Assembly: GCA_907165065.1 (NCBI GenBank)
Contig: OU015533.1
Span: forward strand, 25,312,578 to 25,376,577
DNA from: Caprimulgus europaeus
Taxonomy: Eukaryota > Chordata > Aves > Caprimulgiformes > Caprimulgidae
Direction: 5' to 3'
DNA length: 64,000 nucleotides
This document shows positions 1 to 64,000 of this stretch, in pieces. Position numbers and translations under genes: made by a program. Below the pieces are notes generated by a model that made no database searches, was not told the origin of the DNA, and saw only the letters and a program-made list of their open reading frames with translations. The stretch's first letter is position 1. Each line of letters starts with the position of its first letter.

Positions 1-370
1 ATGCTGGAGGTTTCCAAGACAGAGTTACACTATCAGCACTAACTTCATCAATATGCACATCAGTTGGTGGTCCTGGTCTGTCAAGGACAACTACAGTTAA
101 AGAAGCTGTTGTTGATCCGGCACTATTTGAAAGATGCAATTCATAATGTCCCAAATCTTCATTTGAAGCTTCCTTGATGGTCAGTGAAGTTGAAGTCTTT
201 GATGTCTGAACATTCACCCGGGTTGTCTCTTTTAAGGGATTTCCATCCTTCTTCCAGGTAATGGTTGGAAGAGGTCGCCCTCTGAATGGCACATCAATCT
301 TAAGATCATCTCCAGCTTTCACAGTGAATGTGTTGAAAAGGAGCTCAGCAGATGGTTGGATTTCAATATC
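1..370 (-). repeat. C-zone super-repeat C7, cut by the window edge
   Basis: Only the first Ig (DIEIQPSAELLFNTFTVKAG) and the opening of the first Fn3 (DRPGPPTDVHIDEVSA) are present. The rest lies left of the window. Confidence 0.92.
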
Positions 371-3300
371 TTTTGCAATGACTGGGACACCAAGTTCTCT
401 TGGATCACTTTTTCCTTTTTCATTCACAGCAATCACTCTGAAACTATACTCTTCTCCCATACTTAAGCCTGTTATTGTTGCTTCTAATGTTTTCACCTGT
501 GTACATGCACTCCATTTTATACTTCCTTTAGTTTGCATTTCTACTATGTAACCAGTAATTTTACTGCCACCATCACTCTCTGGCTTTTCCCATTTAATTG
601 AAGCAGAGTTGCGAGTCACATCAACAAGAACAACCTTTGCAGGTGGAGAAGGTGGTTCAGAAACCTTAACTGGGTCAGGTGTTTCTGCTGGTAAGCCAAC
701 TCCATATTCATTTACAGCTAGAACACGGAAGTAATAGCTACATCCTTCTTGTAGTTGAGTAATTTTGAAGGAATTCTTAGTGCAGTTGTTCGTAATTGTG
801 GCATATGCCTTTCTTGTGGATTCTCGCTTTTCAACTACATAGTTGGTAATTTTAGCTCCACCATCAATAAGTGGTGGTTCCCAGGCTAATGTTACAAAGT
901 CTTTCTTCACTTCTCTGATTATCAGATTTATAGGTGCGCTAGGTGTATCAAGCACTCTGACATTAACAAAAGCTGATTTTTTACCACTGTTGTTCTCTAA
1001 AGTAAGATTGTATCTACCACTATCAAATCTATTCACATTGTCAATTACCAGCATTGTATAGGAACTGGTGACTTCAATCTGAGCTCGCTCACTAATTGTT
1101 CCTTCTGCTTTCTCCCATTTAACTTCAGGTTCTGGTCTTCCTTTGATGGTGACAAACAGACGTAATGTACCACTAGCACGTATAGTGACTACTTTTCTGA
1201 GATCTGCATCAAGTTCAATTTCAGGAGGTTCAATCTTGTCTGCTGCTATGACTGTACCAGGTATAATAGCAGGTTCTCCTACTCCTTCTGAGTTGATGGC
1301 ACAGATGCGGAAGTTATACTCCTGGTTCTCTTTGAGTTTTGTTACGGTGAACTGTTTTGCTTGCAGGCCTGTTGGTGGGGTGCAGGTAGTCCATTCATCA
1401 GCAGCAGCTTCTTTTACTTCTACTACGTAACCCTTAACTGGAGCACCGCCATCATAAATGGGCTTACTCCAGGCAAGGGAAACTGATGACCTGGAAGTGT
1501 CTGTAACCTTTGGATTGCTTGGTGGACCTGGTGGATACAATACATCACAAGCACGATAGAAAATAGATGGCTCACTGGGTTCCCCTACCCCTGCAGCATT
1601 TTCAGCAGAAACTCTAAATTCATAGAAATGCCCATCGGTAAGACCCGTTACTCTGAATCGTAAGTCTGTCAGCCTTTTCTTATTGCATTTGGTCCACCGG
1701 ATACCATCTTTATCTCGTTTTTCAAGTATGTAACCTTCAATTTCAGCTCCCCCATTGTCTTCTGGGCGACCCCATGTTACCACCATAGAATCTTTTGTGA
1801 TTGCTGAAACTTCAGGTGCTGAAGGAGGACCAGGGGGTTTGTATGGATTACAAGCCACAACTGGCTCAGATTCCAAGGGTTCTCCAGTTCCATATTTGTT
1901 CACTGCCATTACACGGAAAATGTACTCATTGCCAGCAAGGAGCCTGGTTACTTTGTGGTTAAGAGCCTGCACGTCTGTTGCTACTTGTGTCCATGAAAGC
2001 CTGCTTGTCTCTCTCTTCTCAATGATGTAATGTGAGATGCTAGAACCACCATCATGTAAAGGTGGAGCCCATGCCAAGTAGCATTTTTCTGCAGTAACAC
2101 CCGTAACCTTCAAAGGTCCTTCTGGAGGTCCTGGCCTGTCAAGCACTTTTACAGTGATTGGTATAGATTTTGTGCCACCAACATTTTTGAGGTTAAGTGT
2201 ATAGTGACCTCCATCTACTCTTATGCAGTCTTTGACAGTAAGAATTGTTTTCTGAATGGTAGATTTAATTTCCATTCTTGCAGTTGATTCTTCAAGGTCT
2301 TTACCATCTTTTGACCATGTAATGTCAGGAACAGGTTTTCCGTGGATATCAGCTTCAAGAACAAAGGTTTCTCCAGCATGAACAACAATGACATCTTTGT
2401 ACTTAGGATCCAGTGAAGCCCCTGGTGCTTCAATTTCATCTCTGGCAGTAATGGGTCCTGTACTTTCAGATGCTTCACTCAAGCAACCTGCTGCATTTCT
2501 TGCAATTACTCTAAATTCATATCGTTGGTTTTCAACAAGACCACTTACTGTAAATTCTGTTTCCAACACATTTGTAAAGCTGGCTTTCATCCAGCGACCA
2601 TCTGGTAGTTCTTTCTTTTCTACTATATATCCTGTTATTTTACTTCCACCATCATATTCTGGTTTTTTCCACTTCAGAGTGATATTATTTCTTGTAACAA
2701 CAATAGCCTCTGGGCGGCCAGGTGGGTCACAAGGATCTCGGGCAACATACAATTCTGATACTTTGCTGACTTTTCCAACGCCAACAATGTTTTCAGCAGA
2801 AACTCTGAATTCATATTCAAGACCTTCTTCAAGGCCATCTATTTTATATTTAGTGTCTACAATGAGCGACTTGTTCTGTTTTGTCCAGAGAATGCTGTTC
2901 TTATCTTTACGTTCAAGATGGTAGCCAAGAACTTTGCTTCCTCCATCATTAACTGGTTCATGCCATTGTACAATCATATGGTCCTTGGAAGCTGCTGTTA
3001 CAAATGGGGTTCCAGGTGGCCCAGGCACCTTGTAGGGATATTGCACAACAACTGGTTTAGAATTCAAAGGAGAACTCTTTCCATATCTGTTTTCAGCAGA
3101 AATTCTGAACTGGTATTCAGAACCTGTCTTGAGCTTTGTTGCTTTGATAGTTGTTCTTGCAACAGTTGCTGACACAATGCTCCAGGTGGTAGTGCTTGTG
3201 TCACGCTTTTCTACTATATAGTTGCTTATCTGACAGCCACCAGTATAATCGGGTGGATCCCATGACAAAACAACAAAGTCTGCACTAACTTCGTCAAAGC

Positions 3301-6300
3301 GGACAGGTCCTTGTGGTGGGCCAGGCTTTTCCAGTACAATTATGCTCAGGTGCTCTGTTGCTGTACCCGCTGTGTTTGTTGCTGTTACTGTATATTTACC
3401 AAAGTCTTCCTTGTTGCTTTCTTTAATATGTAAGATAGTTGATGTTGATGTATCTTGAATATGTAATCTAGTTGTCTGTTTCAGCGGCTGCTCATCTTTT
3501 GTCCAAGTAATAGTAGGTTTGGGTCTACCTATAAATGGTACTTCTATGTTCAGATCTTCTCCAGCCTGTACACTGTATGTATTAAACATCAGTTTGAAAC
3601 TTGGCTCAATTGTCAAGTCTTTAGCTATCACAGGAATTCCAAGTGCTCTGGGATCGCTTTTGCCTTTTTCATTGTAGGCAATGACATGAAATTGATATTC
3701 CTGTCCTGGACTCAAACCAGACACAACTGCATTGCATGTTTTCGTCTCACTGACAACACTCCATTTTTCTGTTCCTTTAGGCAGCATTTCAACAATGTAC
3801 CCCAAAATTCTGCTACCTCCATCATGTTCAGGTTTTTCCCATGTAAGTGATGCGCTTCTCTGAGTCACATCGGTGAGCGTTACTTTCCCAGGAGGCAGAG
3901 GTGGCTCTGAGGCTTTGACAGCATCTGTGGTTTCAGCTGGTACACCAATTCCAAATTCATTCTCAGCCATAACTCTGAAGTAATAAATGGCTCCTTCTGT
4001 AAGATTTTCAACTTTAAAACTTGTCTTTCCACACTTAGCACTTACATTTGCAAATGCCTTCCTGGTTGACTCACGCTTGTCTATGACATAGTTCTTTACC
4101 TTTGCACCACCATCAATAATGGGTGGTTCCCAAGACAATACAGCAGAATCCTTCTTTATATCCTTTACCGTTAAATTTTGTGGTGGTCCTGGTGTGTCTA
4201 AGACTTTTACTGTAACAAATGCAGATTTAGAACCACTGCTGTTCTCCAACTTAAGAATGTACTTTCCAGCATCATTTCTATCACAGTTGTCGATGGAAAG
4301 TTGTGTGTAGTTTATGCCTTTATCAATCTGAACTTTTTCTGTGAATTCACCTTCTTCTCGAGACCATGTGATATCAGGTGTTGGGCGTCCCCTGAATGGT
4401 ATGTGAATTCTAGCAGACCCGCCAGCTCTAACCACTATTCCTTTCCTTAGCTCTGAATCAATATCAAGTTCTGGAGCTTCAAGTTTGTCTTCTGGTTTTA
4501 TAGTACCAGGAACTGATGCAGCCTCCCCTACACCAACCTTGTTGAGGGCACACACTCGTAGTTTATATTCTTGATGTTCAGTAAGCTTTTTGATTTCAAA
4601 TCGAGTGGCACGTACACCTGTCTGTGGAGTAGCAAGAGACCATTCATCTTCATCTGCTTTACAGATTTCTACAAGATATCCCTGGATTTCACAGCCACCA
4701 TCATAAATAGGTTTACTCCAACCAAGTGTAACTGAGCTTTTGGTGGTATCCACAACATGGGTGTTTGTAGGTGGGCCAGGCTTGAACATGGGGTCACAAG
4801 CTTTAAAGTAAGGAGAAACTTGACTTGGTTCACCCAATCCAGCAGCATTTTCAGCAGAAACTCGGAATTCATATTCATGATCCTCTGTTAATCCTGTAAC
4901 TCTTAATCGCAAATCTGTAATTCGGCGTTTATTGCATTTTAGCCATCTGACGCCTGCTCGGTCTCTCTTTTCTACAATGTAACCTATGATTTCACTACCT
5001 CCATCACTATCTGGCCGGCTCCAGCAGACAGTCATAGAATCCTTTGTGATGTTGGTAATTTCCAAGGCCTTTGGTGGTCCAGGAACCACAAATGGATTTT
5101 TCATCATTACTGGCACAGATTCTAATGGCTCACCAACCCCATATTTGTTAACTGCCATAATACGGAAAATATATTCATTTCCTTCCAAGAGTTTTGTTAC
5201 TTTCAGCATTGTAGGTAAAACTTCTGAAGCAACAACAGTCCATGCTAGGCGACTAGTTTCTCTCTTCTCTACAATGTAATGAGAAATATCACTGCCACCA
5301 TCATGAAGAGGAGGAGCCCATGCCAATGAACATTTTTCAGCTGTAACTCCTGTCACTTGGACTGGGCCCTCCGGAGGTCCTGGCCTGTCCAGGACTTTTA
5401 CATTTACTGGTACTGTCTTAGTTCCTGCAACATTAGAGGCTTCTAAAATGTATGTTCCGCCATCGACTCTAATAGCATCTTTTACAATGATTAATGCACT
5501 GAAATCTGTATTCTTTATTTCATATCTAGCAGTTTCCTCAAGCTCTTTATCTCCTTTGTACCACTTAATGGTTGGTAGTGGCTTTCCGTGAACATCAGCT
5601 TCAAGTCTGAATGTTTCACCAGCATTTACAACAATTGTGTCTTTGTACTTTGGATCCATTGAAATCCGTGGCAATTCAACTTCATCCCTTGCTGTTATTG
5701 GTCCTGTACTGTCAGAAGGTTTGCTTATTGCACCTGCAGCATTCTTTGCAATTACTCTAAATTCATATCTTTGGTCTTCAGTAAGCCCTGTTACTGTGAA
5801 CTGAGTTTCAATGATATTTGTGAAGCTGGCTTTCATCCAACGACCATCTGGTAAGTCACGTTTCTCTACAATATAACCAGTAATCTTACTTCCACCATCA
5901 TATTCTGGTTTGGTCCACTGTAGAGTAATAGAGCTTCTTTTTATTATTATAGCTTCTGGACGACCTGGAGGATCACATGGGTCTCGAGCTACATAACACT
6001 CAGACACTTTACTTGTTTTGCCTACCCCAACAATATTTTCTGCAGAAACTCGAAACTCATATTCAATTCCTTCTTCAAGATTAGTTGTCTTAAAACTTGT
6101 GTCCTGAATAATAGTCTTGTTAACTTTAGCCCATAAAATGCTGTTTTTCTCCTTTCTCTCAAGATGGTAGCCCAACACTCTACTGCCACCATCATTTATT
6201 GGTTCATGCCACTGTATGACCATCGAGTCTTTTGTAACTGTTGTCACAAATGGTGTGCCAGGAGGTCCTGGTTCCTTGTAGGGGTACTGTGCTATAACTG

Positions 6301-9300
6301 GTGCAGATTCCAATGCAAAGCTCTGCCCATACCTGTTCTCAGCAAATATTCTGAACTGGTATTCTGAACCAGTTTTCAGTTTAGTCACCTTCAGTGTAGT
6401 TCTTGCAACAGTAGCTGAAACTGTTTCCCATACAGTGGTTGTTGTATCTCTCTTGTGAACAACATAATTGGTGATTTGGCAGCCGCCTGTGTAGACTGGA
6501 GGATTCCATGACAGGGTAATACTTTCTGCACTTATTTCATCAAACTTCACAGGTCCTACTGGAGGGTCAGGTTTGTCTAGAGTTATAATTTCAATAGAGG
6601 CAGACTTTTGCCCAACAACATTAGTCACAGTGATTTCATAAGTGCCATTGTCCTCTTTGCTAGTTTCTTTAATATTCAATATAGTAAGATCAGTCAAATC
6701 GCTAACATTGACTCTTGTTGTCTGTCTTAATGGCTGGCTATCTTTTACCCAGGTAACAGTTGGTTTAGGTCGACCTGCAATTGGTACTTCTACTTTCAGA
6801 TCTTGTCCCACTTGGATACTATAACTGTGAAAAGCAGGTCTTACATCGGGTTCAATCACCAGGTCTTTGGCAACTACAGGAACTGCAAGTGCTCTAGGAT
6901 CACTCTTACCCTTTTCATTTACTGCCATTACTCTAAAAAGATATTCCTCCCCTTGAGTTAGGTTAGTAATAACCGCTTCAAGTGTTTTCACACGAGCACA
7001 CTCTGACCACTTCTCACTACCCTTTGCTTGCATTTCAACAATGTATTGTATGATTTTACTGCCACCATCATGTTCAGGTTTTGCCCAGCTTAGTGAGACG
7101 CTGTTTCTTGTGACATCATCCACTGTTATTTTCCCAGGAGGCTGTGGAACTTCAGCAACTTTAACTGGGTCACTGGTTTCTGCAGGGAGGCCAATTCCAT
7201 ATTCATTCTCAGCAGAGATTCTAAAGAAGTAATAGCAGCCCTCTTGAAGTTGATCTATTTTCCATGAAGTCTTGTGGCAGTTTGTTACAACAGCTGCATA
7301 TGCCTTTCTTGTTGCCTCACGCTTTTCAATAATGTAATTCTTTATTTTTGCTCCACCATCCAAGAGAGGAGGCTCCCATGAAAGTGAAACAGAGTCTTTA
7401 GTGATCTCTCTGATTTTTAAATTAACAGGTGCACTTGGGGTATCCAGTACTCTTACACTGACAAAGGCAGACTTTGTTCCACTGCTGTTTTCTAAAGTCA
7501 GAGTATATTTTCCAGTATCAAATCTGTTAACATTGTCTAAAACAAGGGAAGTAAAGCTGCTAGTGGTATCAATAATAGCTGCCTCTCTGATCTCACCATC
7601 CATTTTACCCCATTTTACATCAGGTGTTGGACGACCTCTGATGGGAACAAACAGTCTTAAAGAACCTCCTGCCCTCACATTTACAATCTTCCTTAATTCC
7701 ATATCAAGGTCAAGGTCTGGTGCCTCCATCTTTTCTTCCACAATAACAGAACCAGGAACATCTGCATGCTCTCCAACTCCTGCTCTATTAACTGCACATA
7801 TGCGGAATTTGTATTCATGTTTTTCCACTAATTTTTCCACTTCCATGTGAGTATTCTTGATTCCAGTTGGAGGGGTACAAATTGCCCATTCACCATCACT
7901 TACATCACATTTTTCCACAATGTATCCCTGAATTTCAGAGCCACCATCATAGATAGGTTTACCCCATGAAAGGAAAACTGAAGATCTTGTAACATCCACA
8001 ACTTTAGGATTATTGGGTGGACCTGGCTTGTAAATAGGATCACATGCTTTGTAGTAAGTGGAAGGTGGGCTTGGTTCACTAAGACCAGCAGCATTTTCAG
8101 CCGAAACTCTGTACTCATAATCATGATTTTCTATAAGCCCAGTCACTCTGTATCTCAGTTCACTTATCAGGTGTTTGTTACATCTTGTCCAGCGAATACC
8201 TTCCTTATCTCGTTTTTCAAGGACGTAGCCTAGGATTTCACTACCACCATCTGAGGCTGGCCTTTCCCATACAACTATCATAGAATCCTTGGTAATGGCT
8301 GTGACTTCTGGTGCCTTTGGTGGAAGTGGCACTACAAACGGGTTCTTTGCGAGCACTGGTTCAGACTCAAGGGGTTCACCAATGCCATATTTATTTACTG
8401 CCATGATGCGGAAAACATATTCATTTCCTTCTAAAAGTTTTGTAACTTTGCAATTTAGGGTTTGCACATTTGAATCAACAACAGTCCACACCAAGCGACT
8501 GGTTTCTCTTTTTTCTACAATGTAGTGTGAAATATCACTACCACCATCCTGTAGTGGAGGTTTCCATGACAGCATGCATTTTTCAGCAGTAACACCTGCA
8601 ATCTCAACAGGTCCTTCAGGTGGTCCAGGTCTATCAAGAACTTTGACATTAACAGGAACTTTCTTTTCACCTGCAACATTCTTTGCCAGTAGTACATACT
8701 GACCACTGTCAACTCTAATGGCTTCCTTCACACTAAGGCTTGTTGCAAAATCAGTACTTTTTATTTCCATACGAGCAGTGTTTGTTAGCTCACGATCACC
8801 TTTTAACCACTGAATGGAAGGTATTGGTTTGCCACGAACATCAGCATCAAGCTTGAATGACTCACCAGCATGCACCACAATAGTGTCTTTGTATTTTGGA
8901 TCCATACTTATATGAGGTGGTTCTACTTCATCTCTTGCTGTAATTGCCCCTGAGCTCTCAGATGGTTCACTGAAAACACCTGCAGCATTTCGCGCTATAA
9001 CACGGAACTCATACCTCTGGTTTTCAACTAGACCAGTTACGTCAAACTGGGTATCAATGACATTTGTAAAGCTTGCTTTCATCCAACGACCATCAGGTAG
9101 CTCCTTCTTTTCAACAACATAGCCTGTGATCTTACTGCCTCCATCATATGCAGGTTTCTTCCACTGAAGTGTTACTGAGCTTCTTGTGACAATTATAGGT
9201 TCTGGACGACCTGGAGGGTCACATGGGTCATGTGCAGTATAGCATTCAGATGCTTTACTTGCCTTTCCAATGCCCACTATATTTTCTGCAGAAACTCTGA

Positions 9301-12300
9301 ACTCATATTCAAGACCTTCCTCAAGACCAGTTGTCTTGAATTTGGTATCTGAAATAGGTGTCTTATTCAGTTTAGCCCACAGAATGCTGTTTCTTTCTTT
9401 GCGCTCCAAGTGATACCCAATGATCTTGCTACCACCATCATTGACTGGTTCATTCCATTGTACCACCATGCTGTCTTTTGAGACATTTGTTACAAAAGGT
9501 GTTCCAGGTGGACCTGGAACTTTAAATGGGTATTGGGCTATGATTGGCTCTGAAGTGAGATAGGTACTCTTCCCATATCTGTTCTCAGCTGCGATTCTGA
9601 ACTGATATTCACAGCCAGTCTTTAATCGACATGCTTTTATAGTTGTTCTTGCAACGGTAGCTGACACAATCTGCCAAGTGGTGGTAGAAGTGTCTCTTTT
9701 TTCTACAATGTAATTGTTGATAGAACTACCACCATCGTACTTGGGTGGTTCCCAGGAAATGGTAATACTATCTGATGTTACTTCATCTACTTTTACTGGT
9801 CCAGTTGGAGGTCCTGGTTTGTCAAGGACAACGATATTTAGGGTCTCAGTTGCTTCACCTGCAGAGTTTGTAAGTTTAACTAAATATGTCCCCACATCTT
9901 CTCTGCATGCTTCTTTTATTGTTAACACTGTGTTGTTTTCTGAACTTTCTGCATTTACCCTTGTAGTCTGCTTCAATGCCACATTATCTTTATGCCAAAA
10001 CACTGCTGGTTTGGGTCGACCAACAAAAGGAACATCAACCTTTAAATCTTCTCCTGCTAGAACACTGAAAGTGGTAAACAGTAGTTTGAAAGCTGGAGGA
10101 ATCACAAGATCTTTTGCAACAACTGGTATACCCAGCTGGCGAGGATCACTGATACCTTTCTCATTCTGAGCTGAAACACGGAAGGTGTATTCTTCCCCTT
10201 GGATCAATCCTGTGATAGTGGCTTCAGTAACTTTTACTGTAGCACAAGTTGACCACTTTTCACTACCTTTGCTTTGCATTTCTACAATGTAGCCCAGAAT
10301 TCTGCTACCACCATCATGTTCAGGTTTTTCCCAAGATAAGGATACACTATTTCTTGTTACATCCAACAAAGTTATTTTCCCTGGTGGAAGTGGTCTTTCT
10401 GATACTTTTACAGATTCTGAAGTTTCAACTGGAAGGCCTATTCCATATTCATTTTCAGCTAGGACTCTGAAGTAGTAGTTGCAGCCTTCTTGCAGTGAAT
10501 CAACTTTCCAGCTGGTCTTGTGGCAATTAGCATTAACAGTTGAATAAGCTTTTCTTGTTGATTCACGCTTTTCAACAATGTAGTTTTTTATTTTAGAACC
10601 ACCGTCTATGAGAGGAGGCTCCCACGTAAGTGTAACTGATGATTTTGTAACTTCCTTTACTTTCAAATCTTGAGGTGCCCCTGGGGTATCAAGAACTCTG
10701 ACATTCACAAATGCTGACTTACTACCCGAGCTGTTTTCAATTGTCAGTATGTATTTGCCACTATCAAATCTATTTACATTTTCAACAATAAGTAGAGTAT
10801 AAGAGCTTGTTGATTCAATGCTTGCTCTATCCAAAGATTCCCCATGTTCTCTTGTCCATTTTACTTCAGGTGCTGGTCTTCCTTTAATTGGGACAAAGAG
10901 CCTTAGAGTACAGCAGGCTCTAATAGTGACAACTTTACGTAGTTCTGCATCAAGTTCAATTTCTGGAGGTAGCATTCTTTCTTCAGCTTTTGGTGTCCCA
11001 GGAACGAGAGCAGGTTCTCCAAGACCTTCAGAGTTCATAGCATATATCCGTATTTTATACTCTTGATTTTCTTTCAGGTCAGTGATGGTAAAAGAAGTGG
11101 CCTTCAGACCTACTGGTGGAGTTACAATCTTCCACTCATCTTCATCAGGTAGTGCAATCTCAACCATGTAACCTGTGATCTCTGAACCACCATCATATAT
11201 TGGTTTGTTCCATGCTATTGTAATTGAGGACTTGCTGCTATCCAAAACACGAGGATTACCTGGGGGACCAGGTTTAAATACAGTATCACAAGCTTTATAG
11301 AATGGACTTGTTGGGCTTGGCTCACTGACTCCAGCAGCATTTTCAGCCATGACTCTGTATTCATATTCATGGCCTTCTGTCAGTCCAGACACTTTATAAC
11401 GTAAGTCAGTAACAACCCGTTTGTTACATTTCACCCACCGTAGACCAGCCCTATCTCGACGTTCCACAATATAGTTAGTTATTGGGCTCCCACCATCAGA
11501 ATCAGGATGGCCCCAACAGACAACCATAGAATCTTTTGTAATTGCTGTAACTTCAGGTGTTTTAGGTGGATCAGGTGGCACATATGGATTTACTGCAAGA
11601 ATAGGCTCTGATTCCAGAGGCTCACCAACTCCATATTTGTTAACAGCCATTACACGGAACACGTACTCATTGCCCTTCAACAGCTTAGTAACCTTCAGTT
11701 TAGTTAATGGAACTTCTGTGGCTACAGCTGTCCATGCCAGTCTACTGGTTTCACGTTTTTCAACCACATAATGGTCAATCTTTGCTCCTCCATCATCCAG
11801 TGGAGGTAGCCATGACAGCACACATTTTTCTGCAGTGACTTCAGACACAGCCAAAGGCCCTTCTGGGGGACCCGGTCTATCAAGAACTTTAACATTGAAG
11901 ATATGCTTTGCAAAGCCACCAGGATTTGTTGCAGTAAGTGTATAAGCACCACCATCTCTTCTTGAAGAATCTTTATTGATAAGAACAGTAGAGAAATCTG
12001 CTATTTTTATTTCCAACTTTGCTGTGTCTTCAAGTTCTTTTTCTCCTTTTGTCCATGTCATAGTTGGTGGAGGGCGACCTGAAACATCAGCCTCAAGTCT
12101 GAAAACTTCACCTGCTTTCAGCACTAAGGTTTCTTTGTATTTAGCATCCACCCTTATCTTTGGTGCTTCAATGTCATCTCTACAAGTTATTGCATCTGAT
12201 GGCTCAGAGGGCTGACTAACAGCCCCACCAGCATTCCTAGCAATCACACGGAATTCATACGCAGCATCTTCTGTCAAACCACTTACAGTGAATTCAGTCT

Positions 12301-14526
12301 CTAGAATATTGCTGAAATTAGCTTTCAGCCAACGGCCATTAGGAAGGTCTCTTTTTTCAACAGTGTAGCCAGTTATCTTAAAACCTCCATTATATTCTGG
12401 TTTAGTCCACTTCAATGTAACTGCATGTCTTGTAATGTTCAGAGGTATTGGTTTACCAGGTGGATCTATTGGGTCTAGGGCAAACACAGGCTCAGATGGC
12501 TTGCTTGGCTTACTCTTCCCAGCCAGATTTTCTGCTATAACACGGAATTCATATGCAATGCCATCGGTAAGTCCAGTTGATTTAAAGATGTTGCCTGATA
12601 CCAGCATTTTACTTACAGTCTGCCAAAGAATGCTATTCCGTTCTTTTCGTTCAACATGATATCCCAGAACTGGGCTTCCACCATCAGTAACTGGTTCATT
12701 CCAGCTAATGGTCATAGTTTCTTTGGTGACTGCAATCACCTGAGGAGTGCCAGGAGGCCCAGGTACTTTAAATGGATAGTTGGCAACTACAGACTCTGAA
12801 GTAATGGCTGGACCAATTCCATATCTGTTTTGAGCTTTAACACGGAACTGATACTCAACTCCAGTAGTAAGACGGGTGGCTTTAAATGTAGTACGTATCA
12901 CTGTGGATGCCAATTCATTCCATGTGGTACTGTCAGTTTGACGCATTTCTACAACATAGTTACTTACTGGTACACCACCATCATTCAAAGGAGGCTCCCA
13001 TGAAAATGTTAGAAAGTCAGATGAAATTTCATCAAATTTGATTGGTCCAGTAGGAGGTCCAGGTATGTCATGAACCTGAACTGTGATTACTTCACTGACT
13101 TCTCCAACAATATTTTTAGCTGACAGTGGATATTGACCACTATCACTTCGTTTACATTCACTGATGGTTAGTATGGTTGCAGTTGCAGTATTTTCATAAT
13201 TTACCCTTTGTGTTTGCTTAAGTATCTGGTCATCTTTCTTCCAAGTCACAGTGGGCCTTGGACGACCAAGCACAGGGATTTCAATCTTGATATTGTCACC
13301 AGCTTTGGCAATGACTGTTTTCTGGTAGATACCACGGAGGTCAAACTCTGGTAGCATCGTTTGCTCCTTGACAATAACTGGCCTGCTTTCTCTTGGAGCA
13401 CTCCTTCCAGCACTGTTAACTGCCATAACCTGGAAAGTATACTCTTCATTTTCAGTTAGATTCTTTACTACACAGTCCAGCGTTTTTACAGTGGTGATGT
13501 GTGCCCACTGGTTGGTTCCCTTTCTCTGTGCTTCAATTACATACCCAGTGATCTTGCTGCCTCCATCATGTTCTGGTTTTGGCCAAGCTAGGCTAACCGA
13601 GTTCCGTGTTACATCCATAATATTAAGGCTCTCAGGTGGGGATGGTGCCTCAGAAGCTCTTACTGGTTCTGCAGTTTCTGCTGGTTCACCAATACCGTAC
13701 TCATTTTCAGCCAGCACTCTGAAATAGTATTCACACCCCTCAGCTAAATTAGGAATCCTGAAGGAACACTTCTGGCAGTTGGTTGTGACTGTTGAATATG
13801 CCTTCCGAGTCGATTCACGTTTCTCAACAATATAGTTTGTTATACGGGAACCACCATCTATCAGAGGCATATCCCATTGGAGGGTGATGCTGTCTTTGGT
13901 TATTTCTCTAGGCTTAAGGTTTATTGGTGGACCTGGTGTATCCAAGACTTTCACATTTACAAATCCAGTCTTCTTACCAGCAGCATTTTCAAGAGTCATT
14001 ATGTATTTTCCTGCATCGTACCTGGTGCACTCTGTGACAATCAAGAGTGTAAAAGAGTCCGTATTTTCAATACTGGCACGTCCTTTGAGTGAAACATCAT
14101 CTTTTGTCCATGTAACTTCTGGAGTTGGACGCCCTTTAATTGGCACAAAAATCCGGATAGTTAATCCAGCTCTAACAACAAGTGTTCTTCTTAGCTCTGC
14201 ATCTAACTCAAAGTCAGGAATCTCTTCCCGGTCTTTGATTTCCACACTTGGAATTATTGCTGGTTCACCAACACCTGCAGCATTCATGGCAGAGATTCTG
14301 AAATTGTATTTGGCTCCTGTCTGCAGATGAGCAACAACAAACTGAGTGATTCTTAAAGCAGTTCCCGTTGTGTCTTTTACCCATTCTTCTTCTCCTTCCT
14401 TTTGATGCTCTACTATATAGCCAATGATGTCAAGACCACCATCATAGTGAGGCTTGCTCCAGGCCAAAGATGCACTTGTCTTTGTAGTATCAGTCACTTT
14501 TGGATTTGCAGGTGGACCTGGTGGGT
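1..14526 (-). CDS. TTN: TTN exon E1: giant A-band exon, C-zone super-repeats (3' end outside window)
   Basis: One uninterrupted frame of 14,526 bases encodes 49 complete domains and part of a 50th. Its acceptor is CAG at 14527-14529 and the first codon, completed from E2, gives D-P-P-G-P-P. From the N side it holds Fn (14526-14225), Ig (to 13945), Fn (to 13648), Fn (to 13364), which end super-repeat C2. Repeats C3 to C6 follow, each Ig, three Fn, Ig, three Fn, Ig, two Fn, with first Ig domains starting near 13363, 10111, 6865 and 3619. The Ig at 370-85 and a partial Fn begin C7. In C3 the Ig domains start near 13363, 12170 and 10975; the other repeats match this spacing. It corresponds to the 17-kb human exon 326, the largest known coding exon, so about 2.5 kb probably lies left of the window. 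No donor site is in view. Confidence 0.98.
371..3619 (-). repeat. C-zone super-repeat C6 (in E1)
   Basis: Eleven domains in 3,249 bases. The first Ig begins DLTIEPSFKLMFNTYSVQAG, the middle Ig ASLDPKYKDVIVVHAGETF. Confidence 0.94.
3620..6865 (-). repeat. C-zone super-repeat C5 (in E1)
   Basis: Eleven domains in 3,246 bases, the same length as C4. The first Ig begins DLVIEPDVRPAFHSYSIQVG. Confidence 0.94.
6866..10111 (-). repeat. C-zone super-repeat C4 (in E1)
   Basis: Eleven domains in 3,246 bases (1082 codons). The first Ig begins DLVIPPAFKLLFTTFSVLAG. The third Fn shares ELPDGRWMKASFTNV with C6, closer than to C3. Confidence 0.94.
10112..13363 (-). repeat. C-zone super-repeat C3 (in E1)
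   Basis: Eleven domains in 3,252 bases (1084 codons) without an intron. The first Ig begins QTMLPEFDLRGIYQKTVIAK, the middle Ig APKIRVDAKYKETLVLKAG, the third [20 protein letters not shown]. Confidence 0.94.
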
Positions 14527-14647
14527 CTGAAAAGTGAAGAAAAGATAAAACATTACATTACAGAGGAAGTCACTCTTACACTGTCTGAATGTGCTCTCTG
14601 CCCATCCCACCCACCCACCCCCAAAAACCAAAAGGCATGATACTAAC

Positions 14648-14950
14648 ATGCAACATCCTTGCACATGACTGAGTTTGAAGCATCACTTGGTGGTCCAACT
14701 CCTGCTCTATTTTCTGCACTGACACGGAATTCATATTCATTTCCTTCCAGGAGACCAGTTACTTTGCATCTAAGATCAGAAACTGGTTTCTTTGTTGCTC
14801 TGACCCATCTTAAACCTTTCTTTTCTCTTCGCTCCACATAGTAACCTGTGATTTCACTTCCACCATCATCTACCGGCCTTTTCCAGGTAACTGTGACAGT
14901 ATTTTTAGTCACATTTGTCACTTCTGGTTTTCCAGGAGGGCCTGGGGGAC
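14648..14950 (-). CDS. TTN: TTN exon E2: one Fn3 domain
   Basis: 101 codons, phase 1 at both ends. It starts [18 protein letters not shown], has the [15 protein letters not shown] core and ends [15 protein letters not shown]. It is the second Fn3 after the middle Ig of super-repeat C2. The 3' intron to the giant exon is only 121 bases. Confidence 0.95.
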
Positions 14951-15039
14951 CTGATAATGAAGAAAAAAGTACAGTTAAAACAAAAAATCAAATATTCAGA
15001 GATTAATAGAAGTGTACTGGAAATTCTTGTTCTACGTAC

Positions 15040-15627
15040 CAAATCTATCCACCATTTTAACTGGTTCTGATTGTACTGGTTCACCCTTGCCATATTGATT
15101 TACTGCTGAGACACGGAAAATATATTCATTTCCTTGAATGAGCTTGCTAACAACATGCCTACAGCTTTCAATATTTTCAGCAACTAATGTCCAGAGTAGT
15201 CGGCTAGTTTCTCTCTTTTCAAGAACATATGATTTGACTGGTGATCCACCATCTTCTGCAGGAGGTGACCACGTAAGAGTTGCTTTTTCTGATGAAACAT
15301 TACTGATCTCAATAGGTCCCGGCGGTCCTGGAACATCTAAAACTTTCACATGTACGCTCTCCTGCTTAGTGCCAAAAGGATTGGTTGCAGTGATTGTGTA
15401 TTCTCCAGAATCTTTTCTGGCTGCATACTTAACAGTTAGAGTAGAAGAAGTTGGTGTGGTTTCAATGTGCACAAGCTCTGAAGGTCTAAAATCTTTTCCA
15501 GCTTTTGACCATGCTGAAGTTGGAGGTGGTTTGCCACGGATACTAATAGCAGATACTGTAATGGTGTCTCCTGCTTTTACTGTTAAACCTTCCTTCAAAG
15601 TAGGATCGATAACAACGCTTGGTGCCT
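15040..15627 (-). CDS. TTN: TTN exon E3: Ig plus Fn3
   Basis: 196 codons with no intron at the Ig/Fn3 boundary. The Ig begins [20 protein letters not shown], has GKPPPTSAW and [14 protein letters not shown]. The Fn3 follows from [19 protein letters not shown] to [20 protein letters not shown]. It is the middle Ig and the next Fn3 of super-repeat C2. Donor GTACGT and acceptor CAG are clear. Confidence 0.95.
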
Positions 15628-15635
15628 CTGTCAAA

Positions 15636-15653
15636 ACAAACAAACAAACAAAT
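15636..15653. repeat. (CAAA)n tract at the E3 acceptor
   Basis: On the transcript strand this is a TTTG repeat leading into the CAG acceptor of E3 and acts as part of its pyrimidine-rich tract. Confidence 0.85.
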
Positions 15654-15670
15654 CCCAATTGTTATAAGAG

Positions 15671-15722
15671 CATATATACACACACATATGTGTATAAATG
15701 TGTGTGTGTATATATATATATG
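15671..15722. repeat. CA/TG and TA microsatellite with a perfect inverted repeat
   Basis: Positions 15673-15686 (TATATACACACACA) and 15701-15714 are exact reverse complements with a 14-base spacer, followed by TA repeats to 15722. It lies in the 156-base intron between E4 and E3 and could form a hairpin. Confidence 0.9.
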
Positions 15723-15783
15723 AAAGAGGATTTGGTATTCATTTTTCAAATAAAATTCTACATTTTTAATGCCATCTACATAC

Positions 15784-16080
15784 CATACTCATCCTTGCAT
15801 ATTATGGTTCCTGTGGATTCAGATGGAGGACTGATAGCTCCAGCAGTGTTCTTTGCTCTAATTCTGAACTCATATTTGGAGCCTTCAGTGAGGTCAGTTA
15901 CAGTAAATGCACAGTCTGGAACATTCACATGATTAGCTTTTGTCCAAGTCTTTGAGGGTAACTCACGCTTTTCAACAATATAGCCAGTTAACTTATGTCC
16001 ACCATCATATTTTGGTTCTGTCCAAATGAGTGTTACTGAGTTCCTAGTTACATTGATAACTTCAGGTTTCCCAGGGGGAT
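15784..16080 (-). CDS. TTN: TTN exon E4: one Fn3 domain
   Basis: 99 codons, phase 1-1. [20 protein letters not shown] leads to [17 protein letters not shown] and [20 protein letters not shown]. It is the third Fn3 after the first Ig of super-repeat C2. The left boundary uses donor GTATGT (15778-15783). Confidence 0.95.
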
Positions 16081-16162
16081 CTAGGAGGAAAATAATAAAT
16101 AATGATCAAACAAAAGTTTTTCAAATTTCAGAAATTTCCTTTTTATTCTCCTGATGACTTAC

Positions 16163-16360
16163 CAATAGGATCAAGTGCAACAACTGGTTCAGATGGCAGA
16201 CTTGGTTTACCTACTCCAGCCATGTTGATTGCCATTACTCTGAATTCATATTCCAGACCTTCAGTTAACCCTGTCACTCTGAAGTCTTTCATTCTTATTG
16301 GCGTTTTATTTGCCCTCTTCCACAGAAGACTATTTCTTTCTTTGACTTCAATGTGATAAC
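16163..16360 (-). CDS. TTN: TTN exon E5: C-terminal two thirds of an Fn3
   Basis: 66 codons. It completes the Fn3 begun in E6: [20 protein letters not shown] to [20 protein letters not shown]. The intron before it splits the ITG motif in phase 1, which is unusual here because other introns inside Fn3 domains are phase 0 or 2. Confidence 0.93.
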
Positions 16361-16846
16361 CTAGAAGATAAATGGGGAGATGAAAATATGAGGGGTTTTC
16401 TAGAAATCTTAATTTCTCATAGCATTGTGAAATATCATACTGCCTGTATGGTATGTCACAAAGGCATTGTGCAAGAGGAACACTGAAAACCAGATAGAGA
16501 AATGGATGTGGACATACATTACAGATGTATATAATTGCAACGACAATATGTTTGTAAATGCAAATTACTAATTTTATAGACTCAAGTAATTAACATATAG
16601 GTGAGTTTGTTTTTATTTCTTTAGATATTTTGGATATCTTTAGATTATTTGTGCAAAAATATTGTTTCTCAGTAAGTCTCTTCCTACTTTTAAGTTATTT
16701 TTTAAAAAAATAATCACAGAGCAAGTAAAACAGTGAAATCAATCACTTAAATCATAAACATAAATCATGATTGTTTTATCTTACTCTTTGACAGGGAGAA
16801 AGAACTATTAAGAACTCAAATACTAGGGAGGATTTTAGGGATTTAC
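16361..16846. other. Intron E6-E5, 486 bases
   Basis: AT-rich with no coding potential, repeat family or RNA gene that I can recognise. Confidence 0.8.
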
Positions 16847-16951
16847 CTGTGATTGGTGAGCCTCCAGTTCTTCTGGGATCAGTCCAAGTTAAAGCTACAG
16901 ATTCATGTCGAACATCAACAATGTTGGGAGGTGGAGGAGCATCTGGCACAT
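16847..16951 (-). CDS. TTN: TTN exon E6: N-terminal third of an Fn3
   Basis: 35 codons, [20 protein letters not shown] to [11 protein letters not shown]. With E5 it makes a 101-codon Fn3. The core reads RRTGGSP where neighbours have a DGGS motif. Donor GTAAAT and acceptor TAG bound it. Confidence 0.93.
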
Positions 16952-17043
16952 CTAAACAATATTAAAAAATGCATTAACATGAAAAATATATATCAACCCC
17001 CGAAACATTTTTCTCAGTTTTGAAAATTATTATAGGTACCTAC

Positions 17044-17634
17044 CAAATGGATGTTTTGCAATGACAGGGTCAGATTTAAGACCTTCACCTACTCCGTATT
17101 TATTTTCAGCCCTGATTCTGAATGTATATTCATTTCCTTCATGAAGTCTTGTAACTCTAAATGTCGTTTTCTGGACTGCAGAGGCACAAGTCACCCACTT
17201 ATTGTTTACATTATCTCTCTTCTCTAGGACATAGTTAGTGATTTCTGAACCACCATCATCTTTTGGAGGGCCCCACTTTAAGGTTATGGCATCAGCTGTG
17301 ACTTCTTCAAATTTCACTGGACCTGTTGGTATGCCAGGTTTGCCAACAACTTTCACGGAAATTGTGCCTTCCTTGCTGCCAACAACATTCTTCAGAGTTA
17401 TTGTGTATTTTCCAGCATCAGCTTTCTGGCAGTCATGTACTACAAGTGTGGTATTAACTGCTGTAGATTCAAATGCAACTCTTCCACTCTCAGTAAGTGT
17501 CTGGTCTTCACCCTTCTTCCAAGTTACAGCTGGGACAGGCTTGCCTTTAATTGGGATTTTAAGACGGAAATTGCTACCCTCTTTAGCTATATAGCACAAA
17601 TCAGGTAGATCTCTTAAATCAAGATCAGGTGCCA
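17044..17634 (-). CDS. TTN: TTN exon E7: Ig plus Fn3, start of super-repeat C2
   Basis: 197 codons. The Ig begins [20 protein letters not shown], with [15 protein letters not shown] and [14 protein letters not shown]. The Fn3 runs from [19 protein letters not shown] to [20 protein letters not shown]. Position and sequence match the first Ig of each C-zone super-repeat, the one known to bind the C-terminal end of MyBP-C. Confidence 0.95.
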
Positions 17635-17808
17635 CTGTAAAAATAAAATAAACCAATTATTCAACTATGCATAAACTCTGTGATAAAAATAAGATGCTGT
17701 TTTAAAGGCATGTGATTTGTAGGTATACAAAGTAAAGATACTAAGCATAAAATAAATGTAATTTGTCTAAATGGAGCATTGAATTAATCATCTTAAGTTG
17801 CTTCTTAC

Positions 17809-18096
17809 CAACATCATCTCTTGCCACAATTGTGAGCTCTGTTGGAGTTCCATACCCAGCATCATTTTGGGCTCTCACTCTGAAAGTGTATTCTTGTCCT
17901 TCTTTTAGGTCTCTCATTGAAAAATGGAGGTTCTTTGCCCGCATGACTTCTTGCCATTTCTCTTCACCAATCAGGACCTCAACAATGTATGCAAAAATGC
18001 GACTTCCACCATCGCTGATAGGTTTTTTCCATACTAAATTGCATGATGATTTTGTTACAGCTGAAGCCTTTAGATCCACAACTGGCCCAGGTGTTT
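17809..18096 (-). CDS. TTN: TTN exon E8: one Fn3 domain, end of super-repeat C1
   Basis: 96 codons, phase 1-1. [20 protein letters not shown], core [20 protein letters not shown], end [20 protein letters not shown]. It is the second Fn3 of the closing pair and directly precedes the first Ig of C2. Confidence 0.95.
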
Positions 18097-18192
18097 CTAG
18101 AAGAAAGAAAAGCATAGTAAATATCCATTCACGCTAAAAATAAAAATTATATGAATACCAAAACAGACAAAATAGATTCATTTTTTTCTTAC

Positions 18193-18483
18193 CAGAAGCT
18201 TTAACAGCATCACGAGTTTCACAGGGGTCACCAATACCATATTCATTTTCAGCAAAAACCCTGAAAAAGTAAGATTTTCCTTCTTCTAAGTTAGTGATCC
18301 TGCAGCTTGTCTTTGGACATTCTGTTGTTACTGTGGACCATGACTTTCTTTCTGCATCACGTTTTTCAATGACATAATTGGTGACTGGACTGCCACCATC
18401 TATTAGTGGAGGTTCCCATGTAATGAAGGCAGAATCCTTAGATGCTTCCTTTACAATCAGGTTAATTGGAGGACCTGGAGTAT
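18193..18483 (-). CDS. TTN: TTN exon E9: one Fn3 domain
   Basis: 97 codons. [60 protein letters not shown]. It is the first Fn3 after the third Ig of C1 and resembles the DTP(G/S)xP Fn3 at the same place in later repeats. Confidence 0.95.
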
Positions 18484-18589
18484 CTAGATAAACAAAAAAA
18501 CCCCACATTTGATTCATAAACAAAATACAAAAAATTATCAGTTAAAAAGTTAATGAATATATTATAATGGGGAAAGGTCTGACACTTAC

Positions 18590-18877
18590 CAAGTACTTTT
18601 ACAACAATAGTGTATGCCTTTTTGCCACAGCTGTTCTCCAGACTGAGGACGTATTTTCCAGCATCATATTTGTTTACATTTTCACAGCGCAGGAAGGTAT
18701 CAAAATCAGTTGACTTGATGTCTAATCCTTGTCTATCTCTCAGGTTGGCACCCACTTTAGACCATGTAATTTTTGGAGGTGGACGTCCTCTTACTGGCAC
18801 ATAAAGTCTCATTGTGACTCCAGCACGCAACACAAGGACTTTTCTTAGTTCTGCATCAAGTTCTCCTTCAGGAGGAA
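18590..18877 (-). CDS. TTN: TTN exon E10: one Ig domain
   Basis: 96 codons. [54 protein letters not shown]. This is the third Ig of super-repeat C1; the ELDAELRKV start recurs in the third Ig of each later C-zone repeat. Confidence 0.95.
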
Positions 18878-19673
18878 CTGTGTGTTTTACAAAAAACATG
18901 CAATTAAAACATCATCTTTAAGATTATCACTAAAGTTGTTGTGACAAAAAGTCCCTCTTTACTGTCATTTCACTAGATTAACCAACTTCTGCCTGTGACG
19001 ATGTTAGTTAGTGGGCTAGTGTCCTGACTCCCATTTCAAGATCCTTTGCAAACTTGGCATTTTTTTTTGCACTGATTTATCTTCTTTTTTTTAACCTGCC
19101 TTTTCTGTGATTTACGTAACTTATCATATGAATAAGTCTCCTTGTTTCTCTAGAAATCAAAGGAGTTTCAAAGCACCCTGGACTGTACTGCTTATCTTGA
19201 ACCAAGACAGTTTTGTGAAGCAATGCTTTTGTACATACAGAAAAATGCATACAGAAGCCAGCATGGCTCTTATAAAGATTATAAGTGTCATACTATTAAA
19301 CAGACTGCCACACAGATGCTTAAAATAGTAATCTTGCCTTCAAATTATTTAAAAAATGTGAAGAAGACTGAAAGTTTTAAGAACAGAAGAGAGATCTGAT
19401 AAGGCTAATTTTAGGTTTAGAGAAAGAAAAAACTGAAGACCAAAAATAGGAGTATCTACGATACAAATGAAAAAAGAAAACACCAGTGAGATTCTACTCA
19501 ATTTCTAACTGCCTTATTCTCTTCCAAATTAGCCTCTTTTAGCCTGCATTCTTCGAGAAATTACATATTCCACATTAATCTGCTTCTGTGATCTGTGACA
19601 AACCCTGTCTTTGGAACCCATCTCATGAATTAAAGCAAAAGTCAACAAGGTAATTTGTTTTCAGTGAACATAC
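18878..19673. other. Intron E11-E10, 796 bases
   Basis: Two T-runs near 19059 and 19085. A 73-codon plus-strand ORF (19107-19328) has no domain features and is not called. Confidence 0.75.
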
Positions 19674-19979
19674 TTAAAATGTCTTTGGCAGTGTGTGTAT
19701 CAGGAACATCACTTGGATCACTGTATCCAATCTTATTGACAGCATAAACGCGGAACTGGTACTCTGTATCTTCTATCAGCCCTGTTACCACAAATTGTGT
19801 AGCCTGTAAGTTCTTGGGTAGATTGCATCTGACCCAGTTGTCTGTGTCAGCTCTTTTTACTTCCACTAGATAACCAATAATAGGGCTTCCTCCATCATAT
19901 GCTGGTTTGCTCCATGATAGGCTTATTGAATTACGAGTAGTATCAACCACTTTTGGGAAAGCAGGTGGGCCGGGAGGAT
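19674..19979 (-). CDS. TTN: TTN exon E11: one Fn3 domain
   Basis: 102 codons. [60 protein letters not shown]. It follows two other Fn3 exons and completes the second Fn3 triplet of C1. A 796-base intron follows it in the transcript. Confidence 0.95.
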
Positions 19980-20070
19980 CTGAGAATTAAAATAACAAAG
20001 TTATTGTACCAAATGCTGTACAAAAGTATTTGGAAATAGCTCTGGAAAAAATCTGAGACTTTTAGCTTAC

Positions 20071-20373
20071 ATTGAGGATCGTGAGCATACACTGCTTTAG
20101 ATGGTGCGCTAGGCTTGCCAGGTCCAGCCTTATTCAATGCTATCACCCGGAACTCATATTCTGTTCCTTCTTGAAGTCCAGTAGCCTTAACAGTTCTTTC
20201 AATGACAGGCTTTCTGTTTACCTTTGTCCAGTTAAGAGCCTTAGTTTCACGCTTTTCAAGTATATAACCAGTTATTGGGGATCCACCATCACTAGCTGGT
20301 GGCTTCCAGCTAACAGTCATAAAGTCTTTCGTCACATTGCTAATTATCGGTGGATCACAAGGTCCGGGTACAT
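20071..20373 (-). CDS. TTN: TTN exon E12: one Fn3 domain
   Basis: 101 codons. [60 protein letters not shown]. Middle Fn3 of the second triplet in C1. Donor GTAAGC at the left edge. Confidence 0.95.
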
Positions 20374-20462
20374 CTGTGAAAATTTATTTGAAAATTATGT
20401 TCACATTCATAAGTGTACACAAAAAAACAGTGACTAATCAAGCTATCCCATAAAGCACTTAC

Positions 20463-20759
20463 CATATGGATTCTTAGCAACTGCTGGTTCAGTAAAAATA
20501 GGGTCTCCAACACCATATTTATTTTCAGCACATATGCGGAACTGATACTCATGTCCTTCTATTAGTTTCTCCACTGTGCAGCTTGTGATGGGTATATTGG
20601 CACTGACTTGCGCCCAGTTTGGTCTGCTTGTTTCACGCTTGTCTACAATGTAGTTAGTAATTTCTGAACCTCCATCTTCCAGAGGAGGCTCCCAAGAAAG
20701 CATTGCACGATCTGCATACATATGTTTGATTTTAACAGAAGCTGGTGGACCAGGCTTAT
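20463..20759 (-). CDS. TTN: TTN exon E13: one Fn3 domain
   Basis: 99 codons. [60 protein letters not shown]. It directly follows the middle Ig of C1, where later repeats also have an Fn3 starting (D/E)(R/K)PGPP. Confidence 0.95.
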
Positions 20760-20851
20760 CTAGAAGAATTAACATCACATTGTTACAGCTCTAACTCTTG
20801 CTCTATCATGTAACTATAAATGTATTTATTAACAGACAGTCTTTAGCTTAC

Positions 20852-21139
20852 CAAGTACTTTAAGCTTAATTGTTGCTGACTTTGATCCACTTGCATTTTC
20901 AGCAGTAATAGTATAGTCTCCTGTTTGCTTCCTATTAACACTGAACAACTCAACTGTAGCAAGATTTCTCTTAGTGGTGATCTTAACACCTTCTGATGGC
21001 TTTAAAACTTCTCCTTCTTTCTTCCAGGTGATTGCTGGCATCGGCTTGCCATATACATTTGCCTCCAGACGCACATTAGTTCCAGCTTTTACTGTAAGCT
21101 GTGATTGCATAGACAGATCCAACTCTATTCTGGGGGGAA
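20852..21139 (-). CDS. TTN: TTN exon E14: one Ig domain
   Basis: 96 codons. PPRIELDLSMQSQLTVKAG, YGKPMPAITWKKEGE, QTGDYTITAENASGSKSATI. This is the middle Ig of super-repeat C1. Confidence 0.95.
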
Positions 21140-21263
21140 CTGAAAGGAAAGGGCCCAAGACTTAATCAATCTAGTAAGAGATAAACATCTCACTCTTCAC
21201 ATGAGCGTTAGTTCAATATGCACAGATTCTTATCAGAATTCTCAATGCTTTCACATTTCTTAC

Positions 21264-21563
21264 CGTTTTCTGGATGAACGGTTACTGGATCAGAAGGTTC
21301 TGAAGGTCGGCTAATGTTAACTGCTGTCTTGGCAATTGCTCTAAATTGATATTGAGCATTTTCTTCCAAATCAGTAGCAGTGTACTCTTCTAGGGGTATT
21401 TGATGTGGAGTTGTATTGCACCGAACCCACTTATCACCAGGTAATTTGCAAGCTTCAACAAAGTAGCCAATAAGTTTGCTACCACCATCATGCTTTGGTC
21501 TTGTCCATACCAGTGAAACAGTACTCTTAGTAACATCAATAACTTCAGGTTTTCCAGGGGGAT
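21264..21563 (-). CDS. TTN: TTN exon E15: one Fn3 domain
   Basis: 100 codons. [40 protein letters not shown], and an atypical end YQFRAIAKTAVNISRPSEPS, where the usual A-x-N-x-x-G turn is altered to AKTAVN. Third Fn3 of the first triplet in C1. Confidence 0.95.
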
Positions 21564-21799
21564 CTAAGGCAAATAAGATCATGTTATAGTCTGTTTTGCC
21601 AAAAAAGCCAACATATTAAAAAATGGCTTTAATGGTGATGGATCCTATTTGCAGCATACTCACACAGTACACTCGGTGCAGTCATGGTAAACTTGAAAAT
21701 ATAAACATAAGGGCAAACTGAAGATCATAAAGAGCTGCAGATATATTGAAAATTACCACAAAAATAATAGTATGTTACAAATTATTATGTTTGGCTTAC

Positions 21800-22102
21800 C
21801 AACTGGTGCTCTTGCTGTGACAAACTCAGTGGGTTTACTAGGCTTGCTTGCTCCAGCTCTGTTCAATGCATAAATTCTGAAAGTATACTCAAGACCTTCG
21901 ATGAGTCCCACACAAGGGTATTCTGTGGAGCGCACAGCTGTGTCATTAGCTTTCACCCACAGTAAACTGTTCCTTTCTTTGCGCTCAATGAGATAACCAG
22001 TGATTGGACTGCCTCCATCACTATCTGGTTTATCCCAGGCAACAAAAATGCAGTCCTTATTGACTTTGGTAATACGTGCATTCTTTGGTTCACTAGGAAC
22101 AT
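21800..22102 (-). CDS. TTN: TTN exon E16: one Fn3 domain
   Basis: 101 codons. [60 protein letters not shown]. Middle Fn3 of the first triplet in C1. Confidence 0.95.
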
Positions 22103-22192
22103 CTAGAAAGAAATACAAAGATGGATATCAATCACATGCTTTCTTTCTAGGAGGACTAAAAAGAGAAATGCTGTTATCAAAAACTGACATAC

Positions 22193-22492
22193 CAAATGGG
22201 AACCTGGCAATCATCTTGCCGGAAGTAAGCGGCTCAGAAATCCCAAAACGATTTTCAGCACGAACGCGGAACATATACTCTTCTCCAGGAATCAGTTTTC
22301 CAATTCTGCAACTTGTCTTTGTAACAGAAGCTAAAGCAGTTACCCAGTCTCCTCGGCTTACATCACATTTCTCAACTACGTAGTTTGTAATGTTACTGCC
22401 ACCATCTTCAAGAGGTATATGCCATGCAAGAGTGCAAGCATCAGCATCTATTTCAGAAATATCAAATGGAGGCTGTGGTGGACCTGGTTTAT
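22193..22492 (-). CDS. TTN: TTN exon E17: one Fn3 domain
   Basis: 100 codons. DKPGPPQPPFDISEIDADAC, LEDGGSNITNYVVEKCDVSR, YMFRVRAENRFGISEPLTSG. First Fn3 after the opening Ig of C1. The intron before it is 114 bases. Confidence 0.95.
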
Positions 22493-22606
22493 CTGCACAA
22501 AAAAGTATATTAAGAAAAAAGGGATGAAAGGAAATGGCAACCATTAGAATATACTAAAAATACTTTTCCATAAAACTGGGTTTAAAAATAATAAACCGGA
22601 ACATAC

Positions 22607-22882
22607 CCATGACTATCACTCTGATTTTCTGACTATCAGTTCCAGAGCTGTTTTCTGCAGTAAGAGTGTAAAAATCAGAATCTTTTCTAGTCACATCCTT
22701 AATAATAAGAACAGAAGACTTTTCTGCTTTATGCACAGCAAGGCGACTGGATGTAAGTACATCTTGATCTCCTTTCAACCATTTACAGACTGGCTGAGGC
22801 TTGCCATATACGTGAGCTTCAATTCTCAGTTTCTTTCCAGCTTTAATGTGAACATGATCAGGCATCAGGATCTTAGGTGGGA
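22607..22882 (-). CDS. TTN: TTN exon E18: one Ig domain, start of C-zone super-repeat C1
   Basis: 92 codons, the shortest one-exon Ig of the A-band part. PPKILMPDHVHIKAGKKLRI, YGKPQPVCKWLKGDQ, KDSDFYTLTAENSSGTDSQK. It opens the first eleven-domain repeat; the acceptor is preceded by a run of 15 T on the transcript strand (22886-22900). Confidence 0.95.
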
Positions 22883-23982
22883 CTGAAAAAAAAAAAAAAA
22901 TCACACATGGACATATAAATTTAACTTCTGTGACATATTAATTTACTTTTTCTTATGTTTTCATATGAAAGTTCTCTGCTTCTCTCTCAAGTGGAATCAC
23001 CACTAGGAATGACTTGATAATTTTTAATTTAGGTTCCACTTATGGAAAACTAGACCTTCTGAGGTGGGCACTATCTATTCCAGTCTTACTTTTACATTCT
23101 TTTACAGTTTATAGGATAATATGTCTGAGTTTGTATTACCTTCTCACATGTTTATATAGAAACTTGTGCACTATTAATGCATGACACATAATTCGTCTTT
23201 ATATCTGGAACTTATTGCTCAATTATTGATGAATTTCCACAAAACAAACACGAAGGAGGAGAAATGAAAGAATGAAGTTCTTGCTGAATTTAACCCATTT
23301 CCACAGTCAATCTTTTTATACCGTTGAATTATTCTTCAAGTAGAGTCCCTTCTCCTACTTCTTTTGCACAAAATCTTTCTGATTTCTTCCAAAAGAAGCC
23401 TGGCATTATGTTTGGTATACTTTTCTTCCTGCCATTGTCTGGTTTTTATTCTCTTTTGTTCCTGTACCTCTCTCCTCTTCTTTCCATGTCACAAATAAGA
23501 AAGTTCTCATCTGTCCCTTACCATTATGTCTTCTGATGCCTCATGGACCCTACCACCTTAATTAGTCAATCTGTCCTCCCCGCCTTTCGCTTTACATTCT
23601 CAACTAACTCTACAATATAAATAACTTGTTTTCTCATATCTCAAAACAGCTCCCACATTTGGCCCCATTAATCTCTCAGACTACCACTCTGACTCTTTCT
23701 CTCTTTCAGCTTCAGTTCACTGGAAGTATTTATTATTTCTCCTTAGTTCCTATCTTCTGGTTCCAACTGAAACTATATGTGCAAAATTCTTTAATAACGC
23801 TGAATTAATGGTCAACTTTCATCCTTTCTGACCTGTCAAAATATTCCATACAGTTAACCATAATTCTCCAGATCTCTTAATAAAGCATATGTCTTTTTTC
23901 TGATTCTCTCAAAGAACTACTTGCTCATTTCATTATTAAAGCAGAATATTGTAACATAGGTAGTATTTAAATTGTTACTTAC
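22883..23982. other. Intron E19-E18, 1,100 bases, with a C/T-rich block
   Basis: Positions about 23320-23930 are strongly C/T-rich on plus with AATAAA near 23878, unlike the AT-rich flanks. It may be a decayed mobile element, but no family is recognisable. It separates the last D-zone domain from the first C-zone Ig. Confidence 0.5.
22886..22900. repeat. A15 homopolymer at the E18 acceptor
   Basis: T15 on the transcript strand, immediately before CAG of E18. Confidence 0.9.
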
Positions 23983-24285
23983 TGAGTTGTTCTTTAATTT
24001 CAAATATTCCTTCAGTTTCTCTTGGCAAACTTACTCCTACAGCATTTCTAGCTGCCACTCTAAACTTGTACTTCTTTCCCTCTTTCAGACCAGCTACAAC
24101 AATGGAGAGATCTTTAACAATTGAATATTCTGTCCAGCGATCTGCTGGTTGTTCATCTTCTTTGTAGCTAACAATGTACCCATCAACTTTAGAGCCTCCA
24201 TCACGCAGTGGCGGCAGCCAGCCTAAAGTAGCACTATTCTTTGTAATTTCAGTAACTTCAAGTTTTCGTGGTGGATCAGGTTCAC
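23983..24285 (-). CDS. TTN: TTN exon E19: one Fn3 domain, last of the D-zone
   Basis: 101 codons with no internal Met near the start. Translation from 24285 gives EPDPPRKLEVTEITKNSATL, LRDGGSKVDGYIVSYKEDEQ, YKFRVAARNAVGVSLPRETE, and no stop. The acceptor is AAG (A at -3), weaker than its neighbours, but the frame and the E20 donor (phase 1) agree. Confidence 0.92.
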
Positions 24286-24595
24286 CTTTCAGGGGAAAAA
24301 AAGAAACACATTAAACATTGAATTTCCAAGATTTTTTGACTATTAAATACTTGTTGAATTATTGAATATCCATACTAACTCAACAAGGATAATATGGAAA
24401 AGAGCAAAATTCTTAATAATTGCATAGGTACTGTATTCATAGATTGAATTATTCGAAAGAAACTGACACATAAATTTATTGTTATCATTGAGTAGTTAGT
24501 AGCATTGTTCAATTTAGAAACATCAAAATTCAAAAAATGCAAAATCTCATTAAAATTTGAGAAAAAACATAAAATGTGCATAAAGGCATACTTAC
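24286..24595. other. Intron E20-E19, 310 bases
   Basis: AT-rich; nothing recognisable beyond splice signals. Confidence 0.8.
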
Positions 24596-24895
24596 TTAGG
24601 GGATCTGTTGCTAGAACTGGTTTTGGTATGTCACTTGGAACACCTGATCCATATTCATTTACTGCTGTCACTCTAAAGAAATATTCATTTCCAGGTACAA
24701 GGTTAGCTATTTGGAAACTAGTTTTCTTTAGTTCTGCAGTGACTGTTCCCCAGGTCTTCCTGTCAGCCTCACGTTTCTGCAGGATGTAATGAGTCACTGG
24801 GCTACCACCATCATTCTCTGGAGGTGCCCATGAAAGATGGCATGACATCTTGGTGACATCTGAAACCTTGAAGTCTGACACAGGTCCAGGAGTAT
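24596..24895 (-). CDS. TTN: TTN exon E20: one Fn3 domain
   Basis: 100 codons. DTPGPVSDFKVSDVTKMSCH, ENDGGSPVTHYILQKREADR, FFRVTAVNEYGSGVPSDIPK. First Fn3 after the second Ig of D-zone repeat D6. Confidence 0.95.
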
Positions 24896-25098
24896 CTATA
24901 AAGAAATTTCAATTTATGCTCATCTTTTCTTCTTTAATAAGTTAAAATTAAAGGAGGATAACAGTTTCCTGTACATGGGGAGTTAGTGTTAACTGATACA
25001 GTTGCGCTCAAAAACTGTAGTACCTTGAGGTTAAAAAGATTCCTGCAATGAACATCTAATGTAGCTAAAAAATTGTCTAGGGGTGTTTCAATACTTAC

Positions 25099-25383
25099 CC
25101 AGGACTCTGACATTCACAAATACAGCCTTTTCTCCAGCAGCATTAACAAGTGTCAGTGAATATTTGCCTGAGTCATCACGTGTTGAATCGGGGATGACAC
25201 AAAAGGCCATCGTGTCAACCAGATCCACTTGTCCTTTTCTGATAACATTATCAACCCCCATTCTCCTCCAGGTGACTTTTGGTGCTGGGCGACCCCTAAC
25301 GATGGCAAAAAGTCTAATAGGGCATCCTGCCCTGACTGTGACTAACTTTCTCATGCTTGCATCCAGCTCAATCTCAGGAGGTT
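25099..25383 (-). CDS. TTN: TTN exon E21: one Ig domain
   Basis: 95 codons. PPEIELDASMRKLVTVRAG, VRGRPAPKVTWRRMG, DDSGKYSLTLVNAAGEKAVF. Second Ig of repeat D6. The opening is close to the third Ig of C-zone repeats. Confidence 0.95.
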
Positions 25384-25487
25384 CTGAAAGACAAAATTAA
25401 AGAAATAAAATGCAGAGTTGCATTTTAAAGATTTTTTTAAAATAAAGATTGTATGTAAATACTCATAAAGAAGATGGGAAAACTTAC

Positions 25488-25808
25488 CAAGTATCTCTTT
25501 GGGGGACACAGCTTCTTTCAGTTCAGCTGGTCGGCCAAGGCCAACCTGGTTTTGGGCAGAAACTCTGAACTCATATAATTGTTTCTCATCCAGGCTGGTG
25601 GCTGTAAATTCTGTATGAATAACTTGGGCAGCAACATTGCATCTTTTCCATCCTGCTTCAGGATCAGCACCTTCAACTTTTGGTCTAATTTCCACAACAT
25701 ATCCAATAATTGGAGCACCACCATCATACACTGGTTTTCCCCAGCCAAGGGTTATGGAACTCTTTGTGCTATCAACCACTCTCAAGTTTGTGGGAGGACC
25801 AGGTGGTT
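25488..25808 (-). CDS. TTN: TTN exon E22: one Fn3 domain, slightly long
   Basis: 107 codons, about six more than its neighbours. PPGPPTNLRVVDSTKSSITL, VYDGGAPIIGYVVEIRPKVE then GADPEAGWKRC, which carries the extra residues, and YEFRVSAQNQVGLGRPAELK. Third Fn3 of repeat D6. Confidence 0.95.
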
Positions 25809-25912
25809 CTGAGAGACAATAAAAATTACAGATAAGAACACAAGTTGTGCAATCTAGCAACCTGTTACATCAACTTTAGAAAAAAATAGAGTAGAATACA
25901 ATGGTATGATAC

Positions 25913-28879
25913 CTATTGGGTCTTTTGCTACTACAGGTCTTGACGGCAAACTTGGTTCTCCAAGTCCAACTTCATTTTCTGCACTGACGCGGAACTGATA
26001 TTCATGACCAGGAATGAGATTAGTAACCTTCTTGCGTCTCTCCGGGATTGCAGTCTTAGTAACGGGAACCCATCTTAGTGATCGCTTCTCTTTTTTCTCT
26101 AAAATGTATCCTGTAATTGATTTACCACCATCATATTCTGGTGGATTCCAAACTACAGTCATCTCTTCTTTACTAACTCTTGTGACATCCGGAGGGTCAG
26201 GACGTCCAGGTCTATCATATTTTGTTTTTGCAATAATTGGGTGTGTTTCTGTTGGTGGCCCAGTGCCCATTTTATTCTCTGCACGAACTCTGAATATATA
26301 TTCATTACCTTCAATGAGGCGTGTCACATTTGCATAGTTTGTTAGGACAGAGGAAGAGTATGTAGACCAAACCATACGCTTACTTTCACATTTTTCGAGG
26401 ATGTAGTTCTGTATTTCACAACCACCATCATCTTCTGGAGGGTCCCAAGTAACAGTACATCTATCACTTGATATGTCAGTGACTTTCAAGTTTCTTACAG
26501 GACCTGGTTTATCCAAGACATGAACAGTAGCATATGCTACAAAACTACCAGCTGTGTTAGTTGCAGTAATCACATATTTCCCACTGTCACTACGCCTTGA
26601 TTTTGTGAGAACAAACTTAGATGTGTCAGAAGTTGTTTCAATACTGACTCTTGGAGATCTGGTTAGATCTGTGGCATCTTTGTCTTTTGTCCATACAACT
26701 TCAGGCTCTGGTTTTCCTCTGACTCCAGCCTCAATTCTAACTGTGTCACCTGCTTTCACAGTCAGCACCCCACTTAACTTCAGCTCTAGCACTGGTTTCT
26801 GCAGATCTTCCTTCACAACAACTTCAGCTGTTCTTACCCAGTCACTTTCACCTGCCTCATTCTTGGTTTGAACTCGGAATTGGTAAATCTTATTTTCCAC
26901 ACATTTATCTACCATGTAGTGTGTTTCTTTAATGCTGCCTTTATGAACCCTTTCCCATTCATCTGAATCTTTCAGTTTTCTCTCAACATTATAACTTAAA
27001 TTGGGACTTCCACCATCATAATCTGGCCTTCTCCATTTCAGATATACAAATGTCTTTCCTTTCTCTGCAATGTGAAGATTTTCTGGCTCTCCAGGCTTGT
27101 CGATAGGGTTGATGGCAAGGATGGGAGTCTTGGTCTCAATGCAAGGACCTGGACCTATTTTGTTTTCTGCACAAACTCTGAAGAAGTATTCACGGTTCTC
27201 TATAAGATTTGCCTTTACTAATCGTTTAGTGATATCAGAGGAGACAATTGACCATCCCTTCTGGTTTGGTTGACGGTACTCTACTATATAATTTGTAATT
27301 TCAGAGCCACCATTATCCAGCGGACTCTCCCAAGCAATCATACAAGAATCTTTTGTGACATAGCTTATTTTCAGGTTCTGACATGGTCCAGGTCTATCAA
27401 GTACATTAACAACAGCAAAAGCTTGAGCATGTCCACAGCTGTTCTTGGCTGCTATTATGTATTTGCCATGATCAGATCTTTTGGCTTCTTTCACTTGCAA
27501 TTCAACATTAGGTAGATCACGGATTATTTCAACACGCTTTTCTTGGACTAGTACTTTGCCATCTTTAGACCATGTTATGTCAGGATCTGGCCTGCCTTTT
27601 ACTTTACCAGTAATATGGATGGTTTGGCCTACTCGGACAGTAATCAAGTCTCGACAGGTCACATCTAGGCTTACTTCTGGAGGAGAAAGGATGTCCTTTG
27701 CAAGTACAGTTTCTGCCAGTTCTCTTGGTTCTCCCTCTCCCACAATGTTAACAGCTTTTATTCGGAATTTATATTCATTTCCTTCTATTAACCCAGGTAC
27801 TCTGAAAGCACACTGTCTAATGAGTTCATCCTTATTAATCCTATTCCACTGTGTAGTTCCAGTTTTCTGACATTCCACAATGTATCCCAGAATTGGGCTG
27901 CCACCATCTTTGAGGGGCTTTGTCCACACAAGATCAGCTGTTTCTTTGGTTTTGTCTTTTAATTTTGGATTTATAGGTGGTCCAGGAGGAGTGATAGGAC
28001 GTGATGCTTTTATTGGATCAGAGCTTGGAGATGGTTTGCTTAAGCCCACTATGTTTTCTGCAAAAACTCTGAATTCATATGTGTTGCCTTCAAACAGACC
28101 AGTGACTCTGTATTTCATATCAAGTATTGGTGTCTTATTGACACGCACCCATTTACCAGATGCCTCCCGACGTTCAAGTATATAACCAGTTATTGGAGTT
28201 CCACCATCAGATTTTGGTAGGGTCCAAGACACTGTTGCAGCATTTTCTGTAATATCATAAACAGTTGGTTTACCAGGTGGGGATGGTGGATCAAACATAT
28301 GTTTAGCAACTGTTGGTTCTGAATCAAGGGGTGCACCAATGCCTATCTTGTTTTCTGCCCGAACACGGAAAATATATTCACAGCCTTTCTGCAGTCGTGG
28401 AATCTTAATTTTTGTGTGGCTTGTTCCAGAGCTAACCACTCCCCAAGTTTCTTTCTTTGATTGACGCTTTTCAACAATATAGTTTATTATAGGACTTCCA
28501 CCATCATCTTTAGGAGGGCGCCAAGAAATAACCATATGTTCTGGTGTTACTTCAAGAATATTAATAGGACCAGTTGGTGGACCAGGAACATCCAAAACTG
28601 TAAGATGCAGAGCAACAGTTTTGCTGCCGGCTGCGTTAGATACCGTGAGTAGATATTCTCCTGTATCTTTTCTTACACAGTCTTTAATGGTAAGTACAGT
28701 GGAATAATTGTCAGTCTCAATCTTGTATCTGCCATCTGTTTTAATTTCAGTGCCATCAGTAATCCATTTTGCAGTGGGAACTGGCACACCTCTCATAATT
28801 GCAGGAAGTCTCACTGTGGTGCCAGCTTTAACAACAAGACCTTCAATTAACTTCACATCTAGTTCCACGGATGGAGGTA
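25913..28879 (-). CDS. TTN: TTN exon E23: ten-domain D-zone exon
   Basis: 989 codons without an intron: Ig-Fn-Fn-Fn-Ig-Fn-Fn-Ig-Fn-Fn. The first seven domains are D-zone repeat D5, the last three begin D6; the change is near 26801 (KEDL to QKPVLELKL). The first Ig has VKLIEGLVVKAGTTVRLP and the last domain ends YQFRVSAENEVGLGEPSLPS. Phase 1 at both ends. By exon count it equals human exon 304. Flanking D-zone repeats are split into about one domain per exon, so this exon probably lost its internal introns. Confidence 0.97.
26802..28879 (-). repeat. D-zone super-repeat D5 (first seven domains of E23)
   Basis: Ig, Fn x3, Ig, Fn x2 in a single exon, 2,078 bases to the next Ig. Confidence 0.9.
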
Positions 28880-28917
28880 CTGAAATTAGAGAAAAATAGA
28901 AATTACCTTTTCAGGGG

Positions 28918-28977
28918 AATCACAGAATCACAGAATGTTAGGGATTGGAAGGGACCTTGAAAGATCACCTAGTCCAA
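28918..28977 (-). mobile_element. CR1 LINE 3'-end fragment
   Basis: The plus strand reads a repeated ATCACAGA motif followed by GGGATTGGAAGGGACCTTGA and AAGATCACCTAGTCCAA, the reverse complement of the avian CR1 3' end with its ATTCTGTG terminal repeats. The element is therefore in the same orientation as TTN and 5'-truncated to about 60 bases. It makes up almost half of the 134-base intron between E24 and E23. CR1 supports a bird or other sauropsid host. Confidence 0.9.
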
Positions 28978-29013
28978 AGAAGCAGTGAAAAAATATGAAA
29001 AGCTAAAACTTAC

Positions 29014-29307
29014 CTAGTTTTTCTTGACACTCTATTGGTATAGTTGTATCTGGAAGGCTAAGACCAACAATATTCTGGGCTTTCACACGGAATTTGTATA
29101 TTTTTCCTTTTTGTAAGCCTGTAACAACACAGTCTAGCATAGGGACTGTCTGGAACTTTATCCACTCATCTGTACCATCTTCTTGATATTCCACCAAATA
29201 TCCAGTTATCTCAGCACCACCATCACGATCTGGTCGATTCCAAACAAGGGAAACTTCAGTCTTGTCAACATCCACATGATGCAGGTTCTTTGGTGGCCCT
29301 GGAGGAT
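29014..29307 (-). CDS. TTN: TTN exon E24: one Fn3 domain
   Basis: 98 codons. PPGPPKNLHHVDVDKTEVSL, DRDGGAEITGYLVEYQEDGT, YKFRVKAQNIVGLSLPDTTI. The junction codon with E25 reads CAT (H) rather than the usual GAT (D). It ends D4. The intron after it in the transcript is only 134 bases and holds a CR1 fragment. Confidence 0.94.
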
Positions 29308-29458
29308 CTTTTGAAATACAAAACCAAAATGATTACTAGGAGGCCAATCTATGGTAGCAGTGTACCATGTTCACATTATTACCAACAAGACAATTAAAAA
29401 AATTACCAAGAATAATATGAAATAATATGAGCAAATTATATAACTGAAAAACACTTAC

Positions 29459-29758
29459 GCAGTGGATCTATAGCTTTAATAGGCTTGATTGTTTCCACAT
29501 ATGGACCTCTACCAAACTGATTCTCAGCTGCAACTCGGAAGAGATACTGAGTGCCTTCTATCAGATATTTAGCTATGTGACTGCGTTTCTTGGAAGATGA
29601 GGAGATGGCTACCCACTGTGCAGAAGCTACATCTTTCCTTTCCACCACATAGTTGGTAATGACAGAGCCACCATCATCTTCTGGTTCCATCCAGGTGAGA
29701 TAACAAGAATCACTTCTAACTTCACTGATCTGCAGATTTCTGGGTGGACCAGGTTTAT
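29459..29758 (-). CDS. TTN: TTN exon E25: one Fn3 domain
   Basis: 100 codons. DKPGPPRNLQISEVRSDSCY, EDDGGSVITNYVVERKDVAS, YLFRVAAENQFGRGPYVETI. First Fn3 after the second Ig of D4. Confidence 0.95.
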
Positions 29759-29984
29759 CTAATATTGACAAAAATTGAATCTGTTATTTATTTATAACCA
29801 AAGCACTTTTTTAAAACTTAGGAAATTTCAAGAGAAATTAATATATTTAATGTAATTTTAGTCCTTTCTACTGTGTATTTCTTATAACTTGGTTTATTTA
29901 TATTTTTCCAGACAGTCCTTTATTTCTTAATCTCTAATTACAGAATAAAAGCATGCATTACAAAAGGAGCATCAAAAAGATTAC

Positions 29985-30266
29985 CTAAGACCACAACTTT
30001 TACTGAAACAGTCTTTGAACCAGCTGGATTTTCAACCGTCAGGGAATAAATTCCACCATCTTCATGGACGGTGTTACGAATTTCAAGCTTACTGCCAACT
30101 CCTGTAACCTCAATATCAGCTTTGGGTGAGACCTCATGATCTTCTTTCTTCCAAGAAACTTTTGGGAATGGAACACCTTTAATAACAGCACTGAGTCTCA
30201 GGGTATCTCCAGCTTTTACATGCTGTTCTCGAGCCATATTAGCATCAAGTATCAGCTCAGGTGGTT
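29985..30266 (-). CDS. TTN: TTN exon E26: one Ig domain
   Basis: 94 codons. PPELILDANMAREQHVKAG, IKGVPFPKVSWKKED, EDGGIYSLTVENPAGSKTVS. Second Ig of D4. Confidence 0.95.
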
Positions 30267-30351
30267 CTGGAATCAAAATGATATGTTTTTAGGAAATGAG
30301 GAAAAATAAAAATGTCTTCTTAGGTAAACTTATATGACTTATTAAACTCAC

Positions 30352-30660
30352 CAAGTCTGTCTTTTACTTCTACTGGATCAGGAACATAGGCTGGTTCAGA
30401 TTCACCTGCTGCATTGACTGCTTTGACCCTGAATTTATAGGTCAAACCCTCAGTGAGGCCAGTGACTTTATATTTTGTTTCAGGACAAGAATCTGCAGTA
30501 AGATTGGCCTTTTTCCATTCTTCATCACCAACTTTCTGATACTCAACAAGGTAGCCAATTATCTTGCCATTACCATCACGCCGTGGTGGTTGCCAAGATA
30601 AATCAACTGAATTTTTAGTTTTATCTACTGCTTCCGGATTAACAGGTGGACTTGGTTTTG
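30352..30660 (-). CDS. TTN: TTN exon E27: one Fn3 domain with a DGNG core
   Basis: 103 codons. AKPSPPVNPEAVDKTKNSVD, then PPRRDGNGKIIGYLVEYQKV and YKFRVKAVNAAGESEPAYVP. The near-invariant DGGS/A core is DGNG here. Donor GTGAGT. Third Fn3 of D4. Confidence 0.94.
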
Positions 30661-30771
30661 CTGTTAAAAAAGCAAAAAAGGAAAGAAACAGGAAAAAATT
30701 GAAACTATTAAAACAAATTTCTAACTGAAATGTATTAAAATTTCAATGATAAATAAAATTTAATACTTTAC

Positions 30772-31074
30772 CGATTGGATCTCGAGCAAAAATTGGCTTT
30801 GATGGTGGACTAGGATCACCAACGCCAATTTCATTTTCTGCTGAAACACGGAATTCATATTGACAGCCTTCAAGGAGGTCAGGTACTTTGAACTGAGTAC
30901 TGGGGAAAATTGGGTCTTTGGTAACTCTGACCCATCTTGTAGCCATTGTTTCCTTCTTTTCTACAATATAGTTTGTTATTGGCTTGCCTCCATCATAAGG
31001 TTTGTTCCAAACAACTACTGCAGAGTCTTTGGTAACATCTTTAATGACTGGTTGCTCAGGTGCATCAGGAACTC
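30772..31074 (-). CDS. TTN: TTN exon E28: one Fn3 domain
   Basis: 101 codons. [60 protein letters not shown]. The W-x-x-P to DGG spacing is two residues shorter than usual (KPYDGG against PPxxDGG-type cores). The acceptor is CAG followed by GAG, a possible but weak tandem acceptor. Confidence 0.94.
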
Positions 31075-31161
31075 CTGGGGGGAAAAAAAAAAATGTTTAT
31101 GAGCACTACAAATAGAGTAAAGATTAAAGTATCAAAGTAAAATAGAAAATGAACAACATAC

Positions 31162-31461
31162 GGAAACGGTCCTTGGCTTTCATCTCATCAGAGATGAGAG
31201 GATCACTTATGCCGTAAAGATTTTCAGCATAAATTCGAATTTGATATTCTCTTCCTTCAAGCAACTTAGGAATTTTGCATGTTGTTTTAACTGTGGCAGA
31301 TGTAACTGGCATCCACAGGTCTCTGTGTGCATCCTTCTTCTCAATAATATAATTTGTAATTTCACTGCCTCCATCATCTAATGGAGGTTTCCAGGAAACT
31401 ACCATATGATCTTTATGAACTTCATCAAATATAACTGGGCCTACTGGAGGTGATGGGCGAT
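31162..31461 (-). CDS. TTN: TTN exon E29: one Fn3 domain
   Basis: 100 codons. [60 protein letters not shown]. The end motif is YQIRIY instead of YxFRV. First Fn3 of D4. Confidence 0.95.
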
Positions 31462-31910
31462 CTGTTTAAGGAAAAAATAAAACATACTAATGCTTTTATA
31501 TGAACTTCATATGATGAAACAGATTAAACAGTGTAAATACAGTAAATATATTATGAAATTAGAAACTTGGCATCACAGTTTTAATAAGGAATCAAGACCT
31601 CAAGACTATTAATCTTTAATATGTATTTGTCTCACTGGACTTAATTCCTTAATGCTTGCAAGGTATTTGGTGACTGATATTCTCTATAGTGTTCACCTTC
31701 TCTAAATGCATTAAATTATTCGTGCTGAATAAACTAAGATAGAGTTAACTATGTACTCAAAATTAACAAATAGTATTTAAGTATAAATGAGAATGTAGTA
31801 AATAAAATTACTGTAATAAAGAACACTTTAATATTTATATTTTATACAATTCAATGAATTTTAATTGCTACTAAAAATCACATACAATACTGTTGTTTAG
31901 TAAAACCTAC
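31462..31910. other. Intron E30-E29, 449 bases
   Basis: Very AT-rich; nothing recognisable. Confidence 0.8.
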
Positions 31911-32192
31911 CAACAACATTAACTTGACAAAATCCTTTTCTTGATCCTGTGCTGTTCTCTACAGTAACACAATATTTGCCAGAGTCTTCACGGACAGATT
32001 TTAGTATCCCCAAGCAAAGAGTTGTAGGAGTTGTCTTGATCTTTGTACGGTCATCTTCTTTGACAACAATATCATCCTTCAGCCAAGTAACCTTTGGTGC
32101 AGGTTTGCCTGAGTAACGTCCAGTCAGACTGAAAGCTTCACCAACCCGAACAATAAGTTTGTCTCTAAAATCAAGGTCAAGTGTTGGAGGAG
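31911..32192 (-). CDS. TTN: TTN exon E30: one Ig domain, start of D4
   Basis: 94 codons. Translation from 32192 gives PPTLDLDFRDKLIVRVGEAF, YSGKPAPKVTWLKDD, EDSGKYCVTVENSTGSRKGF, without a stop. No long Met-started ORF covers it, but the splice sites (CAG acceptor, GTAGGT donor) and frame are clear. Confidence 0.94.
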
Positions 32193-32311
32193 CTGAAAGA
32201 TGATATTAAAAAACACAATGCCCACAAGTGTCAGCACTAATAATAGGAAAAAATAAGGAATCAGTAAATGTAATCACTGTTCTCAAAAGAAACATGAAAA
32301 AAGATACATAC

Positions 32312-32614
32312 CAATTTCATCCTTGCACGTGATTGGTTTTGTGCAAAATGATGGCTTGCCCTGCCCCACAATATTGCAAGCACTCACACGATACTCATAG
32401 GTGTCACCCTCTTTCAAGCCTTCTACAGTGTACTTCCTATCAAGCATTTTTTCCTTTGTAACTCTGTGGAATTTCTCTTTCCCAATGAGACGGCTTTCTA
32501 GAACGTACATGGTGATATCTGAGCCCCCATTATATTTTGGAGGGTTCCAAGTTAATGTAACAGAGTTCTTGGTAACTGCTTTTACTTCCAGGTCTTCTGG
32601 ACGATCAGGTACAG
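32312..32614 (-). CDS. TTN: TTN exon E31: one Fn3 domain
   Basis: 101 codons. AVPDRPEDLEVKAVTKNSVT, KYNGGSDITMYVLESRLIGK, YEYRVSACNIVGQGKPSFCT. The core is NGGS instead of DGGS. Last Fn3 of D3. Confidence 0.95.
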
Positions 32615-32701
32615 CTGTGAATAAACAAAAAAATCTGGTAAATGTATTTCTCTGCATATTCATCTCATATGACAGTAATCCAACCCTGAAAATATGCTTA
32701 C

Positions 32702-33004
32702 TTATTGGATCTCTAATGACAATTTCTTTTGTTGTCTCTGTGAATGGACCCATGCCAATTATATTCTCAGCTGCAATTCGGAAAAAATAGGCTTTCCCTT
32801 CAGTGAGTCCCTGAACAGTAGCATTCTGTCTTGTAACTGTGTAGCTCACTGGAGTCCAAGCTCTATGGTCAGATTCACGTTTTTCAATTATATAGTTGGT
32901 AATAGGAGAACCACCATCATCTTCTGGAGCAAACCATGTCAATTTACAAGAATCACTAGTTAGGTTCTCAGTAAGGAATGGCATTCCAACTGGGCCTGGC
33001 ACAT
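32702..33004 (-). CDS. TTN: TTN exon E32: one Fn3 domain
   Basis: 101 codons. DVPGPVGMPFLTENLTSDSC, PEDDGGSPITNYIIEKRESD, FFRIAAENIIGMGPFTETTK. First Fn3 after the second Ig of D3; only 87 bases of intron separate it from E31. Confidence 0.95.
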
Positions 33005-33093
33005 CTGAAAGCAAAGAAGAAATGGAGTATTTAAGTATACATGCTGCATGTTATGAAATTTACTTGTTCACAAGGACTGAAGTTGCTATTTAC

Positions 33094-33375
33094 CTAGCAC
33101 ATCAACAATAATCGTCTTCTTCCGTTCACCACCAGCATTTTTAGCAAGAAGAGTATATATACCCTGATGGCTCCTTTTGCAATGCTTGATGACCAAAGAA
33201 GAACTAATTGCTGTTTCTTCAATATTGGCTTCTTCTGGTAAAGCTCGGTCATCCCTGCTCCAAGTCACTGTTGGAGCTGGTTTTCCTGAGACATATGCTA
33301 TAATCCGAATTACTCCTCCAGCATGAACAACAATTCTGTCCCTGACGCTTGCATCCAAATTAATATCAGGAGCCA
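33094..33375 (-). CDS. TTN: TTN exon E33: one Ig domain
   Basis: 94 codons. VAPDINLDASVRDRIVVHAG, VSGKPAPTVTWSRDDRAL, SHQGIYTLLAKNAGGERKKT. Second Ig of D3. Confidence 0.95.
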
Positions 33376-33466
33376 CTGTGGGAGGTGAACAAAAAAAAAA
33401 TTAATGAATTTTGTTTTCTTACTTTGACTTAGAGGTGTTAAAAATGTAAATGTAAATGATAAATAC

Positions 33467-33617
33467 CAATTCTGTCCTTCATTTCAATAATGTCTGTAAC
33501 TTCTCCAGGCTCTCCGATGCCAGCAGCATTCACTGCTCTAACTCTAAATTTGTAAAAGCATCCTTCTTTTAATCCTGCCACAACGAACTTGGTTCCTCTA
33601 ATTTCTTTATCTTTTAC
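33467..33617 (-). CDS. TTN: TTN exon E34: C-terminal half of an Fn3
   Basis: 151 bases, starts in phase 0 (VKDKEIRGTKFVVAGLKEG) and ends in phase 1 after YKFRVRAVNAAGIGEPGEVT. With E35 it makes an exactly 300-base Fn3. The acceptor is CAG at 33618-33620. Confidence 0.94.
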
Positions 33618-34401
33618 CTGGAAAAATTTACAAGCGCAAGACAGTCTTAAGTATACATGGATCCAGCTCACATACAATTCTTCAGATTCTCCGTAAAGAA
33701 GAAAGGACATGAACATGCAAGCTATTCTGAAGATTCACCTTTTTGATAATTCTAACAGACAAGGATATTAAAGCAGGTACAGTAGTCTATGGTCTCAGAA
33801 GAATGACATGTTATTGGACACATTATACTCATATAAGTGAGAGTGGCAAAAATGGAGTTCGTTCTTTTTAAACTCCAATATGAAGCCTATTTACTTGGAA
33901 ACATGCGGGAATTTTAGGTATTACTTAAAATGCACCCAAATGTTTCTGGAGATATAAAAAATACCCAAGGTATGCAACAGTTAATTTTATAATAATGCAT
34001 TATTCAAAAAAGTGGGAAAATGTAGGGACATAGTAGTCGCAAATTATTTTGCACAGTCTGTTACCAGTGAGACTTACTTTTGTGCCAGTTGTAACTTGGT
34101 TTTGTCTTCTGTTCTTTTATCACAAATTACTTACATATTTTGGCACATCTTTAAACAGAAATTTAAAAATTCTAGGTTTAGGAACCTGCAAAGTTAACTT
34201 GATATTGTGGAGGGACAATTACTGACTTTTACATTTGGTCTTATATTTTAAATATATTAAGATAATTATGGTGCAAAAATATGAACTTTTAGAAAATAAC
34301 TTGCGTAGTGAAAATCTGTAGAAAATATATTTTCTGGAGGGATTTCTTTTGATTGACGCACATGGAGAAGAAACCAGAATCTGTAACAATTTTACACCTA
34401 C
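33618..34401. other. Intron E35-E34, 784 bases
   Basis: Splits an Fn3 in phase 0. The E35 frame stays open for about 60 codons into it at 34219-34401 but the sequence there has no Fn3 character. Confidence 0.8.
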
Positions 34402-34550
34402 CCGTTCCCATTCTTCCTTTCCTTCCTCTTTATATTCAACAATGTAGCCAGTGACCCTAGAACCACCATCTTTTAGCGGTGGAGTCCACTCCAAGTCTAC
34501 AGAAGACTTTGTCCAATCAGTAACTTTTGGAATAGGAGGGCCAGGTGGGG
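34402..34550 (-). CDS. TTN: TTN exon E35: N-terminal half of an Fn3
   Basis: 149 bases. [40 protein letters not shown], ends EEWER in phase 0 with donor GTAGGT. The long ORF that reads past the donor into the intron is not coding. Confidence 0.94.
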
Positions 34551-34646
34551 CTGAAAAATATCATCATGCCATTACAGCATAACAATATATTCTATGTTCT
34601 TATTTGAATATTTTAAAACTAAAAAATAGGAATCTAAAATATTTAC

Positions 34647-34961
34647 CAATAGGATCTCTAGCAATTGCTGGATCAGATGGCATGCTTGGTGGACCGACAC
34701 CAGCTGCATTGATAGCTGAAACACGGAACTGATATTCAGAGCCTTCAATAAGACCTGTAACTTTGTATGACACCCCCAGTGTCATAGGTTTGATAGGATC
34801 ACGGTTAACCCTGGTCCATCTCTTTCCGGTAGTCTCTTTGCGCTCCAACCAATAACCAGTAATAGGAGAGCCACCATCATGTTCTGGTTCTTCCCAATTT
34901 ACAGTCATTGAGTCACGTGTTATACTGCTAACTGTTGGTTTGTCACAAGGTCCAGGAACAG
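34647..34961 (-). CDS. TTN: TTN exon E36: one Fn3 domain
   Basis: 105 codons. [40 protein letters not shown], with a four-residue longer loop (DPIKPMTLGVSYKV), and YQFRVSAINAAGVGPPSMPS. Middle Fn3 of D3, matching the long middle Fn3 of D2 (in E45). Confidence 0.95.
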
Positions 34962-35621
34962 CTGAGGGAAAAAATTCACACATAGATTGTAAAAAAAAAA
35001 TTGCTAAAGGAAGATGAACATAGCTAGAGTGCAAAACAGCACTAAGCACTCACATGGTCACAGTTGCATTAGGTACTTGCCTATCTGCATGAGACTCTTC
35101 CCTCATTCACCTTCCCACCCCTATTCAGGTCCATTTACTTCTGTGAAACAAAGTATCTTTCCTTCAAATAAGAACTGTCAAAAAAGATTTTTTCTTGCCT
35201 TCCTGGATCAGTACCTCATTTCAGTGCCCAGCCTAACCTGGGACGTTTAAAGAATGGTCTTCCCTTGCCAGTCTAACATTCCTTGTATATCAGAGCTACT
35301 CCGTCTAATTTCTCTTTTAAAACTGACTCTTCCTGATCTATAAGGTCAATAATATCTCAGATACAACAGAATTACCTGAATCTTATGAGGTGAATGGTTA
35401 TTTGTACATTTAAATCTTAAAAAAGCTTGAGATTATATTTTAATATGAAAAGTACCAGACATGCTTTTAGAACTAACTACTAATGCTAAAACTCTTCAAC
35501 CTATTCTAGAAAATTTACTAGCATTAAGAGAGAAAAGTACTAGTGGTATTTAACAGATGCTGTAGACATACCAGCATATGAAAAAAAAAAAGACATAATT
35601 TGAACGCATGTTCCTACTTAC
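34962..35621. other. Intron E37-E36, 660 bases
   Basis: Contains an A-run near 35581 and otherwise nothing recognisable. Confidence 0.8.
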
Positions 35622-35921
35622 TGAAAAGGTTTCGTGCTGTTTCTGGTTCACTATCCAAAGGTTCTCCAATACCATATTTATTTTGTGCCATAATGCGGAA
35701 AACATATTCATGACCTTCCATTAACTTGGGAACAGTGAATAAGCATTCCTTAGGCTCATTAGTAACAGGTACCCATGTTCTCCTGTTTGCTTCTTTTTTC
35801 TCTATAACATAGTTTGTGATCTTAGAACCACCATCATCTAATGGAGGAAGCCATGATATTGTCATTTTATCAGCCAAAATGGATTCAAATTTAATAGGTC
35901 CCACTGGAGGTCCAGGACGAC
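35622..35921 (-). CDS. TTN: TTN exon E37: one Fn3 domain
   Basis: 100 codons. GRPGPPVGPIKFESILADKM, LDDGGSKITNYVIEKKEANR, YVFRIMAQNKYGIGEPLDSE. First Fn3 of D3. Confidence 0.95.
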
Positions 35922-36028
35922 CTAAAAGATACATTTTTATAAAGAATAATTAATTCAAATACTATTAAAATAAAGTACCACAGGAATGTTATCAATTTAT
36001 GCAATGCATAAGAGTTCTTGATACCTAC

Positions 36029-36325
36029 CCAGAACATTTAGTCTCATCTCCTTTGAAGCAGTTCCCAGATTATTTACAGCTGTTATAGTATACAAGCCTG
36101 TATCATTTCTGCGAGACTGCTGAATCAATAAAGTGCAAGTATCTTCACCAACGATCTTGTTGACATGTTGATCGTACAGCACTGGTGTTTTGTCATCTGG
36201 TTTCTTTGGAGAAGCTTTGAGCCATGTTAATGTGGGGAAGGGTACACCCTTTATCTTGGCCACAATGTTAACATCTGTTCCTTCTTCAACCTCCATAAAT
36301 TCTTTGAGTTCAATAGATGGTGGGC
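36029..36325 (-). CDS. TTN: TTN exon E38: one Ig domain with a loop insertion, start of D3
   Basis: 99 codons. PPSIELKEFMEVEEGTDVNI, IKGVPFPTLTWLKASPKKPD, then a lengthened loop reaching DQHVNKIVGEDTCTLLIQQS and NDTGLYTITAVNNLGTASKE. The loop after the Trp strand is about six residues longer than in the other D-zone Ig domains. Confidence 0.94.
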
Positions 36326-36415
36326 CTACAATGAAATGTTGAAAAAATTAAAATACAAAAATACTTCACAATTTTAAAATGGAATTTGTATTTATTAGCA
36401 TCAGTTAGTACTTAC

Positions 36416-36733
36416 ATGTCTGGTCCTTGACAACAAGTGGGCCAACAGTGGCTGAAGGCCTGCTAGGACCTGCTATATTTACAGCTTTGACTCTGAATTC
36501 GTATTCTCCACCTTCTACAAGATCCTCAACAGTAAACTTTGTTTCTTCCACATCACGTCTGTTGCATTGCTTCCAAGTCTCTTTCACCTCTCCAGTACGA
36601 TCCCAGCGAAGACATTCAACATTATAATGTGTAACAGGAGCTCCACCATCATTCTTCGGTGGTTTCCATGTCAAGCTCACTGTGTTCTTGGTTACAAGGC
36701 CAATCTTTAGTTTAATAGGTGGATCAGGAGGAT
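36416..36733 (-). CDS. TTN: TTN exon E39: one Fn3 domain, long
   Basis: 106 codons. DPPDPPIKLKIGLVTKNTVS, KNDGGAPVTHYNVECLRWDR with an extended RTGEVKETWKQC segment, YEFRVKAVNIAGPSRPSATV. Last Fn3 of D2. The acceptor is AAG. Confidence 0.94.
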
Positions 36734-36820
36734 CTTCACAAACAAAACAGAAATGTGAATAAATCCACTAAATAGTACTATCTGGTTTTAAAGTAATTGT
36801 TTGACTTTGATTTAACTTAC

Positions 36821-37120
36821 GGATTGGGTCCCTGGCTGTGGTCCGTTGGATGGTTTCTGCAGGAGGGCCAACACCAAAACGATTTTCTGCACGTACTCGA
36901 AAGAAATACTCTTGGCCAGATATGAGATCAGGTACAACAAAGGAAGTACTTCCACAATTGGCATTGACTTTAGTCCAGGCCTTCCCATCAATAGTTCTTT
37001 TCTCTATAACATAGCCTCTGATTCTATCTCCACCATCATCGTCTGGCATCTTCCATGAAAGTTTACAACTACCTCTTGTGATATCACTTACTTTTAGGTC
37101 TTTCGGTGGACCTGGGACAT
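36821..37120 (-). CDS. TTN: TTN exon E40: one Fn3 domain
   Basis: 100 codons. DVPGPPKDLKVSDITRGSCK, PDDDGGDRIRGYVIEKRTID, FFRVRAENRFGVGPPAETIQ. First Fn3 after the three-exon Ig of D2. Confidence 0.95.
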
Positions 37121-37220
37121 CTGTTAAGGGAAAAGCACAAGAGAAACAATTTTACATAAGTATGTAGAAAAATCAGACTAAAATGTAGTATTTGAATACT
37201 TCAATATGTGTAAGCCATAC

Positions 37221-37350
37221 CCAGCACATTTACTCTGATATGCACAGTTTTTTGTCCGGCTTTGTTCTTTGCTGTAATACTGTATCGTCCAGAATGACTT
37301 CTGTTGCACTCAGGGATGATGATCACTGAACGTGTATCAGTTGCTTCCAC
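37221..37350 (-). CDS. TTN: TTN exon E41: C-terminal part of a three-exon Ig
   Basis: 130 bases, phase 0 in, phase 1 out. VEATDTRSVIIIPECNRSHS, GRYSITAKNKAGQKTVHIRV. It supplies the strands after the loop encoded by E42. Confidence 0.93.
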
Positions 37351-37445
37351 CTGTGTATTAGAGAAGGAAAGAGAAGTTATAGATCAATTTTAAATATTTA
37401 TAACTGAGAAATGCAACAATACTAAAGTTACAAAAATTGCTTTAC

Positions 37446-37478
37446 CTGAGCTTCTTCAGGTACATTATGACCTCCCTC
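37446..37478 (-). CDS. TTN: TTN exon E42: 33-base microexon inside an Ig
   Basis: Eleven codons, EGGHNVPEEAQ, phase 0 at both ends. The transcript strand has acceptor TAG at 37479-37481 and donor GTAAAG at 37440-37445. It joins E43 (ending GKAKTTTK) to E41 (starting VEATDTR). Removing it would keep the frame and only shorten a loop, so it could be a cassette exon. The reading rests on frame and splice signals; no transcript evidence is available here. Confidence 0.85.
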
Positions 37479-37569
37479 CTATAAACAAAGGGAAATAACG
37501 TAAACATAAAAGAGGATAGGCTTAAATGTCTAGAAACAGTTGTAGAAAATAGATTTTTCTCTTTCTAAC

Positions 37570-37718
37570 CTTTGTTGTTGTCTTTGCTTTTCCTTCAAAC
37601 TCCCAAAATGTTTTTGGAACTGGACGGCCCTTGATAACAGCTGGGATTTTTATTGTTGTGCCAGCACGACAAGAGAGGAAATCCTGTGCTCCAATATCAA
37701 GAAAAATTTCTGGCTCCT
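37570..37718 (-). CDS. TTN: TTN exon E43: N-terminal part of a three-exon Ig
   Basis: 149 bases. EEPEIFLDIGAQDFLSCRAG, TTIKIPAVIKGRPVPKTFWE, ends FEGKAKTTTK in phase 0 with donor GTTAGA. It is the second Ig of D2, the only Ig in the window built from three exons. Confidence 0.92.
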
Positions 37719-38125
37719 CTGCAAAAATATTTTAATATATAAATTTTAGGAGCTAATAAACATAAATTTCTGTCAGCACTGAGCTGAAATCCCACATAAA
37801 CATACACAGTGCATGTTCATGTGAGAAAGATTTGGTGTGCAGAAAGGAAGCTGGAATGTGTATGAATAGAAAAAATTGTTGTAGTCATCTCTTCATAAAA
37901 TACACATTTTTTCCTTAGTCTGACTTTAGGTGCTCATCAGTTTTCTAATGGATCCTGCCCTAGTAATGTCATCATGACACTTTCACAAATGTGTGTCAAT
38001 CTTTTGTTATATTTTTGCATAATTGTCCTGTTTTGAATTTAGCTTGCTTGGCATTCTGCTTGAACATTCACAAGAGTAGGTGGCATTTACATAAAAATAC
38101 CTAAATTAATTCCCAGAACACTTAC
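37719..38125. other. Intron E44-E43, 407 bases
   Basis: No recognisable element. Confidence 0.8.
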
Positions 38126-38434
38126 CTAGAATATCTTGGACAGGTATTTCTGATGTTGCAGGACTTGGTTCTGATTCTCCAGCAGCATTTACAGCTTTCA
38201 CTCTAAATCGATATTTTCTGAGCTCTTTCAAGTTGGGAATAACACATTCACAAGTAGGAAAGAGTTTGTCTCCTTCATTCACCTTCTTCCAGTCAGTACT
38301 ACCTTCATCTTGCATTTCAACAATATATCCTTTTATAGGACTGCCACCATCCTTTTGTGGAGGCTTCCACGCAAGAGCTACAGATGATTTGGTTTTGTCT
38401 TTGATCTCTGGGCAAGATGGTGGACCAGGCACAA
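38126..38434 (-). CDS. TTN: TTN exon E44: one Fn3 domain
   Basis: 103 codons. VPGPPSCPEIKDKTKSSVAL, QKDGGSPIKGYIVEMQDEGS, YRFRVKAVNAAGESEPSPAT. Third Fn3 of D2. The acceptor is AAG. Confidence 0.94.
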
Positions 38435-38919
38435 CTTGTAAAACAAGAGCAAATAAAAATTACCTAAGAGTTAGTGTCTGCCTATATTTTTTTGAACAGT
38501 TTCTAGAAGAATGCAAGTATTTGCATTTTCTTCTGTCATACACAAAGTTTATAAACCTAGAACATGCATACTAATTACATATATTTCTAAGGGATACTTA
38601 AGGTACAAGGCATGAAAATTGAACTCTTTAACAATAAAGAAAAACAATAATATAAAAATCTGATTCTGAACTGAAATTTATTTGGCAATGTTTGCATTGG
38701 TGTAATCACAGTTTAAGGTTCATAAAGAGGTAAAAAAGTAAATTAAAGCTAATTATTTTTAAAACTGTGAAAAACTACATTGTGGCAACACATTCTTTTT
38801 CATTTAAGGAAAAATAAGCATTGGATTAATTGCACTGCATTCAATATAAATAATAGCAGCACATTTTGGTTCTGGTGTGATGTAATCCTTCAAAACAGTC
38901 ATACAAATTATGTACTTAC
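38435..38919. other. Intron E45-E44, 485 bases
   Basis: AT-rich, no recognisable element. Confidence 0.8.
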
Positions 38920-39349
38920 ATATGGGATCTGCTGCTAAGGCAGGATCTGACGGTTCACTGGGAGGGCCAATTCCAGCAAGATTTTCAGCCATAACTCTAA
39001 ACTGATATTCAACACCTTCAGCCAAACGAAGCACATTGTACTCTAAACCTTTTACTGATGGTTTTGTTACTGGAGCCCTGTTAACACGTGACCAGTAGAC
39101 ACCTCCCACTTCTCTCTTCTCCAACCAATATCCAGTTATTGGGCTGCCACCATTGTCCAAAGGAGGCTCCCAAGTCACCAGCATTGATGATCTTGTGCGA
39201 TCTAAAATTTTTGGCTTTCCAGGAGGTCCAGGAAGGCCATAGGGATCCTTAATAACAACTTTTTCTGAGAGGCATTCATCACTTATTCCATATTTGTTTA
39301 CAGCCCGGATTCTGAATTGATATTTTTCATCTGTTACAAGATTCCATAC
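38920..39349 (-). CDS. TTN: TTN exon E45: Fn3 C-terminal half plus a complete Fn3
   Basis: 430 bases, phase 0 in, phase 1 out. It begins VWNLVTDEKYQFRIRAVNKY (the end of the Fn3 from E46) and runs without an intron through KDPYGLPGPPGKPKILDRTR into the next Fn3, with [20 protein letters not shown] and YQFRVMAENLAGIGPPSEPS. It is the only D-zone domain edge outside E23 that lacks an intron. Confidence 0.94.
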
Positions 39350-39829
39350 CTGAAAAATAAGATTTAAATCAATACCTGTCTACTTTCAGGATAAATTTTA
39401 GTTGAAGCTATGCAGAGCTTTTTGCTTTAAGTTCTTTCTTGGAATCTCATTGACATACCTATGTTTATGTACTACACAGCTGTATGTAATGCCCTAGGGA
39501 TACTCTTATTTCATGTGCATAGGACCAAACATAAATAAAAATGTCATCTTGTTTGTTTTTGCATTTGGCAAAGCTATGAATAATGCTGGGAAACGTAAAG
39601 GAAGATGTCTTCTAAACTCAGCTGAGATTAAGTAGCAAAAGAGAACAATTATGTTTTGTCACATGATGAAAACACACATACATAGAAAGGCAACTTTCAT
39701 CAAGTAATTCTGGAGTCTAAATGGAGCACAAGCACAGGTATCTAGGCAAGTAACGGTTTTCATTAGATGTGTACTATTGTTACTTTTTAGGCATACTAAA
39801 GTATGTAATAAAGGTATTTTATAAATTAC
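39350..39829. other. Intron E46-E45, 480 bases
   Basis: Phase 0 intron inside an Fn3; no recognisable element. Confidence 0.8.
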
Positions 39830-40020
39830 CCTAAATCTTCTCTCAATAGCACTTTTGGAGACTTCCTCCCACTCAGATTTCTTCCTACTAGCATCACGTT
39901 TCTCAATAATATAATGAGTAATTTCACTACCACCATTATCAAGAGGTGCATCCCATGTTAAATAGCATGATTCTGCTTTAATATCTGAAACAGCAAGATT
40001 TCTTGGTGGAGAAGGACGAT
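39830..40020 (-). CDS. TTN: TTN exon E46: N-terminal part of an Fn3
   Basis: 191 bases. DRPSPPRNLAVSDIKAESCY, LDNGGSEITHYIIEKRDASR, then KKSEWEEVSKSAIERRFR, ending in phase 0. First Fn3 of D2; completed by E45 after a 480-base intron. Confidence 0.93.
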
Positions 40021-40111
40021 CTGTATGAAACCAATAGAGAATAGAATTACATTATGAAAAAGGCAAAAGCATTTTATTAACTGTCATTTTGTCAAAATGT
40101 CACCTCCTTAC

Positions 40112-40420
40112 CATACACTTCAACATGAACATTGCGAAATGCAGTGCCGAGACGATTGGAAGCTCTCACAGTGTAGGTGCCTTTATCCTCCCTCACTGCT
40201 GCAGGCAGGATAAGTTCAGTTTTTGCCTCACTTCTAGATACTTCTTCCTTGGTTATCTTAAGTGCACTGGATGTTTGGTCAATTAAAACTTCATTCTTGT
40301 CCCATTCAATCTTTGGCATTGGCAGACCTGTCACATCAGCAGGAATATTAACTGGTTCTCCTGCCTTCACTTTGATAGTATCCCCTCTCACAGCCAATCG
40401 TAATGTAACAGTTGGAGGTA
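40112..40420 (-). CDS. TTN: TTN exon E47: one Ig domain, start of D2
   Basis: 103 codons. PPTVTLRLAVRGDTIKVKAG, VTGLPMPKIEWDKNE, a lengthened KITKEEVSRSEAKTELILPA segment, EDKGTYTVRASNRLGTAFRN. It is about eight residues longer than the other opening Ig domains of D4 and D5. Confidence 0.95.
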
Positions 40421-40526
40421 CTGAAAACAAGAAGAAAAATGACAGAGTGAAGATGGAGATGAAACAGATAAATTGCTTTAGAGTGTTCTGGAGATATTTG
40501 TATGGATTTCTTTAAAGCAGATATAC

Positions 40527-40826
40527 CTTCATCATCTTGTATAACTACATTGAGGGGCAATGATGGTTCACTTTCTCCAATAGCATTGACAGCTTTGACA
40601 CGGAATTCATACATATGAAGTTCATCAAGTTTTTCAACAAGAAGAGATGTTGTTGGACAGAGCCTTGCATTAACTCTTTCATAGTCTTTTGAATCATGTC
40701 GCCTCTTCTCAACAATATATCCTAATATAGGACTGCCACCATCACTACGTGGAGGCTTCCAGTCAAGTGTAATGGTTGACTTGGTCCTCTCTGTGTACAT
40801 GAACCTCTCGGGTGCTGTTGGAGGAC
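40527..40826 (-). CDS. TTN: TTN exon E48: one Fn3 domain, end of D1
   Basis: 100 codons. GPPTAPERFMYTERTKSTIT, PRSDGGSPILGYIVEKRRHD, YEFRVKAVNAIGESEPSLPL. Confidence 0.95.
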
Positions 40827-41229
40827 CTATTTTCAGAGATAAATCATAATGAAAAAAAACATTTTAAAATTAGAGAATTTTTAATCATATGAATACAGTA
40901 ACTCTGGCTTTTTAAAACCATAGCTTTTGTATGCAAAGCATCTGACTATGGTTCTGGATGGTATGAAGTTTCTCAAGTATGTGGATAAAAAGGTAACAAG
41001 TAGTGTAGTGTCTCAGTAGACATCAGTATTTTGTTACACAGAGAACCATAGTATTTTCACAGAACTGATTCAGAGATCTGACTGAAGTAATTAATGTAAG
41101 GCAGATGCCTTATCCAGGTAGTAGAAAAGTAAATACTTTCTGTATAGAAAGCAATCCACACAACAATACTGGTTTATTAACCTACAATTAAAAATTGTTC
41201 AAAAAGCCCCATAAAATCAGCCATCTTAC
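40827..41229. other. Intron E49-E48, 403 bases
   Basis: No recognisable element. Confidence 0.8.
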
Positions 41230-41523
41230 CTAATGGATCAACTGCAAGAATGGGTCCTATTTCAACAGGTGGACCAGTACCAAACTTGTTCTTGGCACTA
41301 ACACGGAATTTATATTCCTGCCCTTCAACTAGACCTGTAATGTCACATTTAGACCTCTCTGTGTCTATGGCTACTCTCCATGTATGCATTTTTGCATCCT
41401 TCCGTTCAACAATGAAACCTATAATATCACTGCCGCCGTCATCTTCAGGATCAGACCAGTTGAGCAAACACATCTTCCTGTTTGTGACCACTGGCTTTAG
41501 GTCAAGGACTGGCCCAGGAACAT
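41230..41523 (-). CDS. TTN: TTN exon E49: one Fn3 domain
   Basis: 98 codons. DVPGPVLDLKPVVTNRKMCL, PEDDGGSDIIGFIVERKDAK, YKFRVSAKNKFGTGPPVEIG. First Fn3 after the second Ig of D1. Confidence 0.95.
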
Positions 41524-41614
41524 CTGAAAACCAAAATCAAACAAGTAGCATAAAGCACAAAGATGATCTCACCAAAATAAATGCTTGGTTGATTTCAGAA
41601 AATATTTTTCTTAC

Positions 41615-41899
41615 CAAATACTTCTACTCTGGTTCCTGCAGATTTGGAACCACTGCTATTGGTAGCAGTAATTACATATCTTCCATGGTCTTTTCTCAAT
41701 GCATTCTTAATGGTTAACTCAGATTTTGTGCCAACATTTTCAATAACAACTCGATCTTTGTCTAATTCACCCTCCTCCACAGTCCATGCAATGGTGGGAG
41801 TAGGACGCCCTGTCACAGTAGCAGGAATTTTAATAGTTTGCCCAGCCATGATCTGAATGCCTGCCTTGACAGAAACATCCAGCTCAACAGTGGGAGGCT
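41615..41899 (-). CDS. TTN: TTN exon E50: one Ig domain
   Basis: 95 codons. PPTVELDVSVKAGIQIMAG, VTGRPTPTIAWTVEEGEL, KDHGRYVITATNSSGSKSAG. Second Ig of D1. Confidence 0.95.
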
Positions 41900-41994
41900 C
41901 TGCAAAAGGGAGAGATCAGTCCATTAGTTCAAGGGAGAGATTAAAAAACACCTTTTAGGCAGACGGACATATGAAAATAATACAATTGCAATAC

Positions 41995-42291
41995 CTTTAG
42001 GTTCTGCAACTGTTACGGGTTCAGTTTCACCAGGTGGTCCTTCACCAGCTGCATTAAGTGCAGTAACACGGAGTTTATAGTCTGCACCTTCCCTGACTTC
42101 TTTAACAGTATATTGTCGAACTTTAATGGGTTTCTCTGTGCAACGTGACCACTCTTTTACTCCCACCAGTTGTTTGTATACATGGTAACCATTGATATCT
42201 CCACCACCATTATATGCAGGAGGTTCCCATTCTAACTCAATAGAAGTTGAGCTTGTATCAGCAACTCTTGGAATCGGTGGACCAGGTGGCA
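41995..42291 (-). CDS. TTN: TTN exon E51: one Fn3 domain
   Basis: 99 codons. VPPGPPIPRVADTSSTSIEL, PAYNGGGDINGYHVYKQLVG, YKLRVTALNAAGEGPPGETE. The core is NGGGDI. Third Fn3 of D1. Confidence 0.95.
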
Positions 42292-42379
42292 CTATAAATA
42301 AATAGGTGTAAATCAAAGTTAAAGTCTATGACTCCTTTTCTGTCACCTGTCTTCTACTAGCTTCTGCTAAGCTACTTAC

Positions 42380-42679
42380 TTATTGGGTCCTGCGCAGTTT
42401 TTGGATCTGATGGTGGACTAAATTTACCAGGGCCAGCTGCATTTTCAGCACATACTCTGAAGATGTAGGTTAATCCTTCCAACAGCCCTTCAACTTTTAT
42501 TTCTAGAGCATTCACAAGGTTCCTGTTGACCCGAGCCCAATGAGTACTATTAATTTCACGTTTTTCAATCCAATATCCTATGATCGGGCTGCCATTATCT
42601 TTTGGTTCATTCCATTTAACCAACATACTGTTGCTGGTAACATCTTGCACATCAGGCTTATTAGGTGGATCTGGTGGAG
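42380..42679 (-). CDS. TTN: TTN exon E52: one Fn3 domain
   Basis: 100 codons. APPDPPNKPDVQDVTSNSML, WNEPKDNGSPIIGYWIEKRE, YIFRVCAENAAGPGKFSPPS. The core is DNGS, one residue short of the usual DGGS spacing. Middle Fn3 of D1. Confidence 0.95.
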
Positions 42680-43145
42680 CTGAAAAACAGAATTGAAATT
42701 TTATCATCATTGCTGCCTTCTTCAGAGCTTACTCAAAGTTAAGAGACATCTCAGATATGAGAAAAAGACTAATTTCAAGTCATTCATAGTTCTTCTACTC
42801 TCTTTCTTAGAAAGTAATTCCTAGATGCAGTCAGTAATCAAACTTTTAGTGGTTCTCTCTTTTGGTTAGTCTGTTGAACACAGAGAATGTTACTATTCGG
42901 ATGTTAACTGCTCTAAGTGTAAAATTCTATGACAGTTATTGTCATTCTTTTTTCTTTACTATTGAAATTAGAATGTTTTCATTATTTCCCTTCATTTCAG
43001 TAGTTTAAAATGTGCAATAAATAATAATTACTTTGCTCAAGTTTTTTTCTGGGAGATGTTCATATAGATGAAGCTGGGTTGTTCTAAGAGTTTGTATTCT
43101 TACATTGTATTTCTGAAAAGGTTGTATTTCAAAAGTAAAACTTAC
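42680..43145. other. Intron E53-E52, 466 bases
   Basis: T-rich on plus; no recognisable element. Confidence 0.8.
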
Positions 43146-43448
43146 AGAAAGGATCTTTTGCTGTCATTGGTTTTGAAACACACGGCGGCCCTGATCCAAC
43201 TCTATTTTCAGCAAATACACGAAAGAGGTATTCTTTTTCTTCAATTAGTTTTGTTACATGGAACTTGCAATGCCTGAGTGTTGAACTGACAGTGACCCAG
43301 CCCATTTCAGCTTTTGTATTGTCTTTCTTTTCCAGCACATAGTTTAGGATTTCACTTCCACCATCATCAAGGGGAGGCTCCCACTTGCAAATGACAGAAT
43401 TTTTCCTCACATCTTCAAATACAAAGTTGACTGGAGGCCCAGGTGTAT
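43146..43448 (-). CDS. TTN: TTN exon E53: one Fn3 domain
   Basis: 101 codons. DTPGPPVNFVFEDVRKNSVI, LDDGGSEILNYVLEKKDNTK, YLFRVFAENRVGSGPPCVSK. First Fn3 of D1. Confidence 0.95.
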
Positions 43449-43543
43449 CTGTTAGTAAAGCAAGAAAAATGATTACTCACCTTGTGCATTCCTTACCCCA
43501 CACTCTGAACAACTAGATGTTTTTGAGAACATTCATTACATAC

Positions 43544-43918
43544 CTAACACATTAACTTCACATGAAGCTTTTGCAACACCATGATCATTTTCTACTTTAA
43601 TTGTAAACGTGCCATGGTCAGCCCTGATGGAGTCACGAATTGATAGTAGAGACTCTCCCTCTTTATGGTTGTCAATACTCATACGTTCTGGCAGTGAAAG
43701 CTGGAAAGGTTCCTCTTCTTCAGCTTCACCTTTCTTTTTCCTTGTATATTTTGTTACTCTCTTTTTTATTTCCTCTGGTCTGATAACTTCATCATTCCTC
43801 AGCCAAGTGATAGATGGATAAGGTGACCCTGAAATATGTGCCTCAAGTATGATCTCATCACCTCTCTTCACCTCAAGGCCAGACTGTAGATTTGCAGCAA
43901 GGAAGACTTTTGGAGCCT
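43544..43918 (-). CDS. TTN: TTN exon E54: Ig with a charged insertion, start of the D-zone
   Basis: 125 codons, about 30 longer than other Ig exons here. EAPKVFLAANLQSGLEVKRG, ISGSPYPSITWLRNDEVI, then an insertion of basic residues (KKRVTKYTRKKK) followed by acidic ones (GEAEEEEP), then FQLSLPERMSIDNHKEGES and DHGTFTIKVENDHGVAKASC. The insertion sits in the middle of the fold, after the Trp strand. It is one exon with normal splice sites, so the insertion is not an intron read as coding. Confidence 0.95.
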
Positions 43919-44015
43919 CTGTAATAACACAGAATGATAAATTGAGAGTAGAATCTTCCAATATGTTTGAGGATGTATGGCAATTACTACAAACTATCAA
44001 ATGAGCAATTCATAC

Positions 44016-44318
44016 CAATAGGATCCACAGCTTTCACAAAAGGAGTTATCCGAGAAGGCTCACTGATGCCAGCAGCATTCTCAGCACGAACACGAAACTG
44101 ATATTCCTTTCCTTCCTCAAGACCTTTAACTGGATAAGTTAATAGAGGTACTAGATAGTCATTGCACCTCTCCCACCTCTCCTTGCCCTTAGCGAGCTTT
44201 TCTATTATATAGCCCATAATCTTGCTTCCACCATCAAACAGGGGTGGTTTCCATGTAAGTGTTACTGATTTTGATGTTGGATTATGGACCTCAAGGTCAA
44301 CAGGAGGATCTGGAGGCT
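44016..44318 (-). CDS. TTN: TTN exon E55: one Fn3 domain, last of the I/A junction
   Basis: 101 codons. EPPDPPVDLEVHNPTSKSVT, LFDGGSKIMGYIIEKLAKGK, YQFRVRAENAAGISEPSRIT. It directly precedes D-zone repeat D1. Confidence 0.95.
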
Positions 44319-44419
44319 CTGTGGAAGAGTAGGAAAAGAGGGATCATATGAGAAAATAAAGTATAAAGATTCTAGTTAAAATTTAATTTGTTAGATAATT
44401 TAGTAGTAAAAACCCTTAC

Positions 44420-44719
44420 GTTTTGGGTCTTCTGCAATGATTGGGTTTCTTAGTTCAAGATATTCACCTCCTCCAATTTTATTGACAGCTTTAACACGGA
44501 AGTAATATTCACTGTTTGGGATAAGATCTTTGACTTGCCATGAAAGCTTATTTTCACCAGACATGACTGGAATATAAGTTCTACGACCAGCTTCTCTGCG
44601 TTCCAGCACATAATGCAGAATAGGAGTACCACCATCAAAGTCTGGAGGTTCCCAGGATACTTTGCAAGAATTCTTAGTTACTTCACTTGCCTTAATGTCT
44701 TTACACTGTCCAGGTGGAC
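44420..44719 (-). CDS. TTN: TTN exon E56: one Fn3 domain
   Basis: 100 codons. GPPGQCKDIKASEVTKNSCK, DFDGGTPILHYVLERREAGR, YYFRVKAVNKIGGGEYLELR. It follows the third Ig of the junction region. Confidence 0.95.
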
Positions 44720-45148
44720 CTGTTTTAAATAATAAAATCAGTTAACAAAATAGATTTGAACCAGTATACCTACAAATATGAAATTATATTGCATTTCTTT
44801 GCTTTGCAGAAAGTAGACCAAAACCACAAAAGTTTGCTACACAGTATATATATGAATTTATGTTTCTAAAGGTGAAAAATATTAAGAATTCTTATAGGCT
44901 TTTTTATATTTATCTAACGACTATTCATAATAATTTGGCTTTGATCAGCCACTGACTAGACAGACCAACTTGGGGCAAAATGATTTTTTTGTGGGAAACA
45001 TTCATGCCTTTATCGCAATCTAAATATGTCTGAGTTGAAGGGCTTCCTCCACATGGTAGAAAAGGGATTTTTCTAGTCCTTCCTTCTGCAAGCTCCAGGG
45101 CTCAAGTGAGGATAAGTATCTTTCTCAGAATGCAAGAAGCCTCGTTAC
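44720..45148. other. Intron E57-E56, 429 bases
   Basis: No recognisable element. Confidence 0.8.
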
Positions 45149-45427
45149 CTATGACTTTGACATTGACTGAGCCAGTTGTTGATGCCAGCTTGTTCTCCAA
45201 CGTGATAGTATAAACACCAGCATCAGCATGAACACTGTCTATGACTTCGAGCAATGCAGAGGTGTAGTCACTCTTCATTGTTGTTCTGTCACCAGCTTTC
45301 AACTCTTTGCCATCTTTGTGCCATGTTATAGTTGGGGATGGAACAGCTCTGAAGGGTATAGGAATACTTAATTTCTGTCCTTTAATAACAACAATGTCAC
45401 GAGTTTTTAGATCAATGGTTGGATTAC
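45149..45427 (-). CDS. TTN: TTN exon E57: one Ig domain
   Basis: 93 codons. GNPTIDLKTRDIVVIKGQKL, FRAVPSPTITWHKDGKEL, ADAGVYTITLENKLASTTGS. It ends the long Fn3 run E65-E58 and starts an Ig-Fn-Fn group. Confidence 0.95.
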
Positions 45428-45520
45428 CTGTAAAAGTAAGTATAATATTACCAGAAAGTTGTCAAACATAATTATTTTTTTCAGTTATGCAGATCTGAGA
45501 TAAAAGGAATCTATTCTTAC

Positions 45521-45826
45521 AGTCTGGGTCCTTGGCAACAACTTTTTCAGAGATGTCTGATGGCTCACTAGCTCCAACAGCATTGACAGCTCTGACTCTC
45601 AGCACATATTCCTTGTCTGGAACAACACCTTCCTCCACTTTACATTTTAGATCTTTTATTGGACGAGAATTGATTCGCATCCATTTTTCTGTTCCTGCTT
45701 CGCACATCTCAACATTATACCCAATAATAGGACTTCCACCATTCTTCTCAGGTGGTTTCCATGCAATGCAAATATGCTTTCGACCTGCATCTGTGACATG
45801 TAAATCCTGAGGAGGCGAAGGAGGGC
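45521..45826 (-). CDS. TTN: TTN exon E58: one Fn3 domain, last of a run of six
   Basis: 102 codons. [64 protein letters not shown] replaces DGGS. Confidence 0.95.
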
Positions 45827-45929
45827 CTGTAGAAATGGAAAGAATTGTGTCATTTTTCTCCCAGAATATCTGTTCAACACAGTATACTGCTTCCATAATC
45901 CATACACTGGATATTATACTACTGCTTAC

Positions 45930-46126
45930 TTGTTGGATCTTCAATATGAATGAGGTCAGTCGGTTCACTGGGATGACCACAGCCAGCTTCATTTTCTGCA
46001 CGAACCTGGAACTGTACATCTGTACCTTCAATGACATCAGTCACTCTGAAAGTGCAATCTGGACCAGCTGTCTTGCCAGCTTTTACCCAGCGAGTGGCTA
46101 GTTTTTCTTTCTTTTCAATAACATAT
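45930..46126 (-). CDS. TTN: TTN exon E59: C-terminal two thirds of an Fn3
   Basis: 197 bases, phase 2 in, phase 1 out. YVIEKKEKLATRWVKAGKTA, FQVRAENEAGCGHPSEPTDL. The first base completes an Arg codon begun in E60 (RPIQ-R-YVIE). The ORF running on to the right through 46326 is intron read-through. Confidence 0.93.
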
Positions 46127-47201
46127 CTGAATAAATTGGGGAAAATACTGTCAGGCACTTGAAATAGGAATATTTCAGATTTCTTGCTCAACAAAGTATA
46201 TAAAGAGATATTATAATTGTTTGGCCAGTGGAAAAGAAGACAGTCATAGGTGACAGATTCAATAAACTTCACTTCACACATCAGCCACTTAGTCCTGGTA
46301 TGTCTTGGACATAATGAGTTTGACATTACTCACAGACCTAATTCTGAAAGACAAGAGAGCTGCAGACATAAAGGAAGCTCCAAGCTATATTGTATCTTTG
46401 ATAGTTTGGATCTCAGTGGTTAGTCCACTAAGAATAATTGTAGATATTATCTATGAGTTACTCAGCTGTCAAATTTCTGCCTATGATAGGCTATGGAAAA
46501 GTATGTGAATTAAGTGACATATGTTGCTTCAGGAAGTTCTCTGTAGTTGTCAGTTTGTTTAAGATATGCTTACTGTGATTGGGAAGGAGAGTAAGAGTGG
46601 AAATATACAGAGGAAAAATCTAACTGGCATTCAGGGTGAATTTCAGAGGACAGATACTTTAGGAATCAAAGAAAAGGACAAGTTAGAAGCAACCCAAAGG
46701 AGTAAAATGTCTGGAAAAAAAAGTCTGGAAAGTGTAATAAAGAAGAGAACGAACAGAAAAGATATGAGACCTCATCTTAGCTGAGTGTATACAGTTTGAG
46801 TGAGAAACTAAGGCAGAAGAAAAATGTAACAATATTACTCGGTAGATGGGTCTAAGCAGCTACAGCTCTGGAGGAACTGGAGACTGTGGTTATACTAAAT
46901 TTAATTTAATTTAAATTTTATATATAGCTCAATTTAATCTGATTTAATTAGATGCTGTTTTGAGGATGTTGATGCACATTCATTGCTCATGCACATTATG
47001 TTATTTATATTTGCATAATATCCTAAAATCAATCCCTTAATTGCTTTGACCACATGGCTTCTCTTTTACATTCATCCACCTCTTTTTATTATAAAATTTG
47101 TCCATTTAAATTTAAAATATAAACATTTTAAGAGAAATATCTTCATTCATTAAAAGATCTCTATCTATAAGAAACACTACATTAACTTAAAACTACTTTA
47201 C
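46127..47201. other. Intron E60-E59, 1,075 bases
   Basis: Inside an Fn3, phase 2. It has a purine-rich stretch at about 46570-46830 on plus and an AT-only block at 46897-46951. A 72-codon plus-strand ORF (46566-46784) is lysine-rich but has no known domain and is not called. Confidence 0.7.
46897..46951. repeat. AT-only low-complexity block
   Basis: Repeats of TTTAATTTAA-type sequence, partly palindromic, inside the intron between E60 and E59. Confidence 0.7.
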
Positions 47202-47307
47202 CTTTGAATCGGTCTGCCACCATCATTCTTAGGTGGTTCCCACTTCAAATCAACATGACCTTTTGTCACTTCAACTATTGTAAGAGCATATGGAGGCCCA
47301 GGGGTGG
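47202..47307 (-). CDS. TTN: TTN exon E60: N-terminal third of an Fn3
   Basis: 106 bases. ATPGPPYALTIVEVTKGHVD, LKWEPPKNDGGRPIQ, ending in phase 2. Donor GTAAAG. A 1,075-base intron separates it from E59. Confidence 0.93.
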
Positions 47308-47399
47308 CTAAAGAGAAAAATACACACATTAGAAGAAGATGAATCCGTTACATGGGAACTGCTTCTACTGATCACTCAGTAAGCAAATCTGAAACTTAC

Positions 47400-47699
47400 T
47401 GAAAGTATCTTTAGCAAGCACTGAATCTTCAATTTCACAATAGTCACTCTGTCCAATGGCATTTTCAGCAGCCACACGGAACACATACAATGAGCCTTCA
47501 GTCAGTGGGCTCACTGTGTACTTGGTATCTTTGACTGTTGTATCAACTGTCTGCCAGCCTTTTCGCCTTACATCTCTCTTTTCAACAATATAGTTGGTAA
47601 TTGGGGAACCCCCATCTTTTTCTGGTACTGTCCATTTAAGATCTGCTGTGTTTTTAGTAATATTAATAACCTCAAGCCACCGAGGTGGTGAAGGAGGAT
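47400..47699 (-). CDS. TTN: TTN exon E61: one Fn3 domain
   Basis: 100 codons. DPPSPPRWLEVINITKNTAD, PEKDGGSPITNYIVEKRDVR, YVFRVAAENAIGQSDYCEIE. Fourth Fn3 of the six-Fn3 run. Confidence 0.95.
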
Positions 47700-47941
47700 C
47701 TGTAAAATAGAAAAAGAAGGTAGAACAGGTTAGTATATTTCCCATTAAATATCTTGGAAGACAGGGAATACCCTTAACCTTTAAAACTTGGTATTTTCTT
47801 AGCTGAAGTGGGGCAGATTCTAATATTTCATGAGGCTTCCAAGAGTTCACTTGGTACCTACAGACACAGGCAGATATGGGACAATTTTAAAGACAGAGAC
47901 GGTGTATTTGCAGTAGCAGCATGTTCTGAAAAAATACTCAC

Positions 47942-48241
47942 AGAGCCTCTCCTTGCACAGCACAGGGTCACTGGGTTCACTGGGCTCACTCTCGCCAGCC
48001 TTGTTCACAGCTCTTACACGGAATGAATATTCTTGTTTCTCCATAAGCCCTTTGAGGAAGTGTTCAGTTGTGGGAACTCCTTCAGCCACTCTCACCCACT
48101 CATCTGTTCCAGTCTTTAATAGTTCAATGACATAAGATTCAATTTTTGCCCCTCCATCATGTTCTGGCTTTGTCCAGTTCAGAAATAGTGATGTCTTGCC
48201 AACATCTTTCACAATTGGCTTTCCTGGAGGCCATGGTGGAT
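47942..48241 (-). CDS. TTN: TTN exon E62: one Fn3 domain
   Basis: 100 codons. DPPWPPGKPIVKDVGKTSLF, PEHDGGAKIESYVIELLKTG, YSFRVRAVNKAGESEPSEPS. Third Fn3 of the six-Fn3 run. Donor GTGAGT. Confidence 0.95.
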
Positions 48242-48333
48242 CTAGACAGGAGTCGAATGTTAATTACATGATAGAAAACAAAGAATTTATTTGATTTTTT
48301 TAAATTAAACAATTGAAAATATGTTTACTATAC

Positions 48334-48449
48334 CAATTGGGTCTTTCACTAAGATTGGCTCTGTTTCCTTGCTTGGTTTTCCAGGTCCTGCAAGATTCTC
48401 TGCCAAGACACGGAATTTATATTTCTTCTTATTTGTAAGACCTTTAACT
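48334..48449 (-). CDS. TTN: TTN exon E63: C-terminal part of an Fn3
   Basis: 116 bases, phase 2 in, phase 1 out. VKGLTNKKKYKFRVLAENLA, then GPGKPSKETEPILVKDPI. It completes the Fn3 begun in E64. Confidence 0.93.
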
Positions 48450-49032
48450 CTGGAAATAAAAATTAAGTTTGATTAAACCAAATCTACACATTAACTCATG
48501 CCTAAAATATCATTCTCTCTACTCTTCTTAGTATTCGCAAAATCTGAAAATACCCAAATTAAGTGCTAATGATGTTTTATGAAATGGTGAACATTCAAAA
48601 TAGGTATATTGTCAACAGAAAATGGTGCACCATAACACGGAAACCAGTGTTTGGAGAGCCATCCTGCATTTTCACATGTTCCATGGTTGTTTCTTAATAT
48701 GAGTATCAGGAGAGAAAAACCCCAGGATTTTGGCAATTTGATACTTGAGAAGGTTATGTCTGCTATTTTAGAATGTCTTATGAATAATCACACAGCACAT
48801 AATTATATTTTTATAAAAGAGATTCACTATTCTGTAAAGGAATTCTTTTTTAAAACTAATTAACAAAAAACTCTATCCTAGCAAAACCAGGACACCACCA
48901 GATGTTTGTTGGATTTAAACTTACGGAAGCAAGGGAAAAAGAGTAAGAACAATGTAAAACTTGTTTAAAAAGCTACTGTTACATTTTTACGTCTCTGTGA
49001 CCTATTTCAGACTAAATTGACTATAACCTTAC
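48450..49032. other. Intron E64-E63, 583 bases
   Basis: No recognisable element. Confidence 0.8.
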
Positions 49033-49219
49033 TTGAATGTTGTATCTTTCACTGGTATTTTGTTGCATTTTATCCATTTATCTTGCTCAGGATCATATCT
49101 TTCAACCCAGTAGCCAGTTATGGGGCTGCCACCATCTTCATCTGGTTCATTCCATGTTAAAGTGACTGAATCTTTAGTGACCTCTGTAGGCTTGAGACCT
49201 GTTGGAGGGCCTGGTGGAT
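49033..49219 (-). CDS. TTN: TTN exon E64: N-terminal part of an Fn3
   Basis: 187 bases. [52 protein letters not shown], ending in phase 2. The acceptor follows a TTTA repeat on the transcript strand. Confidence 0.93.
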
Positions 49220-49229
49220 CTGTATAAAT

Positions 49230-49248
49230 GAATAAATAAATAAATAAA
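49230..49248. repeat. (AATA)n tract near the E64 acceptor
   Basis: Simple TTTA repeat on the transcript strand just upstream of the ACAG acceptor of E64, in a 120-base intron. Confidence 0.85.
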
Positions 49249-49339
49249 CCAAAACAAAAATAAAACCCATCACACATATGTTTTCCACCCCCCACTGTTA
49301 AAACATTGTAAAAATTTAACATTAATTTAATTAACTAAC

Positions 49340-49636
49340 CAAATGAATATTTTGCAATGATGGGGTTACACTGTACTGGCTCTCCAATACCATACATGTT
49401 CTCAGCACTGACTCGGAACACATATTCTTTATGAGGAGTTAAATTGGTAGCTCTGAATTTTGTATCCTTAATAGTTGATGACAACTTGTGCCATATTTCA
49501 CTGTCTGTAGCTCTTTTCTCAAGGACATAGTTGGTAATTTTAGAACCCCCATCATCTCGTGGTGGATTCCATGTCAGAAGACAGGATTCATTTGTGATTT
49601 CTGATACGTCAAATGCAGCTGGTGGACCAGGTTTAT
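49340..49636 (-). CDS. TTN: TTN exon E65: one Fn3 domain, first of a run of six
   Basis: 99 codons. [60 protein letters not shown]. Donor GTTAGT. Confidence 0.95.
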
Positions 49637-49729
49637 CTGTATAGGACAAGATGTGAATGTTAATCTTCTGCTTACATACCGCAATACATTACTAGTAATT
49701 TTTATAAACAACATAAAATACATGCATAC

Positions 49730-50017
49730 CAAGAACATTAACTTCAACAACAGCAGTAGCACGTCCACTGGAATTTACTGCTTCAATAATGTAGGTTCCA
49801 CTGTCACTCCTCTTGCTGTTTGTAATAGTGACTGTAGAATGATTAGGTTTGGTTTCAATGGTGATTCTGTCATCAGGTCTCAAAATTTTGTCAGCCTTGG
49901 TCCAAGTAATCTGGGGCTCGGGCTTTCCAATTACTTTAGCAGGCAGCTCAATTTTAGTTCCAGCTTTCACAGTAAGTCCAGCAAGAAGCTTCACATCTAA
50001 GAAGATTTCTGGAGCCT
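49730..50017 (-). CDS. TTN: TTN exon E66: one Ig domain
   Basis: 96 codons. EAPEIFLDVKLLAGLTVKAG, VIGKPEPQITWTKADKIL, SDSGTYIIEAVNSSGRATAV. Third Ig of the I/A junction counting from E76. Confidence 0.95.
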
Positions 50018-50115
50018 CTAATTTAGGAGAGAATAAAAATGTTGTTATAGAAACAGTATTTCAGAGACTGGCAAAAACAAAGCAGCAATTGTAATTCAGT
50101 CATTGAAGTAATTAC

Positions 50116-50237
50116 CTTTTGCATCAACGGCCTGAATATCATCTGTTGGCTTACTTGGCTTGCTAGCTCCTATTCTGTTCAAAGCCTTAACCCGATATGC
50201 ATACCACTCTCCTTCCTTGAGTTTTGTTACTTCCATT
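50116..50237 (-). CDS. TTN: TTN exon E67: C-terminal part of an Fn3
   Basis: 122 bases, phase 2 in, phase 1 out. MEVTKLKEGEWYAYRVKALN, RIGASKPSKPTDDIQAVDA. The usual YxFRV end reads YAYRV. Confidence 0.92.
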
Positions 50238-50340
50238 CTGTTTGTTAAAAAACACACAAAAAACCACCCCAAGATATGTAAAGTGGCAAGGATGGCAGAG
50301 CTAGTTGGAAGGATATACCTTCTGATGTTAATTTACTTAC

Positions 50341-50518
50341 TTTGTTTCAACAACAGGCTCCCCACATATCTCCCACTTGTCTGTGCCACGTTGCGATTTT
50401 TCTACCAGATAACCCTTAATGCGGGCACCACCATCATATTTGGGAGGCTCCCAGGTTAGGAAGATTCCTTTTGATGTTGGATTTCTCCATTTAACATTCT
50501 CTGGTGGATCAGGCACCG
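50341..50518 (-). CDS. TTN: TTN exon E68: N-terminal part of an Fn3
   Basis: 178 bases. VPDPPENVKWRNPTSKGIFL, KYDGGARIKGYLVEKSQRGT, KWEICGEPVVETK, ending in phase 2. Only 103 bases of intron separate it from E67. Confidence 0.92.
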
Positions 50519-50651
50519 CTATTAAAAATTAAAAACATATGAGGTCTTAGAAACCAGACTAAGGAAAATATTTTGTTACATATTACTTTGAAGAAAATCA
50601 GCAAGATTTCAGAAACAGAAAATCAGCAACCATGAGAAACAGTTGACTCAC

Positions 50652-50799
50652 TTGCTGGTGCTGACATATTTACAGGTTCATCAATATATGCAGGTTCTCC
50701 TGGGCCACATTTATTGCATGCAGAAACTCTAAATAAATATTCTTTTCCTTGGATGAGGTCAGGTACAGTGAACTCTTGGTCAACAACGTGATCCATAAC
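50652..50799 (-). CDS. TTN: TTN exon E69: C-terminal half of an Fn3
   Basis: 148 bases, phase 0 in, phase 1 out. VMDHVVDQEFTVPDLIQGKE, YLFRVSACNKCGPGEPAYID. Two Cys lie in the FG turn (SACNKCG). Confidence 0.93.
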
Positions 50800-50936
50800 C
50801 TAAAGACAAGGAAGGCTCCAATGAGTTTCTAAAATTTATTTCCAAATAGCAATTACTCAAATGAGACACAAAATTCAGTAACACTTGTGGAAGCAATATA
50901 GCAAATACAAGCTGATATGAGAAAGAATGAACTTAC

Positions 50937-51088
50937 TTTGTTCCATGTTTTTCGGCTTACTTCACGTTTTTCAATTATATAGTCAATAACTGGACTTCCA
51001 CCATCATCTTCTGGAGGTTCCCATGACAGCTGTACAGTGTTCCTGATTATGTCTAAAACTTTAAGTTCTCTTGGTGCACTTGGACGAG
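50937..51088 (-). CDS. TTN: TTN exon E70: N-terminal half of an Fn3
   Basis: 152 bases. ARPSAPRELKVLDIIRNTVQ, PEDDGGSPVIDYIIEKREVS, ends RKTWNK in phase 0. Forms one Fn3 with E69. Confidence 0.93.
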
Positions 51089-51378
51089 CTAGAAATCAAA
51101 GAAATTGTATTAACTATTTTATAACTGGAGTTTGACAGGTGATGTCTATGTAATCTATCTGCCAGAAGACTTACTCTTCTTAGTCATTCTTCCATAATCA
51201 GCAAGGTTAGATGTTGAAAGCCAGAAAAAAGGGTTTTTTTGAGGATGGATTTCTAGTTTTTACTTATGCTTTAATGTACTTGGCTTACTGAAAATTGTGT
51301 GATTTCATATTAACCTAGTTAGATTTTAGCAAGACAAATATGGAATGTTATTGCTAGAATACATACATGTCCACTTAC

Positions 51379-51663
51379 CAATGACATTAACATTAATTTC
51401 TCCTGAAACAGATGACACAGGGTTTTCTAATGTTAAAGAATAAATTCCTTTGTCTGGACGTTCACTGGGAGTAATTACAAGTTCTGCAACGGAGGCAGTG
51501 GTCTTCATTGTTACACGATCACCCTCTTCTAAGACTTGGTCACCAAAAGACCATGTAGCAGTTGGCACAGGGTAGCCAGTGATAGGAACACGGATCTTGA
51601 TTGGCTCTGGAACAATAACTTCCAGTCCATCTTTAAATGCACTTAGGTCCATTGTTGGTCCAA
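51379..51663 (-). CDS. TTN: TTN exon E71: one Ig domain
   Basis: 95 codons. VGPTMDLSAFKDGLEVIVPE, ITGYPVPTATWSFGDQVL, PDKGIYSLTLENPVSSVSGE. Second Ig of the I/A junction counting from E76. Confidence 0.95.
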
Positions 51664-52227
51664 CTGGAAAAAGTGGAAAATAGATTGGATGAAATCTTTT
51701 CAGACATTCTGAATATGGCTAATGATAGCTGTGTTGAGAGGCTGATTCTGACTGTATTTCAGCCTGCAGATTGGAGCTGTCTAGGCCTAGCTGTGGCTTA
51801 TCACTCCCTACCTCTCCTTGCTAAATGTTTTTTAGAAATATGTGAGCTGATAAGGCAGCTTAGCATTATCAAGTAGGAGATCTAATTTACCCTTTAATAT
51901 AAAAACTTTGTATTTTTAATTTTTTAAAAATCTTCTCTGCCATTCTCTCCTTCTGTTACTTTCTACCTTCCAGAAAGCTAGGTCGGAAGACAAAAGGTCA
52001 TGCCTTGCTCTTCAGGCAACCTAATATGTCTCTACCTAACAGTACAGCTAATTATCTGCAGAATTTGTAATGGAGGAGAAATAGTTCAGACTCTCAAAGG
52101 TCTAAGACTCTTTATACTAGTTGGCATCACAGTTATCTGGTGAAAAACATACATATTACCCACAAGATGCACTTTAATTGTGTGTCTTATCTCATTAATT
52201 ATCTTTAATAAATAGCATACGGCTTAC
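51664..52227. other. Intron E72-E71, 564 bases
   Basis: A plus-strand ORF at 51637-51876 starts in E71 antisense and is not called. Nothing else recognisable. Confidence 0.8.
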
Positions 52228-52342
52228 TGAAAGTATCATCTGCAGTTAATGGTCCAATAGCCTCTGCTGGGTCAGACACACCAGCTGCATTTTCTGCTGA
52301 GACTCTGTAGTAATAACTGGATCCTGGTTTCAAACCAGTTAC
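52228..52342 (-). CDS. TTN: TTN exon E72: C-terminal part of an Fn3
   Basis: 115 bases, phase 0 in. VTGLKPGSSYYYRVSAENAA, GVSDPAEAIGPLTADDTF. It completes the Fn3 of E73; a short intron of 87 bases lies between. Confidence 0.93.
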
Positions 52343-52429
52343 CTAAAAAGCACAAATAATCTTTTAGTAACTTATATTAAAGATGATCTACACATTTTGA
52401 GTACTTTGTTGATAAACAGAACATCTTAC

Positions 52430-52617
52430 CTTAAAAGTAAGAGCAGGTACTAGTTTTGGGTTACAGCGAATCCACTTGTCTGTTCCTTCTTCTTGCCTTT
52501 CAATTATATAGCCTAAGACTGGACTTCCTCCATCTTTGAGAGGAGGCTCCCATGTGATCTGCACTGATGACTTAGTTTGATCTGAATGATCAAGGTTAAT
52601 GGGAGGACTTGGTCTCT
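52430..52617 (-). CDS. TTN: TTN exon E73: N-terminal part of an Fn3
   Basis: 188 bases. ERPSPPINLDHSDQTKSSVQ, LKDGGSPVLGYIIERQEEGT, KWIRCNPKLVPALTFK, ending in phase 0. Confidence 0.93.
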
Positions 52618-52973
52618 CTGAAAATAATTTGAGAGAAATACATTTTTGCAACTGATAAAGGTATATGGTTCTGTGTATCAGCTGTCTATACCTTAAAGTA
52701 CTATTTTAAAAGCCTTTGTATAGCTTTTTCTAAACAGTTTTTTAAATTGATGTCAGATCTTAATTTCAGAGCAAAAATATTTGAAGATCTTACTGAACCA
52801 AATGGTAGCAAGGTACTTCTGGTATGTTTGAAGGACAGAAGTAGGAAAAACCTAACTGTACATGATATTTGCAGCACACGTTTCTCAATTGCAATTTCCT
52901 GTGCACACAATATATAAACATCCAAAATGTCCCTGTCTCATAATGTAATCACAATCAGTGCTTGCATACTTAC
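52618..52973. other. Intron E74-E73, 356 bases
   Basis: No recognisable element. Confidence 0.8.
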
Positions 52974-53276
52974 CAATTGGGTCCATAATTTTTACGGCAC
53001 GTGTAGCAGGACTTGGTTTGCCAACTCCAACCATGTTTTGAGCTCTTACTCTGAAGAAATATTCTTCGTTTTCTACAACATCAGTCAGAACAGCTGACAG
53101 TTCATCAGCTCCAGTGGTCATAGTTGGCTCCCATTTGATGGAAGCTCTGTTACGCAGTTCAATAACATAGCCAGTAATTGGAGACCCCCCATCATACTCA
53201 GGTGGTTTCCAGGTAAGTGTAGCTCCAAACCTATTCACATCAGTAACATCTACATCTTGAGGAGGACCAGGAACTT
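52974..53276 (-). CDS. TTN: TTN exon E74: one Fn3 domain
   Basis: 101 codons. [60 protein letters not shown]. Second Fn3 of the A-band side. Confidence 0.95.
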
Positions 53277-53396
53277 CTGCATTTTATTTTAGGGAGAAAA
53301 AAGAAAAACAAGGTGTGTGTTTTTACCTATTGCCAGAGTTTGCACTGCTTTCTTACACTGCCATCAAACTTGGAGTTTTTCATAACTTCAGCTTAC

Positions 53397-53699
53397 CAAA
53401 TTTGCTCTTAGCTTCTACAGGTCTCTCTGTTTCCACTGGTTCACCAGTGCCCACTCTGTTCCGTGCACTAACACGGAAAAGGTACTCAACTCCTCCTTTT
53501 TGAAGTCCCGTAACAGTGTATTCACAATTTTCAGCACGATCAGTGACCATAATCCAGGTCTTACGCTTGATATCACGTCTTTCAATGACATAGCCTATTA
53601 TTTTACTTCCACCATCACTTTCTGGTTCTTCCCAGGCGAGGCCAACTTCACCATCATAAGTTTCAGTGACTTCCAAGTTTCGAACTGGACCTGGAACAT
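53397..53699 (-). CDS. TTN: TTN exon E75: first Fn3 of the I/A junction
   Basis: 101 codons. DVPGPVRNLEVTETYDGEVG, PESDGGSKIIGYVIERRDIK, YLFRVSARNRVGTGEPVETE. All exons to its right are Ig only, so this marks the change from I-band to A-band domain composition. By count it equals human exon 252. Confidence 0.95.
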
Positions 53700-53736
53700 C
53701 TAACAAAGATATGACAATATTTTAGGGCACTGCAAC

Positions 53737-53757
53737 TTTTTTTTTTTTTTTTTTTTT
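53737..53757. repeat. T21 homopolymer
   Basis: Twenty-one T on the plus strand (A21 in the transcript) in the intron between E76 and E75. Likely length-variable. Confidence 0.9.
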
Positions 53758-53809
53758 CTCATCTGGCTTGAATAAATGTAAGCAAAGTTTTAATAAAGCA
53801 AGTACTTAC

Positions 53810-54079
53810 CAATGACCTTTACGTTGATGAAAGCTTCTGCCAGGCCATGTTTGTTTCGAAGTACAACCTTATACCTTCCCTTATCTGACTGCTTCGCTTC
53901 ATAAATTTTGAAGGTAGTGCAGTCAGTTGTTGTATCAACAGTTGTTGTGGGCAGACTTTCCTCCCCTTTCAACCATTCAGCTTCTGCTCTTGGGTAGGCA
54001 TCATATGGAACAGTCATAGTTAAAGGCTTCCCAACATCAACCACAAGGTTTTGATCACCTGTCTTGATTCTAGGTGCAG
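53810..54079 (-). CDS. TTN: TTN exon E76: one Ig domain, last before the Fn3 series
   Basis: 90 codons. APRIKTGDQNLVVDVGKPLT, YDAYPRAEAEWLKGEESL, SDKGRYKVVLRNKHGLAEAF. It has the size of the I-band Ig exons but the AYPRAEAEWLKG segment resembles A-band Ig domains. Confidence 0.95.
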
Positions 54080-54486
54080 CTAAGGAAGATCAATGTGACA
54101 AGTAAGTACTTACATATAAAAACATATATAAATCGATATATTTGTGTAGTCATCAAAGAAGCTAACACAGAAAAGCAAAAGGAGCTGTTGTGTGAATTCC
54201 AAGCAAATCCTTCATATACTCATTAGATTCCTCCAGAGAAAGAAACTCTGGCTAGTTGGTATGTACTATAGTGATCTATATTTTCCTCAACAGTTGGATC
54301 AGCAAGGTATAAGAAAAAATATTTGTTGCCTGAATAATTCATACAGTTTAACAGACTTGCACTTGTCTCAGTCTGACTGTGTATTCATTTTAATTCAAGT
54401 CTTTGAAAGAACAAAAATCAATTTAGTTAAATAGTTAATTCACTAATCTAAGATTATATAAAAGAAAAACAAAGGCAGCAACTTAC
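54080..54486. other. Intron E77-E76, 407 bases
   Basis: No recognisable element. Confidence 0.8.
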
Positions 54487-54753
54487 CAGCTAATTCAAGT
54501 TTAGCTCTAGCCTCCTTATCTTTGGCAATAAATCTGTATTCCCCTTGGTCACGGGGCTTTATCTCGCACACCTGCAGCCTGTGGACCTTTCCTTCACTCA
54601 TCATTTGATGTTTGTCACCTTGGACAATAATCATGTTGTTTCTCAACCACTTCACCTCCACACCATCTTTGTTCAACTCAGCCATGAAGATGACATCTGC
54701 ACCAGGAGCTTCATAAATATCTTGTGGTGGCCGGATGATCTCAACAGGGATTT
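54487..54753 (-). CDS. TTN: TTN exon E77: one I-band Ig domain
   Basis: 89 codons. EIPVEIIRPPQDIYEAPGAD, VEVKWLRNNMIIVQGDKH, RDQGEYRFIAKDKEARAKLE. The usual first core Cys is missing (VIFMAEL). Confidence 0.95.
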
Positions 54754-54848
54754 CTGAAATAAATGTCAATTCATTTGGTGTTTTATCTGTATTGTTTCTA
54801 TTGTTACTAAATAATGAAAAAATAAATCTCATTCAATTTTACTCATAC

Positions 54849-54973
54849 CTTCAACAAAAAGTCTTGCCCTAGATTTCCTGTCATCTACTCCACAGGAATA
54901 TTCACACTCATCTTCTAGTCTGCAATCTTTTATGATTAATCTGTGTAGATTTCCATCCTTTTCAAACTGGTAT
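54849..54973 (-). CDS. TTN: TTN exon E78: C-terminal part of an Ig
   Basis: 125 bases, phase 2 in, phase 1 out. YQFEKDGNLHRLIIKDCRLE, DECEYSCGVDDRKSRARLFV. The acceptor is AAG after CAT. The first base completes the Lys codon of E79 (KEGKK-Y). Confidence 0.91.
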
Positions 54974-55076
54974 CTTTATGGGGAAGAAAAGTAAGCAGTA
55001 TTTTATTTTCCAGACAAAGCAACAAAGTAAAGCAAGCACGTTCAGCATATTAACAAGGATAACAAAATGTACATAC

Positions 55077-55485
55077 TTTTTGCCTTCTTTGATTTCTCTT
55101 CCATTTCTATACCATCTCACACTGGCTTTCTCTTTGGAAAGCTGGCATGTAAAGACAGCATCATCAAATTCAGTGACGGTCTGGTCCCGGAGATGTTCAA
55201 TGAAGTCTGCTGGTGCTTCTGTGATGAGAAGCTCTGCAACAGATTTGTCTTGTCCAGCAGTAACAGTGTATTCACCTTCATCTATAAACCCACAGTCTTT
55301 AATGATGAGTGAGTGTTTGTATTTATCAATTTTGTACAAAACGCGCTTGCTGAATGTGATCTCTTCACCATTCCTTGTCCATTTGAGGGTTGCATTAAGG
55401 CGATTGACTTTACACCAGAATGTGACAGTTTTCTTTTCCATGGTCTCAATGTCTTCAAGGGGTTCAACAATTCTGAGATCCTCCT
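55077..55485 (-). CDS. TTN: TTN exon E79: one full Ig plus the first part of the next
   Basis: 409 bases, phase 1 in, phase 2 out. First Ig: EDLRIVEPLEDIETMEKKTV, LKWTRNGEEITFSKRVLYK, DEGEYTVTAGQDKSVAELLI. Second Ig begins EAPADFIEHLRDQTVTEFDD and breaks after GREIKEGKK. The domain edge between them has no intron. Confidence 0.94.
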
Positions 55486-55591
55486 CTGTTAAGACAAAAA
55501 AACCAAACAGATTAATTTACATCCTCATGATCCTGATGTGAAATTCACTGTTATATGATGAAATAATTTTAATACAGTGCAAGTTATTTAC

Positions 55592-55870
55592 CCAATACTG
55601 TTAAGGCAGCAGAGCTTTTGACGTGTTCACCTCTCTGGTTTGACAGTGAGATTGTATAGTTGGCTTGATCTTTCAACTGTGCATCTCTGATTCTGAGAGT
55701 GTAAACTAAATCCTTCTGGACAATAATGTATTTTGCACTATCAAATATTGCCTCATCATTTTTGTACCACTTCTCTTTGGCACCTTCCTTATTGACTTCA
55801 CAGTTGAAGATAATTTCTTGACCCTCATTAACTTCTTGGTCCTTAAGGGGAGTTATAATCCTGAGTTTTT
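55592..55870 (-). CDS. TTN: TTN exon E80: one I-band Ig domain
   Basis: 93 codons. KLRIITPLKDQEVNEGQEII, AKEKWYKNDEAIFDSAKY, KDQANYTISLSNQRGEHVKS. The D-x-G-x-Y motif reads DQANY. It is 12 bases longer than the 267-base Ig exons around it. Confidence 0.95.
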
Positions 55871-55961
55871 CTGAAATTGAGAAAATAGAAGAAATAGGAC
55901 ATTATGTAGTATAAAGAACATAACAAAATATGCACCTGTACATTGATAAAATAAAGCTTAC

Positions 55962-56228
55962 CAATCACTTTTAAGTGTGCTGTAGCTTTAGCTTCACCAA
56001 CCATGACAGTATATTTCCCTGCATCGTGTAGAACAGAGTCTTTAACCATAAGTGTTCTCTTTTTGCCTTCTGAAATGATGTCATACTTATCACCAGGCTC
56101 CAAGACTGTGTCACCTCTCAGCCACTGTACTGCAATTGCTTCTTTGGATACTGAACAGACAAATTCAGCTTTGTCTCCTTCAAGCACCTCAAGATTTTGG
56201 GGTCTGGTAAGAAATTCTGCTGCAAGTT
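55962..56228 (-). CDS. TTN: TTN exon E81: one I-band Ig domain
   Basis: 89 codons. ELAAEFLTRPQNLEVLEGDK, AVQWLRGDTVLEPGDKYD, HDAGKYTVMVGEAKATAHLK. One of the 267-base single-Ig exons. Confidence 0.95.
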
Positions 56229-56354
56229 CTGAAAGAAAACATTTTTGTAGATAAATATGATATTATTTATTTTTTTACTTATGAAGTACTTTATTGATTT
56301 TTAATTTTTTTTATTTTTTTACAGAAAACAAAGTCACCAAAGTAACTCTCTTAC

Positions 56355-56621
56355 CATGTACAGTAAGTTTTCCTGTAGTACTAGAGCTTGGGAGCTTGCA
56401 AGTATATTTGCCAGCATCTTCAGGATGAGCATTACGTATAAGAAGAACTCTCTTTCGACCATCGGAAATATGTTCAAATCTACCACCGTCAGGTACCTCC
56501 TCATCACCTTTAAACCAACTAACTTCAGCATTAGGCTTTGAAACTTCACAGATAAATTTTACAGTGTCATTTTCATTTACTTCAAGATCAGGAAGATTTT
56601 TTGTGAAAACAGCCTCTTCCT
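56355..56621 (-). CDS. TTN: TTN exon E82: one I-band Ig domain
   Basis: 89 codons. EEEAVFTKNLPDLEVNENDT, EVSWFKGDEEVPDGGRFEH, EDAGKYTCKLPSSSTTGKLT. Both core Cys are present. Confidence 0.95.
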
Positions 56622-56714
56622 CTGCAACACAAAATTAGAAAGATGATTAAAGCCTTTCATAAAAACCCCCCTTTTTTGCTTTTCATAGATTAGATTCTAA
56701 ACCACTGTGTTTAC

Positions 56715-56883
56715 CTATCACTGTAAGCAGGCCTGAAGTTCGAGCTGTTTTTGCTTCACAGGCATACTCAGCTTCATCATCGAAGACACATTTACTGACA
56801 ACAAGAATGTGTTCTGCACCTTTGGAAATTATGTCATACTTTTTGCCTTTTCTAATTTCAATGCCATCCTTAAACCACTTCAC
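56715..56883 (-). CDS. TTN: TTN exon E83: C-terminal two thirds of an Ig
   Basis: 169 bases, phase 0 in, phase 1 out. VKWFKDGIEIRKGKKYDIIS, DDEAEYACEAKTARTSGLLT. With E84 it makes an exactly 267-base Ig, so the intron was inserted in, or kept from, a single-exon plan. Confidence 0.93.
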
Positions 56884-57033
56884 CTGTTTTAGAGCAAATC
56901 AACATGATTATTAATATTAACATACTCATAATAGATTTCAGTTGTATGTTCTTTTGTAAAAACATAATAAAGTTTTCAATTTTTTAAAAAGCTTTAGTTG
57001 AAGGAGTTACTTAGATCAAAAAGTATTACTGAC

Positions 57034-57131
57034 CTTGACACCTGGACGAGAAATTTCACATTCAAACCGAGCAGGCTGTTTTTCTTTAACTTCAAGGTCA
57101 GTTAGGGGTTTCAGAAACTCAACACGAATAG
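57034..57131 (-). CDS. TTN: TTN exon E84: N-terminal third of an Ig
   Basis: 98 bases. AIRVEFLKPLTDLEVKEKQP, ARFECEISRPGVK, ending in phase 0 just before the core Trp. Donor GTCAGT. Confidence 0.92.
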
Positions 57132-57278
57132 CTATAGGAGAAAAGAAAATTTTCAGTACAGGAAAGTCTCCGTTAGAGAAGAATACATTTCTGGAATTTA
57201 TATTCTTGCCAGTCATAGACACTAGCACATAGTGTTTATAGCACTTAGACATTTTGTAGAAAATGATAAATGACTCAC

Positions 57279-57545
57279 GTTCTACATTGAGAAAACATGA
57301 TGTCTTAAAATCCTTAGCATCACAGGTATAAGTTTTTGCATCCTCTAGTGTGCAGCCATGGATAATGAGTTTTCTGACCCTGCCATCAGAAATTATATCA
57401 TATTTCTTTGTTTTGTGTATTTCTTCTCCGTTTTTGAACCATTTAACTTTTGCATTTTCCCTGGAAACTTCACATTCCAGTATTGCAGTAGCCTCTTCTT
57501 CAACAGTCTGGTCCTCAAGTGGTTTAGTAAATTCAACTGGGGGTT
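57279..57545 (-). CDS. TTN: TTN exon E85: one I-band Ig domain
   Basis: 89 codons. EPPVEFTKPLEDQTVEEEAT, AKVKWFKNGEEIHKTKKYD, EDAKTYTCDAKDFKTSCFLN. The D-x-G-x-Y motif reads DAKTY. Confidence 0.95.
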
Positions 57546-58400
57546 CTAAAAAAAACAGATAGATTTTTGATAGAAAAGATCTAAACTATAGCCAGCACTC
57601 TGCTAGTGCAGAACTGTCCCATACTTTTCATTAATTTTCCTGGACTGAATAATCAAAAAGGCTCTTAGACATCTCTGCTGAAGGGGTTTTTAAAATTATT
57701 TTTTATTTTAATGCCCAGACAAGTTCAGTTAATTTAACTAATTTCCTAATTTTCAGCCTACTGTAATATTAGACTGAATGATAACCTTGTCCATGGGGTT
57801 TTTACTCACAAATCATCACAAAGCTTTGCAACTCAGTTTCTTTGTGATGTGATCTCAGTGACTCTGAATTTATACTCTGAACTTAAGGAAAGATTTTTTT
57901 ATTTTTCCATGAATTACTAAATTAGGTAGAAGTGTGTGCAGCTTTTTGACTTAGCCATACACAGCTTGCAAGCAATGCAAGTGGCTATACTGCTACTTGA
58001 CTGATGGTGTAGTTGTGCTCTCAGAGGTTTCTGGAAACTCCAAAGAACAGAAAAAGCCAGCAGGAGCCATAAAGGCCAGTATTTGCAGGTCTTCTTGAGG
58101 CCAGCTGAATATTCAAGTGTGCAATGAAGCCCTGGAAATCCTAATGAACTGATTAATCTCCCACACCTGACAGACACATTTCCAGTATTTCCCGCTTTCC
58201 TCAGCTATTTTGCAATGCATTTAAGTATGTGAAGATTTTAAGTAAGTGGCTTTTTTACTTATGAAAGTTATCTACCAGTCCAATATTGTATGTATGATCC
58301 TACCAATTTGAGATATGGTGTTTTTTAAAATCCTATTCTAGGACAGATCACTAATGGACCATTAACACTTACCATGGTACAATTAAAATGACTGACTTAC
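57546..58400. other. Intron E86-E85, 855 bases
   Basis: About 57940-58230 is less AT-rich than the flanks and holds a CAGCTG E-box near 58100 and a MEF2-like CTATTTTG. It is downstream of the candidate internal promoter, so an intronic enhancer is possible but unproven. Confidence 0.4.
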
Positions 58401-58524
58401 CTTTAACAAAAAGATTTGCTTGAGTTCGGAAATCTTTTGCTGTCAGTGATACCTCTCCCGCATCTGTTAACTTGACATCTCTAAGAATAAGTGTGTGAAC
58501 TCTCCCTTCAGCACGTGTCATGAC
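58401..58524 (-). CDS. TTN: TTN exon E86: C-terminal part of an Ig
   Basis: 124 bases, phase 0 in, phase 1 out. VMTRAEGRVHTLILRDVKLT, DAGEVSLTAQDFRTQANLFV. The acceptor is AAG after TTTATA with a poor pyrimidine tract, but the frame from E87 (EPSDK to VMTR) fits the family. D-A-G-E-V replaces D-x-G-x-Y. Confidence 0.9.
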
Positions 58525-60952
58525 CTTATAAATGACATAAAACCCCTTTGTAAGTATCTACAACATATATTTATGAAATATTTAATGAACTAACATCGCT
58601 ATTTATTGTTATCAGTGGAGTTTGTTTACTTTTGTATGAAATTTCAATAATTTCTTTTTGTACATACTAGATACAGTTCAAGGCACAAATACTTTGAGGA
58701 TTTTGAGAATTATTTCTGTTTTGTCATTTCACTTACAAGAAATTGTAATTTTAAGTTTCCTCATGCTTTAATGTATTTGTGCCCTTATATTAGAAAACCT
58801 GAGTCTACTATCAAAGTTCAAAACGAGGCTGACTTGAGATCATGTTTAGTTTGAACAGGTACTAATAAATATGAAAGTAAGTAAATTTATGGGCAAAAAT
58901 TGGTATTATTCCTGGCTACATCTAAAGTAAAAACTTTCAGAGATATAAAGAGATTTGGCACTCCCCTCACACATTTTTGTAAATGCCAATTTGACTTCAT
59001 ATTATTAATTTTTGCTAAAAAATTCTGCCTAAAAAGCACCATTTCCATGTTCATCTATTGCTGAAACTACTTTGCAATCATGAGTTTGAATTGGGCTACT
59101 CCTACACAAACATCCCTTTTCTCGAGGGGGTATTCAAGGATACGTCCTGCATTAAAGCCATTAAGAGGGCTGTTAGTCATTCATGCTGTAAATTTTAACA
59201 TAGCTCTTGAAGATTTCCATTTATTTATTTTCAGATAAGTATGTGATAAAGTAGTAGATGCCGGTTTAGAAAAATAAAGACAAGCTTCTGCTAAGGAAGA
59301 AGCATAAAAGATTAAGTTACTTTTGAGAAGGCAATCTCTTTTGCTTCAGAGGGAAGGAAGGAACTAAGAGGCTTTCCTTCTTCCCAAAAGTCTCTGAGAA
59401 CTAGTGCTAGTGAATGCTTATCTGAAAGAGATTGAGGTGAAGCCAAATATATATAACCAAGATAAGCAGTAAAGATAAACAAAGAAGTCACATCAATAAA
59501 GGTTATATGTGTACAGCTGAATGCCAGCTGTAAAATAATGGTTTGAATTAAAAACAGCTGAAATGAAACATTTGTACAATTAGATGAATTGTTGAAGACA
59601 TTAGTAAAAGTGTTTCAAGAGGCTATGTCAAATGGGCAGAATGTGATGCATCAAGTAAATATATAGTTCACTCTGAATTTCTTGATAAAATTTCAACTGA
59701 AGTCAAATAACAGTTTTGACTGTATAAGTAAACTGAATGAAAATCTAGATTTTTTTTTTTCCATGTAATTGAAATGACAGCTCAGACAGATCAGAACAAA
59801 GAAATGGTCCACCATACAGAATACTGAACATTTTTCTTGCCAGGCAGTAATAATTATCAAGACACTGCACTGACCAATAGGTTTCCACATTTTTATTCCT
59901 AGACTCAGAAGAAATTACCTTGATTTATTACATCTCATCTGCTGAGTTTCAATTTTGTTTGTCTGTCCTTCAATACTGTAATATGGTTTCCTATCACCAC
60001 AAACAGTTTTTCTCCTCCTATTTCTAGATTCTATTTTTTTTAATGAAAGAGTTTTTATTTATGCAAATTTGGTGAAGCTCAGAAAGGTCTAGCAAAACCT
60101 GAAAATAATATGTTAAAAATCGCATTAAAAGAAAAAAAAAATCTTTACCAAAGTATTTTTAGCAGCATTTTTACATGTTCTGAAAGTTTGTTAGGTCATG
60201 TATCACCTTTAAAGTTCACTTTGTCTGAGGTTTCCAATTTGTATTTTCATTTGCATTATATGTCTTAGGCTTAGTACATGCAAAAGAAGTGTTATTCATT
60301 TATGTTTTATGTTTCTTAATGTATTACTTTATATTTCTTTATGTATTTCCACTAATATTAACTTTAAATATTAAACCGACTGCATTCCAAGCCACTCAGA
60401 TCTCTGAATTAAGAGCTAGCACTTGATGAAGGGTTAAAAATAGCTAGTGAGAAGTGCTTGACAAGCAAATCTGCCCAGAAAGTTATCTGGAGCACCAGAA
60501 CAAATGCCCGAAAAGGAATTTGAATCCTCTTAATCCCCTTATATGCAGAACTGGACTGCAACTCAGCATTCAGGAACAAAAAAAGCATTTCCTGATAGCA
60601 CAAAACCCTCTCACTACAATTAACCTGAGCAAAAATAATTCAGTAGCTCTGAGGTTGAGTCTACAACAGAATTAGGCACAAAATACTGTTGTTATGATTG
60701 CTGTTTTTTGAACCTTAGTTTCCCTTTGTATGAGAAATACTTCTAGAATTCCAGAATACTGGAATTTATGGGGAAAAAAACCCACTATATCTGATTTAGT
60801 GAGGATTTACTATTTGGCACAGCAGCACTACTGTATGCTGTGCCTTAGCACTTCTACGGGCAGAAGGTAAATGAGAAATAAAGAACGGGAAAAGAGTTGA
60901 AAGAGAGGAAGGAGGAAGAAACATGAGGAAAAATAAAGTCTAGTTTCTTTAC
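58525..60952. other. Intron E87-E86, 2,428 bases, the longest in the window
   Basis: Follows the candidate Cronos first exon. It contains one perfect MEF2 consensus, TTAAAAATAG (60434-60443). A few such sites are expected by chance in 64 kb of AT-rich DNA. No mobile element or RNA gene is recognised. Confidence 0.6.
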
Positions 60953-61095
60953 CTTATCACTGGGCTCCAGTTTCTTTCCTTGCAGGAACCACTCTACTGG
61001 GATTCCCTCATAAGAGAGTTCGCAATCGAAGGTTGCTGATTCCCCGGCTGTCACTGTTACATCCTTGAGGGGTCTCAGCAAGCCAATTACTCGAG
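60953..61095 (-). CDS. TTN: TTN exon E87: N-terminal half of an Ig; possible first coding exon of Cronos titin
   Basis: 143 bases in the full-length mRNA, AAG acceptor after CTTCTCCTTACC. ARVIGLLRPLKDVTVTAGES, ATFDCELSYEGIPVEWFLQG, ends KKLEPSDK in phase 0. The frame stays open upstream of the acceptor to ATG-ATG at 61112-61117 (MMSSPYQ then ARVIG), so a transcript starting in the upstream intron could begin translation here. By count it equals human exon 240, next to which the Cronos promoter was reported. Confidence 0.93.
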
Positions 61096-61117
61096 CTTGG
61101 TAAGGAGAAGACATCAT
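61096..61117 (-). promoter_or_regulatory. Possible alternative start (ATG-ATG) in frame with E87
   Basis: On the minus strand AAA-ATG-ATG-TCT (ATGs at 61115-61117 and 61112-61114) is followed by SSPYQ and joins the E87 frame with no stop. The first ATG has A at -3. An in-frame TAG lies farther upstream (13th codon from 61204), so this pair would be the first in-frame start. Confidence 0.45.
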
Positions 61118-61158
61118 TTTCAGATTAGTCACTTCTACCCAAGAGAGAGCTGCTGCCC

Positions 61159-61176
61159 TTATGTACTAATCTCCAT
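61159..61176 (-). promoter_or_regulatory. Five-residue upstream ORF with perfect Kozak context
   Basis: The minus strand reads GCCACCATGG around 61174-61176, giving M-E-I-S-T and a stop at 61159-61161. It is in a different frame from the E87 ATG pair and ends about 41 bases before it. It matters only if a transcript starts upstream of 61176. Confidence 0.45.
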
Positions 61177-61846
61177 GGTGGCTTCTCTTAAGAGAGACAG
61201 ACATCGCAATGCTGCTCTTTAAATTCCCTAAATAGAAGAGGCCACCCTGGGTTTTTAGGGGGAGGGCTGGTCACCTAAAATTTCCTATTTGCAGAGAGTG
61301 TTTCTTTAAATTGAACAAGGTCAGCAGGAAAGTTGTCGTGCATCTGTCTCCCTGCCAAGCCTTGCATGCCTTTTGCTAGATAAGGCATGTGTTTTCCAAA
61401 ATAGCGAGGGCCAGGATTGGAGTGGGAAACAAGTGATCTTCAACTGTGTGATCTGTCCCTGTCCATCAAGCTCTTAACCCTATCCCCAGATATCACTGTG
61501 ATCTGATCCTCTCAGGTTTACATGATATTTTAATACACTAAGGCCTTTGCGTGTAATACTTTGATTTCATAACAACATATGATGCCAGACCATGAAGCAC
61601 CCTTCAAGGCCATCTCCTTATTTTTACTTCTCCTATATGAATTAACTATATAAAAGGTTAAAAAACAAATAGGACATTCCTTAACTAAAAAATTAAGATG
61701 GCTTGAGTAATTAATCCTTAACTTGCTGTTCTGGAAAGAATTGCTGTGGGTTCAATACAGTATAGAGATTTGCCCATCTGATCAAAAGAGGCAACGAGTA
61801 CCTTGTTTTCACTTAATTAGTTGATTTCAGTTTAAAAGAAACTTAC

Positions 61847-61973
61847 GTTTCACTCGAAGGTGAGCACCGGATTTAGCATTTGCTGCTTGGAAATCTACTC
61901 CACCAGCTTGATCTAAGCGTACATTGTACAGTGTAAGGAAGTGCTTTTTGCCTTCCTCCTTGATTTCACACTC
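61847..61973 (-). CDS. TTN: TTN exon E88: C-terminal half of an Ig
   Basis: 127 bases, phase 0 in. ECEIKEEGKKHFLTLYNVRL, DQAGGVDFQAANAKSGAHLR. It completes the Ig of E89. D-Q-A-G-G-V replaces the usual D-x-G-x-Y. Confidence 0.93.
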
Positions 61974-62925
61974 CTGCAAAAAGAGAATTGAAACAATTAT
62001 TTTAGTACCTTTTTTTGTGCTACTCACCACAAGAGTCTCTACTTATCCTCATACCATGCATCTGTTATCTCCTCCTCTTTCCAACACTTAGGCCCACTGC
62101 CACCTGTGATATACCTTACAAACTTTCATTCACAGGCCTTTCCCTTCAAAGGCTCTTCCTAATACAGTTTGCTTCCTCTAAGAAAGGGCATGAGGCAACA
62201 CATTTGTGTTGGTGAATGGTATGTGCTGATTGACTAGCCAATATATCCATACGTAGACCAAACAGAAAACCTAAGAGAACTAGAAATTACTGAGCTCGTG
62301 CTATGACCTTTCCTTAAAAAGTCTTTTTCTCTTATCCAGACACTAACTTTCATGGAACTTCCAATCTTTGTGTATTATTCATATTGCTACTGTTATATCA
62401 AAAAGTAGCCAAATTATTGCCAGTCATGTTTGTATTGTTTCTTAATTTTCCAGATCCATCCAGCAAGGACTTAAGAATATTTAATTAAGCCTTATACCAT
62501 TTAAACAAATTTTAGCTGTCATAGTAATGTAAGAGTTTGAAAATGTGATCTACATCTATTTAAACCAAACATAACTCAAAAACCAAAGGTAAATGCAGAC
62601 AATCCAAAGTTTTCATTTTTAAATCCCATTATGTTTAAGTGAATTTCACAAGATACTTCGGATACATAATTGTTAGGGACTAGTAATACAGAATGTACTT
62701 ATTTTTGTAAAATAATTTATTATTTGGCTATTTTATATAATATTTTGGATTAAGTTTATACCATATTTTAAAAGTTATTAATGAAAATCTAATATTTTTG
62801 TTACAGTGACCCTTATTAAAAGCATAAAGAGATTTGTTTCTGCAGCCACCCTCTCTTCCCTCACACCCTATCTCCCCCCGAATTGTTGAGACACACATAA
62901 GAAACCTCTTGAAATATTTGCTTAC
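61974..62925. other. Intron E89-E88, 952 bases
   Basis: Phase 0 intron inside an Ig; no recognisable element. Confidence 0.75.
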
Positions 62926-63065
62926 AGCTGATTCAGTCAGGGGTTCTCCTTTTAGCTTCCAGTTGCCATGGACACCTTCCTCAGAGATTTCAATATCAAA
63001 ACGGGCAGTCTCAGTTTCAATCACCTCCACACTGTAGAGTGGACGTATAATCTCAATATCCCGGT
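62926..63065 (-). CDS. TTN: TTN exon E89: N-terminal half of an Ig
   Basis: 140 bases. DRDIEIIRPLYSVEVIETET, ARFDIEISEEGVHGNWKLKG, ends EPLTESA in phase 0. The first core Cys is replaced (RFDIEI). The acceptor follows a pyrimidine tract of about 48 bases. Confidence 0.93.
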
Positions 63066-63068
63066 CTG

Positions 63069-63116
63069 GAGGGGGAAAAAAAAAAGAAAAAGAAAACGAA
63101 AAAGAAAAAGTAAAAG
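63069..63116. repeat. Purine tract (long pyrimidine tract of the E89 acceptor)
   Basis: GGGGG, A-runs and GAAAA units on plus; on the transcript strand a nearly pure C/T tract of about 48 bases ending at the CAG acceptor of E89. Confidence 0.85.
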
Positions 63117-63189
63117 TTATTTATTCCCTCAATGTCTAACGGACCCCAAAAGATCTCTGCTACAGAGCAGCTCAGTAAAACAACCATAC

Positions 63190-63456
63190 CTTCAATATTG
63201 AGTTTAGCAGAGGTTTGATCAGTACCACAGTCACAAGTGTACTGTCCAATGTCTTTCTTCAAAGCTTTCTTAAGGATAAGGATTCTCTTTTTACCATCAG
63301 CCTTAATGACAACATTTTTTGATGGAGTAATTGGTTTGCCATCCTTCATCCATTTCACTGGGGCATCTGCTTTGCTGATTTCACACTGTAAGATAACTTC
63401 ATCTTTCTCTACAGCAGTGTAATCCTGCAGCTTCCCAGTGAAGTAAGGGTCTCCCT
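63190..63456 (-). CDS. TTN: TTN exon E90: one I-band Ig domain
   Basis: 89 codons. EGDPYFTGKLQDYTAVEKDE, APVKWMKDGKPITPSKNVV, KDIGQYTCDCGTDQTSAKLN. Both core Cys are present. Confidence 0.95.
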
Positions 63457-63955
63457 CTGCAAGCAAAATTTAAGATATGTTTCAGTCTGAAGTTTTAGTC
63501 TTTCAGAAAGGACAATTAGTTCTTACCACAAAATACGTTTATTGTTTATGGCCTGCAAGAAGGATTAAATATAGTCCTTACAAATATTACACAGTTCTGT
63601 TGCAAAAAGAGAAAACAACAAATATCTGAGAAACAATTCAGGATATAACTAATATTACTGAAAACATTGTTTTGGTGCTCTAGGAGTTTCAGAGCACCGT
63701 TTAAGTATCTAATAGTTAATTTTGCAGCAGTTACATAAATTTTTAAGTTATTTTAACTATCCTTTGTGAATGGGGTAATGGAGACCCAAAGAAGACAAAT
63801 TGTAAAATAGTCAAAAATCACAATATAGACTTAGGAAAAAAAGAAAATCAACAAAAAACCACCAAAGCAAACCAAACTCCAAGACTTTCTGATAACCATT
63901 TTTCATTATTAAGACTTGTGATAGTATATATCATGTATCTTTTGGGAATTCTTAC
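63457..63955. other. Intron E91-E90, 499 bases
   Basis: AT-rich, no recognisable element. Confidence 0.75.
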
Positions 63956-64000
63956 CAAGAACAGTAAGTTTAGCTTCTGAGGATTTGTCTATAGCTTCCA
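63956..64000 (-). CDS. TTN: TTN exon E91: end of an Ig domain (5' part outside window)
   Basis: Only the last 45 bases are in the window: EAIDKSSEAKLTVL, then donor GTAAGA after one base of the next codon. The A-K-L-T-V-L ending is that of an I-band Ig. Confidence 0.9.

Follow-up and report, generated by a model that had tools for sequence, protein, structure and literature searches.

Cronos, a shorter titin, is transcribed from an internal promoter next to exon 240 in human and at the corresponding place in mouse and zebrafish. The initial annotation of the DNA studied here had described this system, and its account is correct by Zou et al. 2015 (PMC4720518). There, 5' RACE maps the Cronos start to 256 bases before e240 in the human gene, to 257 bases before e223 in the mouse gene, and to 110 bases before e116 in zebrafish; the initiator methionine lies 12 (human), 12 (mouse), and 7 (zebrafish) amino acids upstream of the exon, and H3K4me3 and DNase peaks lie over human exon 240 (PMC4720518). 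In human, GATA4, NKX2-5, and TBX5 mark an accessible site where Cronos starts (PMC6449405), and the protein, of about 2.3 MDa, is expressed in fast muscle and heart in the mouse (PMC7478974). The internal titin promoter is also treated in PMC12854356 and PMC12054628. Judged by titles and abstract openings, none of the literature matches listed reports a bird Cronos promoter.

We compared these systems with a 64,000-nucleotide stretch of DNA from Caprimulgus europaeus (hereafter, the window), the minus strand of which, according to a splice-aware Viterbi model, carries the titin gene between the distal I-band and the giant exon of the A-band. Exons are numbered E1 to E91 from the third and final pass of this model, which comprises 91 exons; the giant exon, E1, runs from 14526 past the end of the window. 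Two earlier passes returned 71 and 88 exons and both lacked E87, among others, because overly strict splice thresholds or coding scores had excluded them. The final model over-extends E45, the donor of which we placed by hand at 38920, as in both earlier passes; its 33-base exon E42 is putative, and some multi-domain exons were left as found. This 33-base exon, at 37446-37478 (EGGHNVPEEAQ), would leave an A-band Ig domain split into three exons. A 134-base titin intron at 28880-29013 holds the 3' end of a repeat, which we take to be CR1-like, with two ATTCTGTG octamers, about 41 bases before the acceptor; such a repeat suits a bird or another sauropsid. Across its genome of 1.18 Gb, the segment at 60960-61480 matched only itself; the protein encoded by E87 to E85 found no relative among bacterial and archaeal genome contigs or viral contigs, and Rfam at gathering thresholds yielded 0 matches over the whole window. 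A PDB sequence search returned 26 distinct sequences with E values up to 1e-10 (titin, MyBP-C, obscurin, and other Ig chains), which played no part in the assignment of orthology.

The intron under study spans 751 bases (61096..61846, minus strand) between E88 (61847..61973, minus strand) and E87 (60953..61095, minus strand), the latter 143 bases long and entered in phase 1. E87 encodes the first half of one I-set Ig domain and E86 (58401..58524, minus strand) its second half, as determined with Pfam, while E85 (57279..57545, minus strand) encodes one Ig domain in a single exon of the gene model. The initial annotation had placed the equivalent of human exon 240 at E87 by counting 86 exons, and this placement is backed by a primer peptide, by the number of exons and their total coding length, and by how the exons are laid out in mouse. 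E87 stands 86 exons before the giant exon and thus corresponds to human exon 240 of ENST00000589042, the numbering of Zou et al. 2015 (PMC4720518). Human qPCR primers for Cronos and full-length titin are printed in PMC11827849; the one common to both, CronosFullTTN_R, encodes CELSYE, a peptide found once in the six frames of the window, at 61024 on the minus strand inside E87, and its DNA matches E87 at 15/20 positions, with no better placement anywhere in the window. The human FullTTN_F primer from the same paper encodes LHNCRL, and E88 encodes LYNVRLDQ at 61931; the pattern L[HY]N.RLDQ, built to fit both primer and exon, occurs once in six frames. Because the DNA of this second primer matches E88 at 10/20 positions and is bettered elsewhere in the window, its support for E88 as the orthologue of human exon 239, the last exon before Cronos, counts at the peptide level only.

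Coding length gives a further check. Human exons 253-326, high-inclusion exons ahead of the 17,106-base exon 327, comprise 22,749 coding bases (PMC9845391); because that paper counts A-band exons to 358, it appears to follow a 364-exon numbering, so that its exon 327 would be exon 326 in the 363-exon numbering. Here, the stretch from E75, where the FN3 exons begin (in Pfam, E76 is Ig and E75 fn3), to E2 comprises 74 exons and 22,836 bases, which differs from the human figure by 87 bases, or 22,752 bases once the E45 donor is corrected by hand. Since E45 was set by hand and E42 is putative, this agreement is one check of three and no proof alone. Mouse exon 225 codes one Ig domain (PMC7189229), as does E85, two exons after E87; the arrangement fits the mouse layout, with E86 and E85 as the equivalents of e224 and e225, if PMC7189229 and Zou et al. 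number exons alike, and on the same proviso the mouse Cronos promoter before e223 lies in the same place as the intron described here. E87 is near certainly orthologous to human exon 240, mouse e223, and zebrafish e116. The intron at 61846-61096 is thus very probably the Cronos-promoter intron, equivalent to human intron 239 (ENST00000589042) and followed by the same Ig segment.

Within this intron, the stretch adjoining E87 (61096..61480, minus strand), our candidate for the Cronos promoter and 5' leader, is unusually rich in G+C. Its G+C content is 0.455, compared with a mean of 0.334 and a maximum of 0.403 among controls, such that 0/131 overlapping control intronic windows reach its value; it ranks top of 21 acceptor-side intron windows (3.4 SD above the other 20) and top of 32 intron tiles, and the rise stops near 61500. 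This composition and the site cluster described below, neither of them remarked on in the initial annotation, are more unusual than the motifs that it listed. The initial annotation had based its promoter call in part on CArG-like, GATA, E-box, and TATA-like motifs. All four types are indeed present—two CArG-like sites with one mismatch each (CCTAAATAGA at 61227 and CCAAAATAGC at 61396), one GATA site (AGATAA at 61378), four E-boxes (at 61341, 61386, 61430, and 61441), and four TATA-like sites with one mismatch each—but the set does not exceed chance. Exact CArG and exact TATAWAW sites are absent from 61096-61480, and 0/4 of its E-boxes are CAGCTG. The fraction of 200 dinucleotide shuffles with at least the observed count was 0.11 for CArG-like sites, 0.61 for GATA, 0.13 for E-boxes, and 0.27 for TATA-like sites, and all four types were found together in 40% of the 131 control intronic windows and 24% of the 200 dinucleotide shuffles. 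Because this co-occurrence is at chance level, the listed motifs are no evidence for a promoter; of the original claim, the position in the orthologous intron stands, whereas the motifs cited for it lend no support to function. A TATA-like TTTAAA with an adjacent CArG/MEF2-like TTCTATTTAGG (61218..61237, minus strand) could form an alternative core promoter, with a start near 61190, and is likewise not beyond chance; TATA-like sites with one mismatch are frequent in these introns, at a control mean of 13.6 per window.

If the human and mouse offset (256/257 bases; PMC4720518) holds, the predicted transcription start falls at 61351..61352 on the minus strand, and around it we found a motif cluster with 8 counts in 111 bases (61341..61451, minus strand). 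The cluster contains 4 E-boxes and one each of GATA, CArG-like, NKX2-5 core, and T-box-like sites, the NKX2-5 core coinciding with one E-box; the presence of GATA and NKX2-5 cores around this position is in line with the GATA4, NKX2-5, and TBX5 marks at the start of human Cronos. Eight counts were reached in 0/500 shuffles of the 111 bases, 0/300 of the region (best window), and 0/200 of the intron, figures that are optimistic because the limits of the cluster and some of its motif types were picked after the sites had been seen, the offset being taken from the literature. MEF2-like sites were left out of this shuffle count after none turned up in the cluster; when they are included, a count of 8 is attained by 0.9% of 696 overlapping control windows. 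For E-boxes alone, the corresponding shuffle fractions were 0.006 (111 bases), 0.023 (region), and 0.03 (intron), and GATA, CArG-like, NKX, and T-box sites taken singly each occur in 12-28% of the 696 control windows.

Of 31 other introns, 1 also reaches the count of 8, which speaks against the promoter reading; it is the intron directly after E87, equivalent to human intron 240. That intron carries CAGCTG E-boxes at 59514, 59525, and 59555, spaced by 11 and 30 bases (about one and three helical turns), and GATA sites at 59460 and 59473. Nowhere else in the window do three CAGCTG sites fall within 60 bases, and 0/1000 shuffles of the intron produced such a triplet; 59460-59560 is a candidate muscle enhancer, some 1.6-1.8 kb beyond the putative Cronos start in the downstream direction.

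Upstream of E87, its reading frame continues through the acceptor and for 23 codons into the intron without a stop. An in-frame ATG pair, as the initial annotation had claimed, is present in this extension (61112..61117, minus strand), with ATGs at 61117 and 61114 forming codons -7 and -6 before the split codon of E87 and giving a predicted Cronos N-terminus of MMSSPYQ-A-RVIGLLRPLKD. An in-frame ATG within 12 codons upstream occurs at 10/89 exons, E87 included, two such ATGs at 3/89, and an in-frame ATG at exactly codon -7 at 3/89, again including E87; the pair is thus weak as a departure from chance. Its first ATG lies 7 codons upstream, where the human and mouse initiator methionines lie 12 upstream; 7 is the methionine distance of zebrafish ttna (ttn.2) cronos, before e116, if PMC4720518 counts alike. 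The zebrafish start, by contrast, is 110 bases upstream of its exon, whereas the densest motif cluster here lies near 256.

We compared the human Cronos 5' leader with this intron through one 20-base primer only. Over the whole intron, the human Cronos-specific forward primer reached 13/20 at best, a score equaled in 13% of minus-strand windows and not significant. Primer and intron have in common an exact 8-mer, ACGCAAAG, which lies 457 bases before E87; the score there is equaled in 61% of the other windows on the minus strand. Over the last 130 intron bases, the best placement was 11/20, 29 bases upstream of E87, also not significant. The DNA at 61096-61124 reads LKMMSSPYQ in frame, and the primer at this last placement reads RKAVSSP against LKMMSSP. 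The alignment would put the human methionine, 12 codons upstream, opposite a GTG here; at 11/20 and not significant, it was not used.

A 256-base leader would carry earlier ATGs at 61343, 61204, and 61176. The last of these opens an upstream ORF of 5 codons (MEIST; 61159..61176, minus strand), out of frame with Cronos, and sits on the sense strand in a perfect Kozak context, GCCACCATGG (61182-61173), the sole exact GCCRCCATGG on the two strands of the window; the chance expectation is a mean of 0.1 on one strand over 20 shuffles of the window. The upstream ORF stops 41 bases before the Cronos ATG pair. Splicing of a leader with the Kozak ATG into E87 was dropped by eye, the donor being poor. 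The upstream ORF either argues against efficient translation of Cronos when the leader is long or serves as a control element. It is a speculative and decidedly unlikely idea that Cronos in birds is controlled through this ORF at translation in addition to transcription, with birds having kept the zebrafish initiator at codon -7 and mammals having moved to -12; were it so, the upstream ORF would throttle Cronos output, which could be released by leaky scanning, by reinitiation, or by transcription starting downstream of the ORF.

What the analysis of this DNA shows is that the intron and its exon are orthologous to those of Cronos, that an in-frame ATG is present, that the G+C content is anomalous, and that motifs cluster. 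We consider 61096-61480 on the minus strand to be probably orthologous to titin's internal promoter for Cronos, because the feature is common to fish and mammals and because the composition and site density of the segment are unusual. We infer transcription from this intron, together with its start position, its tissue, and the use of the ATG pair, along the following lines. The intron preceding E87 would be opened by transcription factors of muscle and heart, and RNA polymerase II would initiate within it, most likely near 61351 (mammal-like) or 61190-61205 (zebrafish-like). The transcript would then run on into E87, leaving the splice acceptor unused, and from there to the titin 3' end its splicing would be normal.

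The zebrafish-like start is a variant of this explanation, in which a short leader begins near 61190-61205 under the TTTAAA at 61218-61223 and the cluster at 61341-61451 acts as a proximal enhancer. The zebrafish start, just 110 bases upstream (PMC4720518), speaks for it, as do the adjoining TATA-like and CArG/MEF2-like sites at 61218-61237, and the ATG at 61343 would be bypassed. Human and mouse nevertheless concur on 256-257 bases (PMC4720518), and sites resembling TATA with one mismatch are too common in the control windows to single out this one; we regard the short leader as possible, although doubtful. If instead the promoter has been lost or weakened in this lineage, the intron would be ordinary, and its G+C-rich stretch and motifs would reflect chance or drift. 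The chance-level frequency of the listed motif set fits such an intron, as do the in-frame upstream ATGs, not rare at 10/89 exons within 12 codons, the upstream ORF with its strong Kozak context, and the human Cronos primer without a significant match. Against these stand a composition that is extreme among the compared intron windows of this gene segment and a motif cluster above its shuffles, the latter partly post hoc. Moreover, since the promoter is common to fish and mammals, its loss in birds would require a special event, and we think an ordinary intron unlikely.

The segment might also have been kept for a role other than that of a promoter, whether as an enhancer of full-length titin or as an element that acts on splicing or chromatin at the split Ig exons E87 and E86. 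In keeping with a splicing role, the E87 acceptor is below average, ending in AAG and ranking 23/90 from the weakest by a simple score, and A or G at -3 is found in 8/90 acceptors. The E86 acceptor also ends in AAG, yet the acceptor-side window of its intron falls outside the eight most G+C-rich of 21, and the activity known at this site in three vertebrates is that of a promoter (PMC4720518). Such a role thus appears very unlikely, and we retain the orthologous Cronos promoter as the preferred reading of 61096-61480.

A Cronos promoter in a bird is the expected orthologue of the known ones and no surprise. Cronos has been invoked to account for the differing severity of titin truncations and for A-band formation with little Z-disc-anchored titin. 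A mapped bird promoter would close the gap between fish and mammals and permit tests in the chick embryo, and would reveal where the promoter and the short N-terminus are under constraint.
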